Shown piece by piece: positions 1-64,000 of a stretch of 64,000 nt of DNA (the first letter of the stretch is position 1; each line of letters starts with the position of its first letter). The stretch is from Edaphobacter sp. 12200R-103. GTDB lineage: Bacteria > Acidobacteriota > Terriglobia > Terriglobales > Acidobacteriaceae. The notes beneath the pieces were generated by a model that saw nothing but the letters and a program-made list of their open reading frames with translations, was not told where the DNA came from and ran no database searches. Both the position numbers and the translations under genes were made by a program. The stretch spans positions 4,278,001-4,342,000 of the forward strand of contig NZ_CP048114.1 of the NCBI RefSeq assembly GCF_010093025.1, read 5' to 3'.

Positions 1-309
1 CCCAGAGAGAAGCTACGTGTCCCGTGCCCTTCAGAAGGCGACAGAACGAAGCCTTGGAGAGGGCGAAGTAAAAGGCCCTATTCGTATATTTGGAAGTCGG
101 CTCCACATCACATTCAGACCAATGCGCGCGGATAAGGCCCATGTAATACGTCCTCGCTCTAATGCAATCTGCATACCAAAAAATCCAGGCCTAAACACAA
201 TGCGATTTGGGGCCCTCAGAGAACTTATCCGCAAGGATTTGCATGGAAAGTGAAATCCGAAAGTGAATCCAGGGCAGGAGAGGGAGCTTCCACCGTTGTT
301 CCGGGGATT
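1..309. other. Left-edge stretch without a supportable gene
   Basis: Open frames exist on both strands here, but none shows a recognisable motif, a good ribosome-binding site or a hydrophobic signal. The plus-strand frame 17-253 and its mirror on the minus strand look like chance frames. The stretch probably holds the end of an element lying outside the window, or the 3' untranslated region of the minus-strand gene at 310-918. Confidence 0.4.
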
Positions 310-918
310 CTATTGGTCGAGAGACAGGTAGGCGGGGCCATGAAAGATGCTGCCAGTATCCCCAAGCAGGAGAAGATAAGGAAGATTGTGATCGTGCGTC
401 AAAACAAGGCGCAGTCCCTCAGCGGAGGGCCCAACTTTGAAGACCGGGGTAGTGAGGACCGTCTGCCGCGGCCCAACGGGTGTCGAGAGACGCACCCCCT
501 CCAGCCCTGATGCCTCATCCCAGCGGCGTCCGCGGGCATCCACCATGTACAGCTTCAAATGAGCGTCGCTGGAATTCCTTTTGTCGGAGTGATTGGTAAT
601 GCGGACATAAACCTTTACGATCCGCTCTCCCCGGTTGCCAAGATATCCTGGGACGGTCTCGGTCCGGACGACCGAAAAGCAAAGGGAATCGAAGCAGTAG
701 TCCCGGCCGGGCAGCACGACGCGCGGTTTGGCCGTCAGGGAGACGGACAGCAGGATACCTATATAGATAATCCAGATTGCCGCGATCCATCCAAGGTTCT
801 TGCGCCCCTGGAAGCGTTCGCCGCGCCGGAAGGAGATGGTTACCCCGATGGCGCCCAATGCGGTCCAGCCCAGCAGGGCGTACAGCAAAAGCCTGGCAAA
901 CCCCGCCCCTATCCCCAT
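310..918 (-). CDS. Membrane-anchored DUF4352-like protein
   Basis: This 202-residue protein starts with two hydrophobic segments, roughly residues 5-27 and 43-60. A soluble beta-rich domain follows, with the pattern of telokin/DUF4352-like extracellular domains (EDLIVKVYVRITNHS-type strand at about 95-110, then KLYMVDARGRRWDEASG). Such domains usually sit outside the membrane and mediate protein contacts, and no enzyme motif is visible. The gene diverges from the ABC ATPase at 956 with only 37 bases between the starts, so the two probably share a promoter region. The start has no clear Shine-Dalgarno sequence. The domain assignment is by eye and moderate; the actual role is unknown. Confidence 0.6.
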   Translation of the reverse strand: MGIGAGFARLLLYALLGWTALGAIGVTISFRRGERFQGRKNLGWIAAIWIIYIGILLSVSLTAKPRVVLPGRDYCFDSLCFSVVRTETVPGYLGNRGERIVKVYVRITNHSDKRNSSDAHLKLYMVDARGRRWDEASGLEGVRLSTPVGPRQTVLTTPVFKVGPSAEGLRLVLTHDHNLPYLLLLGDTGSIFHGPAYLSLDQ

Positions 919-955
919 GCAGCTGTCCCAGTCACGATAGACTTAAGGGTAACTC

Positions 956-1720
956 ATGGCGACTACATCTTCCTCCTCCTTGGACAGGACAGCCACCAAG
1001 TCCCCGATCATCGCTGCTGACCACCTCGGCAAAACGTATCGCTCCGGCAAGCTGGAGGTTCCCGCCCTGCGCGACGTCAGCTTTACTGCGGCTCCGGGGG
1101 AGTTTGTGGCCATTGTGGGGCCATCCGGTTCGGGCAAATCGACCCTGTTTTACATCCTTGGAGGGCTTACCAACGCCACGTCGGGCTCGCTGTTCATCGA
1201 TGGCGCCGAGTTTTCAAAGATGTCGGATATCGAGCGGACGCGTATGCGGCGGGCCAAGATCGGGTTTGTCTTTCAGCGATTTAACCTGTTGCCGACGCTT
1301 AGCGCCCTGGGAAACGTCGAGATCGCGCACGACATCGCTAATCTGGGCGCCGAAACGAGGAAGCCGCTCGACCGTGGGCTGCTGGACCATCTGGCGGACC
1401 TGATGGGCATCAGGGGGAGACTGGAACATCGTCCCAGCGAACTTTCAGGAGGAGAACAGCAGCGTGTGGCCATCGCCCGCGCCCTGATCTCTCGTCCGGC
1501 AATTGTGCTGGCGGACGAGCCTACGGGAAATCTGGATACGCAGAATTCCGACGCTGTCCTGGAGATGCTTCGCCGCTCCAGCCGCGAGTTGAACCAGACA
1601 GTCCTGATGATCACTCATAATCCTGAGGCCGCCCAGATCGCCGACCGCATCATTCACATGCGCGACGGCCAGATCAAATCCATTGAACAGGGCAGGGGAA
1701 TAGTCGTCCACGAAGATTAG
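956..1720 (+). CDS. ABC transporter ATP-binding protein, MacB/LolD/FtsE type
   Basis: A 254-residue ATPase that would energise an FtsX/MacB-type permease in the inner membrane. Walker A GPSGSGKST is at residues 55-63, the signature LSGGEQQR at 163-170, and Walker B IVLADEPTGNLD at about 183-194. The ADEPTGNLD wording and the short FNLLPTLSALGNVE Q-loop region are typical of the lipoprotein-release and macrolide-export subfamily. The first ~17 residues are a Ser/Thr-rich extension. No permease gene adjoins it: upstream is a divergent small membrane protein, downstream a zinc-ribbon protein. It therefore looks like an orphan ATPase that serves permeases elsewhere. An ADOP-type orphan permease lies 38 kb away in this window, but a link is only a guess. 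Confidence 0.93.
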   Translation: MATTSSSSLDRTATKSPIIAADHLGKTYRSGKLEVPALRDVSFTAAPGEFVAIVGPSGSGKSTLFYILGGLTNATSGSLFIDGAEFSKMSDIERTRMRRAKIGFVFQRFNLLPTLSALGNVEIAHDIANLGAETRKPLDRGLLDHLADLMGIRGRLEHRPSELSGGEQQRVAIARALISRPAIVLADEPTGNLDTQNSDAVLEMLRRSSRELNQTVLMITHNPEAAQIADRIIHMRDGQIKSIEQGRGIVVHED

Positions 1721-1756
1721 GGGTCTTCCCCAATTACAGTGCTATGATCCTTGGGC

Positions 1757-2392
1757 ATGGATGGTCAGGATTTTCGAGGTTTTTATCGTTCACTTCCGGA
1801 CTCCGAGCTGCTGTCGATCTCTGAGGACTGGCAGTTTTTAGTCGATGATGCGAAATCGGCTCTTCTCGCAGAGTTAGAACGACGCGGAATCGAGTTCCAT
1901 GAGCCTCCGCCTCGATTGAAAGACTCCGACGATTCATCTCTTCCGTATCTGGATCTTGTTACTATTCGCCGGTATCGCGATCTCTCAGAGGCAATCGTTG
2001 CTCGAGGTGTTGTTGAATCCGCTGGTATTTACTGTTTTCTCAAGGATGAAAATCTCGTAAGGCTTGACTGGCAGATCTCGAACCTGATTGGCGGCATCAG
2101 CCTTCAGGTTTCCCGATCAGATGCAGAAGCCGCTGAGAGAATCCTTGAGGAACCCACTCCCGAGACCATCTCGCTGCCCGATCAATCGCTCTTCGAGCAG
2201 CCGCATTGTCCTCACTGTGACTCCATCGACATCATTTGGGAGCGGCGGGGCAGAAAGGCTGCCCTATTGTCGCTCTATCTCTTCTCGCTTCCTGCACCTC
2301 GCGGTTCTGAATCGTGGCACTGCAACGACTGTGGTCTACGATGGACTGAAGAAGACGATCCCGCACAGGCCGTAACTCAAATGGAAGAATAG
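1757..2392 (+). CDS. DUF2007-like domain protein with C-terminal zinc ribbon
   Basis: I chose the ATG at 1757; a TTG two codons upstream is in frame. The 211-residue protein has an acidic helical N-terminus. A central segment (about 55-125, VTIRRYRDLSEAIVARGVVE...) matches the DUF2007 'putative signal transducing' pattern, with a short beta-alpha-beta fold. At the C-terminus two CxxC knuckles (CPHC and CNDC) form a zinc ribbon, separated by about 34 residues that include a hydrophobic patch (ALLSLYLFSLPAP). A function cannot be assigned. It ends 4 bases from the convergent M1 peptidase gene, which leaves no room for a conventional terminator. Confidence 0.8.
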   Translation: MDGQDFRGFYRSLPDSELLSISEDWQFLVDDAKSALLAELERRGIEFHEPPPRLKDSDDSSLPYLDLVTIRRYRDLSEAIVARGVVESAGIYCFLKDENLVRLDWQISNLIGGISLQVSRSDAEAAERILEEPTPETISLPDQSLFEQPHCPHCDSIDIIWERRGRKAALLSLYLFSLPAPRGSESWHCNDCGLRWTEEDDPAQAVTQMEE

Positions 2393-2396
2393 TCGC

Positions 2397-4364
2397 TTAC
2401 TTGGCCGATTTTGTGTTGTTGCTGCGATCGTCGTCCGGAAGCTTGTGGTCCGGATCGATCGTGACGGAAGCGATTGGCTTTTTGTCGTCGGAAGACCACA
2501 CGTACTCGCCCTTGTTCAGCCATGTCTCCCATGGCAGGCGGAAGCGCTCAGAAGTGCCATCCTTGAACTTCACCTCAACCGTTGCTGGAAGCACGAGTTG
2601 CTGTTTATTGAGGATGGTCATCGTGGCGCCGTCGATCTTCTTGACCGCGAGATCGAACCTCCAGTTATTCTCGTACCAGCCGCGCCAGAACCAGCCCAGG
2701 TCTTCGCCGCCTTCGCTCTGCATGGCGCGGAAGAAGTCCGAGGGTGAGGGATGTTTGAAGGCCCAGTCGCGGATGTACTTGCGGAAGGCCCAGTCGAAGC
2801 GTTCCGGCCCCAGGATCTCGTCGCGCAGCAGAACCATGCCATAGGCTCCCTTGAAGTAGCTGACCGGGTGCCCAATCTGTGCGGTGTAACCGTCGGCAGG
2901 GAAGAGGACAGGAGGAGCGGCAGGGTTGTCGATCACCTTGAGGATCATTTCCGAAGGCTCGCCCCCGGCGGAGTACTCGCTGTCGCGCTTGGGGCCGTAC
3001 TTGCCTCCGGCGTACTCGTCGGATTCGAAGATGTCGATGAAGGTGTTGAAGCCTTCGTCCATAAAGGCGTTCCGGCGCTCATTGGACCCGACGATCATCG
3101 GGAACCAGTCGTGGCCGATCTCATGTGCCGTCACCCAGAAAAGGAACGCACCTTTGTCGGAAATTCCATCGAAGACGATGCCCGGGTACTCCATGCCGGT
3201 GGAGAAGCCGGCGACGTTGGTCGCGGCAGGATAAGGATAGGGATACCAGCGCTTCGAGAAGTTCTCAATCGAGTTCTTCACGTACTCAGTCGATTTGGTC
3301 CAGGCGTCGTCGCCCACGCTCTCACGCGGATAGACGCTCATGGCCAGCGATTTCTTTCCTTCAGGCAGGTTGATCTTCGCGGCGTCCCACACGAACGTAG
3401 GAGAGGCGCTGAAGGCGACGTCGCGGGTGCGGTCCATGTGGAAGTGCCAGGTCAGCGTGCCATCCTGCTTCGGTCGGCTGGCTGGCGTGCCCACCTCTTC
3501 GGGCTTGATGATGTAGACGGTGGCATCGCTGCTCTTCGCCTGCTCCAACCGTGACACTTCCGACGGGGTCAGAACCTCCTTTGGGTTTACCAGCTCGCCC
3601 GATCCCGCGACGATGAAGCTCGAAGGCACGGTGACGTAGTAGTCGAAGTTGCCATACTCCAGGTAGAACTCGCTGCCGAGGTAGGGCAGGGTGTCCCATC
3701 CGCGAAGATCGTCATAGACGCACATGCGTGGATACCACTGCGCCATATCGTAGATCTCGCCCTCTTTGGCCTTGCCCCAGGAGGTGCGGTCGCCCCAGAC
3801 ACCGGGGATCTTGTAGTGGTACTTGATATGAATCTTCAACTGCCCGCCTTTGGGTTTCAACGGCTCGGCCAGGCGAACCTGCATACGCGTGTCGGAGATG
3901 ATGTAGTCGGCTTGGGTGCGCTGCTTGCCGGACTCGATCTCGACCGAGTCGAAGATGTAGCCGTCGGAAGATGGGTGGGGGCTGCTCTCTTCCGGTGAGT
4001 GGCTAATTCCATTCGCCAGGCGCGAGCGCGAGTCCTTGCGATAGATATTCTGCTCGACGTGCAGCCAGAGGCTGGTGAGCGTGTCCGGGCTGTTGTTCGT
4101 GTAGGTGATAGTCTCGGTGGCGGCCAGTTGCTTAGTCTGTACGTCAATGACGGGATGCAGGTCATAGTCGGCCTCGTTCTGCCAGTACTCCGGCCCAGGA
4201 GCGCCATTGCCGGAGCGGTAAGCGTTGACAGGGTCGGGCATGGTAAAGGGAGCGAAGGTCCTGACCGGATCGTAGGCAGATGCAGACGTTGAATCGGTCT
4301 GCCCGTAAGCGAACGACACGGCGGCTGCAAGGAGAAACAGGAAGGCATGGCGACGATGCAGCAT
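2397..4364 (-). CDS. Secreted M1-family (gluzincin) metallopeptidase
   Basis: A 655-residue zinc peptidase with a clear Sec signal peptide (basic MLHRRHA, hydrophobic core, cleavage probably after AYG at about residue 21). The zinc site is complete: HEIGH at about 414-418, then exactly 18 residues to the Glu in DEGFNTF, the HExxH-x18-E arrangement of family M1. The classical GAMEN exopeptidase motif is replaced by a TGMEYPG-type sequence upstream of the zinc site, as in the bacterial M1 group that lacks strict aminopeptidase features. It probably degrades peptides in the periplasm. It stands alone on the minus strand, with corA diverging on its 5' side. Substrate preference cannot be read from the sequence. 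Confidence 0.9.
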
Positions 4365-4506
4365 CAGGATCGTTCCTCATCTCGGATGGGGGAGTAGTTT
4401 CTTTTAACTGCAATATACGTGGAAATCGATACCATGAACGCAGTCTCGATGGCGACGATATTCATCGTTCCGGCATCGAAATCGAACAGGAGCTAAAGGT
4501 TCTCTC

Positions 4507-5391
4507 ATGCCGTGGTACCAACTCGATGACCCGCACGACCCGCGACTGGATGAACTGGCGCGCCGATACAACCTTCACCCCCTGCATATTGAAGATGCCC
4601 GCAGCGAAGATGAGAGCGTCAAGGTAGACTCTGGAGCCAACTATACCTTTGCTGTCTTCAAACCGATTTATCTTCAGCCCGATCCCGATGCCCCGGCGGA
4701 GAAGATGCCAACCTTCAGCACGATTGATGTCTTTGCCGGGAAAGACTTCCTCGTCACCATCATCGACCCGGTATGTCCGGCGACGGAGGAGGCCCTGGAA
4801 CGGGCGCGGCGCGACGGCGACGATGAGCATCCGGGGCGGCTGCTGTACCTGATTCTCGACACCATCGTCGACCGCTACTTTGCCGCCATCGACTACTTTG
4901 ACGACCGCATTGACAAGCTGGAGGACGCGGTCTTCGACAATCCCTCGCCTGATATCCTTGCACAGGTCTTCGCCATTAAGCGTGAACTGATCGAACTGCG
5001 TCGCGTCCTGGTCAACACGCGCGACGCCTGCCTGCATCTGCAGCGCGATCCGAACAGCATCATCGATAGCGAGCACCAGCTTTACATCCGGGACACCTAC
5101 GATCATGTCGCCCGTTTGTTGGATTCTGTAGAGACGCAGCGTGATCTGCTGAACAACTCGCTCGATATCTACCTCAGCTCCGTGGCGAACCGCACCAACG
5201 AGGTGATGAAGGTCCTGACAGTGCTAGGTACCATTGCTCTTCCGGCGCTTGCTATCTCCGGAATCTACGGCATGAACCTGAAGGGACTTCCCTTTGAAAC
5301 CTCACCTCATGGAGCGCTCTTTGTCGGCTTTCTGACTATCGTCTGTACCGGATTAGTGCTTTATGTTCTCCGTCGCATGCGATGGTTTTGA
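4507..5391 (+). CDS. corA: CorA-family magnesium/divalent cation transporter
   Basis: An inner-membrane channel protein of 294 residues with the family hallmark GMN at residues 255-257 (IYGMNLKG). It sits between two C-terminal transmembrane helices (about 237-255 and 268-288). The long N-terminal part is cytoplasmic, acidic and helical (HPLHIEDA near the start, then a willow-helix region at about 150-235), as in CorA. The length is slightly below E. coli CorA (316), which is normal for the diverse branch. The gene starts about 140 bases from the divergent M1 peptidase gene. The ion carried is most likely magnesium, although cobalt or nickel cannot be excluded. Confidence 0.93.
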   Translation: MPWYQLDDPHDPRLDELARRYNLHPLHIEDARSEDESVKVDSGANYTFAVFKPIYLQPDPDAPAEKMPTFSTIDVFAGKDFLVTIIDPVCPATEEALERARRDGDDEHPGRLLYLILDTIVDRYFAAIDYFDDRIDKLEDAVFDNPSPDILAQVFAIKRELIELRRVLVNTRDACLHLQRDPNSIIDSEHQLYIRDTYDHVARLLDSVETQRDLLNNSLDIYLSSVANRTNEVMKVLTVLGTIALPALAISGIYGMNLKGLPFETSPHGALFVGFLTIVCTGLVLYVLRRMRWF

Positions 5392-5503
5392 CGTTGTGTA
5401 GAGGCATGGAAGATCATTTCGGCGGAAATTCAAAAATAGTCGATTTACACACCTACGCGTATCCCGGCGGAAGCATCTCTCTTAGAAAGGGAGATGAATC
5501 ACA

Positions 5504-5779
5504 ATGACTGATTACCGCGTATCGAAAGGCGAGGCTCGAGAAGATCAGGTCACCGCCGCCATTGAGAAAGTAACCTCACAGGTGCCCTCCAGCGCTTATC
5601 TGGCTGCCGCGCTTGCATCCATGATCGCGTCACTTACCTTCAAAGCCTCGAAAAAGGATCACGCTGCCCTATTTGTCGGTCAGTGGGCGGCGCCATTTCT
5701 TCTTATGGGGATCTATAACAAGCTGGTGAAGCTGCACGGGTCTGACGCAACAGCGGGTGGGGCTCCTCTGCAGAGCTGA
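5504..5779 (+). CDS. Small two-helix membrane protein, unknown
   Basis: A 91-residue protein with a strong AAAGGGAG ribosome-binding site just upstream of its ATG. It has a charged N-terminal third and two hydrophobic segments (about residues 33-50 and 63-80) separated by a lysine-rich turn KASKKDH. It recognises no named family by eye. Its own ribosome-binding site and its place after corA argue that it is real; it probably sits in the inner membrane. Function unknown. Confidence 0.65.
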   Translation: MTDYRVSKGEAREDQVTAAIEKVTSQVPSSAYLAAALASMIASLTFKASKKDHAALFVGQWAAPFLLMGIYNKLVKLHGSDATAGGAPLQS

Positions 5780-5814
5780 GCATCCCACAACACCTAGATC
5801 GCGCCGTTCAGGGC

Positions 5815-6735
5815 TTACCACAGAATATCTTTGACAGGGGTAATGGCTTCCGGCAAGTCGGTTTCGCCAAGCATCTGGCGCAGATTGATCTCTATCGTGC
5901 GGGTGATCGACGTCAGTGGAATGTCGTAGATACTGTTGTCGAAGGGATCTTCGAGGTCGCGACCGATCTTATCCAGCGCTAGAAAGATAAAGCCTACGAG
6001 CGCAGATCCAAGTGGGGTGAACCATCCCATACTCGCTCCCATGGCGAGCGGAAGGACAATACAGAAGATCTGCACGCAAAGCTGCGGCAGATAGTCGTAG
6101 AGGCGCGGCATGGGGGTGTTCTTGATACGCTCCGCTCCTCCTTGCGCATCGACAAGATCGTTCAGGCTCTCGTCCATAGCGCGCCACTGCATGCTGTCGA
6201 TCCACCCGCGACTGAGGGCGTCGCACAGAATGGCGGTCTGCCACTGTTGGATGGCGACGGGGATATTCTTCTCTTTCCGCAGCCGGGTTATCTCCTCCGA
6301 AGAGAGAAAAGACTCGATCTCGCTCCAGGGCTCAAGTCTTCGCAGGTGCTGCCGCAGAGCATGCGCCCAGGCAACCTGATAGTAGATCAGTTTCTTTTTT
6401 ATCGCTTCGGCCTCTCCGGGTTCAGCATCCGTGGGCCTTCGCATCGTCATCGTGACCTGGCGGCCCCAGCTTCGCGAGTTGTTTACGATGGACCCCCATA
6501 ACGTTCGCGACTCCCACCATCGCGCATACGAAGTCGTATTGCGAAACACCACGAGGATGCTGACAACGGAACCTAACAGAGAGACCGGAATCTGATTAAG
6601 CGCAGCCCAATGCAGATAACCGGCCTTGTATGCGGCGACGACCGCAATGTCATAGACCAACAGAACGACCAGCGGCCAGCCGATATATCTCACAGTGAGC
6701 AGCATGAGCCGCCGGCGGTTTTGGGGAGCGATCAT
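5815..6735 (-). CDS. Bestrophin-like (YneE/UPF0187) anion channel
   Basis: A 306-residue integral membrane protein of the bacterial bestrophin family, which forms pentameric chloride/bicarbonate-permeable channels. Family features are the early WPLV helix, the SYARWWESRTLWGSIVNNSR segment (residues about 66-85) and the acidic C-terminal stretch DLEDPFDNSIYDIPL that lines the cytoplasmic side. Its ATG overlaps the stop of the upstream carbonic anhydrase gene (ATGA), so the two are translationally coupled. That pairing fits bicarbonate as the transported ion, since carbonic anhydrase makes or consumes it. The ion preference is an inference. Confidence 0.88.
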   Translation of the reverse strand: MIAPQNRRRLMLLTVRYIGWPLVVLLVYDIAVVAAYKAGYLHWAALNQIPVSLLGSVVSILVVFRNTTSYARWWESRTLWGSIVNNSRSWGRQVTMTMRRPTDAEPGEAEAIKKKLIYYQVAWAHALRQHLRRLEPWSEIESFLSSEEITRLRKEKNIPVAIQQWQTAILCDALSRGWIDSMQWRAMDESLNDLVDAQGGAERIKNTPMPRLYDYLPQLCVQIFCIVLPLAMGASMGWFTPLGSALVGFIFLALDKIGRDLEDPFDNSIYDIPLTSITRTIEINLRQMLGETDLPEAITPVKDILW

Positions 6736-7382
6736 CCGTTATGGCTTTCCTGGCGGACAGGATGAAACTCGCGCTCGCCATTTTCGGCGATACGTACCTG
6801 GCCGGCACCAATGTCATACACCCATCCGGACAGGGTCAACTCCTTTCGGGCGATCGCTCCGGCAACCGAGGGGTGCGTTCTAAGATGCTGGAGCTGCAAA
6901 AGCACATTCTCCTCTGTCAGCCGCTTCAGCCGGTCCAGGGGTGATTCGTTCGCAGGCGCAAGCGAATCGGTCACATTCATGGCGGCCTCCGCATTGCGCA
7001 TCCAGTTCTTTACGCTGCCCAGACTCTCAAGGCTCCCCGGATCCAGCAGGGCCTTCATTGCGCCACAGTCGCTGTGCCCGCAGATAGCGACATGCTTTAC
7101 CTTCAGCGCACTCACGGCATATTCGATTACGGCGCTCACACCTCCCAGCATCTCGCCATAGGCGGGGACGAGGTTGCCGATGTTGCGTGTCACAAAGATC
7201 TCGCCGGGCCCTGACTGCGTAATCAGCTCCGGATCAATCCGCGAATCAGCGCAGGTGACGATCAGCGTGGAAGGTTGTTGTGGCTCACTGACAGCCTTCT
7301 TGTATTTCTCTGCATTCGGCGGATAAATCTCATTCTGAAAATGCAGAATGCCGGCCTTCAGCTCTTCAAGAACCTGATCCAT
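6732..7382 (-). CDS. Beta-class carbonic anhydrase
   Basis: Interconverts carbon dioxide and bicarbonate in the cytoplasm. The zinc ligands are all present: Cys and the Asp-Arg dyad in CADSR (residues 51-55 counting from the farther ATG at 7403), and His and Cys in CGHSDCG (110 and 113). I prefer the ATG at 7382 because GGAGAAGG stands directly before it. The ATG at 7403 would add seven residues (MEGIGEG) that are simply the translated ribosome-binding site. With this start the gene begins 8 bases after the stop of the redoxin gene and ends overlapping bestrophin, so the three genes form one transcription unit. Final length is 216 residues, usual for the family. Confidence 0.93.
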   Translation of the reverse strand: MDQVLEELKAGILHFQNEIYPPNAEKYKKAVSEPQQPSTLIVTCADSRIDPELITQSGPGEIFVTRNIGNLVPAYGEMLGGVSAVIEYAVSALKVKHVAICGHSDCGAMKALLDPGSLESLGSVKNWMRNAEAAMNVTDSLAPANESPLDRLKRLTEENVLLQLQHLRTHPSVAGAIARKELTLSGWVYDIGAGQVRIAENGEREFHPVRQESHNG

Positions 7383-7390
7383 ACCTTCTC

Positions 7391-7963
7391 CTATTCCTTC
7401 CACTTGATATTGCAGCCGATCGCAAATTTCTGGTTGGGATCAGGCCGTTTGCCTGTGATCACGGCATCGATGGCGGCGCGGAGGTCCTTGCCGGTCACCG
7501 GAATATCATTACCAATGTCGCCGCGCTTTGGGCGGCTGTCATCCAGCTGGCCGCGATACGCCAGTTTCATCTCGCCGTCGAAGAGAAAAAGATCGGGAGT
7601 GCAGGCAGCCTGATATTCGCGCGCTGCTTCCTGTGTCTCGTCGTAAAGATAGGGGAAACGGAACCCGAGTCGCTCCGCCTGCTTCTTCATCTCTTCTGGA
7701 GCATCCTGGGGATGACTCGTAATGTCGTTGGAGCTGATGGCCACAATTCCGATCTGACCTTCGTAGTCCTTGGCGATTCTGGCCAACTCCTCCTCAACAT
7801 GTTTCACATAAGGGCAGTGGACACAGATAAACATCACCAAGAGACCCTTTCGATCCGCCGCGACATCATCGCGCCCTACCGCCTTACCGGTCACTACGTC
7901 CGGCAGCTCAAAGGCAGGAGCCACCGTTCCCAGCTCCACCATCGTCGACTGTGTTCTCGCCAT
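7391..7963 (-). CDS. Thioredoxin-like redoxin (AhpC/TSA-type)
   Basis: A 190-residue protein of the thioredoxin fold with a Cys-x-x-Cys site CVHC at residues 47-50, followed by PYVKHVEEEL. The front part (VAPAFELPDV) is the AhpC/TSA entry strand, and the central GIVAISSNDITSHPQD is the usual redoxin beta strand and loop. No signal peptide is present, so it should be cytoplasmic. This CxxCPYV group is common as stand-alone proteins of unknown target; it may reduce disulfides or act as a peroxidase. It is the first gene of the unit that continues into carbonic anhydrase and bestrophin. Confidence 0.88.
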   Translation of the reverse strand: MARTQSTMVELGTVAPAFELPDVVTGKAVGRDDVAADRKGLLVMFICVHCPYVKHVEEELARIAKDYEGQIGIVAISSNDITSHPQDAPEEMKKQAERLGFRFPYLYDETQEAAREYQAACTPDLFLFDGEMKLAYRGQLDDSRPKRGDIGNDIPVTGKDLRAAIDAVITGKRPDPNQKFAIGCNIKWKE

Positions 7964-8026
7964 ATCCTTCTCCCACGCAGAATCTTCGTCGAACCATTCT
8001 AAGCGGTGCAGGTTAAACTACACCGT

Positions 8027-8314
8027 ATGATCGTCCATACATTTCTCTTTCGTTGGAAACCAGGAGTTGAGGAAGCTCAGAAACAGCGTGCTGTTGAGGA
8101 GATCAAGGACCTGCAGGGGCAGATTCCCGGTCTTGAGGAGACGCTCGTCGGAACCAACATCTCGCCCCGCTCGCAGGGTTACGAGCTCGGAGGCGTCATG
8201 AAGTTCTCCGATCGAGCCAGCTACGAAGCGTATAACGATCATCCCGTGCACCAGAAGCTGCTGACCTGGCTGATGCCTCTGATCGAGCCGGTTGAAGTCG
8301 ACTTCGAAGCCTGA
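8027..8314 (+). CDS. Dabb (stress-responsive A/B barrel) domain protein
   Basis: A 95-residue protein that consists of a single dimeric alpha-beta barrel domain. MIVHTFLFRWKPG is the first strand, the helix VEEIKDLQGQIPGL follows, and the C-terminal YEAYNDHPVHQKL...VEVDF is characteristic of Dabb proteins. I chose the ATG at 8027 because the upstream in-frame start at 8006 adds residues with no family counterpart. Known members include stress-induced proteins and some small cyclases; the substrate here cannot be inferred. The gene diverges from the redoxin cluster with only 63 bases between. Confidence 0.85.
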   Translation: MIVHTFLFRWKPGVEEAQKQRAVEEIKDLQGQIPGLEETLVGTNISPRSQGYELGGVMKFSDRASYEAYNDHPVHQKLLTWLMPLIEPVEVDFEA

Positions 8315-8324
8315 GACCCGGCGC

Positions 8325-8825
8325 ATGAACATTGCCATGCTCCCTTCACGCACATTAGCGGGCGGCCATGCCCGCCGCGAGGATCTTCTCAGAGGACCGA
8401 ATGGCCTGCCGCTCTGCCGCTGGTGCCAGCTTGAGATCCTCGCCAAACGCCGGCGCACCTTCTGCAGCGACTACTGCGTGCACCAGTGGCGTCTCCGAAC
8501 CAGCCCCGGTTATCTGCGCGATCAGGTCTTTGCGCGAGACCGCGGACGCTGTGCTCTCTGCAGGATCGACACCCTGGCTGCATATGCTGCGCTGAAACGC
8601 GCCCGGGGCGCTGCGCACGAAGCCGGCTTGCGACTCTATGGGATGAAGCGTATCTCCAGCCGTCGCAGTCTTTGGGAGGCGGACCACATCGTTCCCGTTG
8701 CAGAAGGAGGCGGACAATGCGATCTCGATAACATCCGAACGCTTTGCCTGCTATGTCATCGCTCCGCAACGTTGGAGCTTCGAGAGAGACTGCGTTCGCG
8801 CATAAAGTCATCTGCGGGAGAATAA
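8325..8825 (+). CDS. HNH endonuclease-like protein with N-terminal Cys cluster
   Basis: A 166-residue protein. It starts with two cysteine pairs (CRWC at 31-34 and CSDYC at 47-51) that look like a small zinc finger, then CALC at 77-80. The HNH core follows: EADHIVPVAEGG (Asp120-His121), Asn136 and CLLCH (141-145). All the canonical DHI...N...CxxCH residues are present, so it should bind a metal and may cut nucleic acid. A roughly 35-residue basic insertion (AAYAALKRARGAAHEAGLRL) separates the CxxC from the DH pair. The start is uncertain, since ATGs at 8292 and 8337 are also in frame. Free-standing HNH proteins of this kind lack a known target. Confidence 0.8.
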   Translation: MNIAMLPSRTLAGGHARREDLLRGPNGLPLCRWCQLEILAKRRRTFCSDYCVHQWRLRTSPGYLRDQVFARDRGRCALCRIDTLAAYAALKRARGAAHEAGLRLYGMKRISSRRSLWEADHIVPVAEGGGQCDLDNIRTLCLLCHRSATLELRERLRSRIKSSAGE

Positions 8826-8964
8826 TTCCAAAACTAAGTTCCTCATCACGATTCTTCTGTGCAGTAGCGGAAACGCTCTGCTATGGTGTCTTCGTCTTCT
8901 GGGCTCATGATTTCTGGCCAGAGATAATCATCTCCGGCCACATTCTCTTTTCAGGGAACTCCCC

Positions 8965-11900
8965 ATGGCAGACGCAGGCAAGCACATTTTTGATCCACGC
9001 CTTCTTAAGGAGGCGGAGCTTCGCGACGGCGCAGCGGAGGCCTACTGCCAGCGCCTGGCAGAGCAGATCCAATCACACCACGCCTCGCTTGCCACGCCAG
9101 AGGCGAAGGCATCCTTTCGCGACTCCTGGCGCGCTGCGCTCCAGATGACCATTCCGGAGCTGGAGACGATGGATCTCCGGACGATGGTTGGGTTGCTGCA
9201 TCGCAGGCCTAAGGCGCAGGCTCGTCTCGCGACCCTTACCGACTACCCTCCCAGTAAATGGCTGCTCGAACAGGAGCTCATAGCCCAGGGGCACTGGCCG
9301 CCGCCGGATCCGGCGAAGGATGCCTATGCGGTTGCCGATGAGCTGCACCTGACGGGTATTTGCTTCTCCGGAGGAGGTATTCGGAGCGCGACATTCAATC
9401 TGGGAATCCTGCAAGGGCTTGCCGCCAATGAGAGGCTGAATTCATTTGACTATCTCTCCACCGTCTCCGGAGGGGGATACATTCATCAGTTTCTGGCATC
9501 CTGGATCTCCTGCGAGACTGTCGAGAAGGTCAAAGAGCAGCTGCAGCCTCTGCCCGGCCCTCCCTCGCAACGAATCTTCTGGCCGGAACCACTGCGCTGG
9601 CTGCGCCGCTACTCCAATTACCTTACGCCGCGTGTGGGGCTCTTCAGCGCCGATACCTGGGTCGCCTTTGCCATCTGGCTGCGCAACACCTTTCTCAACC
9701 AGATTGTGCTCGTCGCTTCCATCATGCTGGTAATGCTGCTGCCGCACTTTTATCTCAGCTCGCGCGGCCGTGCAGCGCATTTTCTTCTCGATCGTGGAAT
9801 GTTCGCGGCGTCCGTAATCCTCGCGGGTTTTCTCTTTTCGTCGGCCATCATCTGCTTCAAGCAGTTCATCCACCCTCCTGCGGACCATTGCCATCCGGTG
9901 GAAGAGACCGGGTTTGGCCAGGCAGGCGTTCTTTGGCTGGTCTTTGCGCCTGTGCTGATCTCGGTTTTTGTCGCCTGTCCTTACCTTTACCGGTCATCGT
10001 TCTGGGCGGGGAATCCGCTGCCTCAGCGCACGCCCCATACTGCGGTCGGCATGCGCCACTGGAGAAGTACTCAGCAGGTCATTCGCACCATCGATTGGCC
10101 GGAAAACACAGGCATTGTTCCGGCCAGCACACGGGTATACATCAGTCATCTGCATCGGCTGACGCAGAAAACCGAAGAGCCGCGTAGTGTGACCACAGCG
10201 TCGCTCAACAAGCCTAAGCTTCCTCCGCCGGGCGAACCGGATGCGATGAACAATCTCCACGCATGGCAATCGGCTTACTCCTTCCGCTGGTGGAAGCCCC
10301 TGACCGCCTTCGACGATGACACTTCCACGTCGTGGGTCTTTACTTCCATGCTGGCTGGCATCGCTCTTCTGATACTCGCTGCAGCCCGGGCGATTCCTCA
10401 GAACTGGCGGCGCCTCATCGTTCTGCTTGGAATGGCCGGCGCCGTAGGTTGCGGTTACGTTCTCATCAACCTCTCCCGCCTTGTCATCTTCGTCACGTCG
10501 TTCTTTCTTCCCCTTGAAGACGTGACGCGTGCAGCGATTCCTTTGCTGCCGTGGCTTGGCCTGACTATCGTCTTCGTCTCGATCGAAATTGCCGGAGGCC
10601 TGGTCGGTAACCTCGTCGACGACTCTGTTCGCGAATGGTTCGCACGGCTGCGGGCCTGGAGCTTCCTCTTCGGCCTGCTTTGGTTCACGCTGACGGCAAG
10701 CTCGCTGCTTGGTCCGGCTCTGGTTTCGTGGCTGTTTCATGTGGCCCACATCGGTAAACCGCTCTGGCTCGGCTGGATCGGGACCACCCTGGCCAGCGTG
10801 CTTGCCGGCAAAAGTTCCTTCATCAGCGGCACAGCCAAAGACCAAAACTCGAAGTCGGCACTCGCCTTGAATGCTCTGACGCTCGTTGGCCCTCCGGTCT
10901 TCATCGCCGGTCTGGTCCTTACGCTCTCCTGGGTTATCGAAAAGGCTCTCGAGACGATCAAGTCTCAGCTTGGCGATCAGATTCTTCCACACTCGGACTT
11001 CTTTGCCCTGCTTGCATTGCTGGCAATTACGGCTCTCCTCTTCGGCTGGCGGATCGACGTCAATGAGTTTTCGCTGCACTCCTTTTATCGCGATCGCATT
11101 GCGCGCTGTTATGCGGGCGCCAGCAATCCCGACCGCCGCCCAAACCGTTTTACCGGATTTGCCGGGAGTGACAAGCGCCTGCGGTTGATTGATCTTCTGC
11201 CCGCGCGCTTCAATAACGCTGCACTCAATAAGTTATGGGCGCACGTCTGCGGACCTGATCTCTGTACGCTCGATCCGCAGCCGCCCACCTACCAGGGGCC
11301 ATTCCCGATCTTCTGCACAACCCTGAACCTCTCCTTCGGACAGGACCTGGCTTATCAGGAGCGCAAGGGCGCAGCCTTCGCCTTTACGCCGCTTTATTGC
11401 GGTTACGATGTGGGCTGGACGGAGACCGACACGGATCGCGTGCAGTTCAACGGCTACGCTCCTACGCGCAGCTTCGCGTATGAAGATGGAGGTCCGCGCA
11501 TGGCCACTGCGGTCGCTACCTCAGGAGCTGCCATGAGCCCCAACTGGGGTTTTCATTCCAGCCCCACGATGGCTTTTCTGCTTACCATCTTCAACGTGCG
11601 GCTCGGCCTTTGGATTCGCAATCCCCGGCACAAACGTTTTCGCCTGCGTGGGCGTCACAGCAATCCTTCCTCGCCATGGTTTGGCCTCTTCTACCTGCTG
11701 GCAGAGCTCTTCGGCCTGGTCAACGACGAGGCCGCCTTTGTCTATCTGACCGACGGCGGGCACTTCGAAAATATGGGACTCTACGAGCTGGTCCGACGCC
11801 ACTGTACGACCATCATCATCTGCGACGCCGAGCAGGACGGCGACCTCTCCTTTCAGGGCATCGGCATGGCCATTCGTAAATGCCGTATCGACCACGGGGC

Positions 11901-12222
11901 CGAGATCGACCTCGACCTCTCCCAACTTGACCCTGCCGGCACCTCTCAGGTGAGCCCCGTCTGCGCAATCGGGGGGACGATCCGCTACTCCAATGGAACC
12001 GTCGGGCAGGTCCTCTATATCAAGTCCGTCTACACCGCCGATCTTCCTCCCGACCTGGTGAACTTCCACAAGGAGAACCCTACCTTCCCCAACACCTCGA
12101 CGGTCGACCAGTGGTTTAGCGAGTCCCAGTTTGAGAGCTACCGCCGCCTCGGTCAGGAGTATGCCTCCTCCGCGCGCGTTCGTACCTGGATGGACCGGCA
12201 TCTTCCCGTACGTCCCGCCTGA
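8965..12222 (+). CDS. Patatin-like phospholipase fused to a polytopic membrane domain
   Basis: A 1085-residue protein. The lipase parts are split in the primary sequence. The oxyanion-type SGGGIRS lies at 135-141 and the candidate nucleophile serine in STVSGGG at Ser168. Some 760 residues later comes the catalytic Asp in TDGGHFENMG (Asp930). Between them lie roughly ten hydrophobic stretches (about 240 to 700), so a membrane domain has been inserted into the hydrolase or the chain returns to it. The nucleophile motif is V-S-G-G rather than the strict GxSxG of patatins, similar to large bacterial patatin-related and cPLA2-like proteins. It probably hydrolyses acyl lipids at the membrane. It stands as a single gene with no operon partner. 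Confidence 0.85.
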   Translation: MADAGKHIFDPRLLKEAELRDGAAEAYCQRLAEQIQSHHASLATPEAKASFRDSWRAALQMTIPELETMDLRTMVGLLHRRPKAQARLATLTDYPPSKWLLEQELIAQGHWPPPDPAKDAYAVADELHLTGICFSGGGIRSATFNLGILQGLAANERLNSFDYLSTVSGGGYIHQFLASWISCETVEKVKEQLQPLPGPPSQRIFWPEPLRWLRRYSNYLTPRVGLFSADTWVAFAIWLRNTFLNQIVLVASIMLVMLLPHFYLSSRGRAAHFLLDRGMFAASVILAGFLFSSAIICFKQFIHPPADHCHPVEETGFGQAGVLWLVFAPVLISVFVACPYLYRSSFWAGNPLPQRTPHTAVGMRHWRSTQQVIRTIDWPENTGIVPASTRVYISHLHRLTQKTEEPRSVTTASLNKPKLPPPGEPDAMNNLHAWQSAYSFRWWKPLTAFDDDTSTSWVFTSMLAGIALLILAAARAIPQNWRRLIVLLGMAGAVGCGYVLINLSRLVIFVTSFFLPLEDVTRAAIPLLPWLGLTIVFVSIEIAGGLVGNLVDDSVREWFARLRAWSFLFGLLWFTLTASSLLGPALVSWLFHVAHIGKPLWLGWIGTTLASVLAGKSSFISGTAKDQNSKSALALNALTLVGPPVFIAGLVLTLSWVIEKALETIKSQLGDQILPHSDFFALLALLAITALLFGWRIDVNEFSLHSFYRDRIARCYAGASNPDRRPNRFTGFAGSDKRLRLIDLLPARFNNAALNKLWAHVCGPDLCTLDPQPPTYQGPFPIFCTTLNLSFGQDLAYQERKGAAFAFTPLYCGYDVGWTETDTDRVQFNGYAPTRSFAYEDGGPRMATAVATSGAAMSPNWGFHSSPTMAFLLTIFNVRLGLWIRNPRHKRFRLRGRHSNPSSPWFGLFYLLAELFGLVNDEAAFVYLTDGGHFENMGLYELVRRHCTTIIICDAEQDGDLSFQGIGMAIRKCRIDHGAEIDLDLSQLDPAGTSQVSPVCAIGGTIRYSNGTVGQVLYIKSVYTADLPPDLVNFHKENPTFPNTSTVDQWFSESQFESYRRLGQEYASSARVRTWMDRHLPVRPA

Positions 12223-12407
12223 CCAGCTTTCCACAGATCTGTAGCTGACCTACAACGAAGGTGTTAGAAGTAATCGCGACTGCTGGCTACGCCAGAGCCG
12301 CGACCATCCGCACCCCGGGCTGCGATCTCACGACTTCCACAGTAGAATCACTGATTTCCAGAGGTCCTGTTGGTTTACCTTCAGAGAAGGGATGGGATTC
12401 CCCGTCC

Positions 12408-12425
12408 AGCACAACATGTTGTGCT
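12408..12425. promoter_or_regulatory. NrdR-box-like palindrome
   Basis: AGCACAACATGTTGTGCT is a perfect 18-base inverted repeat ending 6 bases before the -35 hexamer of the nrdJ promoter. Its core CACAACATGTTGTG fits the published NrdR box consensus (acaCwAtATaTwGtgt) at 12 of 14 positions with two symmetrical changes. NrdR represses ribonucleotide reductase genes. NrdR boxes normally come in pairs about 31-32 bases apart centre to centre, and a convincing second box was not found. Confidence 0.6.
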
Positions 12426-12431
12426 TTATAC

Positions 12432-12460
12432 TTGACACACGCTATAGGCAGAGGTACTTT
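12432..12460 (+). promoter_or_regulatory. Sigma70-like promoter for nrdJ
   Basis: A perfect TTGACA (12432-12437) is followed after 17 bases by TACTTT (12455-12460). It lies immediately downstream of the palindrome at 12408-12425. The predicted transcript would start near 12467 and carry a leader of about 215 bases. Confidence 0.5.
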
Positions 12461-12683
12461 CACCACTGCAAGCAAGACGTGGGATAGCGTCACGTCAAAA
12501 AAATGTTCCCGAATTCGACTTCAGCCGTTCGCTCCCCAGGTAGCAGCCGCACGACAGGCGCGCCTTCGAACCCAACGCCCTGAAGCCCATGACATAAGAC
12601 CCGCCTCGTTCGCGAGGCCAGTACAAACCGGAGGCTAATCTGCTCCGGGCATCGAATTTAAAGCGAGAAGGAGCAAATTCCCA

Positions 12684-15998
<3,315 letters not shown>

Positions 15999-16065
15999 AA
16001 AGAAGAGGACGATAGTGGAAACTGCGGCAAGCTGTTCTAAGTAAATCAAACGGGGTGCCTTTACA

Positions 16066-16770
16066 GTGTTCGATAGGTCTGAAGTGCTGAAAGTTCAGCA
16101 AAGAATTGCAACCTTAACAGTCCAGGCACCTCGCATCCACATTTATCCCTTTAGCAGACTAGTCAATGCGCCGGCGACTAAGTGGGAAAAGTTGATCTCC
16201 GACCTAGAGGAAAAACAAAGGGTCGTATATCTCTACTATCAGCCGGTTCGTGAAGCGATCGTAAAGCTGACTGCTGCGGAAAGCATAGATCGAGACGGGA
16301 TCTATGCTGAAATGTCTCAGCGAGCATCGCATGTTGTTCATACGCGCACTCAGAATCCGATTAGAGATAATCAAAAGTGTTTTGAATGCTACGAGAAAAT
16401 TTTCCTGCCGCAGGTATCTTCCTTCGAAGAGAGCCTGTTGAAGGTTCCTCAAGTTGAGGGTACGTTTTTCAATGGGGTTATTCTCAAGGGATTGCCACAT
16501 ATGATCGTACGAGATCGACGACGGAGAAAGCGCTTCGTCTATCTTTATCCTTCTGATTGGAAAGATCACGAGCTAGACGCGTACATGGAGCTTTTGACGA
16601 TTATTGTCGAATCTGAATTTGGCGCGGATTCGGCAGATATATGGTGTATGGGCTTGAAAAGCGGGAAGACCATACCTCGACCTCGATCCAAAAGCAGATC
16701 ACGGCAGGCGTGTCGCGATGCAGCGAAACACTTCAAGCGTATGGTTGATGCAGGAATACTCTCGAGCTGA
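16066..16770 (+). CDS. Unknown protein, first gene of AT-rich island
   Basis: A 234-residue protein starting at GTG 16066, with GGGG about 11 bases upstream; no in-frame ATG occurs before residue 84. I do not recognise a family. The N-terminal half is helical (KWEKLISDLEEKQRVVYLYY). The C-terminal half alternates strands and helices: FNGVILKGLPHMIVRD, a basic turn RDRRRRKR, FVYLYPSDW, the helix DHELDAYMELLTIIVE, the strand ADIWCMGLKSGKTI, then a Lys/Arg-rich tail. The order resembles a PD-(D/E)XK-like nuclease fold, but the catalytic Asp and Lys are not where they should be, so this is only a weak structural hint. Base composition is much lower in GC than nrdJ next door. It is 11 bases ahead of the next gene. 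Confidence 0.7.
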   Translation: MFDRSEVLKVQQRIATLTVQAPRIHIYPFSRLVNAPATKWEKLISDLEEKQRVVYLYYQPVREAIVKLTAAESIDRDGIYAEMSQRASHVVHTRTQNPIRDNQKCFECYEKIFLPQVSSFEESLLKVPQVEGTFFNGVILKGLPHMIVRDRRRRKRFVYLYPSDWKDHELDAYMELLTIIVESEFGADSADIWCMGLKSGKTIPRPRSKSRSRQACRDAAKHFKRMVDAGILSS

Positions 16771-16781
16771 TCTTAGGGGCC

Positions 16782-17591
16782 ATGTTAAGAGATAGTGATC
16801 GAAAGAGATGCGAAGATAAATGGTTCGATTCCGATTCGATGGAAGAGAATTTCGATTACAAATTCTTCCTGCGCGTCGCGGCCAAAGATAAGAAGTTTCA
16901 GAATGTGAGTTTCAAGTACACTATTTTCGATTCCTGCTATTTTCGAAAATGTATTTTTGAGTCCTGCGATTTTACAGGATGTCGATTTTTGGCAACCAAT
17001 TTCAATGGCGCCACTTTTTTGGACTGTAAATTTGACTATGCTACTTTTGAGAAAACCCTAATCGCCGATGACGTCCTAGATGTGAACTGTCCCGCCGGAG
17101 AAAATATAAGAGCCAAATTCGCTAGGACACTACGGATAAATTATCAGCAGTTGGGCGAGGCTAGATCAGCTAATAAGGCGATGGGTGTAGAGCTAGACGC
17201 AACGAAAACCCATCTTTATAAAGCCTGGAGATCTCAGGAGCGTTATTTTCGTGCAAAATATCGCGGATTGACGCGGTTACAATTTTTCTTCAGTTGGCTC
17301 AGTTTCAACATCCTCGATGTCTTATGGGGAAATGGCGAGAGTATACTCAAGCTGGTTCGATCGATCCTCATATTTCTAGTTATCCTCGCATTAGTCGATA
17401 CATTCAAGTTCCGAGATCCAGGACTCGTCCGCAGCTATTGGCGAGCTTTGGTTGAGGCACCGCAAACTTTCTTGGGCACACGTGTGCCCCCAAACTTTTC
17501 TCATTCCGCATTGACACTAATCTTGTCGGTTCGGCTGATCATGTTTGGTGCGCTCACTTCATTAATCATTAAGCGATATGGGCGGCGATAG
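16782..17591 (+). CDS. Pentapeptide-repeat protein with two-TM channel-like domain
   Basis: A 269-residue protein. Residues about 40-95 are pentapeptide repeats with the A(D/N)LxF-type rhythm (FKYTIFDSCYFRKCIFESCD, CRFLATNFNGATFLDCKFD), which form a right-handed quadrilateral helix. A charged helical region follows. The C-terminus has two hydrophobic segments (about 190-206 and 243-262). The WGNGES entry before the first helix matches the pentapeptide-plus-Ion_trans_2 channel family. The pore-loop stretch between them lacks the TxGYGD potassium filter and reads APQTFLGTRVPPNF. It may be a degenerate channel or a membrane effector. It overlaps the following nucleotidyltransferase gene by 14 bases and is AT-rich like its neighbours. 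Confidence 0.8.
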   Translation: MLRDSDRKRCEDKWFDSDSMEENFDYKFFLRVAAKDKKFQNVSFKYTIFDSCYFRKCIFESCDFTGCRFLATNFNGATFLDCKFDYATFEKTLIADDVLDVNCPAGENIRAKFARTLRINYQQLGEARSANKAMGVELDATKTHLYKAWRSQERYFRAKYRGLTRLQFFFSWLSFNILDVLWGNGESILKLVRSILIFLVILALVDTFKFRDPGLVRSYWRALVEAPQTFLGTRVPPNFSHSALTLILSVRLIMFGALTSLIIKRYGRR

Positions 17592-18267
17592 TATTATGCA
17601 CATTTATGCCTTTGGGTCGGTTTGTCGAGGAGAGGTTACCCCGGACTCCGATATTGATCTGCTCGCATTGGTAGATGGGCATGATTCTCGATTTTCTGAA
17701 CGTAGTTATTCGATTTATTCATATAAGAAGATGCGAAAGATGTGGGAAGAAGGTAGTCCTTTCGCTTGGCACCTTTTTCTGGAATCTAGACTTTTATTTG
17801 CGGAGGATGGAACAGATTTTCTTGAGGAACTTGGGCAGCCAATGCGATATCGGAAATATGTGGCTGACTGTATCAAGTTTAAAGATGTATTTAACTCTGC
17901 TCGGAATTCATTAGAAACGGGCCGAGAGAGCAGCATATTTGATCTGTCAGCGGTTTTTTTGAGTCTTAGAAATATCTCTACCTGTTATTCATTGGGTGTA
18001 CTGAACGCGCCAATGTTTTCGCGTCATGCAGCCTTGTCCCTAACAGATCCTTTATCTCTTCCGCTAAGTTCGACGTCATATGCCGTTCTTGAACGAGCGC
18101 GTATTCTGTGCACAAGGGGAGCGGGCGCACCCGTCGATGATCAAGAAGCTGAAGCAGTCATGGACGAGTTTGATCGAATTGATTCGTGGATGACATCTAT
18201 TGTGGAGAGTGCGAGAGAACATGAGCGAATTCATCAATCGGGTGGAAGCCCAGCGAAGATTAGTTAA
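17578..18267 (+). CDS. Stand-alone nucleotidyltransferase (MNT / pol-beta fold)
   Basis: A 229-residue protein. The N-terminal motif FGSVCRGEVTPDSDIDLLAL gives the Gly-Ser and Asp-x-Asp of the NTP_transf_2 family, which binds a nucleotide and two metals. The first ATG leaves only about ten residues ahead of the motif, so the usual preceding helix is missing. The candidate third acidic residue may be Glu in WHLFLESRLLF. The rest is helical (about 100-215), with LRNISTCYSL where a HEPN-type partner domain would have R-x4-6-H, but no histidine is in place. It could adenylylate a protein or RNA, or serve as a minimal toxin/antitoxin nucleotidyltransferase. It overlaps its upstream neighbour by 14 bases and the next gene by 47. 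Confidence 0.85.
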   Translation: MGGDSIMHIYAFGSVCRGEVTPDSDIDLLALVDGHDSRFSERSYSIYSYKKMRKMWEEGSPFAWHLFLESRLLFAEDGTDFLEELGQPMRYRKYVADCIKFKDVFNSARNSLETGRESSIFDLSAVFLSLRNISTCYSLGVLNAPMFSRHAALSLTDPLSLPLSSTSYAVLERARILCTRGAGAPVDDQEAEAVMDEFDRIDSWMTSIVESAREHERIHQSGGSPAKIS

Positions 18268-18517
18268 GATTGTCAATCGAAAGCCTCAAAAGGAACCTCT
18301 TTTTTCGCTTTCCGGTTCCTCAATAACTAGATGGAGGTCCGCTAACGGTATCGATCCATCTTCACCTGTTGTGACATTACTCAAGAAGGCATGTGATCGC
18401 GTGTTTGTGATGGCAAATCACAGCGACGCTCCGATTGCTGAGGAGTATCAGCTTACGTTCGAAGAATTGCAATGCATCGGGGACGAGTTGGAAAAAGTTG
18501 TAGCGGCAAATACTTGA
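18221..18517 (+). CDS. Small unknown partner protein of the nucleotidyltransferase
   Basis: A 98-residue protein from the ATG at 18221, which lies inside the end of the nucleotidyltransferase gene (47-base overlap in another frame). It begins with a helix NRVEAQRRLVKIV, has a basic KPQKEP turn, a short SSITRWRSANGI segment and an acidic C-terminal helix (LTFEELQCIGDELEKVV). Size, charge pattern and the strong overlap resemble two-gene toxin-antitoxin or enzyme-inhibitor pairs. No named family was recognised. It closes the AT-rich island; a GC-rich repeat follows after about 50 bases. Confidence 0.7.
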   Translation: MSEFINRVEAQRRLVKIVNRKPQKEPLFSLSGSSITRWRSANGIDPSSPVVTLLKKACDRVFVMANHSDAPIAEEYQLTFEELQCIGDELEKVVAANT

Positions 18518-18569
18518 TTGTAGGGGGGTGCTCTCTGGCGGGTGGCAGTCAGATAATCTTGACACACTA

Positions 18570-18634
18570 ATGCCGGGTGCCCCATCTTCGTCGCGAAGCG
18601 ACTAAGGTGGGTCATTCGAGCGAAGCTCGAACCC
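18570..18634. repeat. Structured 65-base repeat, copy 1
   Basis: Begins ATGCCGGGTGCCCCATCTTC and contains nested inverted repeats: GTCGC-GAA-GCGAC, TTCGAGC-GAA-GCTCGAA, and CCCATCTT facing AAGGTGGG. A near-identical copy in the same orientation lies at 19482-19548. The two flank the minus-strand gene bdhA. This copy is at the gene's 3' end and could act as its transcript end or stabiliser. Confidence 0.85.
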
Positions 18635-18649
18635 CTCCGGGAGCAGCCA

Positions 18650-19435
18650 CTACTCCATCACCAGCCCGTGACTCACAAGAATGCTCTGTCCCGTCAGGGC
18701 AAGGGTCTTCTGGCCGGCGAGAAACACCGCGGTATCTGCAATCTCGTCGGTCGTTGTGAATTCCTTGTCCACGGTGTCGCGAAGCATCACCTTCTCCACC
18801 ACGTCCTTCTCGCTTATGTTCAGAACCTTCGCCTGCTCCGGAATCTGCTTCTCGACCAGCGGAGTCCGCACATATCCCGGACAGATCACATTGGCTCGCA
18901 CGCCATAGGGTGCGCCCTCCTTGGCCACCGCGCGGCACAGCCCCACAATTCCATGCTTCGCCGTCACGTAGGGAGCCTTAAGCACCGAAGCCACCTTCGA
19001 GTGAAACGATCCCATGTAGAGAATCGAGCCGCCCTCCCCGGAGGTGTACATATGGCGCAGACAGGCCCGCGTCGTCAGAAAGGCGCCGTCCAGATGCACT
19101 GCCAGCATCTTCTTCCACTCGCTGAACGCAAGTTCGTGGACCGGAGCAATATGTTGCACCCCCGCATTGCTGTAAAGAATGTGGACCGCCCCAAACTCGC
19201 GAAGCACTCTAGCGACTCCGCTCTCGACGGACTCCTCATCCGTCACATCCATCGCAAGCCCAATCACCTCTCCGCCTGTCGCTTCGCGGATCTCCCCAGC
19301 CGCATCCTCCGACCGCTTTTGATCCAGATCGGCGATCACCACCCTCGCACCCTCCGTCGCAAACCGGCGGACGACGGCGTAACCGATTCCTGAGGCTGCA
19401 CCGGTAACAATCGCTACTTTTCCTTCAAGCTGCAT
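18650..19435 (-). CDS. bdhA: 3-Hydroxybutyrate dehydrogenase (SDR family)
   Basis: Oxidises D-3-hydroxybutyrate to acetoacetate with NAD, feeding storage-polymer or ketone-body carbon into central metabolism. The 261-residue protein has the Rossmann glycine motif TGAASGIG (11-18), the acidic DLD end of beta-2 typical of NAD preference, and catalytic Ser143, Tyr156 and Lys160 (YVTAK). The stretches GVQHIAPVHE and LAVHLDGAFLTTRA are characteristic of this dehydrogenase rather than of generic SDRs. One oddity is SNAG instead of NNAG. It is a single gene on the minus strand between two repeat copies. The substrate assignment is good but not certain. Confidence 0.85.
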   Translation of the reverse strand: MQLEGKVAIVTGAASGIGYAVVRRFATEGARVVIADLDQKRSEDAAGEIREATGGEVIGLAMDVTDEESVESGVARVLREFGAVHILYSNAGVQHIAPVHELAFSEWKKMLAVHLDGAFLTTRACLRHMYTSGEGGSILYMGSFHSKVASVLKAPYVTAKHGIVGLCRAVAKEGAPYGVRANVICPGYVRTPLVEKQIPEQAKVLNISEKDVVEKVMLRDTVDKEFTTTDEIADTAVFLAGQKTLALTGQSILVSHGLVME

Positions 19436-19481
19436 CTGCCCTCCGCGTCAGCTGCTCCCTCTTCATCGGGACAAATCATAC

Positions 19482-19548
19482 ATGCCGGGTGCCCCATCTT
19501 CGTCGCGACGCGGCTAAGGTGGGTCATTCGAGCGGAAGCTCGCACCCT
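19482..19548. repeat. Structured 65-base repeat, copy 2
   Basis: The same element as at 18570-18634, same orientation, with the first 27 bases identical. The stem bases change in compensating fashion (GTCGCGACGCGGC, TTCGAGCGGAAGCTCGC). It lies between the start of bdhA and the start of the plus-strand cupin gene. Confidence 0.85.
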
Positions 19549-19616
19549 CACGAATATTCCCGGACTAAAAGACGCTTCGGCTCTATACTCACTCCCATTC
19601 CTTTCAGGAGTGATCG

Positions 19617-20174
19617 ATGCCCGCACTCAAACGCCGCACGTTTCTCCAACTCCTCGCTGCCGCACTTCCCCCCAGCCTCTTCGCCACCACTCTACAGGCC
19701 GCAGTCCCTGCTGCCCCCGACCTCTCTCCCATCCCGGCCGGTGAGGATCGTTACGGCATAAAGAGGCCCCTGCCCAACGGAACCACCACCTTCAAAGTCT
19801 CGTCCAAAGACTGTCGCGGCGACTTCTTCGCCATGGAACATCACCACACAAAAAAAGGCGGTCCACCCCTCCACCTCCACACCGTCGAAGACGAGTGGTT
19901 CTACGTCCTCGAAGGCGAATACATCGTCAAGGTGGGCGACCAGCTTCATCACCTCAAGGCCGGCGACTCCGTCCTCGGTCCTCGCAACGTGCCCCACGCC
20001 TTCGCCTTCGTCGGGGAATCCTCCGGACGGTTCCTCATCACCTACGCTCCGGCAGGCCGCATGGAAGAGTTCTTCGACAGCCAGGACCGCGCCGGAGGAC
20101 GAACCTACGATCTCAAGGACCGGATGGCCGCCTACGGCATGAAGTACCTCGGCCCTCCTCTCTCGGTCAGCTAG
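19617..20174 (+). CDS. Exported cupin-domain protein
   Basis: A 185-residue protein with a twin-arginine-like start KRRTFLQLLAAAL and probable cleavage after TLQA (about residue 28). The cupin barrel carries metal ligands HLH (His86 and His88), a Glu in EDEW (about 91-93) and a distal His127 in NVPHAFAF; these are the two conserved cupin motifs. The AGAGD-type turn KAGDSVLGPRNVPH is intact. It could be a dioxygenase, isomerase or sugar-binding cupin; the sequence does not say which. The ribosome-binding site CAGGAG is well placed. It stands alone downstream of repeat copy 2. Confidence 0.85.
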   Translation: MPALKRRTFLQLLAAALPPSLFATTLQAAVPAAPDLSPIPAGEDRYGIKRPLPNGTTTFKVSSKDCRGDFFAMEHHHTKKGGPPLHLHTVEDEWFYVLEGEYIVKVGDQLHHLKAGDSVLGPRNVPHAFAFVGESSGRFLITYAPAGRMEEFFDSQDRAGGRTYDLKDRMAAYGMKYLGPPLSVS

Positions 20175-20418
20175 CAATCCCTGTCAAGCCCCACGACCAC
20201 GTAACTCATTGCATACAGACAGGAAATCCGCCGCCGATTAATCCCTCCTGACTCTCTACAATTAAAGAGGTGCAGAAGTATCAGGCAGCGGTCATAGGCG
20301 TTCACCGACCGAAGTCCGGACCTAAGTCTAATTTCTGGAAGACTTTGCGCAAAAAGGGGAGAGGTAGGCGCAATTCGATCGCTACAATCGCCCCCCGCCT
20401 GAACCACAGAAGACGTGC

Positions 20419-21468
20419 ATGACCAACGAACCGAACCGCAGGGAATTCATCGCCGCTCTTTGCATGGGAACCGCCTCTCATGCCGTCCACCCGTTTCTGA
20501 AGAACGCGCCTCAATCGGACGCCGTCAAGCCGATCAAGGGAAGCTGGTTTGAGTTCCAGCACCACGCCACCGTCGAAGGCGTCGACTGGAACCCCGCCCT
20601 CGTCCAGTTCACCGCCGAACAGTGGGACGCGAAGGTGAAAGAATTCGCCGAGATCGGAATCGAGTACCTCGTCCTCATGGCGACGGCCGTCTACTTCCGC
20701 TCCTTCTACGACACCACGATCTATCCCAAGTGGAAGCTCGCCTGCCCCGACCCACTCGAAGCAGTCCTCACCGCGGCCGACAAATACAAGGTCAAGTTCT
20801 TCGTCGGCGCCGGCTTCTACGGCAGCTGGCAGAAGAGCAACGTCATCACCGACCCCGTAGCCTCCAAAAAGCGCCTTCAATCTCTCGGAGAGCTCGCAAC
20901 GCGCTACGGTCATCATCCCAGCTTCTACGGCTGGTACTGGCCCGACGAGGCCGAGATCAACCCGCACTACAAGCCGGAGTTCATGACCTACGTGAACACC
21001 CTCAGCCACGAGGCCCGGCAGCTCAAGCCTATCGCCCCCATCCTGATCGCCCCCTACGGCACCCGTCTCGCAAAACCGGACGACGAGTACGTCCGCCAGC
21101 TCGACGCGATGGACGTAGATATCGTCGCCTACCAGGATGAGGTCGGCGTCCGCAAATCGAAGACGACCGAGACAGGAGCCTTCTTCGAAGGCCTGAAGAG
21201 GGCGCACGACCGCTCAAAGAAGGCAAAGATCTGGGCCGACGTCGAGATCTTCGAGTTCGAAGGTTCCGACTACGACAGCGCCCTGGTTCCCGCCAGCTTC
21301 GACCGCGTTCAACGTCAGCTGGCAGCTGTCTCCCCGTTCGTGGAAAACATCCTCGTTTATCAATGCATGGGCCTGATGAACAAGCCCGGCTCCGCTGCGA
21401 TGGCAGGAAACCCGCAGTCCGTGGAGCTGTACTCCAGCTACGTCAACTGGCTCAAGAGCCGCGGCTGA
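20419..21468 (+). CDS. DUF4434-like exported TIM-barrel protein
   Basis: A 349-residue protein beginning with a Tat-like motif NRREFIAAL. The body has the features of DUF4434 proteins, which resemble glycoside hydrolases with a (beta/alpha)8 barrel: KGSWFEFQH strand, AEIGIEYLVLMAT, FFVGAGFYGSW, SFYGWYWPDEAEINP and IWADVEIFEFEG. The WYWPDEAE segment would place an acidic residue at the end of strand 4, as in retaining glycosidases. An enzymatic role in glycan breakdown is likely but not demonstrated for the family. It follows the cupin gene on the same strand after a 244-base gap. Confidence 0.78.
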   Translation: MTNEPNRREFIAALCMGTASHAVHPFLKNAPQSDAVKPIKGSWFEFQHHATVEGVDWNPALVQFTAEQWDAKVKEFAEIGIEYLVLMATAVYFRSFYDTTIYPKWKLACPDPLEAVLTAADKYKVKFFVGAGFYGSWQKSNVITDPVASKKRLQSLGELATRYGHHPSFYGWYWPDEAEINPHYKPEFMTYVNTLSHEARQLKPIAPILIAPYGTRLAKPDDEYVRQLDAMDVDIVAYQDEVGVRKSKTTETGAFFEGLKRAHDRSKKAKIWADVEIFEFEGSDYDSALVPASFDRVQRQLAAVSPFVENILVYQCMGLMNKPGSAAMAGNPQSVELYSSYVNWLKSRG

Positions 21469-21564
21469 AGAAAAAGCCCGGAGCGGTCCACTTGCCGCTC
21501 TTTCCTGCGCAGACTAAGCTAACTCCGTTCCCCTGTTTTCATCTTGCGGTACGGAGAAACGATT

Positions 21565-22284
21565 ATGCGCCGCTTTTTCCTGGCAGTTCTCAGCCTTGCT
21601 CTTTTCGCGGTACCGTCCGTCTTTGCCCAGCAGCTGGTCAACGTCTTTGTGACGGGCGATAACAACGGCTTCAGCGCCGCGGGCGCGAACGACTCCGCGC
21701 TCGACCTGCAGAAATCGCTCGCCAACAAGAAGACCCTGCGCGTCGTCAACTCCGCATCGGAGGCCGACATCGTCGTGCGCATCGACTCCCGCGACTCGCA
21801 TAAGGAGGTGGACGGCTACACCACTAACACGAACAGGAGTGATGACGGACGATCAAGCACCAGGACGACCACCACCAACGACAAGACCGTCCGTAATCTT
21901 CACGCTACCCTGATGGCCGGCGACTTCACCCAGGCGCTCGATGCCCAGAGTGAGATGAGCTGGCGCTTCGCCGCCGACAACATCGCCGGACAGATCGAAC
22001 GCTGGGCCAAGCAAAACTACCCTCGCCTGATGGCGCGCCGTACCTCTGGCGGAAATGCTGAGCCTCCGGCTCCGCCCGTGCAGAGCGCTGCGTCGGCTCC
22101 GTCTGCAGGTTCTTCCGCCGATACCGCCGATGCCACGATCCACCCCGGCATGACTCCCGACGAGGTTACCAAGGCACTCGGCGACCCGCTGAAGAAGGTG
22201 AACTTCGGAACGAAGTCCATGTGGACCTACAAAGGTATGCAGGTCGTCTTCGAGAGCGGAAAGGTCACCGACGTAAAGTTCTGA
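21565..22284 (+). CDS. Secreted protein with BamE/SmpA-like C-terminus
   Basis: I chose the ATG at 21565, which has GGAG 10 bases upstream. The 239-residue protein has a Sec signal (MRRFFLAVLSLALFAVPSVFAQ). A middle part (about 20-135) resembles a DUF for periplasmic stress proteins, with an acidic-basic spacer and the Ser/Thr-rich stretch RSSTRTTTTNDK. A Pro/Ala/Ser linker follows, and the last ~45 residues (GMTPDEVTKALGDP...MWTYKGMQVVFESGKVTDVKF) match the SmpA/BamE-like or PepSY-like small fold. BamE-like domains bind partners in the cell envelope. Its function here is unknown. Confidence 0.75.
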   Translation: MRRFFLAVLSLALFAVPSVFAQQLVNVFVTGDNNGFSAAGANDSALDLQKSLANKKTLRVVNSASEADIVVRIDSRDSHKEVDGYTTNTNRSDDGRSSTRTTTTNDKTVRNLHATLMAGDFTQALDAQSEMSWRFAADNIAGQIERWAKQNYPRLMARRTSGGNAEPPAPPVQSAASAPSAGSSADTADATIHPGMTPDEVTKALGDPLKKVNFGTKSMWTYKGMQVVFESGKVTDVKF

Positions 22285-22319
22285 CAGATAGGTGGTCTCT
22301 TTCGTAAGAGATCAATCTG
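22285..22319. terminator. Hairpin between convergent genes
   Basis: A two-tier stem: outer CAGAT/ATCTG and inner TCTCTT-TCGT-AAGAGA. It lies between the stop codons of the convergent genes at 22284 and 22339 and probably serves both. No long T-run follows on either side, so it may be a weak terminator or an mRNA end stabiliser. Confidence 0.5.
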
Positions 22320-22338
22320 GGGCTCACTCGTGCGGCTT

Positions 22339-22845
22339 TTATGGCGCGTAGCGTGTGAAGACGAAGTCGCGGGCTTTGACCGGTTCATGGCAGGAGAAGC
22401 ACGTCTTGTGGACTTCCTCCTCGGCACGCTTTCCATCGTTGAACTGGACAAATCTCCAGCCTCCCGTCGAGGCATATTTATTAGAATCCTTGATCATCAA
22501 CTGGACGTTGGTCGATGATCCAGGGACAAAGGACTGTTCGCGCCCAAAGACCTTGTTGTTTTCTTCGGAAGGAGTATATTTCCATGCCACACGGGCGATG
22601 ATCGAGCCATTCGGGAAGGGAAGAGTCTTATCCCGGGCAGCCCTATAAGCTGCGTCGTTGCCGAGGATGGCACGCAGATCGTGGAGATTGCCCCCTTCAT
22701 GGGCGACGGAGATCAGTTTCCATTCGCGATAGTCTGGCGGAAGAGTGACATCTGCAACGGAGTTAGCCTGACCTGAGATATATCGCACGAAACCGAAGGC
22801 GGCTATCGCTATCGCAATCGTCATAAAGATGGTGCGTTTCATCAA
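22339..22845 (-). CDS. Cytochrome P460-family protein
   Basis: A 168-residue secreted heme protein: an N-terminal hydrophobic segment (MTIAIAIAAFGFVRYISG), a beta-rich central domain and the heme-binding CxxCH (CFSCH, Cys149 to His153) close to the C-terminus. The arrangement LPPDYREWKLISVAHEGG...CFSCHEPVKARDFVFT is that of the cytochrome P460 domain, whose better-known members oxidise hydroxylamine or reactive nitrogen and oxygen species in the periplasm. The usual cross-linking Lys of P460 cannot be placed with confidence, so this could equally be a c'-beta type heme protein. It is convergent with the BamE-like gene. Confidence 0.88.
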   Translation of the reverse strand: MMKRTIFMTIAIAIAAFGFVRYISGQANSVADVTLPPDYREWKLISVAHEGGNLHDLRAILGNDAAYRAARDKTLPFPNGSIIARVAWKYTPSEENNKVFGREQSFVPGSSTNVQLMIKDSNKYASTGGWRFVQFNDGKRAEEEVHKTCFSCHEPVKARDFVFTRYAP

Positions 22846-22892
22846 AAAGGTTCTCCAGGCAACGTGAACATCGAGCCAAGTCAGTACTTCTG

Positions 22893-24092
22893 TCAGCCTC
22901 TCACTTTATATTTGTCGATAAAATCCCGCCTCAGCTCGTTCCCCATGCCGGGTTCTTCCGGAGCAGGAATCTCTCCATTCACAAGACGCAGTGTTTCAAC
23001 GTGCGAGGTGTCATTTTTCAGACTCCCCGACTCCATGTAGATCGCGTTCGGCATTGCCAGAAGCATGTGCATATTGGTTGGCGCGCCTCCATGACTGGCA
23101 AGCTCGACATTGAAGGCGTCCGCGATCGCTCCAATCTCCATCCATTCGTTGACTCCGCCGGCGCGCCGATTATCCGGTTGAACGACATCGGCTCCTCCCA
23201 CCCGCAGCAGCTCGAGAAACTCATACTTGCCGTAGAGATTTTCTCCCGTAGCCACGCGAATATCGAGCTCATGCGCCAGCTCACCGAACTCACGCATCGC
23301 CTGTGGCATCATCGGCTCTTCGTACCAGAAGCAGTTCATCTGCTGATAGACACGTCCGCGTGTAAGGGCATCGGTAAAGTTGAACTTCTGATTGGCGTCG
23401 ACCATTAGCCGGCGATCTTTCCCAAGCAGTTCCTGCGCCGCTTTGATCCGTCGGATGTCATCTTCCAGGGAGTAGCGGCCTACCTTAATCTTGACCGCGT
23501 GAAAGCCCTCATCCAGGGCACCTTCAATCTGTTTCTTGTACTGCAACAGATCGTCATCATTGTCGTAGTACCAGCCACACATGTTGTAGGTAGGAAGGCT
23601 GGTCTGATATCCGCCCAGCAGACGGTACACCGGCATCTTTGCATGTTTCCCAACGATGTCCCAAAGAGCCATGTCGACTGCGGCCATGGCGCAGGTAACC
23701 AGGCCGGACGTCCCGCTGTACTCGGTGGCGTGCCACATCTCTTTACGTAGCTTTTTAGACAGGGTCGGATCCTGTCCAATCAATGCCTGCTTCAACATTC
23801 CTTGCAGAATGTCTTCGACTATTTTGGGTCCGCCGGTTTCAAATCCAAACGAGATATAGCCCCACCCTGTGATGTTGGCATTTGTCGTAAGCCGCAAAAC
23901 GACTCCGCCACTCTCCGCGCCAAAGCGGTGGATCGCATCGAGGTAGTACTTTCCTGGAGGCATTCTCAGGACTTCAGTCTCCATGCCGGTTATTTTGAGC
24001 CCCTGTGTTATCTCCGCAGCGAGCCCCTGAAGTCGAGTGCTAATTGGTAGAGTTGCCGCGATGCCCGCTGTAAAAAAATCCCGTCTATTCAC
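22893..24092 (-). CDS. Mandelate racemase/muconate lactonizing enzyme-type protein with Tat signal
   Basis: A 399-residue enolase-superfamily enzyme. It begins MNRRDFFTAG, a twin-arginine motif followed by a hydrophobic stretch, so export is likely, which is unusual for this superfamily. The catalytic set is complete for the mandelate-racemase type: KxK (K201/K203 in VKIKVG), metal ligands Asp232, Glu258-259 and Glu284, then Asp307 and His334. The enzyme abstracts the proton next to a carboxylate, either racemising or dehydrating a sugar acid; the substrate is not predictable. It is 46 bases downstream of the minus-strand P460 gene's start and is probably separate from argG by terminators. 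Confidence 0.88.
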   Translation of the reverse strand: MNRRDFFTAGIAATLPISTRLQGLAAEITQGLKITGMETEVLRMPPGKYYLDAIHRFGAESGGVVLRLTTNANITGWGYISFGFETGGPKIVEDILQGMLKQALIGQDPTLSKKLRKEMWHATEYSGTSGLVTCAMAAVDMALWDIVGKHAKMPVYRLLGGYQTSLPTYNMCGWYYDNDDDLLQYKKQIEGALDEGFHAVKIKVGRYSLEDDIRRIKAAQELLGKDRRLMVDANQKFNFTDALTRGRVYQQMNCFWYEEPMMPQAMREFGELAHELDIRVATGENLYGKYEFLELLRVGGADVVQPDNRRAGGVNEWMEIGAIADAFNVELASHGGAPTNMHMLLAMPNAIYMESGSLKNDTSHVETLRLVNGEIPAPEEPGMGNELRRDFIDKYKVRG

Positions 24093-24234
24093 AGAAAACC
24101 TCTTCGTGGAAATGTCGTGACTGCGGCCCTGGCGAATCTCCCGATCCCGGTAAACCAGGACTTCTACATCCTTTGTGTGATTTCCTCAGTCGTGGGGAAT
24201 CGGTACCTTTGCCTTTGTACCGAGCTATCTTAGC

Positions 24235-24263
24235 CCCCGCCCTCCAAGCGGGGTTTCTTTTTT
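24235..24263 (+). terminator. Orphan Rho-independent terminator on the plus strand
   Basis: CCCCGC-CCTCCAA-GCGGGG is followed directly by TTTCTTTTTT, a textbook intrinsic terminator. Neither flanking protein gene is on this strand, so it terminates an unidentified transcript. Confidence 0.75.
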
Positions 24264-24305
24264 GCCGCGGGATTTATTTTTCAGCGAAGGTGGCCATAGA
24301 GGAAG

Positions 24306-24337
24306 ATGCCCTCATTCGAAGGGGCGAATGAGGGCAT
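24306..24337 (-). terminator. Hairpin after argG
   Basis: A perfect 13-base stem ATGCCCTCATTCG/CGAATGAGGGCAT with a 6-base loop lies 24 bases beyond the argG stop. It lacks a T-run on either strand, so it may act as a 3' stabiliser or a factor-assisted terminator. Confidence 0.55.
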
Positions 24338-24361
24338 GCGTCAGTACCTTTGCGAGAAAGT

Positions 24362-25714
<1,353 letters not shown>

Positions 25715-25860
25715 TTAATCCGTTGACAAATTCATTTTACGTGACAGGTTTCGTACTCCGGTGAAAGCTAGGATTCATGGAGATGGCTCTGCTAATTGCG
25801 AGATACTGCGACACAAATATCGCTTGTGTTGCCGAACTCGAACGGCAATAATTTGTGACA

Positions 25861-26175
25861 ATGATTCATGACAGCTTTGGCGTTCCGCTAATGCTGCTCA
25901 AAAGTTTACTTGTAGTTTTTGTAGTTATTTCTTCTGCCGAGGTTTGTATTGTGTCTTCCCAGCTTGTGTCAGGGCCTCCTGAGAGTTCCCCTGCCCGGTC
26001 TCATTTCTCGCTTCCATATTCTGCGGTAATGTGTCCCCAATGCAGCAACTATCACACGGTGCGCTCGCATCGTAAGTCTCTGCCTGAAAAGATATTCTGG
26101 GCGAGGCTGGGCTATTACCCCTGGAAGTGCTTCGACTGTTCTCACCGGTTTCGGTCGAAGAATCGCGGCGATTAG
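25861..26175 (+). CDS. Small zinc-ribbon protein with N-terminal membrane segment
   Basis: A roughly 104-residue protein. An N-terminal hydrophobic stretch MLLKSLLVVFVVISSAEVCIV is followed by a linker, then CPQCSNYHTVRSHR...WKCFDCSHRF: two CxxC pairs spaced to form a zinc ribbon. The start is uncertain (GTG 25855, ATG 25861 or ATG 25891), and none has a strong ribosome-binding site. Its ribbon spacing is similar to the C-terminus of the protein at 1757-2392. The function is unknown. Confidence 0.55.
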   Translation: MIHDSFGVPLMLLKSLLVVFVVISSAEVCIVSSQLVSGPPESSPARSHFSLPYSAVMCPQCSNYHTVRSHRKSLPEKIFWARLGYYPWKCFDCSHRFRSKNRGD

Positions 26176-26250
26176 AGGCATTCTCGTTTCGATAAACGGA
26201 CATTTTGCGTCCAATCCTCGTCGGCCGGGTCTAATCCGGCAGGAGACGGA

Positions 26251-26556
26251 ATGACGCGCATCTTCAAATCAACTACCGTTTGCTCCCTTGTGCTGGGCGG
26301 CGCGGCGATCCTCGGTGCACAACCTCCGCATCCCCGTATGGGGCCTCCATCCCCTCCTCCTGAGGCGATTCCTGCTGTTCCCGCTGCTCATCCTACGTGG
26401 GTCTGGCGAGGGGGTCATTATCGCTGGTATGGCGGCCGATACGTTTGGGTTCCTGGAGCATATGTACGTCCTCCCCATGCAGGGTATCGCTGGTATCCGG
26501 GGCGTTGGCGGCAGACGCGGCATGGTTGGGTGTGGGTGCAAGGACGATGGCGCTGA
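26251..26556 (+). CDS. WXXGXW-repeat secreted protein
   Basis: A 101-residue protein with a signal peptide (TTVCSLVLGGAAILGAQ) and a proline-rich spacer. Aromatic repeats follow: TWVWRGGHYRWYGGRYVWVPGAY and YRWYPGRWRQTRHGWVWVQGRW, the WXXGXW pattern. Such proteins are frequent in Acidobacteria and Proteobacteria and are likely envelope-associated; their role is unknown. AGGAGACGGA precedes the ATG. It is separated from kdsC by 55 bases and is probably in its own unit. Confidence 0.85.
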   Translation: MTRIFKSTTVCSLVLGGAAILGAQPPHPRMGPPSPPPEAIPAVPAAHPTWVWRGGHYRWYGGRYVWVPGAYVRPPHAGYRWYPGRWRQTRHGWVWVQGRWR

Positions 26557-26611
26557 ACTGCTGCGCGTGCGAGATGACGATCTGTAAAGTTCCGCAGGCT
26601 ATCATCGAAGG

Positions 26612-27193
26612 ATGACTGCTGAAGAACGCGCTAGGAAAATCAAAGTCCTCATCTTCGACGTGGATGGAGTCCTGACCGATGGCCAGATCTTCGTCATCCC
26701 CGGGCCCGACGGCAAGGGAATCGAATCCAAGGGTTTCGCCGCCCATGATGGCCTGGGAATTACATTAGGGCGCCTGGGGGGCCTGCGTATCGGCATCATC
26801 ACCAAGCGCAACTCGCAGACGGTGGCCATTCGAGCACGCGATCTTAAACTGGAATTCGTCTACCAGGGGCAGGCCCACAAGATGCAGGCCGCTCGCGAGA
26901 TCCTGGAGAAGACTGGGTACTCGCTCGAGGAACTCTGCTATGTCGGCGACGACATTATTGATCTGCCGGTGATGGAGCAATGCGGACTGGCAATAGCAAC
27001 AGCCAACGCCCGCCAACAGGTCAAAGATGTAGCTCACTATGTCACCCCAAACCGCGGCGGACAGGGCGCCGGTCGTGATGCGATCGACTTTATCCTCTCA
27101 GCGCAAGGCACGCTGGATAAGGTGATCAGGGACTACCTGGATGAGGACAATCGCGCCGCCGAAATTGCGGATGTCGGCGTTGGGAACATGTAG
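26612..27193 (+). CDS. kdsC: KDO-8-phosphate phosphatase (HAD family)
   Basis: Removes phosphate from 3-deoxy-D-manno-octulosonate 8-phosphate, a step in making the inner core of lipopolysaccharide. The 193-residue HAD protein has the nucleophile motif FDVDGVLTDG (Asp16 and Asp18), motif II with TKRNS, and GDDIIDLPVM with the motif III/IV Asp pair, the C0-type cap-less arrangement of KdsC. The GKGIES, HDGLG and GQAHK segments are also typical. It implies a Gram-negative-type envelope for the organism. It is followed by a GC-rich hairpin at 27206-27233 and then lhr. Confidence 0.95.
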   Translation: MTAEERARKIKVLIFDVDGVLTDGQIFVIPGPDGKGIESKGFAAHDGLGITLGRLGGLRIGIITKRNSQTVAIRARDLKLEFVYQGQAHKMQAAREILEKTGYSLEELCYVGDDIIDLPVMEQCGLAIATANARQQVKDVAHYVTPNRGGQGAGRDAIDFILSAQGTLDKVIRDYLDEDNRAAEIADVGVGNM

Positions 27194-27205
27194 CTTTGCG
27201 CCGCG

Positions 27206-27233
27206 GCCGGGTCTTTTGCAGGTCAGACCCGGC
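27206..27233. terminator. GC-rich hairpin after kdsC
   Basis: GCCGGGTCT with AGACCCGGC, a perfect 9-base stem and 10-base loop, 12 bases past the kdsC stop and ahead of lhr. There is no T-run, so terminator function is uncertain. Confidence 0.45.
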
Positions 27234-27281
27234 TAAGTCGTTGGCGAACAAAGATCGAACAGATCCGCGCTAAAATAGCGC

Positions 27282-30200
27282 ATGCCTGCCGCAGCCGAAG
27301 CGCTCGAGATTCCGACGTCCCTGGCCTGGGCGCATCCGGTTACTGCCGAGTGGTTCCTTCGCCGCTTCGGTTCTCCGACGGAGCCCCAGCAGGACGGCTG
27401 GCCCAGCATCCTTGCAGGCAATGCCACGCTGATCTCCGCTCCCACGGGAAGCGGAAAGACGCTCGCGGCGTTTTTGGTGTGTATCGACAAGCTGCTGCGG
27501 GATGCGATTGCGGGTACGCTCGCTCCTGCTACACAAGTCGTCTACGTCAGTCCGCTCAAGGCGCTTTCGAATGACGTTCAGAAGAATCTCGACCAGCCCT
27601 TGCGAGAGATTCAGCAACTGGCGCTTGAGCGGGGTTATCTTTCGACCGAGATTCGCACCGGCGTGCGGACAGGAGATACGCTGCCGAAGGAGCGCGCGGC
27701 GATGCTGCGAAATCCTCCGCACATCCTGGTCACTACTCCGGAATCGCTCTATATTCTGTTGACGGCTGGGAAGTCCCGCGAGCATCTGCGCGGCGTCCGC
27801 ACTGTCATCGTGGATGAGATTCATGCAGTCGCCGATGACAAGCGCGGCGCGCATCTTGCGCTATCGTTGGAGCGGTTGGATGCGCTCGTCTGCGGAGAGA
27901 ATCGACTTTCCCCAGGAGCCTTCCTTACAGGCATGACGACTTCACCGCAGCGCATCGGTCTGTCGGCGACGCAGAATCCGATTGAGCTGGTGGCGGACTT
28001 CCTGACCGGGGTTCATCCGAGTCGTCCGCCAGCGACCATCGTGCAGGTCGGCCAGCGTCGACATCTCGATCTGGCCATCGAGGTCCCTTCCGATGAACTG
28101 AGCGCTGTGCTGACAACGAAGATGTGGGAGGAGATCTTCGACAAGCTCGCTGCGTATACCCAGACGCATCGCTCGACGCTGGTCTTCGTAAATACGCGAC
28201 GGCTGGTAGAAAAGATTGCGTTTGCACTGGCAGAGCGCATTGGGTCAGAGAATGTTGCGGCGCATCACGGTTCGCTGTCGCGCACACTTCGCCTGGATGC
28301 GGAGCAGCGACTGAAGAGCGGTCAGATCAAGATCCTGGTTGCAACGGCTTCGCTTGAGTTGGGTATCGATATTGGCGATGTCGATCTGGTGTGCCAGATT
28401 GCGACGACGCGCGCTGTCAGCGTGGCGATGCAGCGCGTAGGGCGAGCCGGTCACTGGCGCGGAGCCATTCCCAAGGGCCGTTTCTTTGCCACGACTCGTG
28501 ATGACCTGATGGAGCAGGCGGCACTCGTCCGCTCCATGCGGACGGGCTCGCTGGACCATCTGGAGGTTCCTCCGGAGCCGATCGACGTTTTGATGCAGCA
28601 GATCGTAGCGGCCTGCGGTGCGGAGCCGTGGGAAGAGGATGCGCTCTATTCGATGCTCACGAGGGCGTGGCCCTATCGCAACCTGACGCGCTTACGCTTC
28701 GATGAGATTGTTGCCCTGCTTACCTCGGGCATCGAATCGAGCCGCGGACGTTATGGAGCGTACCTGTCGCGTGATGGAATCCATCGTCAGCTTCATCCGC
28801 GACGTGGAGCGCGCATGATTGCGATCTCCAACGGCGGTGCGATTCCGGAGACGAATCTGTACTCCGTCGTGCTGCAACCCGACGGAGTACAGATCGCCAC
28901 GCTCGACGAGCACTTTGCGGTCGATTCCTCTCCGGGCGATGTAGTTCTGTTGGGCAATGCAAGCTGGCGTATTCAGCGCATCGAGGCTGCAGGCCGTGTG
29001 CTGGTGGAGGACGCTCATGGCGCGCCACCGAGTCTTCCGTTCTGGGAGGGTGAGGCTCCGCAGCGCACCGCCGTGCTTTCGACGGGAGTAGGCGAGTTGC
29101 GGGAGCAGATCTCCGCGATTACGCCGAACGTGGTTGCGAGCCACATCTCGCCATCGGATCCTGAGGTTGCGGCAGCTACGACGTGGCTGATGGAAAATTG
29201 CGGAGTCTGCGCCGGTGGCGCTCACCAGATGATCCAGTACATCGTCATGGGTCGGACCGCTCTGGGAGCCGTACCTTCGAAGACAACCATCGTGGCGGAG
29301 CGCTTCTTCGATGAGGGCGGAGGAATGCAGCTCATTCTGCATGCCCCTTTTGGTGGGCGCATCAATAAGGCCTGGGGACTTGCGCTGAGAAAGCGGTTTT
29401 GCCGCGGCTTCAACTTTGAGCTGCAGGCCGCCGCTACCGATAACGGAATCAATATTGCTCTGGCGGAGCAGCACAGCTTTCCTCTTGCCGACGTCTTCCA
29501 GTTCCTGACAGAGCATACGGCCAAGGAACTGCTGGAGCAGGCATCACTGGCCTCGCCCATCTTCAAGACGCGATGGCGTTGGGCGGCTAACCGCAGCCTG
29601 CAGCTCCTGCGTTATTCCAAAGGGAAGCGCATCGCTCCGCAGATTCAGCGCACGCGCTCCGAAGATCTGCTCGCCAGCGTCTTCCCGCAGGCCGCTGCCT
29701 GTTTCGAGAACATCGAAGGCGACATCCAGATTCCCGATCACCCGCTCGTCGATGAGGTGATGAAAGATGTTCTGAGCGAAGCCATGGATCTGGAAGGATT
29801 GATCGAAGTGCTTCGCGGCATTAAAGAGGGCAGCATCCGCTGCCTCGCGGTGGATACCCCGGTGCCGTCACAGTTTGCCCATGAGCTGCTAAACGCCAAC
29901 CCGTATGCATTTCTTGATGAGGCGGGACTTGAAGAGCGCCGTGCCCGTGCAGTCTCGCTCTCGCGAACCTTGCCCGCGAGCGTGATGGAAGAGGCCGGAC
30001 GGCTTGACCAGGAAGCGATCGACGAGATTCGTCGCGAATGTTGGCCTGACCTGCGCGATCATCATGAGCTGCACGATCTGCTGCACTCGCTGGTGGCGTT
30101 GCCGCTGGACTTTTTCGCGGGCAGGAAGGAGGCGAAGGACTGGCCTCTCTTCTATGACCGGCTTCTGCAGGCAGGTCGCGCACGGATGATCGAGTGCAGT

Positions 30201-31700
30201 GGCATATCCTGCTGGGTCTCCACCGAACGCGATAACGATGCGGCGGCTCTCTGGGGTGATGGGAACGATGCTGCCCTGAAGGAGAAGGTGCTCCGGCAGT
30301 GTGTCCAGGGCTGGGTGCAGTTGCTCGGTCCTACGACAGCCAATGCGTTTGCAGAACGGCTCGGTCTCAAAGCTGGTGAGGTCTTTCAGGCGTTCCTTGC
30401 AATGGAGATGCAGGGGCTGTTGATGCGTGGCGTCTTTGAAGGCCGTAGATCCGCAGAAGATCTTGAGATCGAGTGGTGCGAGCGTCGTATCCTGCATCGC
30501 ATCCATCGAAGGACACTGCACAGCCTGCGCAAACAGATCGAGCCGGTCTCGCCTGCGGTTTACATGCGCTGGCTACTGGGGTGGCAGCATCTTGCGCCGC
30601 AGACGCAGCTCATCGGCGAAGAGGGCGTGCTTGAGGCGCTGCACCAGCTTGAGGGATTTGAAGCGCCTGCAATTGAGTGGGAGCGTACGCTGCTGTCTTC
30701 ACGTGTGGCGAACTATGATAGCCGTTGGCTCGATTCGCTCTGCCTGTCCGGACTTGTCGGGTGGGGGCGGATCTCGCCGCATCCCGCATGGTCCAATGCC
30801 GATGGCGGAGGACCGCGGCGCGTTGTCCCGACAAACGCAGCTCCAATCACCTTCTACATCCGCGAGACGGCAGAGTGGCTTCCGCACGCCCTTGGCCGAG
30901 AGCGCATTGAAGAGTCGCGCCTCAGCTGCTCATTGACACCTGAAGCTCTTCAGGTGCACAGCCTGCTTCAGGAGCGTGGAGCCTGTTTTGCAAATGACAT
31001 CAGCCGTATCCTCGGGTTGTCGCGCCAAGCTACGCAACTCGCACTCTGGGAACTGGCCACCGCTGGCCTGGCCTCGGCGGATGGCTTCGACCAGCTTCGC
31101 GCCATGATGGATCCCCGCCGCAAATCGGTAGTTGCAACCTCTTCTGCGCGCCGTATCGTGCGCTCTACTGCAGGCAGGTGGTCGCTGCTCAATGAGGTAG
31201 TTCACGCTGCTCCTTCACCGGTCGAGCAGGCCCGGCGTACTGAAGAGGCGCTCGATTCCTACGCGCGCATGCTGCTCCATCGTTACGGTGTGCTCTTTCG
31301 CGATCTCCTGCTGCGCGAATCGAATGCCCCCAAATGGCGTGATCTGGTGGGGATTCTGCGTCGTCTGGAGGCTCGCGGTGAGATCCGCGGAGGCCGCTTT
31401 GTCACCGGATTTGGCGGCGAACAGTTCGCTCTTCCCGAGGCTGCCGACTCGCTGCGCTCGTCACGAACGAAGGAATGCGATGCTGTCATTACGGTTGCCG
31501 GCGCGGACCCGATGAACCTGGCGGGAGTGATTCTACCCGGAGATCGCATCCCATCTATTCCAGGAAGACAGGTGTTTTATCGTAACGGAAAGATCTACGA
31601 TGAGTCTGACTCGACCGAAGAGGTCAAGGGGGAGGATTCTCCATCGATCGTAGCGCCTCTTTCCAGGGAGAACTCACTCTTCAGCCATGCCGAAGCCTGA
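27282..31700 (+). CDS. lhr: Lhr-type DEAD/DEAH-box helicase
   Basis: A 1472-residue superfamily 2 helicase, the size of Lhr proteins that unwind DNA/RNA and act in DNA repair. The N-terminal motor has Walker A APTGSGKT (about residues 53-60), VDEIHAVAD (177-184, the DEIH box), SATQNP (motif III) and the C-terminal RecA half (VATASLELGIDIG and QRVGRAGHW, motifs V and VI). The rest carries the winged-helix/Lhr-core and the long uncharacterised C-terminal domain (to 1472). It is complete. The last codons overlap the start of the DUF5522 gene. Confidence 0.95.
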   Translation: MPAAAEALEIPTSLAWAHPVTAEWFLRRFGSPTEPQQDGWPSILAGNATLISAPTGSGKTLAAFLVCIDKLLRDAIAGTLAPATQVVYVSPLKALSNDVQKNLDQPLREIQQLALERGYLSTEIRTGVRTGDTLPKERAAMLRNPPHILVTTPESLYILLTAGKSREHLRGVRTVIVDEIHAVADDKRGAHLALSLERLDALVCGENRLSPGAFLTGMTTSPQRIGLSATQNPIELVADFLTGVHPSRPPATIVQVGQRRHLDLAIEVPSDELSAVLTTKMWEEIFDKLAAYTQTHRSTLVFVNTRRLVEKIAFALAERIGSENVAAHHGSLSRTLRLDAEQRLKSGQIKILVATASLELGIDIGDVDLVCQIATTRAVSVAMQRVGRAGHWRGAIPKGRFFATTRDDLMEQAALVRSMRTGSLDHLEVPPEPIDVLMQQIVAACGAEPWEEDALYSMLTRAWPYRNLTRLRFDEIVALLTSGIESSRGRYGAYLSRDGIHRQLHPRRGARMIAISNGGAIPETNLYSVVLQPDGVQIATLDEHFAVDSSPGDVVLLGNASWRIQRIEAAGRVLVEDAHGAPPSLPFWEGEAPQRTAVLSTGVGELREQISAITPNVVASHISPSDPEVAAATTWLMENCGVCAGGAHQMIQYIVMGRTALGAVPSKTTIVAERFFDEGGGMQLILHAPFGGRINKAWGLALRKRFCRGFNFELQAAATDNGINIALAEQHSFPLADVFQFLTEHTAKELLEQASLASPIFKTRWRWAANRSLQLLRYSKGKRIAPQIQRTRSEDLLASVFPQAAACFENIEGDIQIPDHPLVDEVMKDVLSEAMDLEGLIEVLRGIKEGSIRCLAVDTPVPSQFAHELLNANPYAFLDEAGLEERRARAVSLSRTLPASVMEEAGRLDQEAIDEIRRECWPDLRDHHELHDLLHSLVALPLDFFAGRKEAKDWPLFYDRLLQAGRARMIECSGISCWVSTERDNDAAALWGDGNDAALKEKVLRQCVQGWVQLLGPTTANAFAERLGLKAGEVFQAFLAMEMQGLLMRGVFEGRRSAEDLEIEWCERRILHRIHRRTLHSLRKQIEPVSPAVYMRWLLGWQHLAPQTQLIGEEGVLEALHQLEGFEAPAIEWERTLLSSRVANYDSRWLDSLCLSGLVGWGRISPHPAWSNADGGGPRRVVPTNAAPITFYIRETAEWLPHALGRERIEESRLSCSLTPEALQVHSLLQERGACFANDISRILGLSRQATQLALWELATAGLASADGFDQLRAMMDPRRKSVVATSSARRIVRSTAGRWSLLNEVVHAAPSPVEQARRTEEALDSYARMLLHRYGVLFRDLLLRESNAPKWRDLVGILRRLEARGEIRGGRFVTGFGGEQFALPEAADSLRSSRTKECDAVITVAGADPMNLAGVILPGDRIPSIPGRQVFYRNGKIYDESDSTEEVKGEDSPSIVAPLSRENSLFSHAEA

Positions 31701-31857
31701 CAGTCACGAAAATGTCCCACCCTCTCCAGAGGAGAATGATGAGCTGGAGCCGGAAGACTTCTATTACGAGGGGCCTTACCTGGTCTTTACGGCGCAATAC
31801 CTTCGCAAACGTGGCTACTGCTGTAACTCAGGCTGTCGCCACTGTCCTTACAAATAA
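31687..31857 (+). CDS. Small DUF5522 protein
   Basis: A 56-residue protein whose ATG lies 14 bases inside the end of lhr, in another frame, so the two are probably co-translated. An acidic N-terminus precedes YYEGPYLVFTAQYLRKRGYC and then CNSGCRHCPYK, with four cysteines and a histidine in the pattern CC..GCxHCPY. This is the DUF5522 signature (a small metal-binding motif). Function unknown, but the wide conservation of the motif suggests it is a real gene. Confidence 0.8.
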   Translation: MPKPDSHENVPPSPEENDELEPEDFYYEGPYLVFTAQYLRKRGYCCNSGCRHCPYK

Positions 31858-31894
31858 ATACAAGTTTCTTGCCTTTGCCTTTTCATTGCTGTGC

Positions 31895-31938
31895 CTCCGG
31901 GGTTGCCTGCCCTTCTTCAAAGAAGGTGAGTGCCGGAG
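31895..31938. other. Nested hairpin after the DUF5522 gene
   Basis: Outer stem CTCCGG/CCGGAG encloses inner stem CCTTCTT-CA-AAGAAGG. It could end the lhr/DUF5522 transcript, although no T-run follows. Confidence 0.4.
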
Positions 31939-31968
31939 AAAATGAGTCGCCCTGCTCAATGAATTTTG

Positions 31969-32030
31969 ACTCGTCCGTCTGAGCGTTCTGTATTCGCTTT
32001 TGGCGTCTACGGCAGCTCAGGATGACGGGC
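31969..32030. repeat. Imperfect inverted repeat, REP-like remnant
   Basis: TCGTCCGTCTGAGC on the left faces GCTCAGGATGACGGGC on the right, with about 30 bases of loop. The right arm read backwards is GCCCGTCATCCTGAGC, akin to the GTCATTCTGAGC motif found inside nrdJ. It looks like a decayed copy of an intergenic element, placed in the 215-base gap before the minus-strand cysteine dioxygenase gene. Confidence 0.4.
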
Positions 32031-32072
32031 TTACTTAACTGCTACGTCGCCAAGAGTAGTTTCCAGATGGAT

Positions 32073-32708
32073 TCACCGCTCCAGACGGTTGCCATTTCGG
32101 CTGAAGTAGCTTAATTCCCGGCGGTAGCAGCGCTGATGCTCAAGATCGAAGGCGATGCAGGAGTCGAAGGGCTTCGAGTAGACATGGAGGCTGATGCAGC
32201 CTGTTGTTCCGGCGTTCTCGATCTGGTGGATGGTCTGGAGCTTATCGACCGTCACCATCCCGGTACCCTCGGCGCAGCTTACGGTTCGGATCTTGTCAAG
32301 CTGAATCTCCGTAGCTCCGCCCAGGCAGTCGATGTTGACTACGTTCTGGTTCTCGGGAGCGTTGCACCGGGTGTGGTGATACTCATGTGTCAGGACCTCG
32401 CCCTGCGAGACGGTCATCCACCCGAGCTGCCCGTTATGCGTGTGGACCGCTGTTTTCTGGCCTGGAGACCAGCAGATCGTCATCACCTCGAACAGCTCAT
32501 CGCGGTAGATCAGGTTGCGGGTGTAGAAGCTGTCGCGCCACCAGGTATAGTCGTGCAGTGCTTCGGGCTGCAGGGTGGTCGCGGCCATGTAGGCTGCAAT
32601 CCTGTCCTTGGTAATCAGGTCCCGCTCCAGTTCGCGTAGTCCGGAGATAAAGTCCGCTACGCTGGTCCGAAGCGGGTGGGTACAGTCTGCAATCTGTGGG
32701 CTCGACAT
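32073..32708 (-). CDS. Cysteine dioxygenase-type thiol dioxygenase
   Basis: Oxidises a thiol (typically cysteine to cysteine sulfinate) with a non-heme iron centre. The 211-residue protein has the iron ligands His89 and His91 (HTHNGQ) and a third His, probably His161. It also has the Ser173-x-His175-x-Tyr177 triad (SLHVY), matching the SxHxY network of cysteine dioxygenases; the CxxxxY crosslink site is replaced by Gly as in many bacterial members. The protein is cytoplasmic. It diverges from typA with 189 bases between. Close relatives accept 3-mercaptopropionate, so the substrate is not fixed by the sequence. Confidence 0.85.
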
Positions 32709-32897
32709 GGTGTGCGGCTCCTGTCCTCATTATCTCGCGAAAGATTGCGCGTTTTAAGCGAGTTTTTACGGATGTCCGCGCCCAATAGGCCGGCTTGAGT
32801 CCTCGGACTTCGACCTGGTGCGGTAAAATTAGAAGGCGCGTGCATTTTTCCAGATTTCCCCATCCTTCTGCGCGCAAAAGACAGGACATCTAACGCA

Positions 32898-34712
<1,815 letters not shown>

Positions 34713-34834
34713 CGGAGCTGTTACGAAACCCAGTGATTTGATCTCTAAGAAGTCCACTTCGGTTGTTCAGTACACCAAAGCTGAATGTTGGCTGGGCAAC
34801 CGGGTCGCCACGATCGTGGATTAACATTGTCCAG

Positions 34835-35248
34835 ATGAGACGGCCAGAGGACATCGCAGAGGAGTTTCAAAAAGCATGGAACAGTCATGAGATGACGACG
34901 TTCGCTGCGCTGTTCTGCGAGGATGCCACGTTCGTGAACCGATTCGGTCACTATGTGCGTGGCATCCCGGAGATCGTAGCTCTGCATGCACCCATCCACA
35001 AGACAATCTATAGCGACTCCCTCATGGAGAACGAAGTCATCACTGCAATCGCTCTCGGCGATAGTGTTGCGGTGGTTCACTGCTGGAGCCGTCTCATCGT
35101 GGGAACGGCTCATCCTGCGGGGCCGCATGCGGTGGATACCGTGATTCTTGCCGTGCTAAGGCTCCAGCCCAATGGGTGGCTCATCCAGTCGCTTGAAAAT
35201 GTGACTTTGACAGATCCACGCACGGGCGAACCTGTACTTCGAAGATAA
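34835..35248 (+). CDS. SgcJ/EcaC-type (SnoaL-like) protein
   Basis: A 137-residue protein of the NTF2/SnoaL-like cone fold: RRPEDIAEEFQKAWNSHEMTTFAALF, CEDATFVNRFGHYVRGIPEIVALH and WLIQSLENVTLTDP are the usual features. I take the ATG at 34835, because the longer open frame from 34763 adds 24 residues without family counterpart. SgcJ/EcaC members are often annotated as oxidoreductases without direct proof; some are isomerases or ligand binders. The function here is unknown. It follows typA. Confidence 0.7.
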   Translation: MRRPEDIAEEFQKAWNSHEMTTFAALFCEDATFVNRFGHYVRGIPEIVALHAPIHKTIYSDSLMENEVITAIALGDSVAVVHCWSRLIVGTAHPAGPHAVDTVILAVLRLQPNGWLIQSLENVTLTDPRTGEPVLRR

Positions 35249-35571
35249 TGATCGGTTGCGGCGCCGGGACGATGGTAGCCGTGCGTTTCGATCCGCTAAT
35301 GAGGTCTGACCGGTGGGGCGAAGTGCGATTTTATGGCGTCCGCACCATACGGAATTTCCTCGAAGATGAGGATGCCTTGAGCCATCAAGCCTCGAACCTT
35401 GCCCAGCCGAGTCGATGCGGCGGGATAGAGTGTCTGAGCGCAAATGCTTTATAAAACAGGCTCCTGCAGCTATCGGAACTGAACTCCGGAGCCCTCTGGC
35501 GTCGATTCATGGCTTGGTGTAGAGACGGGATAGCTTGCTGTCGGTGTATCTCAATACTGGATAAAGTTTAT

Positions 35572-35589
35572 AAATTGGGCGACCAATTT
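35572..35589. promoter_or_regulatory. UxuR-like operator 1
   Basis: AAATTGG-GCGA-CCAATTT is a perfect palindrome apart from its four-base centre. It shares both arms with the E. coli UxuR/ExuR motif AAATTGGTATACCAATTT (GntR family, glucuronate catabolism). It ends at the first base of the -35 region of the promoter. Confidence 0.6.
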
Positions 35590-35619
35590 TTGACGATTCA
35601 ATGTTGGTCGACCTATTGT
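35590..35619 (+). promoter_or_regulatory. Candidate promoter of the CE15 gene
   Basis: TTGACG (35590-35595), 18 bases, TATTGT (35614-35619). The spacer contains operator 2, so a bound repressor would cover the promoter. Confidence 0.45.
35603..35616. promoter_or_regulatory. UxuR-like operator 2
   Basis: GTTGGTCGACCTAT, a palindromic core TTGGTCGACC with the same spacing as operator 1 (29 bases centre to centre, close to three DNA turns). Only one arm keeps the AAT extension. Confidence 0.5.
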
Positions 35620-35702
35620 TATGGGCGAGCATTTTCGGCATCCGATTCGGTTCTGAAATCAAAATCCACGCTCCTGGGGCGCGTGGCACGGGAGTTTTGT
35701 AC

Positions 35703-37016
35703 ATGAGAGCAAGATTGGCAGTTTCTCTGAGCATGGTAATGGCCGTGGCAGTGTTTATCGGCGGAAGCATGCCGGTGAGGGCTCAGAATCCGCAGGGTGT
35801 CGTCGCCGGGATCCCGGTTAACTATGACGAGGCGAAGGTGGGGGCCTACACTTTGCCGGACGCCTTGAAGTTGAACGGCGGCAAGACCGTCACGGATGCG
35901 AAGACCTGGTGGAAGAAGCGTCGGCCAGAGATTGTCTCTCTCTTTGAGACGCAGCAGTATGGCATTGCGCCGGGCCGTCCCAAGGGAGAGCGCTTCGAGG
36001 TGCTGGAGAGGGGAACGCCGGCGTTGAAGGGCAAAGCCATCCGAAAGCGCGTTGATATCCATCTTTCTCCGGAACCCGGCTCACCCGTCATTCACCTGGT
36101 GGAGTACCTGCCGGCGGCGGCGAAGAAGGCTGTTCCCATGTTGCTCTGCATCAGCTTCAGTGCACCTTCAAACTCCATCGACGATCCAGACCTGCCCGTA
36201 GGAGAGGTGTGGGATATGAAAACGCATACGAAGATTCCGGCGAACAAAGCAAGGGCGTTTGGGAAGTTGAATGCTGAAGCCATATTGGATGCGGGTATCG
36301 GCATCTCCACGTTCTACTATGGCGATGTCGATCCGGATTTTGCCGAAGGCTTCAATAACGGCATCCGCAAGTACTACCTGAAGGCAGGTGAGACAAAGCG
36401 CGGCCCGGAAGACTGGGGTACGATCGCGGCCTGGGCCTGGGGGATGAGCCGCGTTCAGGACTACTTCGAGACCGACAAGAGTGTGGATGCGAAGCGGGTG
36501 GCGATTCACGGCGTCTCGCGCCTGGGCAAGACGGTGATGTGGGCGGGAGCGCATGACCAGCGCTTTGCCGCCGTCATCGCGAGCTGCTCGGGCGAGGGCG
36601 GTGCGGCCCTAAGTCACAGGGATTACGGCGAGACGATTGCGCATCTCACGGCTCCCACGCGGTATCCGTACCAGTTTGCGGAGAACTATGGAAAATGGGC
36701 AGGATTCCCGGACAAGGCCCCGATGGACGCGAACATGTTGATCGCTCTGGTCGCTCCGCGGCCATTGCTGCTACAGACGGGAAACAAGGATTTCTGGTCC
36801 GACCCGAAGGGAGAATTTCTGGCAGCGGTGGCTGCAGGCCCGGTCTATAAACTACTGGGCAGGGACCCATTGGATACGGAGACCTGGCCGGAGGCGAAGC
36901 AGCCAATTTTGCATGATCTGAGCTACTACATGCACGATGGCGGCCATGGAATGGTCCCATCGGACTGGGACATCTACGTGCAGTTTTTGAAGATGCATCT
37001 GCACCCGGAGCAGTAG
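35703..37016 (+). CDS. CE15-type glucuronoyl esterase
   Basis: Probably cleaves the ester between glucuronic acid on xylan and lignin alcohols, acting outside the cytoplasm. The 437-residue protein has a signal peptide (MRARLAVSLSMVMAVAVFIG, cleavage near VRA) and an alpha/beta hydrolase fold. The nucleophile elbow is GVSRLGK (Ser272), with ASCSGEGGAALSHRDYGET nearby as in CE15. The catalytic His is in GGHG (His415). This is the pattern of bacterial glucuronoyl esterases; substrate is not certain, as related acetylxylan esterase-like proteins exist. The start is set by the ATG at 35703 with GGGAG upstream. The UxuR-like operator pair before it supports uronate-linked regulation. Confidence 0.85.
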   Translation: MRARLAVSLSMVMAVAVFIGGSMPVRAQNPQGVVAGIPVNYDEAKVGAYTLPDALKLNGGKTVTDAKTWWKKRRPEIVSLFETQQYGIAPGRPKGERFEVLERGTPALKGKAIRKRVDIHLSPEPGSPVIHLVEYLPAAAKKAVPMLLCISFSAPSNSIDDPDLPVGEVWDMKTHTKIPANKARAFGKLNAEAILDAGIGISTFYYGDVDPDFAEGFNNGIRKYYLKAGETKRGPEDWGTIAAWAWGMSRVQDYFETDKSVDAKRVAIHGVSRLGKTVMWAGAHDQRFAAVIASCSGEGGAALSHRDYGETIAHLTAPTRYPYQFAENYGKWAGFPDKAPMDANMLIALVAPRPLLLQTGNKDFWSDPKGEFLAAVAAGPVYKLLGRDPLDTETWPEAKQPILHDLSYYMHDGGHGMVPSDWDIYVQFLKMHLHPEQ

Positions 37017-37132
37017 GACCATCGTTTGGCTGGCCGCGCAATGGAATGAGCGTGGGCTTCACGATGGCGAAACCGCTGCCACAAAATCTGTGGATTTGCC
37101 CACAGCTCAATTCCATCCGGGGGAAGAGCGCC

Positions 37133-38506
37133 TCAGCTGAATGTCTGGTCGTCGAAGGATTGTTTCTCATCCCACATCGGCGTCGGTTCAAAATACCCTA
37201 CACCGGGGGCCAGGTGTTGTTTGACGACCTCGTCGTTGAGCGTTACGCCGAGGCCCGGTGTATCGGGTACGGGGATGTAGCCGTTCTTGATGATCGGTTT
37301 GTCGACTTCATTGACCAGGTCCTGCCACCACGGGACGTCGAGCGAGTGGTTCTCGAGTGCGAGGAAGTTTCTGGTGGCTGCTGCGCAGTGCACGTTGGCC
37401 ATGCAGGAGATGGGAGTTCCGGCGAAGTGCATGGCCATGGGCACGCCATACTTGTAGGCCATGTCACCTATCTTGTGCGTGCGCAGGATGCCGCCTGAGG
37501 TGGCGAGGTCGGGGTGGATCTTGTCGACGGCGTGTGTGCTGCAGAGCTTTTCGAAATCATCGATCTCGTAGATGTCCTCGCCGGTAATCGTGGGAGTGGT
37601 GGTGGAGTCGGTGATCTGCTTGAGCAGGTCGGTGTACCACCAGGGGATAACGTCTTCCATCCACTCGAGGTTGAACTTCTCGTAGGCGCGGCCGAGGCGG
37701 ATGACGGAGTTGACGCCGATGTGGCCAAGGTGGTCTGTCGACAGCGGCATGTCGTAGCCGATGGCTTCGCGGATGGCGGAGACGTACTCGCAGTAGACGT
37801 CGATGCCTTTGTCGGTAAGCTCGTTGCCGGTGAACATGTGGGGCAGGCGCTTGTCGTACTCGTTGGTGTGCTGGTCGGCGGGCTCGACAAGGGTGCCGGG
37901 GCGGCCTTTGAGGACGTCTGTACCGATGTCGACCTTGATCCAGGTGAGGCCCATGTCTTTGCGGCCTTTGGCCTTGGCGGCGAAGGCCTGCGGAGAGTCG
38001 GCCTCGGGGGTGTCAGCGTAGATGCGAATCTTGTCGCGCCACTTGCCGCCGAGCATCTGGTATACGGGTGCGCCGTAAACCTTTCCGGTGATGTCCCAGA
38101 GGGCCATCTCGATGGCGGCAACTCCGCCGGCCTGCCGCGCAACACCGCCGAACTGTGCGATTTTTTCAAAGAGATAGTCGACGTTGAGGGGATTTTCGCC
38201 GAGGATGCGGGACTTGAGCACCATAGCGTACTGGTAGTTGGCGACGTCTCGCACCTCGCCAAGTCCATAGACGCCCTGGTTGGTGTCGATACGGATAATG
38301 GGGCAGGGGCTTGGGCCGGGTTTCTTCACGACGGTGTAGCGCAGGTCCGTGATCTTGAGTGTCGAAGGGCTGGAGTGCTTGTTGACGTTCTGAATCGAGT
38401 TCTGCGCCTCGACTTTGGGCACTCCCTTACCAAGCAGGCCTGCGGCGAAGAGCGCCATAGTGGACTTCATCATCTGACGGCGATTTGCGAAGCGGTTATA
38501 GAACAT
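37133..38506 (-). CDS. Second exported enolase-superfamily protein (mandelate racemase/muconate type)
   Basis: A 457-residue enolase-superfamily protein. The N-terminus MFYNRFANRRQMMKSTMALF has a twin-arginine motif and a hydrophobic stretch, suggesting export. The catalytic set is KVD (Lys191, Asp193 in WIKVDIG), Asp258 in STDHLGH, Glu284 in WMED, Glu310 in TGED and His360 in AMHFAG. The KxD replacing KxK differs from the protein at 22893. It probably handles a sugar acid, and the uronate context suggests a hexuronate-derived compound, but the substrate is not known. It is convergent with the CE15 gene and divergent from the GH130 gene. Confidence 0.85.
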   Translation of the reverse strand: MFYNRFANRRQMMKSTMALFAAGLLGKGVPKVEAQNSIQNVNKHSSPSTLKITDLRYTVVKKPGPSPCPIIRIDTNQGVYGLGEVRDVANYQYAMVLKSRILGENPLNVDYLFEKIAQFGGVARQAGGVAAIEMALWDITGKVYGAPVYQMLGGKWRDKIRIYADTPEADSPQAFAAKAKGRKDMGLTWIKVDIGTDVLKGRPGTLVEPADQHTNEYDKRLPHMFTGNELTDKGIDVYCEYVSAIREAIGYDMPLSTDHLGHIGVNSVIRLGRAYEKFNLEWMEDVIPWWYTDLLKQITDSTTTPTITGEDIYEIDDFEKLCSTHAVDKIHPDLATSGGILRTHKIGDMAYKYGVPMAMHFAGTPISCMANVHCAAATRNFLALENHSLDVPWWQDLVNEVDKPIIKNGYIPVPDTPGLGVTLNDEVVKQHLAPGVGYFEPTPMWDEKQSFDDQTFS

Positions 38507-38735
38507 CGTGACCTCTCACGGCTGTTTGTAAGTTTCTTTCCAGTATGGGCAATGGATCGCTTTATTGACAGAATTCTTTAGTGCATCGGGTCACGCTCGA
38601 GACGCTCCACCGAACAGGGATCGGTCTTCGAGAGCGAATCGAATTTCGCGGCGTCCTCGGAAATACGCTCGGGTATCTGTAGAATCGATCTCCGCTGGTG
38701 AAACAAGAGACTTTGTATCGGAGAAACGGAAAGCG

Positions 38736-39875
38736 ATGCTGCGTGCCGCTGGGATTGCATTCATTCTTTCGTGTGCTGTCATTCCAGGCAGCTCTATCGC
38801 ACAGACCGCATCTCATGCGCCGGGAAATGATTGGCAGATAGGCCCATTTACGCGGCCAGTAAATGCGCCGGTGATCCGTCCGCGCCTCGAGTCGACCTTT
38901 ACCGATCCCATCTCGGGAAAGCTGGTGCACTGGGAGGCGCTGCATACCTTCAACCCAGCCGCGATCGTGAAGGACGGCAAGATCTATGTCCTGTATCGCG
39001 CGGAAGATGACACGGGAGCGATGGTGATCGGCGAACACACCTCCCGCCTCGGGCTGGCCGAGAGCGAGGATGGGATTCACTTCAAGCGCCTGCCGGAGCC
39101 GGTATTTTACCCAGATCATGATAGCCAGCAGCAGAATGAGGTGCCGGGAGGAGTGGAAGACCCGAGAATTGTCGAGCGCGAGAACGGTACGTACGTGCTG
39201 ACTTACACGCAGTGGGCGCGCTCGCGCGGCGTTTATTCCGTCGGTATTGCGACGTCAAAGGACCTGCGCACGTGGACCAAGCACGGCAAGGCGTTCGGGT
39301 CTGAGGGCAAGTATGGAGCCCTGAAGTACAAGTCTGCGGCAATCGTGACGAAGCGCGTCGGAGACCGATTAATTGCGGCAAAGATCAAAGGCAAATACTG
39401 GATGTACTGGGGCGAGATCCAGATTCGTCTAGCGACCTCGACGGATCTGATTCACTGGACGCCGGTGGAAGACGCGAGCGGCAAGCCAGTCGAATTGTTG
39501 AAAGATAGGCCAGGGAAGTTTGACAGCGCGTTCCCGGAGAGCGGACCTCCTCCGCTACTGACGGAGAACGGGATTGTGGTGATCTACAACGCAAAAAATG
39601 CAGAGAAGGGCAGCGGCGATTCTTCTCTGGCGCCTGGAATGTATTCGGTGGGCGAGGCGCTGTTCGCAGCGGACGATCCGACGAAGCTGAAGGCGCGCGT
39701 CGATCAGCCCGTCTTCCGTCCGGAAGAGGCGTTTGAGAGATCGGGCCAGTACGCTGCGGGAACTACCTTCGCCGAGGGGCTAGTGCTGTTCCGGCACCAG
39801 TTGTCTCTCTACTACGGCTGTGCGGATTCCTTTGTCGGGGTAGCGATCGCGCCCGAGCCGAAGAGCCTGCAGTAG
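38736..39875 (+). CDS. GH130-family glycosidase/phosphorylase
   Basis: A 379-residue protein with a signal peptide (MLRAAGIAFILSCAVIPGSS), so it acts outside the cytoplasm. The GH130 pattern is seen in the five-bladed propeller repeats and the diagnostic VEDPRIVERENGTYVLTYT with a likely catalytic Asp142. Known members cleave or phosphorolyse beta-1,4- or beta-1,2-mannosides. I chose the ATG at 38736 because GGAGAAACGG lies before it; the upstream ATG at 38565 would add 57 residues without family support. It ends 4 bases before the convergent ADOP gene. Confidence 0.82.
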   Translation: MLRAAGIAFILSCAVIPGSSIAQTASHAPGNDWQIGPFTRPVNAPVIRPRLESTFTDPISGKLVHWEALHTFNPAAIVKDGKIYVLYRAEDDTGAMVIGEHTSRLGLAESEDGIHFKRLPEPVFYPDHDSQQQNEVPGGVEDPRIVERENGTYVLTYTQWARSRGVYSVGIATSKDLRTWTKHGKAFGSEGKYGALKYKSAAIVTKRVGDRLIAAKIKGKYWMYWGEIQIRLATSTDLIHWTPVEDASGKPVELLKDRPGKFDSAFPESGPPPLLTENGIVVIYNAKNAEKGSGDSSLAPGMYSVGEALFAADDPTKLKARVDQPVFRPEEAFERSGQYAAGTTFAEGLVLFRHQLSLYYGCADSFVGVAIAPEPKSLQ

Positions 39876-39879
39876 AAGC

Positions 39880-42339
39880 TTATTCGGCGCGCAGCGCTTC
39901 CATGGGCTCGATCTTTGCAGCCTTCCACGAAGGAAGAAACGATGCTGCGATGGATGCGAAGAGGAATAGAAGAAGCACCGAGAAGATCACCACTGGATCG
40001 CCTGCCTTCGTATCGTAGAGGAGAGTTGCAAGGCTCTTTCCTGCGCCGAGGCTCGCGGCCCAACCCAGGGCAAGGCCGGTGAGGACTGCGGGCATGACGG
40101 TCCTCATCATCATCACGTAGATGTCGCGCCGGGATGCTCCCAGGGCCATGCGGATTCCAACCTCCTGCGTGCGTGTCTGGACCGCATAGCTCAGAGTTCC
40201 GTAGATGCCAAGGAGGGCGAGCAGCAGTGCTGCGCTTCCGAAGGCGATGAGGATAGCGGTTTCAAGATGCTCCGGGGCAAGTGAGTCGTCCACCTGCGAG
40301 GTCAGCGTGTGTACCCGAGCGATTGTGACGTCTGGATTGTAGTTCCAGATGGTGGTGCGCACCGACTCCATCAGAGATGCGGAATTCTGCGAGCCGCGTA
40401 CAAGCAGGTAAGTCGCTCGTGGAGGATTCTCCCAGTACGGAAGATAAACCATGTTGACCGGAGCTTCGCGAAGAGAGTTGTTGTGTGCGTCGGCCACGAC
40501 TCCCACGACGGTGGAGAGGTTTCCATTGCGTTTAAATTGCCGGCCCACAGCATCACGCCCCGGCCAGACGGCGCGAGCGGTTGCTTCGGAGATGACAGCG
40601 TTTCTGGTGCCACGGTCATGTTCGTTCAGGGTGCGGCCCGCGAGGATTCGTTGCTGCAGGGTGACGAAGTAGTCCGGACTGATCCACCGATAGTTGGCCA
40701 GCGCATGACTTCGGTCAGCCTGGTCCGTAGGTGTAACGCCGTCGATCCAGGTTTCGCCTTCCAGCAGCATCGCGCTGGTCAGGGCTGCGGATTGCACTCC
40801 TGGGAGAGAACGTAACTTCGTGAGGACGCCATCATCAAAGCTGGCACGTGAGGCATCGTCGAATGTTTTGCCCTGTAGAAAGACGTCGGCGGCGACGACA
40901 TGATCGGTAGAGAAGCCTTTGTCGAAGCTGGTGAGACGGATAAGGCTCTTTGCGAACAGACCTGCGATCAGCAGCAGGGTGACGCAGAAGAAGACCTGTG
41001 TTCCCACAAGCCATCGGCGGAGGGTATTGCTCCATCGCGGACCGCCCGTGCGGCTGGTGTTCTGCAGGACCTGTTGTGGACGTATGCGAAGAAGGCGTAG
41101 TGCAGGAAGCAAGCCAAAGATGAATGCCGCGCCCACGGTCAGCGTGATGGAGAGCACTAGGACACCGAAGTTGATGGAGACAGTTCCCATGCGCGGAATT
41201 GCAAGCTGCGCATACCGCGCAAACCAACGGACTGCGACGAAGGCAAGAGCAATGCCGAACAGACCTCCAGCGCAGGAGAGCAGTGCAATTTCCGCCAGCG
41301 CGTTTTGCAGCAGCCGGGAAGAGGAAGCTCCCAGAGCGCAGCGGACCGCTGCCTCACGATCGTGAGCGGCGAAGCGTGCGAGCTGTGCATTGGCTAAATT
41401 GACGCATGCGATCAGCAAAACGCTGGCAACGGCAGCAAAAAGGAGCCACAGGCGGGAAGCCGTTTTGCCCACGATGGCCTCCTTCATCGGCTGCACGTAG
41501 GCAGACAAGGCAAATTTGGCAGGGTCGTCGAGTTGGCTTGGAGGGACCTGCCGCAGGATATCTTCAGCAAGCAAATTCAGTTCCTGCTGTGCCTGCACGA
41601 CGGATACCCCCGGCTTGAGGCGACCAAGGACAACATAGTTGCCAAAGTCGCTCATCCACCCGTAGTTTCTGCTGGGATCGATCACAAGAGGAGAGATCAG
41701 CTCGATTTCAGGTAGCTGCCGGGCGATTGGAGATGACGTCAACTCGTTCGCTTTGGGAAAGTAAAACTCGCGTGGAAGAACTCCCACGACGTGGTAGGGG
41801 GAACCTGCTAGAAGGATGGTCTTTCCGACGGCATCGCGGTCGCCGTGAAAGATATTCTGCCATAGCCGCCAGGTCAGGATGACGACATGTTGATGACCGT
41901 CCGTTGCCTCTTCGGGAAGGAAGTTCCGGCCGATGAATGGTTGCACTCCGAGGAGATCGAGAAGGTTAGGTTGTGCGACGACCCTGCCGATCAGCGAGGG
42001 ATGATCGGCTTCTCCACGACTTACCCCGACGGAGTTGGCTTGCAGCATGCTCATGTCGCTGAAGGATCTAGCGTGTCTTTTCCATATCTCGGCATGTCGA
42101 GGATTCGGCCCGGTATATGGGAAGAACTTTTCCAGAAACCGAACCCGCTCCCAGACCGCTACCAACCTGCCGCTATCCCGATAAGCAAGAGGTTTGAGCA
42201 GGACGCCATCGACGATGCTGAACAGGGCAGTGGTGGCTCCGATGCCTAAGGCAAGGGTCAGGACTGCGGTGATGGCGAAGCCGGGCGATTTTCGCAACTG
42301 CCGCCATCCGTAGCGAAGGTCCGGGAGAATTGACTGCAT
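39880..42339 (-). CDS. ADOP-type (acidobacterial duplicated orphan permease) MacB-like permease
   Basis: An 819-residue membrane protein made of two FtsX-type permease units. The start [27 protein letters not shown]...GVLLKPL is the N-terminal signature of the ADOP family, found in large numbers in Acidobacteria and named for lacking neighbouring ATPase genes. Transmembrane segments lie at about 23-47, 280-310, 330-360, 390-410 and in the C-terminal half (about 690-800), with periplasmic MacB-core domains between. No ATPase is adjacent; the only ABC ATPase in the window is at 956. Transported substrate unknown. Confidence 0.9.
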
Positions 42340-42440
42340 GGTGTCTCCTGTTCGGCACGAGTTCGAATTGCGTGTGCCCTAAGGTACGCCGAATCAGCGA
42401 TTCCGGTTCAGACTTTTGCGAGAAAGGCGAAGGCAAAGAG

Positions 42441-42467
42441 AAAGAGGCTGCGAATGGCAGCCTCTTT
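42441..42467 (-). terminator. Terminator of the superoxide dismutase gene
   Basis: Perfect 11-base stem AAAGAGGCTGC/GCAGCCTCTTT, loop GAATG, lying 21 bases past the sod stop. On the minus strand it is followed by a CTCTTT run, and the opposite strand has TTTTCTAT, so it may work in both directions. Confidence 0.7.
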
Positions 42468-42487
42468 TCTATACCTGAACAGCGCGA

Positions 42488-43108
42488 TTACTTCTTATAG
42501 TTCTTTGCGGCGGCGAAACGCTTGTTAACCTCGTCCCAGTTAACGGTGTTCCACCACGCAATGAGATAGTCGGGGCGCTTGTTCTGGTACTTGAGGTAGT
42601 AAGCGTGCTCCCAGACGTCGTTGCCGAGGATGGGATAGAGGCCCTGTGAGAGGGGGTTGTCCTGGTTGGCCGTGGTGACGACCTCGAGCTTGCCACCCTT
42701 GAATACGAGCCAGCCCCAGCCGGAGCCGAACTGCTTGGCCGTGCTCTCGTTGAACTTCTTTTTGAATGACTCGAAGTCGCCAAAGTCGGCCTTGATCTGG
42801 TCCGCGATCGCGCCCGTGGGCTCTCCGCCGCCCTTGGCTTTCATGATCTGCCAGAACATGGTGTGATTGACGTGGCCGCCCCCGTTGTTCTGCACAGTTT
42901 TGCGCACATCCTCCGGAACAGCGCTGAGGTTTTCGAGAAGCTCCTCGGGAGTCTTGCTGCCCAGTTCAGGGTGCTTTTCGACCGCGCCGTTCAGATTGGT
43001 GACATAAGCCTGGTGATGCTTGTCGTGATGCAGCTTCATCGTAGCTTCGTCGATGTGGGGCTCCAGCGCGGCGTAGTCGTAGGGCAGAGGGGGAAGTTCG
43101 TAAGCCAC
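42488..43108 (-). CDS. sod: Iron/manganese superoxide dismutase
   Basis: Dismutates superoxide in the cytoplasm. The 206-residue protein starts with [20 protein letters not shown], shows [10 protein letters not shown] (first metal His), NHTMFWQIM (second His) and [18 protein letters not shown] (Asp and third His), all typical of the Fe/Mn family. The choice of metal is not safe from sequence alone. A strong GGAGAGAC-type site precedes it. The gene is followed by the ADOP gene on the same strand, separated by a terminator, so it is likely monocistronic. Confidence 0.96.
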
Positions 43109-43329
43109 TTTTGTCTCTCCTGTCAGTTGTGGGTTTCTTGCCGGCCACGATTCTCGAAGGGCCGGGTCTCAGTTGTTCAGATGCCTTGTATGCCGGGTGC
43201 GATGCAAGGGACAGACAGCGCTACATCAAATATTCGTAACCTCGGCCATCATAGCGCAATCGAAGCTTTGACAGTTCGTTTACAGCGAACCTGTAACGAT
43301 GGAAGAAGATTTGAGGTCTAATAACACGC

Positions 43330-45786
43330 ATGAGCGCACTTTCTGAGAACTACCGCTGGCTGCACGATGACGGCGCGGCATTTGGCGCGCCTGGACTGGA
43401 ACCAAGGTGGACATCGAGCAGAAAGGATGCTGTCGGGACGGCGTACTCCGCGTCGAGCAGGGTCTGGTACACGATGTCCCACGGAACCCTGAACGAGATC
43501 TATTATCCCACCATCGACCGTCCGCAGACCCGTGATATGGAACTGCTGTTCAGCGATGGCGAGACCTTCTGCCACGAAGAAAAGCGCGACCTTCGGTATG
43601 AGTTTGAATACATCGACGGAGATGCGCTGGCAGTGCGGATGAAGGGACACGAAGCGGGCGGGCGTTATCGTGTGACCAAGGTCGTGATTGCGAACCCGCA
43701 CTTCTCCTCCGTATTGATGCGCGTCAAGATCGAGGGCGAGGAAGAGGTCCTGAAACGAATGAAGTGCTACGCGCTTCTGGCTCCGCACCTGAACGGCGGA
43801 GGAGCGGGGAACTCAGCGCGGAGTGTGGATGTTGCGGGCAAGCGCTGTCTCGTGGCCTGGAAGGAGAACACTTCACTCGCGATGGGGGCCGATTGCGGCT
43901 TTACGCGATCTTCCTGCGGTTTCGTGGGAGCAAGTGACGGCTACCAGGATCTGTTCGACGATATGCGAATGACCTGGCAGTTCGGAGAGGCGCTCAATGG
44001 CAATATCGCCGTGACTGGAGAAGTTGATATTGCATCCAACCGCGAATTCACGATCGCGCTGTCGTTTGGCGATGGGAATCATGCTGCACTGGCCGGGATG
44101 ATGCAGAGCCTAGCGACTCCGTTTACCGATCACCTTTCCCGCTTCCTGCTGCAATGGAGTCGTGTATCTTCGCCCGAACGGTTAGCAGCGGAGGCGACCG
44201 ATGGTGGAAAGCTGGCGAGGATCAGCCACAATATTCTGCTGGCGCACGAAGACAAGACGTTCTCCGGAGCATTCATCGCTTCAGCTTCCATTCCCTGGGG
44301 AGCGTCGAGAGGCGACTATGACCTGGGCGGTTACCACCTGGTATGGACGCGCGACATGGTGCAGACCGCGACTGCGCTGCTGGCATGTGACCATGAGGAG
44401 ACAGCATTAAGGGCACTGGTCTATCTTGCCTGCACGCAACGGCCTGACGGTAGCTTTGCGCAGAACTTCTGGATCGATGGCACACCCTACTGGCAGGGAA
44501 TTCAGCTGGACGAAGTAGCGTTTCCCATCATGCTTGCATGGCGTCTGTGGAAACGCGAGAAGCTGGGAACCTTTCAGATATTCCCCTTCGTGGAGCGGGC
44601 TGCGGCCTTCCTGGTGAAATATGTCCCAGTCACCCAGCAGGAGCGCTGGGAGGAGACGGCGGGATACTCTCCATCGACCCTGGCGGCAGTGATCGCCGGG
44701 CTTCTGTGTGCTGCCGACATTGCACGGGCGCATGGCTCGCTCGAGCTGGCTTCGTTCTGGGAAGGATATGCAGACTGGATTGAGGCGCATCTGGACGAGT
44801 GGACCACGACCAATGAGGGTGTTCTGCACCCGGAGATCAGACGGCATTATGTCCGTATTCAACCGCCTGAGCCTGGCGAGCCGTTTCATGACGACAGCGT
44901 ACCTGTGGGCTCTTTCCGCATTGCCAATCGTGGTCCAGGCGAAAAGAACGTCTTCGAGGCGCGCGAGGTGGTCGACGCAGGATTTCTCGAACTGGTGCGT
45001 TATGGCATCCGCCGGCCGGACGATCCGCTGATTGTGGATTCACTGAAAGTGATCGATCACGTCATTAAAAAAGATACGCCGTTCGGCCCCTGTTGGAGAC
45101 GTTACAACCATGACGGCTACGGACAGAGAAAGGACGGTGGCCCATATGAGGGATGGGGACAGGGACGCGCATGGCCTCTGCTGACCGGTGAGCGGGCGCA
45201 CTATGAACTGGCCGCCGGGCGAAGCTGCAGCAAGCTGACGACCGCGATTGAGAAGTTCAGCTCCAAAGGCGGCATGTTGCCGGAACAGATCTGGGACGAA
45301 GCCGATCTCCCTGCAGAGGGCATGTATCATGGCCGATCTGCAGGTGCCGCGCAGCCTCTGGCGTGGGCGCACTCGGAGTACCTGAAGCTTCTGCGCTCGC
45401 TGGCCGATGGAGAGGTTTTCGACAAGATTCCCATCGTCGCGGAGCGATATGCCGTCGCTCAGGGAAGCAGGACATTTACAAACCACAGACAGATCTACTC
45501 CGCGGGACGCCCGGTTCACAGTGTGCAGGCAGGTCAAATCCTGAGAATTGTGGATGCGGAGAGGTTCCGGGTTGTCTATACAACCGATAACTGGGCCACC
45601 GTTCAGGAGGCGAACTCAAAGTTGGTGAGCCAGTGGGCAGCGTATGTGGATATCCCCACCCTTGCAAGCCAGCGAGGGAAGATTATTTTTACCAAGGTGT
45701 GGCCACAGGAAGGCGAACGAGATCGATGGTTGGGGCGGAATGTTGAGATCGAGATCCTTCCCGTTCCGGACCGATCGGTCGGCTAA
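43330..45786 (+). CDS. GH15-family glucoamylase/glucodextranase-type glycosidase
   Basis: Probably releases glucose from the ends of alpha-glucans. The 818-residue protein shows an N-terminal beta-sandwich domain (about 1-270, opening RKDAVGTAYSASSRVWYTMS) and a catalytic (alpha/alpha)6 barrel (about 290-700). The barrel has IASASIPWGASRGDYDLGGY, HLVWTRDM and MLPEQIWDEAD with a likely catalytic Glu652. Another beta-rich domain forms the C-terminus. No signal peptide is evident, so it may be cytoplasmic or leave by another route. Together with glk downstream it fits a path from glucan to glucose-6-phosphate. Confidence 0.9.
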   Translation: MSALSENYRWLHDDGAAFGAPGLEPRWTSSRKDAVGTAYSASSRVWYTMSHGTLNEIYYPTIDRPQTRDMELLFSDGETFCHEEKRDLRYEFEYIDGDALAVRMKGHEAGGRYRVTKVVIANPHFSSVLMRVKIEGEEEVLKRMKCYALLAPHLNGGGAGNSARSVDVAGKRCLVAWKENTSLAMGADCGFTRSSCGFVGASDGYQDLFDDMRMTWQFGEALNGNIAVTGEVDIASNREFTIALSFGDGNHAALAGMMQSLATPFTDHLSRFLLQWSRVSSPERLAAEATDGGKLARISHNILLAHEDKTFSGAFIASASIPWGASRGDYDLGGYHLVWTRDMVQTATALLACDHEETALRALVYLACTQRPDGSFAQNFWIDGTPYWQGIQLDEVAFPIMLAWRLWKREKLGTFQIFPFVERAAAFLVKYVPVTQQERWEETAGYSPSTLAAVIAGLLCAADIARAHGSLELASFWEGYADWIEAHLDEWTTTNEGVLHPEIRRHYVRIQPPEPGEPFHDDSVPVGSFRIANRGPGEKNVFEAREVVDAGFLELVRYGIRRPDDPLIVDSLKVIDHVIKKDTPFGPCWRRYNHDGYGQRKDGGPYEGWGQGRAWPLLTGERAHYELAAGRSCSKLTTAIEKFSSKGGMLPEQIWDEADLPAEGMYHGRSAGAAQPLAWAHSEYLKLLRSLADGEVFDKIPIVAERYAVAQGSRTFTNHRQIYSAGRPVHSVQAGQILRIVDAERFRVVYTTDNWATVQEANSKLVSQWAAYVDIPTLASQRGKIIFTKVWPQEGERDRWLGRNVEIEILPVPDRSVG

Positions 45787-45906
45787 GGATGCGGTTAGGG
45801 CGTCTGCGACTGTACACTGGATAAGGCGAATGCCTTAAATCGAAAAAACATGCGAATCGAGCGCCGCAGATGCGAGCGCCGGAACCCTGAAAAGGATGAA
45901 TAAAGT

Positions 45907-47910
45907 ATGAGCGAACAGCAGACCGATCAGCAGAATGCGCTTGACCAGCTCTCCATCAATGCGCTTCGTTTTCTCGCCGTCGATGCGGTGGAAAAAGCAA
46001 AGTCAGGCCATCCTGGCGCGCCACTTGGCTGCGCTCCTATCGCTTACCTGCTGTATCACAAGCTGATGAAGCACGATCCGGCCGATCCGCTCTGGATCAA
46101 TCGCGATCGTTTCGTTCTGTCCAACGGCCATGCTTCGGCCCTGCTCTATGGCGTTCTGCACCTTAGCGGCTACGACCTTCCGATGAAGCAGCTGGAGTCT
46201 TTCCGCCAGTGGGGATCGCATACGCCGGGCCATCCGGAGCGTGGTGAAGCCCCTGGTGTTGAAGTGACTACCGGCCCGCTCGGTCAGGGTCTGGCCATGG
46301 CAGTCGGTATCGCCACCGCCGAGAAGCATCTTGGTGCGGTCTACAACCGCGACGAGCACGCCGTGATCGACCACCACACCTACGTCCTCTGCGGCGACGG
46401 CGACCTGATGGAGGGCATCTCGCACGAGGTTGCTTCGCTTGCGGGAACCCTGAACCTGGGCAAGCTGATCGTTCTGTATGACGACAACCTGATCTCGCTG
46501 GATGGTCCCACGGAGCTGAGCTTTACCGAGAACGTCACGGAGCGATTCCACGCCTATCACTGGCATGTCCAGATGGTCGATGATGGCAACGATCTGGTTG
46601 CTCTCGAAGCTGCCATCAAGGCGGCGCAGGCAGAGACGACCAAGCCCTCGCTGATCCGCGTACGGACGGTGATCGGTTACGGAAGCCCGAAGGCCGGCAC
46701 CAGCAAGGTGCACGGAGAGGCTCTCGGCGGAGACGCTGTGAAGGCAACCAAGAAGAACCTCGGCTGGCCCGAGGACAAGAGCTTCTACGTTCCTGAAGAG
46801 GCCGCAAAGAACTGGCTTCAGGCCAAGGAGAACGGCAAGAAAGTTCACGAAGAATGGCAGAAGGGATTTGAGGCCTACAAGAAGGCCTATCCTGCTCCGG
46901 CAGCCGAGTTTGAGCGTGTTATCAAGGCCGAGCTTCAGTCCGGATGGGAGAAGAAGATTCCCACCTTCGGCACGGAGAAGCAGGTAGCGACCCGCAACGC
47001 CGGCCAGATCGTAATGAACGCAATTGAAAGCGTTGTGCCTGAACTCTTCGGCGGAGCAGCCGATCTGACCGCTTCGACCAAGACGATCTTCAAGGACTCG
47101 CCGAACTTCCATGTCGATCCCAAGGGCCGCAACGTTTTCTTTGGCGTTCGTGAGTTCGGCATGTGCGCTATGGTCAATGGAATGGCTGCTCATGGCGGTC
47201 TGATTCCCTTCGGTTCAACCTTTTTCACCTTCTCCGACTATGCCCGCAATGCCATCCGCATCGGCGCGCTGATGAGCACGCATTCGCTGTTCATCTTCAC
47301 GCACGACTCCGTCGGCCTGGGCGAGGATGGACCCACCCATCAACCTGTCGAGCAACTCATGTCTCTGCGCCTCATCCCGCAGCTGACCGACTTCCGTCCG
47401 GCGGATGCGAACGAGACAGCAGCCTGCTGGCAGCTTGCGCTGGAGCGCAAGAGCGCCAGCTTTATGGCGCTCTCGCGCCAGGATCTTCCGGTGCTCGATC
47501 TTGCGAAGTACAAGGTCTTCGAGGGCGCGCGCAAGGGCGCTTATGTGCTTCAGGGCGACGGCAAGGACATCATCCTGATCGGTACCGGCTCTGAGGTTTC
47601 GCTCGTCCTGAAGGCTGCGGAAGAACTGAAGGCCGCCGGCATCAACGCGACGGTAGTTTCCATGCCCAGCTTTAAGCTCTTCGAAGAGCAGGACGATGCT
47701 TACAGGGCATCCATCTTCCCTGAGAACACTCCAAAGCTGGCAGTAGAAGCAGGCTCGACGATGGGTTGGTACAAGTACGTCGGTCACAACGGTGGAGTCA
47801 TCGGGCTGGACCGCTTTGGCGCCTCTGCTCCAGGGCCCATCGCGATGGAGAAGTTGGGTATCAGTGTGGCCCACGTCGTTGAGAAGGCAAAGCAACTGGT
47901 GAAGAAATAG
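45907..47910 (+). CDS. tkt: Transketolase
   Basis: Transfers two-carbon units in the pentose phosphate pathway using thiamine diphosphate. The 667-residue protein has the ThDP-binding motif GDGDLMEG (about 163-170) ending in YDDNLISLDGP, the His-rich substrate loops (GHPGAPLG and EVTTGPLGQGL) and the Pyr domain with HDSVGLGEDGPTHQPVEQ. It is full length. A strong terminator at 47917-47942 separates it from the following SDR gene, so it is likely a separate transcription unit even though its pathway neighbours follow. Confidence 0.97.
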   Translation: MSEQQTDQQNALDQLSINALRFLAVDAVEKAKSGHPGAPLGCAPIAYLLYHKLMKHDPADPLWINRDRFVLSNGHASALLYGVLHLSGYDLPMKQLESFRQWGSHTPGHPERGEAPGVEVTTGPLGQGLAMAVGIATAEKHLGAVYNRDEHAVIDHHTYVLCGDGDLMEGISHEVASLAGTLNLGKLIVLYDDNLISLDGPTELSFTENVTERFHAYHWHVQMVDDGNDLVALEAAIKAAQAETTKPSLIRVRTVIGYGSPKAGTSKVHGEALGGDAVKATKKNLGWPEDKSFYVPEEAAKNWLQAKENGKKVHEEWQKGFEAYKKAYPAPAAEFERVIKAELQSGWEKKIPTFGTEKQVATRNAGQIVMNAIESVVPELFGGAADLTASTKTIFKDSPNFHVDPKGRNVFFGVREFGMCAMVNGMAAHGGLIPFGSTFFTFSDYARNAIRIGALMSTHSLFIFTHDSVGLGEDGPTHQPVEQLMSLRLIPQLTDFRPADANETAACWQLALERKSASFMALSRQDLPVLDLAKYKVFEGARKGAYVLQGDGKDIILIGTGSEVSLVLKAAEELKAAGINATVVSMPSFKLFEEQDDAYRASIFPENTPKLAVEAGSTMGWYKYVGHNGGVIGLDRFGASAPGPIAMEKLGISVAHVVEKAKQLVKK

Positions 47911-47916
47911 CAAAGA

Positions 47917-47942
47917 GGGCGGGGAGATCACACTCCCCGCCC
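47917..47942 (+). terminator. Terminator after tkt
   Basis: GGGCGGGGAG-ATCACA-CTCCCCGCCC followed by TTTGCTTC, six bases past the tkt stop. The stem is perfect over ten pairs. Confidence 0.75.
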
Positions 47943-48123
47943 TTTGCTTCAGAGGATGTCTTCCGCGTCCGATCGTCTCGGCAGAGCATCCAAAAGGAGA
48001 GTACGAGGAACCCTTTCGCGGCTGATCTCGCGACTCTCCAGCACCAAGAGCAGTGCGGGGCCTGGATCATCGAATCGCTTGCCCGTTCTCATGAAAGATC
48101 ACTCGAAACAGCGAGGAGACGGA

Positions 48124-48978
48124 ATGTCGGAGACACGCAGTCCGCGAATCTGGGTTATCACCGGAAGCTCGACCGGCTTCGGCCGGTTGCTCGCCGAAGA
48201 GGTCTTGAATACCGGTGATAAAGTGGTCGCGACGGCGCGCAAAGTGGAGCAGGTTGCCGATCTTCAGCAGAAAAATCCTGACCATGCATTGGCTCTCCCG
48301 CTGGATGTAACCAACCAGCAGCAGGCGAATGACGCAGTTGCTGCGACTCTCAAGCGCTTTGGCCGGGTCGACGTTCTGGTGAATAACGCCGGTTACGGCG
48401 TCACGGGAGCAGTCGAAGAGGTCTCGGATGCAGAGCTGGAGCCGATGTATGCGACCAACGTCTTCGGTCTGCTTCGGGTGACCCGGGCTTTCCTTCCACA
48501 GCTTCGCCAACAGCGTTCCGGACATATTCTGAACCTCTCCTCCATCGGAGGCCTGACGGCATCGCCGGGATGGGGACTCTATCAGAGCACGAAGTTCGCT
48601 GTGGAAGGCCTCTCAGAGGCCCTCGCCCAGGAGCTTGCCCCGCTGGGAATTCGCGTCACGATCATCGAGCCTGGACCGTTCCGGACGGACTTTCTGGGCC
48701 GTTCGGGCGTGGAAGCGAAGACGCGAATTGACGACTACCGTAACACTGCAGACAACGCTCGCGCGTATCGTGCAGAGCAGCACGGACGCCAGCCCGGCGA
48801 TCCTCTGAAGGCCGTACAGGCGATGATCCAGGTTGTGGGCTCGCCCAATCCTCCGCTTCGTCTGCTTCTGGGCGCCGGCGCCCTCAAGCGTGTGCGGCAG
48901 AAGCTGGAGGCATGGCAAAAGGAGATGGCGGCCTGGGAGTCCGTCACCGTGGGCGCTGATTTTCCGGAGGGAACTTAA
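48124..48978 (+). CDS. Short-chain dehydrogenase/reductase, unknown substrate
   Basis: A 284-residue SDR from the ATG at 48124 (GAGGAGACGGA upstream; the longer frame from 47944 runs through the tkt terminator region). The NAD(P)-binding TGSSTGFG is near residue 13, NNAGYG near 86, catalytic Ser in LSSIGG and YQSTK give the Tyr-x-x-x-Lys pair. The group resembles 'oxidoreductase' SDRs with an Arg-rich tail acting on small carbonyls; the substrate is not predictable. It lies between transketolase and the gnd-zwf group but shares no clear pathway step with them. Confidence 0.85.
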   Translation: MSETRSPRIWVITGSSTGFGRLLAEEVLNTGDKVVATARKVEQVADLQQKNPDHALALPLDVTNQQQANDAVAATLKRFGRVDVLVNNAGYGVTGAVEEVSDAELEPMYATNVFGLLRVTRAFLPQLRQQRSGHILNLSSIGGLTASPGWGLYQSTKFAVEGLSEALAQELAPLGIRVTIIEPGPFRTDFLGRSGVEAKTRIDDYRNTADNARAYRAEQHGRQPGDPLKAVQAMIQVVGSPNPPLRLLLGAGALKRVRQKLEAWQKEMAAWESVTVGADFPEGT

Positions 48979-49021
48979 TCGCATCCGGCATTTGGGAAGG
49001 CGCTCGTGCGCCATCGATAGA

Positions 49022-49038
49022 GAACGGCACAGCCGTTC
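49022..49038 (+). other. Hairpin in the gnd leader
   Basis: GAACGGC-ACA-GCCGTTC, a perfect 7-base stem, stands between the SDR and gnd genes, preceded by another small stem GGCGC-TCGT-GCGCC at 48999-49012. It may cap or process the gnd transcript. The gnd ribosome-binding site AAAGGAAG follows it. Confidence 0.4.
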
Positions 49039-49058
49039 AATGAGAAAGGAAGTAAAGA

Positions 49059-49964
49059 ATGGAACTTGGACTTATCGGCCTTGGCAAGATGGGATTCAAT
49101 ATGGCCGAGCGGCTCCGGCTGGCTGGACATAAGGTTGTGGGCTTCGACTTTAACAAGGAAACGACTGCCAGGCTCACGCAGACTGGATCCCTGGGTGTGA
49201 ACTCTCTGGAAGATCTGGTGAAGAATCTCTCCGCTCCGCGCGCCATCTGGATCATGGTTCCCTCGGGCGATCCCGTCGATCAGACCATTGCAAAGCTGGA
49301 GCCTCTGCTTGAAAAAGGCGATACCATCATCGACGGTGGGAACTCGAACTACAAAGACACCCAGCGGCGCCATGCCGAGGTGACAAAGAAGGGTTTTGAG
49401 TACGTCGATTGCGGAACCTCGGGAGGCGTATGGGGCCTGCAGGAGGGCTACAGCATGATGATCGGCGGCGATAAGGCTCCAGTCGAGCGGTTAACCCCAA
49501 TCTTCCAGACGCTTGCTCCATCTCCCACCGAGGGCTGGGGACACGTCGGCCCCTCAGGGGCAGGACACTTCGTCAAGATGGTTCACAATGGTATTGAGTA
49601 CGGCCTGATGCAGGCGTATGCAGAAGGCTTCTCGATCATGAAGGCGAAAAAGGAGCTTGGACTGGACCTGACCCAGATTGCACACGTCTGGCAGAAGGGA
49701 TCTGTAGTACGGTCGTGGCTGCTGGACCTGACGGCAGATGCTCTTGACAGGAATCCCACGTTGGCTGGCCTTGAGGCATGGGTTCCGGACTCCGGCGAGG
49801 GCCGTTGGACAGTGATGGAGGCGATCGACCTGAACATCTCGGCGCCAGTCATTACAGAGTCGTTGATTCGCAGGTTGCGCTCGCGTGAGGAGAACAACTT
49901 TACCGATCGCATGATCTCCATCATGCGCGGCGCCTTTGGCGGCCACGAGGTCAAGAAGGCTTAA
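49059..49964 (+). CDS. gnd: 6-Phosphogluconate dehydrogenase (decarboxylating), short type
   Basis: Oxidises 6-phosphogluconate to ribulose 5-phosphate. At 301 residues it belongs to the short (YqeC/GntZ) type, which often uses NAD, rather than the 470-residue NADP form. The Rossmann start LGLIGLGKMGFNMAERL and catalytic segments VDCGTSGGVWGLQEGY and GPSGAGHFVKMVHNGIEYG (with the Lys-x-x-Asn) are intact. It starts a group with zwf 29 bases downstream, then pgl and glk. Confidence 0.95.
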   Translation: MELGLIGLGKMGFNMAERLRLAGHKVVGFDFNKETTARLTQTGSLGVNSLEDLVKNLSAPRAIWIMVPSGDPVDQTIAKLEPLLEKGDTIIDGGNSNYKDTQRRHAEVTKKGFEYVDCGTSGGVWGLQEGYSMMIGGDKAPVERLTPIFQTLAPSPTEGWGHVGPSGAGHFVKMVHNGIEYGLMQAYAEGFSIMKAKKELGLDLTQIAHVWQKGSVVRSWLLDLTADALDRNPTLAGLEAWVPDSGEGRWTVMEAIDLNISAPVITESLIRRLRSREENNFTDRMISIMRGAFGGHEVKKA

Positions 49965-49993
49965 CCCTGAAAAAGAGTCTAAGGAAGATCGAT

Positions 49994-51550
49994 ATGGCAA
50001 CAACACAAGTTCAAGTAAGTCCTGACAAGGCGGCAGCAGCCCGCAACAGCGAACGCACGCCGGACCCATGCATCGTCGTCATCTTCGGCGCATCGGGCGA
50101 CCTTACCAAGCGCAAGCTACTGCCTGCGCTCTATCATCTGGAGCAGGGCGGCCTGCTTCCTGAGGACTTCGCCGTGCTAGGCGTGGCGCGCCGTCCACTC
50201 GAAAAGAGCTTTGCGCCCGATATGAAAGAGGGCATCGTCGCTGGCGGTGGCGTCGAAGAGGCCGAGCCCAAGCTGGCTCCCTTCGTCGACCGCATTCAGT
50301 ACTACGCAATGAACTTCGACGACGATGGCGGCTACGAAGGCCTGAAGAAGAAGCTGGCTGAGATGGACAGCAAGTACAAAACGCGCGGCAATCGCCTCTT
50401 CTACCTGGCGACGGCGCCCGAGTACTTCTCCGACATCATCAACTTTCTTGGCAAGCACAGCATGGCGCAGCCGGAGGAAGGCAAGGACGGCAAGGCTCCC
50501 TGGGTCAGGACCATCATCGAGAAGCCCTTCGGTCACGATCTTGAGTCAGCAAAGGCGCTCAATGATGAGGTCAACAAGGTTTTTAATGAAGACCAGATCT
50601 TCCGCATCGATCATTATCTCGGCAAGGAGACCGTGCAGAACATCCTGGTCTTCCGCTTCGCCAATGGCATCTTCGAGAACGTCTGGAACCGCAACTACAT
50701 CGATCATGTCGAGATCACCGCTGCCGAGTCGATCGGCATAGAAGGCCGCGGCCCGTTCTACGAGCAGGCAGGCGCGCTCCGCGACGTCGTGCAGAACCAC
50801 GTGATGGAACTGCTCAGCTTTGTCGCGATGGAGCCCCCCGTCTCTTTCCAGGCGGACGCTGTACGCGCGGAGAAGGTGAAGGTCTGGAAGGCGATCACAC
50901 CCATTCATCCCGCCGACACCGTTCGCGGACAGTATGGCCCCGGCATCGTCGACGGAAAGGCGGTTCCCGGCTACCGCCAGGAGGATCGCGTGCATCCGCG
51001 CTCGCAGACTGAGACCTATGCTGCTCTTCGTCTCGAGATCGAGAACTGGCGCTGGGCAGGCGTTCCCTTCTACATCCGTGCGGGCAAGCGTCTCCCAAAG
51101 CGAGTCACTGAGATTACAGTGCAGTTCAAACAGCCGCCGATGCTTCTCTTCAAGGGTGGTGAGTGCCACGACTCGAGCGGCATCAAGCCGAACCTGATCT
51201 CCATGCGCATTCAGCCCGACGAGGGAATCTCGTTGCGCTTCGGCGCCAAGCTGCCTGGGCCGAGCATGGACATCAGCCCCGTTCAGATGAACTTCAGCTA
51301 CGCTGACGCCTTTGGCAAGTCTTCGGCCAATGGCTACGAGCGCCTGCTGCTCGACGCCATGCTGGGTGATGGCACATTGTTCGCGCATCGCGATGGTGTG
51401 GAAGCTACGTGGGCCCTGATGACTCCCATTTTGAAGGCTTGGTCGGAGACCCCGGTGAAGGACTTCCCGAACTATGCCGCCGGAACCTGGGGGCCGTCCG
51501 CTGCCGATGCTCTGCTTGAATCCGAAGGACGCAAGTGGCGTAAGCTGTAA
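49994..51550 (+). CDS. zwf: Glucose-6-phosphate dehydrogenase
   Basis: Oxidises glucose 6-phosphate to 6-phosphogluconolactone, producing NAD(P)H, as the entry step of the oxidative pentose phosphate pathway. The 518-residue protein has the nucleotide motif FGASGDLTKRK (about 35-45) and the substrate-binding RIDHYLGKE (204-212), both hallmark motifs. It follows gnd closely (29 bases) and precedes a hairpin and pgl. Cofactor preference (NADP or NAD) is not settled by the sequence. Confidence 0.97.
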   Translation: MATTQVQVSPDKAAAARNSERTPDPCIVVIFGASGDLTKRKLLPALYHLEQGGLLPEDFAVLGVARRPLEKSFAPDMKEGIVAGGGVEEAEPKLAPFVDRIQYYAMNFDDDGGYEGLKKKLAEMDSKYKTRGNRLFYLATAPEYFSDIINFLGKHSMAQPEEGKDGKAPWVRTIIEKPFGHDLESAKALNDEVNKVFNEDQIFRIDHYLGKETVQNILVFRFANGIFENVWNRNYIDHVEITAAESIGIEGRGPFYEQAGALRDVVQNHVMELLSFVAMEPPVSFQADAVRAEKVKVWKAITPIHPADTVRGQYGPGIVDGKAVPGYRQEDRVHPRSQTETYAALRLEIENWRWAGVPFYIRAGKRLPKRVTEITVQFKQPPMLLFKGGECHDSSGIKPNLISMRIQPDEGISLRFGAKLPGPSMDISPVQMNFSYADAFGKSSANGYERLLLDAMLGDGTLFAHRDGVEATWALMTPILKAWSETPVKDFPNYAAGTWGPSAADALLESEGRKWRKL

Positions 51551-51561
51551 TCGCGTCCTCG

Positions 51562-51598
51562 GTCCCGGCAGGCGCATCCGTAAAGGCTCTGCCGGGAC
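51562..51598 (+). other. Hairpin between zwf and pgl
   Basis: GTCCCGGCAG and CTGCCGGGAC form a perfect 10-base stem with a 17-base loop. It has no T-run, so it may regulate the relative amounts of the two messages or protect an RNA end rather than terminate. Confidence 0.5.
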
Positions 51599-51643
51599 AG
51601 AAACTTCTCTTCAAATGCAATTGCATCAAAACGAATAGGAACT

Positions 51644-52435
51644 ATGCCGCGACCTGTCGTCGTTACCTACCGCGTCTCTTCTACTCCGGCCGAGGTTGCA
51701 AAGGCCGCCGCCGAGCTCTTCACCTCGGCCGTCGTCGATGCTGCAAAGTCACGAGGCATCGCGCGCGTTGCCATCTCCGGAGGCACTACACCAAAGGCGA
51801 TGTTTGCTCTTCTTGCCGACCCTGCACAGCCCTTCGTGAAAGAGATTCCGTGGGACAAGCTCGACCTCTATTGGGTGGACGAGCGCTGCGTTGCCCCCGA
51901 TGATCCGGAGTCCAACTACCGGATGACACAGGAGGCTCTGCTGTCGAAGGTTCCTCTTCCCGCTGAAAGAATTCATCGCATGGAAGGCGAATTGAACCCC
52001 GAGGAGGCGGCAGCGCGGTACGAAGCGATCATTCGCAACGGCTTCCGGCTGGAGGGTGCAGAGACACCCACCTTCGACCTCGTCCTGCTCGGGATGGGAG
52101 ATGACGGTCACACCGCCTCGTTGTTCCCCCATACAGATGCAATCGACGACATGATGCACATTGTCGTCGCCAATCATGTTCCCCAGAAGGACACGTGGCG
52201 CATCACGCTGACGTGGCCGGTCATCAACCAGGGGAGGGAAGTCGTCTTCTTGATCGAAGGCGCAGACAAGGCGCAGGTGCTGCACGAGGTGATGCAGGGT
52301 CCGTATCAGCCCGACACTTATCCTTCGCAGATCATTCGACCGGCGAGTGGGAAACTGACCCTCTTGCTGGACGCTGCGGCAGCCGATAAGCTGCCAGAAC
52401 CGATGAACGGAATCGGAACCCTGGAGCTGAAATAG
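51644..52435 (+). CDS. pgl: 6-Phosphogluconolactonase
   Basis: Hydrolyses the lactone made by Zwf. The 263-residue protein is of the DevB/SOL type: VAISGGTTPKAMFALL (glycine-rich loop), WVDERCVAPDDPESNYRM and LGMGDDGHTASLFPHT are the usual family stretches. It lies in line behind zwf and its stop codon is immediately followed by the ATG of glk (no gap), so the two are probably translated together. Confidence 0.96.
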   Translation: MPRPVVVTYRVSSTPAEVAKAAAELFTSAVVDAAKSRGIARVAISGGTTPKAMFALLADPAQPFVKEIPWDKLDLYWVDERCVAPDDPESNYRMTQEALLSKVPLPAERIHRMEGELNPEEAAARYEAIIRNGFRLEGAETPTFDLVLLGMGDDGHTASLFPHTDAIDDMMHIVVANHVPQKDTWRITLTWPVINQGREVVFLIEGADKAQVLHEVMQGPYQPDTYPSQIIRPASGKLTLLLDAAAADKLPEPMNGIGTLELK

Positions 52436-53485
52436 ATGATCCTTGCTGGTGATGTCGGCGGCACAAAGGTCCACCTCGCTCTCTATGACTTTACGGGCGG
52501 GCAACTGCATCCGCTGCGCGACAAGAAATTTCCGGCTCATCAATTCTCCTCGCTCGATGAGGTCGTTAACGAATTCCTGAGTGGCGATGAAGATACGTCC
52601 GCGACCAGGCGCGAAGAGATCCTCGCGGCATGCTTCGGTTGCCCCGGCCCGGTGCGCGACGGCCGGCTGAAGCTGACGAATCTTCCCTGGGTGCTCGATG
52701 TGCGCGATCTGTCACGCTCGCTCTCCATCAGGCACGTCTTCCTTATCAACGATCTCGAGGCCAACGGTTACGGCATCCCGGAACTTGCGCCTGACAAGAT
52801 TTACACCCTCCACCAGGGAGATCCCAACGCCGAGGGGCATCGCGGCCTCGTTTCGGCTGGCACCGGACTCGGCGAAGCCCTGCTGATCTGGGACGGCAAG
52901 AAACACAACCCGATTCCTTCTGAAGGCGGTCACTGCGATTTCGCTGCGCGCTCTAATCGTGAGATTGCGATGCTCGAATACCTGCGCAGCACCCTGAAGG
53001 GACGAGTCAGCTTCGAACGCGTCGTCTCCGGCATGGGCATCCAGAATATCTATCGCTTCCTGCGCGATGTAGAAAAGATCGACGAGCCAAAGTGGCTGTG
53101 CGACCGCATGGCCGCTGAAGACCCGAACGTCGTCATCGGCGAGTGCGCGGAAGATGGCTCAAGCTCCATCTGCTTTGAAACCATGAAGACCTTCGCTTCG
53201 GCCTACGGGGCAGAGGCCGGGAATCTCGCCCTTAAGGTGCTGGCGGCTGGAGGGACTTATCTTGGCGGCGGCATCGCTCCCAAACGCCTGAAATCCCTGC
53301 AAAATGGTTTCTTTATGCAGGCATTCCTGGATAAGGGCCGTATGTCGCCTCTGCTGCAGTCCATTCCGGTACGCATTATTCTCGATGAGGCCTGCGCATT
53401 GCTGGGTGCGGCTGCCTATGCCGAGGCACGCGCGGCCGAGGCGGGCGGCGTCTCCGAACGAGCGGCATCACTAGGCAAGTCTTAG
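52436..53485 (+). CDS. glk: Glucokinase
   Basis: Phosphorylates glucose with ATP, supplying glucose 6-phosphate to Zwf in the same gene group. The 349-residue protein is of the classical (non-ROK) Glk family: AGDVGGTKVHLALYD at the start, FGCPGPVRDGRLKLTNLPW and FLINDLEANGYGI with the catalytic Asp, and the GTGLGEALL loop. It starts at the base after the pgl stop. The C-terminal tail (AEARAAEAGG) is Ala/Glu-rich. Confidence 0.95.
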   Translation: MILAGDVGGTKVHLALYDFTGGQLHPLRDKKFPAHQFSSLDEVVNEFLSGDEDTSATRREEILAACFGCPGPVRDGRLKLTNLPWVLDVRDLSRSLSIRHVFLINDLEANGYGIPELAPDKIYTLHQGDPNAEGHRGLVSAGTGLGEALLIWDGKKHNPIPSEGGHCDFAARSNREIAMLEYLRSTLKGRVSFERVVSGMGIQNIYRFLRDVEKIDEPKWLCDRMAAEDPNVVIGECAEDGSSSICFETMKTFASAYGAEAGNLALKVLAAGGTYLGGGIAPKRLKSLQNGFFMQAFLDKGRMSPLLQSIPVRIILDEACALLGAAAYAEARAAEAGGVSERAASLGKS

Positions 53486-53578
53486 GGCTGCAGCTGGTCC
53501 CACAAAGCGGTCGAATCCTTCACGTCTGGTGCGGGTTTCGCAGCCCCGCCAGCCCTGCTCCGGTATCTTTAAAGGGAT

Positions 53579-56179
53579 ATGAACCGCCTCCTTCGTCGTG
53601 CTCTGTGCACACTGGCTATTGTCCTCTTCGCTGCTTCCTCCTCCCTTGAGGCTCAACGTCTTCCTCTGGGCATGCATCCCGAGCACTACTCGATCACGCT
53701 GACGCCCGATCTGAACGCGGCGACCTTCACGGGCGAAGAGACCATCGATCTCGTTCTCGATCATCCCGGCAGAACCATCACGCTGAATGCCGCAGAGATC
53801 AAGTTTCTTTCGGTGAAGGCTGGATCGCAGGCCGCCGCGATCTCAGAGGACAGTAGCAAAGAACAGGCGACCTTTACCTTTCCGCAGGAGCTTCCAGCAG
53901 GCAAGGCCACGCTCGCCATCAGCTATACCGGAATTCTGAACGACAAGCTGCGCGGCTTCTATCTATCAAAGACGAAAGCCCGCAACTATGCCGTAACGCA
54001 GTTCGAACCCACCGATGCGCGCCGGGCATTTCCCAGCTTCGATGAGCCTGCCTTGAAGGCGACTTACGACATCACACTCGTTATCGATTCGCGCGATACC
54101 GCGATCTCAAATACGCAGATCGTCTCTGATAAGCCTGGCCCAATCGCTGGAAAGCATACGGTGAAATTTGCGACTACACCGAAGATGTCGACTTACCTGG
54201 TAGCGTTCCTCGTTGGTGACTTCAAGTGCACGCGTGGAAAGGCCGATGGCGTTCCCATCCGCGCCTGCGCAACCCCAGACAAGGTTGCGCTGACGAAATT
54301 CGCACTCGAGTCGGCGGAGTATATCCTGCCCTATTACGACAAATACTTCGGGATCAAGTACCCGATGCCCAAACTCGACATGGTTGCCCTGCCGGACTTC
54401 GAGGCTGGGGCCATGGAGAACTTTGGCTGCATCACCTATCGCGAGACCGATCTTCTGGTGGATGAGAAGAACGGCGCCATTCCGGCAAAGAAGCGCGTAG
54501 CCATTGTCGTCGCACACGAGATGGCGCACCAGTGGTTCGGCGACATGGTCACGATGCAATGGTGGGACAACATTTGGCTGAACGAGGGCTTCGCTAGCTG
54601 GATGGAATCGAAGCCCGTCGCGAAGTGGAAGCCCGAATGGGACTTCCCGCAAGACGACGCGCACGACCTGGATACAACGCTCAATCTCGATTCGCAGAAG
54701 ACCACACGCACGATTCGTGCGAAAGCGGAGACTCCTGACGAGATCAACGAGATGTTCGACGGTATTGCCTACGGTAAGGCGGGCGCTGTGTTGGGAATGG
54801 TAGAAAACTACCTGGGTGAGGAGACCTTCCGGCAGGGTGTTCACAACTACCTGGCTGCGCATCTCTATGCCAACGCCACGGCCGAAGACTTCTGGAATGC
54901 CCAGACATCAACCTCGCACAAGCCGGTCGACAGGATTATGGAGAGCTTCGTAACTCAGCCGGGAGTGCCTCTGCTCAGCTTTTCAGAGGCTTCGGCATCG
55001 GGAGTTTCGGTAGCACAGAGCCGCTTCTTCCTTTCAGGCACTGCTGCAGACTCAACGCAACGATGGACGCTTCCCATCTGCTTGAAGACCAGCAGCAAGC
55101 CCGATTGCACCGTAATCACTCCAGATCAAACAACGATTTCGTTGCCCCGGGAAAAAGCGGCTTCGTTCTTCTACGCAAATGCGGGAGCCAAGGGCTACTA
55201 CCGGACGGCCTATACAGCTTCCCAGTTCAAAGCCATCGTGACGAATGTAGAGTCCGCACTCAACCCGCAGGAACGCATCGATCTCATCGGCGACCGCTGG
55301 GCACTGATGCGCTCCGGACAGGGAGACTCCGGGGACTTCATGGATCTCGTGCTGGCGCTTCGAAAAGATCAGAATGGCCTGGTGATGGGGAGCGCGCTCG
55401 ACAAGGTCAAGACCATCCACTCGCGCATCGCGACCGATGAAGACCGCGAGCAGCTTGACGCCATCCTTCGCCGGGAGTTCAGCTCTATCTATGCTTCGCT
55501 CGGTCACCCCGTCCAGGGCGAATCGTACTCCCGACAGCAGCTTCGCGCCGAGTTGATGGAGATCCTTGGCGACGCAAAAGATCCCGATGTGCTCGCCCAG
55601 GCAAAAGACCTGACGGATCGTGCCTATGGCCCAGGCGCCCGCAAGGATAAAGATCTCGATCCCATCCTGACAGTCTCGGCAATCGCGATTACGGCTGCTC
55701 AAGGTGATACCGCTCTCTACGACAAGGTGCTGGCTGCCAGCAAAGACGGGAGCGATCCCGGCCTTCAGTCGGAGGCTCTGCGAACCCTGGCGCTTTTCAG
55801 CGACCCTGCATTCGTCCGGCGCACCATGGACTATGTGACCTCCGGTCAGGTAAGAAACCAGGACAGCTGGATCCCAATGGCGATTCTGCTCTCCGATCGC
55901 GAGACACGCGAGCCCACCTGGAACTACATTCGTGAGCACTGGGATAGAGTGCACGCACAGTTCACCACTAACTCCGGATCGCGCGTCGTGGCCGCAGCGG
56001 GGACTTTTTGTTCAGTCGAGAAGCGCGATGAAGTTGCGAATTTCTTCGACGCCCACAAAGTGGACGCCGCAGAGCGCACGCTCGCCAAGGCTCTCGACAA
56101 CATCAATGACTGCATCCGCCTGCGCACGGCACAGGAACCTAATCTGCGCCGCTGGCTCGCCAGCCAGACGAAACCGTGA
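53579..56179 (+). CDS. Secreted M1-family aminopeptidase
   Basis: An 866-residue zinc aminopeptidase with an N-terminal signal (MNRLLRRALCTLAIVLFAASSS). It has the exopeptidase motif GAMEN (277-281) and the zinc site HEMAH (313-317), with the Glu 19 residues beyond the second His in LNEGF (336). This is the full M1 set. The long C-terminal ERAP1_C-like domain (about 525-866) resembles that of puromycin-sensitive-type enzymes. It probably trims peptides in the periplasm. The MFS gene starts inside its stop codon (GTGA), indicating coupling. Confidence 0.96.
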   Translation: MNRLLRRALCTLAIVLFAASSSLEAQRLPLGMHPEHYSITLTPDLNAATFTGEETIDLVLDHPGRTITLNAAEIKFLSVKAGSQAAAISEDSSKEQATFTFPQELPAGKATLAISYTGILNDKLRGFYLSKTKARNYAVTQFEPTDARRAFPSFDEPALKATYDITLVIDSRDTAISNTQIVSDKPGPIAGKHTVKFATTPKMSTYLVAFLVGDFKCTRGKADGVPIRACATPDKVALTKFALESAEYILPYYDKYFGIKYPMPKLDMVALPDFEAGAMENFGCITYRETDLLVDEKNGAIPAKKRVAIVVAHEMAHQWFGDMVTMQWWDNIWLNEGFASWMESKPVAKWKPEWDFPQDDAHDLDTTLNLDSQKTTRTIRAKAETPDEINEMFDGIAYGKAGAVLGMVENYLGEETFRQGVHNYLAAHLYANATAEDFWNAQTSTSHKPVDRIMESFVTQPGVPLLSFSEASASGVSVAQSRFFLSGTAADSTQRWTLPICLKTSSKPDCTVITPDQTTISLPREKAASFFYANAGAKGYYRTAYTASQFKAIVTNVESALNPQERIDLIGDRWALMRSGQGDSGDFMDLVLALRKDQNGLVMGSALDKVKTIHSRIATDEDREQLDAILRREFSSIYASLGHPVQGESYSRQQLRAELMEILGDAKDPDVLAQAKDLTDRAYGPGARKDKDLDPILTVSAIAITAAQGDTALYDKVLAASKDGSDPGLQSEALRTLALFSDPAFVRRTMDYVTSGQVRNQDSWIPMAILLSDRETREPTWNYIREHWDRVHAQFTTNSGSRVVAAAGTFCSVEKRDEVANFFDAHKVDAAERTLAKALDNINDCIRLRTAQEPNLRRWLASQTKP

Positions 56180-57462
56180 CGACCTCGGCAAAGATGGCTG
56201 AATCCAGAACCTCAGCGCTTCGGCAGTGGGCTCCTGCAATGTCGATGACGCTGCTGGGCCTGTTGAGTTATGTGGATCGCAGTGTGCTTGCCATTCTGAG
56301 CCCTACGATCCTTACATCGTTGCATCTCTCAGCGACGCAGTACGGTTACGCCATCCTGGTCTTCAGTCTCTGCTACATGGTAGCGAATCCCATCTGGGGT
56401 CTTTGGATGGATCGCGCCGGTCTGTGGATCATCACCCTTACGGCCGTCGCCATCTGGTCGTTTGCCTCGGGCAGTCATGGTCTCATGCTCGGTTTTGCAG
56501 GCATGTGCATCGCACGTGGGGTGCTGGGCTTCGGCGAAGGCGCGACCTTCCCGGCGGGACTCAAGACCGTTACCGAAACATTACCAGAGGAAAAGCGCGC
56601 CTTCGGGTTAGGTATCGCTTATAGCGGAAGCTCGCTCGGCGCGGCCCTGACGCCGTTGCTCATCACTCCGGTCGCTCTGCGCTGGGGATGGCGCGCTGCT
56701 TTTGGTATTACCGCTCTGCTTGGCTTCCTGTGGATCATCCTCTGGGTGGTGTTGCGATTCTCCGGCTGGTACGATCCTGCTGCTGCACGACCCTCCGGGT
56801 CTCGGGAAACGACAATCTCCGGCGAATCGCGCTGGAGCCGCAACCTCTTTGCTGCTGCCGCTGCCTATGGCCTCGGAGCCGCTCCGCTGGCCTTCGGACT
56901 CTATGCTGCTCCGTTGTACCTTACCCGCGTCCTTCATCTGGGCCAGGCCTCTCTCGGTCATGTGCTGTGGCTTCCTCCGGCGGGCTGGGAGGCAGGCTAT
57001 CTCGTCTTCGGCAGACTGGCCGATCGAAGGCAAAGACACGATCTCCAGCAGGGCCGTTCACGGCGTCCCGGCGATGTCTTCCTGCTGCTCTCCATCGCAG
57101 GTTTCCTCATCCTGCTGGCTCCTGCAGCTGCGCGAAGCTCTTCGCCTGTCTTTCTGACCATGTTGCTCTTCTTCCTGCAGATGTTTGTCGCAGGGGGCTT
57201 CGTCGTCTTCGCTCTCGCCGATGGTATGGCCATGCTGCCGAAGGAGCATTCTGCATTTCTTGCCGGCTTTGCCATCTCGGCCTGGGCACTGACAACCGGG
57301 CTCCTAATGCCCCTGCTGGGGCATCTCTTCGATCAGCGCCGCTACGCCCTCACCTTTTGGCTCGTATCCTGTCTTCCTCCATTGGGAACGCTCCTGTGGA
57401 GGCTCCTCTCACGGCCTCCACGCCAGGCTAAGTTCCAACTGAGCAGGTCAGCTGGCGCTTAG
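56176..57462 (+). CDS. MFS transporter, anion:cation symporter type
   Basis: A 428-residue permease with twelve hydrophobic segments. Features of the MFS are LGLLSYVDRSVLAILSPTI in helix 1, GLWMDRAGLW in loop 2-3 and the ARGVLGFGEGATFPAGL stretch around helix 4, which is usual for the ACS/hexuronate-type branch. It begins at a GTG overlapping the aminopeptidase stop; an ATG at 56194 could instead be used. The natural substrate might be an organic acid, sugar acid or peptide-derived compound, but the sequence does not decide. Confidence 0.87.
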   Translation: MTTSAKMAESRTSALRQWAPAMSMTLLGLLSYVDRSVLAILSPTILTSLHLSATQYGYAILVFSLCYMVANPIWGLWMDRAGLWIITLTAVAIWSFASGSHGLMLGFAGMCIARGVLGFGEGATFPAGLKTVTETLPEEKRAFGLGIAYSGSSLGAALTPLLITPVALRWGWRAAFGITALLGFLWIILWVVLRFSGWYDPAAARPSGSRETTISGESRWSRNLFAAAAAYGLGAAPLAFGLYAAPLYLTRVLHLGQASLGHVLWLPPAGWEAGYLVFGRLADRRQRHDLQQGRSRRPGDVFLLLSIAGFLILLAPAAARSSSPVFLTMLLFFLQMFVAGGFVVFALADGMAMLPKEHSAFLAGFAISAWALTTGLLMPLLGHLFDQRRYALTFWLVSCLPPLGTLLWRLLSRPPRQAKFQLSRSAGA

Positions 57463-58030
57463 GCTCGAGTTTTCACCGACAAAACTGTGGACAAAGTTGT
57501 CAGTACCAGCAGGCGGCCTCTTTCGCTATGGCCGGAGATGCAGCAGGTCTTCAATCGGAACTTCCTATGTTTTATTCTGATTGACGCACAAGCTGACCCT
57601 TGGAGGAAACGGGTTTGGCGAATCGAACGATCTTCCTGGAAACAGGCTTCTTGATCCTTCAGGGTATACGAGCGGCCTCCTCTGCTGCAGACATGCCCGA
57701 CACCTTATGCGCCTACGGTATGCGTGGAAAATGAAGAGGCATGAGGTGCCGTGCAGGAATATTTTTCCTATGATTTACCTCGACTTTGCATATGTGCAGA
57801 GCATAAGCTTCGCAACTGCGTAATCCTCACCAAGGTTTCATATGTAGCAAACGCCAGTTTGTTTGCACTCGTCCAACTTTTCGTCTTCTTGATAATGTCG
57901 CGACGGAGTGCTCGTCTGGTTTTCGTATCAAGCCTGTGGCTTGATATTCCTGTGCGATCTGGGTGGAGCTGTTCTTCGAAGGATGATGCTTTCAAAGGCC
58001 ACGGTAACATTCTGAACGCGGGAGATCGCT
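57463..58030. other. 568-base gap with one strong hairpin
   Basis: No supportable gene. The clearest element is TATCAAGCC-TGT-GGCTTGATA at 57926-57946, a perfect 9-base stem with 3-base loop. It lies about 85 bases before the start of the secreted protein, whose ribosome-binding site GGGAG is at 58019-58023. Several short open frames look random. Confidence 0.5.
57926..57946. promoter_or_regulatory. Hairpin/palindrome upstream of the giant secreted protein
   Basis: A perfect 9-base inverted repeat with a 3-base loop in the leader region. It may be an operator or an RNA stem; there is no T-run after it. It could regulate the secreted protein gene. Confidence 0.4.
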
Positions 58031-61000
58031 ATGAGCACGATATGGATCGAGTGGAGAACAGGAAACCAAAGCCAGAGTGCGAAGGCTGATGATTCGTTTC
58101 AGGCTGGATTTCGTTGCATTATAAAACTGACCATTCTCATATTTTTGGCGGTTGCAGCCTTGTCTCCCTCTCTTCATGGACAGAACTTGAGCAATGACGC
58201 CGGCGCGCCAAATATGTCGAACGTCACTGATGTCACCCCGGGTTGGAAGTATCTTCTCCAGAACGACGATCTGGCCATGGTTCAGGTCACCCAGAACTCA
58301 GACAATTCGTTGACAACATCCCTGACAACGATGGATACATCCAGGTCCGGCCTATCCGGGACGCAGAAGGTCATCACCATCGCCAACGATAACTCCGGAG
58401 ACGTCCCACTCGGATCTGGAATCCTGGCGTCAGAAGCGTCAGGAAGGATGTTCAACATCAACACTGACACCATCGCGGTGCTGACGGAGTCCGGAGGCCG
58501 CTGGAATCTTGCATTGGCCGATTCGACTGGCATTCAGTCGAGTATCCTGCTGACCACCAATATTTATCCGCTTTTCAAGGTATATACGCAGGTGGTAATG
58601 GGCGACTTCAACGGCGACGGCCTTGCCGATCCGCTGCTATTTTATGCCAGCGACCCGCCCGGCGATACCTATTGGGGCATGAAGGCGCTGACTGCCGCCG
58701 ATTCCACGAAGGCAGGCGCTCCCAAGGAAGGGCCGGAGTTCTATAACCATAACCAGACCGGGCTCATGCCGGTAGCCGGCAGCATTGTGGTTGGCGATTT
58801 TAATGGAGATGGCAAAGACGAGATCGCAGCGCTGCTCAACGACTACCAGACCATCGCCTTCTACTCAGTCGATCCGAACACACTGGCCATCACTCAGACC
58901 ACCACTGTAAAACTGACGGCAGAGATACCCCTGATCGGAAACTTCCCAGTCATCATGACTTCGGGACAGGTGGCGCTGGCAGCCGGAAAGTTCCGTCAAT
59001 GCGGAGGCAACGGTAACCCTTGTCAGGCGAATGGCATTACGAACGCCGACCTTGTCGTCTTCGGACAGATCGATACGATCAATGGTAATGGTGCAACGAG
59101 TGGATACAGCGTGATCCCCATCAGGATTACTCCAGGCTCCGGCGAAAGTGGCTCCTTTACCGCGACCGTTGTGCCGATGAAGAACCCCACTCAGGATCAG
59201 CCATTCTTCCGTTTCCCGGACCGTTCTGGCTCAATTGGCGCGCTGGCACAGGCGGCACCCCTCGTCTACTGGCCACAACAGACCGATGAGCAACTGATCT
59301 TCGGGATCAAGTGCGGTGATACGTATGCTGCGAGCTATATCGAGATCGGAAGCTTCTTGCCGGATGACGGCGCCCTGGATACTTTCGACTGGGAGTCGGA
59401 GACCGAGCGAAAATACGAACTCCAAAGCGACCATCTGGAAAACATGTGGGTGGGAAACTTTGACCATCAGAACCCAGATGGATCGCACAACGCGGGGTGG
59501 CAGATTGAAACCTACGAGCTCGTAGGCTATGTAAATAGCTATGATCCGCACATTCTTATCTTTAACGTCAATGTGCCGTCGCCGTTTCCATCGAATCCGT
59601 CAAAGACGACAGACTGGCTCAGCGGCCAGCAGCAGAGCGATAACACCAGTAACGTACCTTCTACAAATCCAGATACTCCGAGCCTCGGTTTTCTGGTGCC
59701 CAGTGACATGCAGGGCCGCTCGCTGCGGCTGGGAGCGCCGACCATCGTCCGTATACCTTCGCAAACGCAGCCGGATCTAGTGCTGGCAATCCCGCCTATG
59801 CATATTGACTACATCGCACCCCACGACCCGACGTTGGCCGGGCAGAATAAATCGGGTGGATGCACGGATGAGAATACTGCATGCATCGTGAACCTTTCGG
59901 TAAATCCCAGCGAGCCACCCTCGGCGGGCCAGGGATTCGCAAGCAGCTTCAACTTCACTTCCAATGCCAACAGTTCCAGCAAGCGTTCCAGCACCACTAG
60001 CTGGGGCATCTCCACCAAGACGTCAGTGGGCGAAAGCGCCACTTTTAATGATGGTTTGGAGAACGCCAGCGAAAGCATCAAGGACACGACCAAGACCGGC
60101 CATGATGACACGGTAAAAAAGACCTACGGCACCTACGCAGGAACTACCCAGACCCTAAGCGCTACCACCGGCTTATCCGACTACCTCTACTTCACCCAGA
60201 AAGCGATGAATGTCTATTACTACCCGGTGCTTGGCTGCGACACTGCAGGCGCAAATAACTGTTGGGTCGATGGCCAGAAGGTTCCGATGTATGTGCAGTT
60301 CTCAGTGCCCGACCAGATTCGCTACTCCGACATAGATGGTCTGACGCAGGACTGGTATCAACCCGTCCACGAACCTGGCAACATATTCTCTTACCCCTGG
60401 AGTCTGGCAGAACTGCAGGCACGATACACCGAGCAGGTGAACCCGCTGACCGGTGCTGCGACGTGCATGGCAATAGGAAATTCGAATTCCTCTTACTCCA
60501 CTCAGTGGACCTCGGGCCATGCTCAGGACAGCAGCAGCGGCTCGACCAGTTCCTTTTCCAACGAGCTTTCCATGAGTTATTCGGAGGGTGCTGGGGTAAA
60601 GGGAGTTGATGCTGCCAATTTCAACTTCAGCATGGATGTTGCGGCAAGCACCTCTCTCAACACCCTTAATGAATCATCGACCTCGATGAGTACCTCCAAA
60701 GCAATTTCGGTCAACATACCGCCATTCGGTTATGCGGCGACATGTTGCAATTATGCCTTCGGTGGTTACGTCTTCGGACTGAAGAATGTCAAGAATCCCG
60801 CCTCGGAGGATGCTTGTACTGCGGGCCAGACGCCCGATAAGAACAACTGTACAGCCGTAAACGATCCAGACAATGGAAAGCCAATCGATATTGCCGGCAC
60901 TGGTCCGATGTTCGTCGGTTTTCTCGCCGACCCCGTTTCGAGCGTGGACAAAAATAACACCGATTTGACTTGCTCGGGGGGCGATATCTGGTGGCTGAAC

Positions 61001-62809
61001 GTGTACAAGCTGCCGGATGTGGGGGTGAATCATCCTGGCCGTTGGAACTGGAATAAGAGTCAGCGACTGGCAACCTTCGTGGCAGCAAACAGCACCTCGA
61101 TTGTCGAGGACAACTACTTCTATCTCATGAAGGGCTTTTTCATCTCAAAGAAAGGCAACACCAATGGTCCCAATCTCGCCGAAGCGAGCCCTTCCGATCC
61201 GTTGACTCTCACTACCCGGGTCTACAACTACAGCCTGGCGAATACGACTGCACCTGTTCATGTGCGCTTCTATGGCCAACTCTATTGCACGAGTTCCGGT
61301 TCTGGCGAGGCAAGTTGCAAAAACGGGAACTCTACCTGCCCCCCTGGTTTGTGTGGCAACAGCTTTCAGATCGGAAGCGATCAGATCATTCCGTCGATTG
61401 CAGGATTCAAGGCCGCGGGAACCGAACCCAACTGGACTACCGCTCATGTGGACTACGACCCCGGTAGCTTCGTCTCTACGAAAAATGGCAACGCCTACAT
61501 GGTCTTCTGGGTAGTGACATGGATGGAAGATACTGGCGGCACGCTAGCGGCCGAAATGCCGGACCATGGTCTGAAATCCATTCCCGCTGCGAATCTCACC
61601 CAGATTACCCAGGTGCCGTTTGAACCCTACAGCAACAACGTTGGCATGTACGGAGTGCATCAGCCTTTCTACATTTGCCCACCCTCCGGATGCGCCCCGG
61701 AGGGTGTCGGGCTAGGTTCGACAACGTCCGGCTCTCTTCAGAGCATCAATCTCTCCATCGACCCTCAACTTTCGCTGGAACAACGAAGCAAACTTAGGGC
61801 GACCCTGCAGGCAACAGGCGGTCCTGTGGGACCGGTTAACATTGCCTACTACGATGGCAATCCGGCCAAGGGTGGAACACTGCTGGACGTGCAACAGATC
61901 CAGCACATGGATCCCGGCGCGTCCTATTCTCACCGGGCTTTCTTCAAGCCCGAAACCTGCGGCACCCACACGCTGTACGCCTCGGCTTGGATCGCCAACT
62001 CGCCTGAAATCCAGACCAACACCGCCACCAGGGTCACAATCGACTACACAGACTTTGTGCAGGCGTTAATCAGCTCCACAAAGATTGCTGACCTCACCGA
62101 CGTTCAGCTTAGCGGCACCCTGCTTGGTCTACTCAATACAGCTTTGCAGGACTTTCAACAGGGTCAGGCAGATGCGGGAAACATCGCATTGGGCGCCTAT
62201 ATGCAACAGTTGGCCATTGCCAATGGAAATGGGATCACCGCCGCAAGCGTAAGCCAACTCACCGGCCAGACTGGCGCGGTCCTCGGTTGCGGCTCCAGCG
62301 GCTTTTCGTTGGCAACCTCGCCTTCATCGGCGACGGTTTCCTCTGGCAGCACAGCATCCTACGCACTCGCGATCACGCCGACCGGCGGATTTCACGGCAC
62401 GGTTTCGTTATCCTGCACCGGCGCGCCGCAAGGGACAGACTGTTCCTTTACCACACAGTCTGTAACTCTGAATGGATTGGATCAGTCCCGTGTAACCTTA
62501 GCGATTACCACCACAGGCCGTTCAGCTGTTGCTGGATCGATCGGAGGACCACCTCCCCCTGGTTCAGGGAGAATCAAATGGCTTCTGATGCTTCTTCTGA
62601 GTATATTTTCGATCGCATTGCTCCAACGTGCGCGGATCCGCTACACAGTTTTGAACTGCATCGTTCTACTGGTCCTCTTGAGCAACATTATCGGATGTGG
62701 AGGTGACGGACATGCGAACGATACCCCTCCTGGGGCTTATACGCTCGTTGTGCAAGCAACCAGTGGAAACGCAGTTCAGAACACAAAACTCACCTTGGTG
62801 GTGAAATAA
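58031..62809 (+). CDS. Giant secreted protein with FG-GAP repeats and C-terminal Ig-like domain
   Basis: A 1592-residue protein. A hydrophobic export signal lies at about 32-50 (TILIFLAVAALSPSLHG), after an unusually long N-terminus. Two calcium-binding FG-GAP/VCBS-like repeats follow (VMGDFNGDGLADPLLFY, VVGDFNGDGKDEIAALL). A long middle (about 600-1250) includes two Ser/Thr-rich alternating stretches (about 635-720 and 815-900) and many cysteine-bearing loops. Near the C-terminus a bacterial Ig-like domain (from about 1415) is interrupted by two membrane helices and a lipobox-like IIGCGGDG before its final strands. The protein is probably displayed at the cell surface. Overall function unknown. 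Confidence 0.75.
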   Translation: MSTIWIEWRTGNQSQSAKADDSFQAGFRCIIKLTILIFLAVAALSPSLHGQNLSNDAGAPNMSNVTDVTPGWKYLLQNDDLAMVQVTQNSDNSLTTSLTTMDTSRSGLSGTQKVITIANDNSGDVPLGSGILASEASGRMFNINTDTIAVLTESGGRWNLALADSTGIQSSILLTTNIYPLFKVYTQVVMGDFNGDGLADPLLFYASDPPGDTYWGMKALTAADSTKAGAPKEGPEFYNHNQTGLMPVAGSIVVGDFNGDGKDEIAALLNDYQTIAFYSVDPNTLAITQTTTVKLTAEIPLIGNFPVIMTSGQVALAAGKFRQCGGNGNPCQANGITNADLVVFGQIDTINGNGATSGYSVIPIRITPGSGESGSFTATVVPMKNPTQDQPFFRFPDRSGSIGALAQAAPLVYWPQQTDEQLIFGIKCGDTYAASYIEIGSFLPDDGALDTFDWESETERKYELQSDHLENMWVGNFDHQNPDGSHNAGWQIETYELVGYVNSYDPHILIFNVNVPSPFPSNPSKTTDWLSGQQQSDNTSNVPSTNPDTPSLGFLVPSDMQGRSLRLGAPTIVRIPSQTQPDLVLAIPPMHIDYIAPHDPTLAGQNKSGGCTDENTACIVNLSVNPSEPPSAGQGFASSFNFTSNANSSSKRSSTTSWGISTKTSVGESATFNDGLENASESIKDTTKTGHDDTVKKTYGTYAGTTQTLSATTGLSDYLYFTQKAMNVYYYPVLGCDTAGANNCWVDGQKVPMYVQFSVPDQIRYSDIDGLTQDWYQPVHEPGNIFSYPWSLAELQARYTEQVNPLTGAATCMAIGNSNSSYSTQWTSGHAQDSSSGSTSSFSNELSMSYSEGAGVKGVDAANFNFSMDVAASTSLNTLNESSTSMSTSKAISVNIPPFGYAATCCNYAFGGYVFGLKNVKNPASEDACTAGQTPDKNNCTAVNDPDNGKPIDIAGTGPMFVGFLADPVSSVDKNNTDLTCSGGDIWWLNVYKLPDVGVNHPGRWNWNKSQRLATFVAANSTSIVEDNYFYLMKGFFISKKGNTNGPNLAEASPSDPLTLTTRVYNYSLANTTAPVHVRFYGQLYCTSSGSGEASCKNGNSTCPPGLCGNSFQIGSDQIIPSIAGFKAAGTEPNWTTAHVDYDPGSFVSTKNGNAYMVFWVVTWMEDTGGTLAAEMPDHGLKSIPAANLTQITQVPFEPYSNNVGMYGVHQPFYICPPSGCAPEGVGLGSTTSGSLQSINLSIDPQLSLEQRSKLRATLQATGGPVGPVNIAYYDGNPAKGGTLLDVQQIQHMDPGASYSHRAFFKPETCGTHTLYASAWIANSPEIQTNTATRVTIDYTDFVQALISSTKIADLTDVQLSGTLLGLLNTALQDFQQGQADAGNIALGAYMQQLAIANGNGITAASVSQLTGQTGAVLGCGSSGFSLATSPSSATVSSGSTASYALAITPTGGFHGTVSLSCTGAPQGTDCSFTTQSVTLNGLDQSRVTLAITTTGRSAVAGSIGGPPPPGSGRIKWLLMLLLSIFSIALLQRARIRYTVLNCIVLLVLLSNIIGCGGDGHANDTPPGAYTLVVQATSGNAVQNTKLTLVVK

Positions 62810-63104
62810 CTAATTGTGGCTAATGATCGAGATTAGAAATTTGGGGAAAACAATGCAGAGAACCCGTGATCGACACCGATATTGGTCACAACGATTCCAA
62901 TATCGTGTTACTGACGACTCTCCATACGATCTCCTCGATTCCAATTTGTAGGAGACGGCGTAGAGCATAATCTGACGCCAATGACCTCCGAAGAGCTGCG
63001 TTACCGAAGCTCCCTGCACGCATGCAAGTTGGTTGCGTACGAAGTTTTGACCAACGTCTTTCAGCTTGCTCTCATTCAATCCTGACCGCTGAGAGTGACC
63101 AGCG
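62810..63104. other. Gap with a perfect inverted repeat
   Basis: No supportable gene in 295 bases; the frame 62810-63079 on the minus strand lacks recognisable motifs. CGATATTGG (62877-62885) and CCAATATCG (62897-62905) form a 9-base inverted repeat with an 11-base loop, 67 bases past the preceding stop. It could be an operator or a transcript-end hairpin. Confidence 0.5.
62877..62905. repeat. 9-base inverted repeat
   Basis: CGATATTGG-n11-CCAATATCG, perfect, with an outer partial extension (CAC / GTG with one bulge). AT-rich arms make an operator more likely than a terminator. Confidence 0.5.
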
Positions 63105-64000
63105 CTATCCTACAGCCGGACGAGGGTCAACCTGCCAGACAGACTTGGCTCGTGGGGCGGCCAGGGGGCCCGGAAATCTGGTCTCTCCCGTAACTTGGCC
63201 GAAAAGATCGTCGTCGATGTGATTCACAGCGCTTACCTTCGGGAGTGGCTGCTTACTATTGATCGTAAGCAGCAGAGTATCTGGATTGAAATCAATTCGC
63301 ATTTCAGCCACAGCACCGTTCTTATCCCAGCCATGTGCATCACGCCAGGCGGCCAGGTCGAGCCATTCCTTCGAATCGCCGGTAAAAAATCCCTGAAAGT
63401 CCTTTGGCATGGAGACGTACAGATTTCCGTCGGCGTGGTTGTTCTGATTGAGGAACACAATGCCCGCTTTGCCGCATCCAACGAAGATATTGTTTGAGAT
63501 CGTGTTGTCGGAGGCTGTCCCGGTGCCCGCGCGATCTGGGCGGGTAATTGCCCACACTCCGGCATTGTCGCATTGACCGATCAGGTTCTGGGCGACGATC
63601 AGTTTGTCGCTGGCATTAATGAAAATGCCTGATCCTGCGCACCCTCGCTGACCTGGCGTGCCCGGCTCAGCATTTCGGACGTTCCAGATCACGTTGTTGT
63701 CGACCTGATTCTGCTCGAGGTTCACTTCCATATGAACGGCAGCGCCGACAGTGACGACGTCGGCGAAAATGTTTCCGGTGATACGGTTATTCACGTTGCG
63801 GCTATCGAACCAAACCGCATTGGCGTGGCGGATATGGCGGACCACATTGCGACGGAACAGCATGTTGCGCGCGGCATGAAACTTTGCTCCAGCTGACTCC
63901 CACTCACGTTCCGCGTCCGCCCAGCCGCACCACTCGATCATGTTGTCTTCGACCAGCACATCGCGCGTCCCGATGCCGGCGATGCCTTCCACCCCGCAAT
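63105..64000 (-). CDS. Right-handed beta-helix protein, cut by the window edge
   Basis: The minus-strand frame is open to the edge, so the N-terminus lies outside; about 298 residues are visible. The repeated pattern of short strands with Asn and small residues (DNNVIWNVRNAEPG, GIFINASDKLIVAQNLIGQ, SDNTISNNIFVGCGKAGIVF) is the parallel beta-helix of pectate lyases and related polysaccharide-active proteins (NosD/PbH1 repeats). It likely acts outside the cytoplasm on plant polysaccharides, but no specific catalytic residues can be placed, and a surface glycan role is equally possible. An apparent GTG start at 63992 is internal to the open frame. Confidence 0.75.
   Translation of the reverse strand, partial: CGVEGIAGIGTRDVLVEDNMIEWCGWADAEREWESAGAKFHAARNMLFRRNVVRHIRHANAVWFDSRNVNNRITGNIFADVVTVGAAVHMEVNLEQNQVDNNVIWNVRNAEPGTPGQRGCAGSGIFINASDKLIVAQNLIGQCDNAGVWAITRPDRAGTGTASDNTISNNIFVGCGKAGIVFLNQNNHADGNLYVSMPKDFQGFFTGDSKEWLDLAAWRDAHGWDKNGAVAEMRIDFNPDTLLLTINSKQPLPKVSAVNHIDDDLFGQVTGETRFPGPLAAPRAKSVWQVDPRPAVG

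Follow-up and report, generated by a model that had tools for sequence, protein, structure and literature searches.

A three-gene cassette of Edaphobacter sp. 12200R-103 joins distant relatives of HalA and HalB to a small partner protein and probably acts in defense on the Hailong principle

Introduction

Do four adjoining low-GC genes on the chromosome of Edaphobacter sp. 12200R-103 form one system, and if so, which of them belong to it and what would they do? We analyzed a stretch of 64,000 nucleotides (contig NZ_CP048114.1, positions 4,278,001 to 4,342,000), here called the window, in which a sequence-only reading had proposed a four-gene defense- or stress-type island of a combination not known to it.

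Hailong is, to our knowledge, an operon of two genes without a third component. According to the Hailong abstract, DNA synthesis is reportedly primed by a C-terminal tyrosine of HalB, and the system is said to combine oligo-dA synthesis with a DNA-gated channel and release by a phage exonuclease. This anti-phage system (HalA plus HalB) is reportedly the work of Tan et al. 2025 (Nature 643:794).

Excerpts of two papers present Hailong as a channel defense held off by ssDNA (PMC12657230, PMC13275509), and the system is also treated in excerpts of PMC12265719 and PMC12657218. The excerpted parts of PMC12483538 describe protein-primed DNA synthesis by DRT9 and Abi reverse transcriptases, with tyrosines of the C-terminal tail serving as primers in DRT9.

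Results

Layout and base composition of the locus

All four ORFs lie on one strand in the ORF listing, with the spacing first described for them: an 11-base gap, a 14-base overlap and a 47-base overlap. The features are as follows.

16066..16770, plus strand: ORF1, 234 aa, unknown family; adjoins the cassette and lies outside it
16782..17591, plus strand: ORF2, 269 aa, HalA-like effector, putative pore-forming channel
17596..18267, plus strand: ORF3, 223 aa from the conserved ATG, HalB-like nucleotidyltransferase
17578..18267, plus strand: ORF3 from the alternative start at 17578, 229 aa
17650..17658, plus strand: catalytic-type D-x-D codons of ORF3 (D25 and D27 in 229-aa numbering)
18221..18517, plus strand: ORF4, 98 aa, small partner of no known family, predicted four-helix protein
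18200..18517, plus strand: ORF4 reading frame with its first start, a TTG (the 98 aa are counted from the ATG at 18221)
18422..18424, plus strand: Ser68 codon of ORF4, the only invariant hydroxyl, in a predicted loop between helices 3 and 4

The 47-base overlap of ORF3 and ORF4 is counted from the ATG at 18221, and the 14-base overlap of ORF2 and ORF3 holds only with the first ORF3 ATG (17578). Nearly all ORF3 relatives begin with MHIYAFGS, which corresponds to the ATG at 17596 (alignment A2); the database copy has 223 aa, and this start leaves a 4-base gap to ORF2. The contrast in GC with the flanking genes was likewise confirmed, at 0.471, 0.437, 0.451 and 0.458 for ORF1 to ORF4 versus 0.651 for nrdJ and 0.594 for the SDR gene, with 0.575 for the window. 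The cassette ORF2-ORF3-ORF4 is foreign by composition. For each of the four ORFs, relatives of matching length exist elsewhere. We use nrdJ and bdhA as named in the sequence-only reading; by eye, the second looks like a short-chain dehydrogenase.

ORF1 and the extent of the unit

With its 11-base gap to ORF2, shared strand and similarly low GC, ORF1 is perhaps co-transcribed with ORF2 within the window, and it had been counted as the fourth component of the system. That is now very improbable and already largely refuted. ORF1 has 25 relatives, its own copy included, and occurs at five other loci (G158, G069, G092, L011 and L012), in none of which did the fetched flanking DNA contain ORF2, ORF3 or ORF4. 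No other cassette locus that we fetched held a match to ORF1. In 200 family genomes, apparently the same draw for the ORF1 and ORF3 searches, G158, G069 and G092 have ORF1 but lack an ORF3 relative; conversely, G027 has the cassette with its ORF3 and no ORF1. ORF1 thus occurs separately in genomes of the family; separate occurrence of the four genes in related genomes was what the sequence-only reading had set against its own grouping. Because ORF1 and ORF2-4 are each found apart, we rejected the four-gene unit and take the unit to be ORF2-ORF3-ORF4; the ORFs and the low GC of the proposed island stand, its grouping of four does not.

In G158 and G069, nrdJ is directly upstream of ORF1. This linkage is not constant, as nrdJ is missing in L011 and L012 as fetched (the L010 contig starts about 650 bases ahead of ORF1). 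ORF1 had no match in Pfam, PADLOC or PHROGs, and its best NCBIfam match reached only E 0.12.

The three genes travel and diverge together

Further copies of the cassette are found in Acidobacteriota, on plasmids of proteobacteria and in viral contigs. Its gene order is repeated across loci, with the nucleotidyltransferase gene following immediately on the effector gene as in Hailong, and the conserved neighborhood takes in these three genes and leaves ORF1 apart. A search with ORF2 yielded 12 viral contigs, 8 of them already found through ORF3; three of the 4 new ones run on into ORF3 and ORF4, and one stops at the contig edge. Neighbors of the cassette in viral contigs include integrase, replication and antitermination genes. 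Nine of 19 plasmid records were examined. Klebsiella accounts for ten of the 19 (eight with a length of 5459 bases) and for two of the nine. By megablast, the cassette of L026 had no near match in 20,395 E. coli records.

An ORF3 relative was absent from all 20 same-genus genomes listed (E 1e-10). ORF4 was found in 2 of 396 phylum genomes, the same two that have an ORF3 relative. Across 12 loci, the protein distances of ORF2, ORF3 and ORF4 rise and fall together (Mantel r 0.91-0.95), and none of 5000 permutations was equally high.

ORF2 is a distant relative of HalA by sequence

ORF2 has an N-terminal pentapeptide-repeat domain (about residues 38-92), with Pfam Pentapeptide_4/_3 above cut-off, and two C-terminal hydrophobic segments by hydropathy (about 186-210 and 244-264) separated by a loop. 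Its best NCBIfam match was HalA, at 24.3 bits versus a cut-off of 250; as yardsticks, L036 scored 435 bits and L031 267 bits. With hhalign, ORF2 matched the HalA crown at a probability of 96.8. In a PDB sequence search, HalA came behind other pentapeptide proteins and reached only E 0.4. Pentapeptide families were found in 12 of 12 members of alignment A3, one of which, the Priestia relative L020, also has Ion_trans_2 (1.4e-7) and the sequence TTVGYG; in L020 the best stretch for the HalA profile is the channel end. From hydropathy and these relatives, we infer that ORF2 is a pore-forming channel, which would give it the build of the Hailong effector, a pentapeptide crown joined to an ion-channel domain at the C-terminus. 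ORF2 does not qualify as a Qnr-type protein, scoring 14.8 versus 240 bits on NF033086 and 17.1 versus 450 on NF000071.

ORF3 is a distant relative of HalB

The database holds 1074 ORF3 relatives, its own copy included. ORF3 matched Pfam NTP_transf_2 at 34 bits (cut-off 21), and its best NCBIfam match was HalB, at 45.9 bits versus a cut-off of 190; L036 scored 272 bits and L031 185, just under the cut-off. HalB was also the top NCBIfam match for the relatives scanned (6 + 6, HalB-type ones included), and HalB chains were the best PDB sequence matches of ORF3. Compared with HalB-type enzymes by hhalign, ORF3 gave a probability of 99.1 (E 5e-19, 145 columns), a similarity that does not extend into the last third of the enzyme. 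The top 12 Foldseek matches of a fused ORF3-ORF4 model were all HalB, with E < 0.001 for the first only, and MntA came behind. With scores far below the NCBIfam cut-offs, ORF2 and ORF3 are distant kin of HalA and HalB.

The polymerase-beta active site of Hailong, GS...DxD, is present in ORF3, where the D-x-D lies within GS...SDxD and aligns with D21/D23 of HalB, the residues named in a PDB title as D21A/D23A. The motif is invariant in 14 of 14 rows of alignment A5 and 8 of 8 HalB-type rows of A17. ORF3 had no SMODS-type domain of CBASS synthases (Pfam, E up to 1) and so does not count as a CD-NTase of CBASS. PADLOC gave partial matches to candidate families. Searches of phage records matched neither ORF3 nor the HalB piece. 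The HalB of L036 agrees with the PDB chain over the 69 residues compared; when viral contigs were searched with the whole of it, the contig of L036 itself was the only match.

A C-terminal tyrosine is absent where ORF4 is present

ORF3 ends in SPAKIS, without the terminal tyrosine of HalB. A tyrosine stands in the last two residues of the enzyme at 10 of 10 HalB-type loci free of ORF4 (L031-L036, L075-L078) and at 0 of 21 loci with a recognized ORF4 (the window, L015, L016, L017-L019, L021-L030, L044, L045, L086, L088 and L089); at L016 the protein is fused and ends in PKS. None of the 120 ORF3 relatives listed has it, counted irrespective of their neighboring genes. Near-copies occur in both groups (L035/L076, L075/L078, L024-L026, L029/L030, L088/L089), and therefore these are counts of loci, not of independent lineages.

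Six loci were left out of the count. L004, L005 and L037 are short nucleotidyltransferase matches, and L072 has a distant enzyme ending in AGNR and a third gene not recognized as ORF4. At L020 the enzyme ends in EKIR, without a tyrosine, and no ORF4 is recognizable; at L074 it ends in QGY beside a third gene unrelated to ORF4. L074 falls on the ORF4 side of the tree, on a long and unsure branch, and is a misfit to the pattern. On the tree, where the ORF4 label took in L020, presence of ORF4 and of the tyrosine part at a single split (branch length 3.97). The pattern is therefore one event and may be a coincidence, and we regard the exclusion as only suggestive. HalA stands beside the enzyme in only 2 of the 10 ORF4-free loci (L031 and L036); at seven the neighbor is a WYL or DUF1883 gene, and at L032 the enzyme has no annotated partner.

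ORF4 looks like an undescribed helical protein

ORF4 has 24 relatives and no match in Pfam, NCBIfam or PADLOC at E up to 1; PHROGs gave one match at E 0.21, and Pfam on 16 relatives gave three single-member matches, the best at E 0.0075. Each of 14 rows was recovered by a leave-one-out profile at E 1.2e-16 or better. AlphaFold2 (pLDDT 84.6, pTM 0.76) predicted helices at 3-18, 32-42, 49-66 and 73-96. R12, N19, W38 and Ser68 are invariant in 38 of 38 rows of alignment A11, which leaves out the divergent Priestia third gene L020 and matches P0167-P0169. In G558, ORF3 and ORF4 form one fused protein, to which an ORF4 profile built without G558 gave 2.8e-9; the fusion was not found in viral contigs. 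The model of the fused protein (pTM 0.46) is too poor to dock ORF4 on the enzyme, and in the alignment behind it (A16) about the last 30 residues are misplaced in three enzyme rows. The literature searched, which comprised papers other than the original Hailong report, gives no description of ORF4, an apparently undescribed helical protein of about 100 aa.

Discussion

Sequence comparison upholds the proposal of a defense-style membrane effector, stand-alone nucleotidyltransferase and small partner. Its description as an unfamiliar combination is apt for ORF4; ORF2 and ORF3 are distant kin of HalA and HalB, and profile searches assign ORF4 to no family.

The probable explanation, in our judgment, is a three-gene mobile defense cassette on the Hailong principle, with ORF4 doing the job of the HalB tail in trans. 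ORF2 would be the toxin, a channel in the membrane crowned by pentapeptide repeats. In the uninfected cell, polymerase-beta-type ORF3 would make a nucleic acid product, as oligo-dA is reportedly made in Hailong, and this product would bind the crown and keep the channel shut. A phage nuclease would destroy the product and the channel would open, leading to a growth stop or cell death ahead of phage release. ORF4, the constant partner of the nucleotidyltransferase, would replace in trans the tyrosine-ended tail that HalB carries in cis, and may start the product, carry it or keep the enzyme active. The comparisons show the homology of ORF2 and ORF3 to HalA and HalB, a constant gene order with divergence in parallel, an ORF3-ORF4 fusion and the missing tyrosine end; from these we infer the nature of the product, how it gates the channel, the trigger by phage and what ORF4 does.

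Both systems have a gene for a pentapeptide-crown membrane effector and, overlapping or abutting its downstream end, one for a polymerase-beta nucleotidyltransferase. Both enzymes carry GS...SDxD, and phage-type genes flank L036 as well as relatives of the cassette in viral contigs. In contrast to Hailong, the cassette falls far under the HalA and HalB cut-offs (435 and 272 bits for L036), its enzyme lacks the C-terminal tyrosine, and its build goes beyond two genes with a conserved ORF4, not found in L036 or L031. The low scores, the partial similarity to HalB, the misfits L074 and L020 and the scarcity of HalA beside the ORF4-free enzymes count against the Hailong reading.

ORF4 would replace the self-priming tail perhaps through the hydroxyl of Ser68. 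We speculate, as a doubtful but specific version, that ORF4 is a separate protein primer for defense DNA that offers its hydroxyl (candidate Ser68) in trans, the guard DNA being made on ORF4 and carried by it to the channel. If true, a non-templated immune polymerase would here have a primer resembling a terminal protein. The likeness to DRT9 and Abi is one of principle only, that of defense by protein-primed non-genomic DNA synthesis; those enzymes are reverse transcriptases and not of the polymerase-beta type. A possible but less favored role for ORF4 is that of an accessory regulator which binds product, enzyme or channel and tunes the release threshold, with ORF3 starting by itself from a nucleotide. 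ORF4 has no conserved tyrosine (A11) and a terminal one at four fetched loci only (L022, L086, L088, L089), and a small helical protein fused to the enzyme, or overlapping its gene, would be just as typical for a regulatory subunit. However, a regulator leaves the missing tyrosine end (0/21) unexplained, though that is one evolutionary event.

The single invariant serine of ORF4 could instead be an acceptor, if ORF3 were to silence the toxin in the manner of MntA by adding a mononucleotide to ORF2 or ORF4, with no polymer made. We consider this unlikely. Like MntA-HEPN (type VII toxin-antitoxin), the cassette sets a small polymerase-beta nucleotidyltransferase beside a toxin gene, and ORF3 weakly matches the MntA model (26.1 bits) and the PADLOC candidate family PDC-S09 (29.7 bits over residues 3-43). 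Type VII calls for at least 60 bits on MntA and a HEPN partner, however, and here Pfam finds no HEPN in ORF2 or ORF4, the partner being a pentapeptide membrane protein; HalB also outranks MntA in the NCBIfam scans and Foldseek. Even less probable is a role outside defense, as an envelope or stress channel switched by a nucleotide. The window locus does lie on the chromosome between metabolism-like genes, but the cassette is sporadic in the phylum, is carried by plasmids and by viral contigs that also hold phage genes, and is unlike its host in composition.

Hailong sets the precedent of a toxin kept in check by a nucleic acid product that acts as its guard. The cassette would also extend detection: no gene of it attains an NCBIfam defense-family cut-off, and PADLOC gives only partial matches to ORF3, although the database has 1074 relatives of the enzyme, counted irrespective of their neighbors. 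A wider branch of the Hailong design, with a conserved protein added, would reveal which parts are essential and how immune polymerases are primed.

The cassette and its neighbor ORF1

The sequence-only reading had described four ORFs on one strand, joined by an 11-base gap and overlaps of 14 and 47 bases, and the ORF listing of the window agrees. The database copy and the alignment of relatives place the conserved ORF3 start at the ATG at 17596 rather than 17578, so the 14-base ORF2/ORF3 overlap becomes a 4-base gap.

16066-16770, + strand: ORF1, between nrdJ and the cassette
16782-17591, + strand: ORF2, HalA-like, first cassette gene
17596-18267 (or from 17578), + strand: ORF3, HalB-like nucleotidyltransferase
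18221-18517, + strand: ORF4, small third cassette gene
18570-18622 and 19482-19534: 53-base direct repeat, 96% identical, on both sides of a putative short-chain dehydrogenase (SDR) gene

The low GC claimed for the segment was also borne out (0.44-0.47 across the four ORFs vs 0.65 for the putative nrdJ and 0.59 for the SDR gene). Within the SDR-flanking repeat a 37-base core recurs: the genome has five copies of it with at most two mismatches.

The inclusion of ORF1 in a four-gene unit did not survive comparison. The ORF1 family has 25 members in the protein search, ORF1 itself counted, and ORF1 is present in 4 of 200 family genomes (G000, G069, G092, G158). In what appears to be the same draw, full-length ORF3 relatives occur in G000 and G027, and two more matches are weak, spanning just 30 and 47 residues. 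Genomes G158 and G069 have nrdJ followed directly by ORF1, as in the window, without ORF2-4, and tblastn found no ORF2-4 in the retrieved flanks of five other ORF1 loci (G158, G069, G092, L011, L012; the G092 contig appears to be L010). G027 carries ORF2, ORF3 and ORF4 side by side, and ORF1 was not found in that genome. Across the genus, nrdJ was detected in 23 of 26 genomes, and the 22 besides the window's own had no ORF1 or ORF2-4 in the ~0.9-1.5 kb retrieved after it. Since ORF1 and the cassette are seen apart in other genomes, they look like separate items brought together after nrdJ in this one. Of the six ORF1-family loci (window 16066-16770; L007, L009, L010-L012), three have the gene immediately behind nrdJ; the next gene after ORF1 encodes an HD-domain protein in G069 and a 490-aa protein with no Pfam match in L010.

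ORF2 and ORF3 resemble the Hailong proteins

The cassette proteins were scanned against Pfam, NCBIfam, PADLOC and PHROGs. Pfam identifies ORF2 as a pentapeptide-repeat protein and hydropathy shows two hydrophobic segments in it; its top NCBIfam match is HalA, the channel effector of the anti-phage system Hailong, at 24 bits, below the cut-off of 250. ORF3 is a polymerase-beta-type nucleotidyltransferase whose top match is the Hailong enzyme HalB (46 bits, below the cut-off of 190), followed by MntA (26 bits, below 60); its PADLOC matches to candidate families are partial, PDC-S09 being the best. Our Hailong yardstick, locus L036, passes both NCBIfam cut-offs (HalA 435 bits, HalB 272 bits); its HalB agrees with the PDB chain at all 69 residues compared and ends in tyrosine, and the locus is without ORF4.

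Searching PDB sequences with ORF3 brings up HalB chains first, and profile-profile comparison with HalB-type enzymes gives a probability of 99.1 over 145 columns on the N-terminal side. With ORF2, other pentapeptide proteins come first and HalA appears only at E 0.4; the kinship with HalA therefore rests on the NCBIfam profile, gene order and a Priestia relative of ORF2. In that relative the best stretch for the HalA profile is the channel end, and the protein also matches Ion_trans_2. The ORF2 crown against a two-row HalA alignment scores a profile-profile probability of 96.8.

ORF4 is tied to the nucleotidyltransferase

ORF4 had no match of note in the four databases. A nine-row ORF4 profile recovered the other five rows, which are more distant, at E 1.8e-10 to 1.9e-19, and leave-one-out profiles regained 14 of 14 rows at E ≤1.2e-16. 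In the acidobacterial genome G558, enzyme and ORF4 are fused as one 337-residue protein, which scores 2.8e-9 with the nine-row profile built without it, the match covering residues 238-334. With up to 12 candidates scored per genome, ORF4 was found in 2 of 396 phylum genomes, G000 and G558, which are also the two with an ORF3 relative at E 1e-10 in apparently the same draw. Searching with the HalB profile brings in two more, weaker genomes, G380 (locus L072) and G444 (locus L074), whose third genes, like the small downstream gene of the Priestia plasmid L020, were not recognized by the ORF4 profile. Three ORF4 matches lie on contigs of 364895, 4445 and 1346 bases, sizes identical to those of contigs bearing ORF3 matches, which suggests that the two genes adjoin there too. 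ORF4 accompanies the enzyme in every locus where it was recognized.

Four residues (R12, N19, W38, S68) are invariant across 38 aligned ORF4 rows. The predicted structure has four helices, S68 falling in the loop ahead of the last one, and fold searches with this model returned nothing informative. The model of the fused protein (pTM 0.46) is too weak to place ORF4 on the enzyme; Foldseek with this poor model gave HalB chains as its top 12 (E 9e-4 to 0.03). ORF4 itself ends in tyrosine in L086 (...ITY), L088 (...EMY), L089 (...EMY) and L022 (...LPY).

The HalB terminal tyrosine reportedly primes DNA synthesis. PMC13275509 mentions poly-dA adducts of HalB. A tyrosine occupies one of the last two positions in 10/10 retrieved ORF4-free HalB-type loci (last in seven, penultimate in three), in 0/21 loci with recognized ORF4, and in 0/120 ORF3 relatives among the matches listed. 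In a tree of 27 enzymes, nine tyrosine-ended rows lie beyond one long branch (length 3.97, support 100/100); as they sit on one side of a single branch, the tyrosine/ORF4 split amounts to one event. L074, whose enzyme ends in tyrosine and whose third gene is unrelated, groups with the ORF4 side on a long branch, and L020 has neither the tyrosine end nor a recognized ORF4.

Partners and genomic setting

Among ORF4-free loci, HalA occurs only in L036 and L031; in seven the gene directly upstream of the enzyme is of the WYL or DUF1883 kind, and L032 has no annotated partner. On five plasmids of Bradyrhizobium, Rhizobium, Agrobacterium and a relative (L033, L034, L035, L076, L077), a WYL-domain gene stands directly upstream of a HalB-type nucleotidyltransferase in place of HalA, and the L034 enzyme passes the HalB cut-off (220.8 bits); these would be HalB enzymes with another partner. 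Tyrosine-ended HalB-like enzymes also occur on Klebsiella plasmids (L075, L078), with DUF1883 upstream and WYL nearby on the other strand, and on a Yersinia ruckeri plasmid (L032); the stretches retrieved for these three hold no HalA. L074:584-2539 encodes a HalA-like protein, the tyrosine-ended enzyme and an overlapping 130-aa third protein, with an upstream reading frame that by eye resembles a TIR domain. L072:1468-2991 has a distant nucleotidyltransferase, overlapped by the next gene (117 aa), and then a protein of 172 aa that by eye looks membrane-bound; this looks like a similar layout in another gene order with a different effector.

ORF3 relatives were found in seven plasmid records (Janthinobacterium, Rhizobium twice, Priestia, Pseudomonas, Piscirickettsia, Salinivibrio), all with a pentapeptide gene or remnant upstream and a small gene downstream. 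In two of these records an insertion sequence interrupts the pentapeptide (HalA-like) gene: IS30 in Piscirickettsia salmonis (L022:1737-2989) and IS4 in Salinivibrio kushneri (L023:876-3013). Enzyme and ORF4 stay open in both, a pattern that would fit the loss of an effector costly to keep.

On viral contigs, the ORF3 search gave seven loci, a wider ORF3 alignment eight (two of them new), and the ORF2 search 12, eight of them found before; three of the four new ones run on into ORF3 and ORF4, and one stops at the contig edge. Across 12 loci the three cassette proteins diverge in step (Mantel r 0.947, 0.906, 0.913; 0/5000 permutations as high).

PHROGs scan of ten proteins near cassettes or beside L036
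L024: integrase
L026: replication initiation protein; one protein of a family of unknown function
L027: DnaB-like helicase and antitermination protein
L029: DnaB-like helicase
L036 (beside Hailong itself): minor tail protein
L044: two proteins of families of unknown function
L045: no PHROGs match

A putative variant of Hailong

Set against Hailong, the cassette scores below the HalA and HalB cut-offs, lacks the terminal tyrosine and departs from the two-gene organization; for these reasons we class it, on sequence criteria, as a variant outside Hailong proper. The passages on Hailong in PMC13275509, PMC12657230, PMC12265719, PMC12657218 and PMC12483538 describe no third component. Literature on Hailong/HalA/HalB/HalC and on pentapeptide plus nucleotidyltransferase defence offered nothing nearer, though the primary Hailong paper may already describe such a variant.

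ORF4 is the cassette's specific addition relative to Hailong. It is present where the enzyme's terminal tyrosine is missing, and in the G558 fusion it sits C-terminal to the enzyme, at the place of the HalB tail. On the boldest reading ORF4 would be a primer acting in trans; more plainly, it may be a regulatory or stabilizing subunit.

In Hailong, according to PMC12657230, the effector is kept in check by oligomers of ssDNA until exonuclease activity encoded by the phage sets it free. By analogy, based on homology and gene order, we infer product, gating and trigger for the cassette: most likely, ORF2 would be a channel that a product of ORF3 keeps closed and that opens when a phage nuclease acts.
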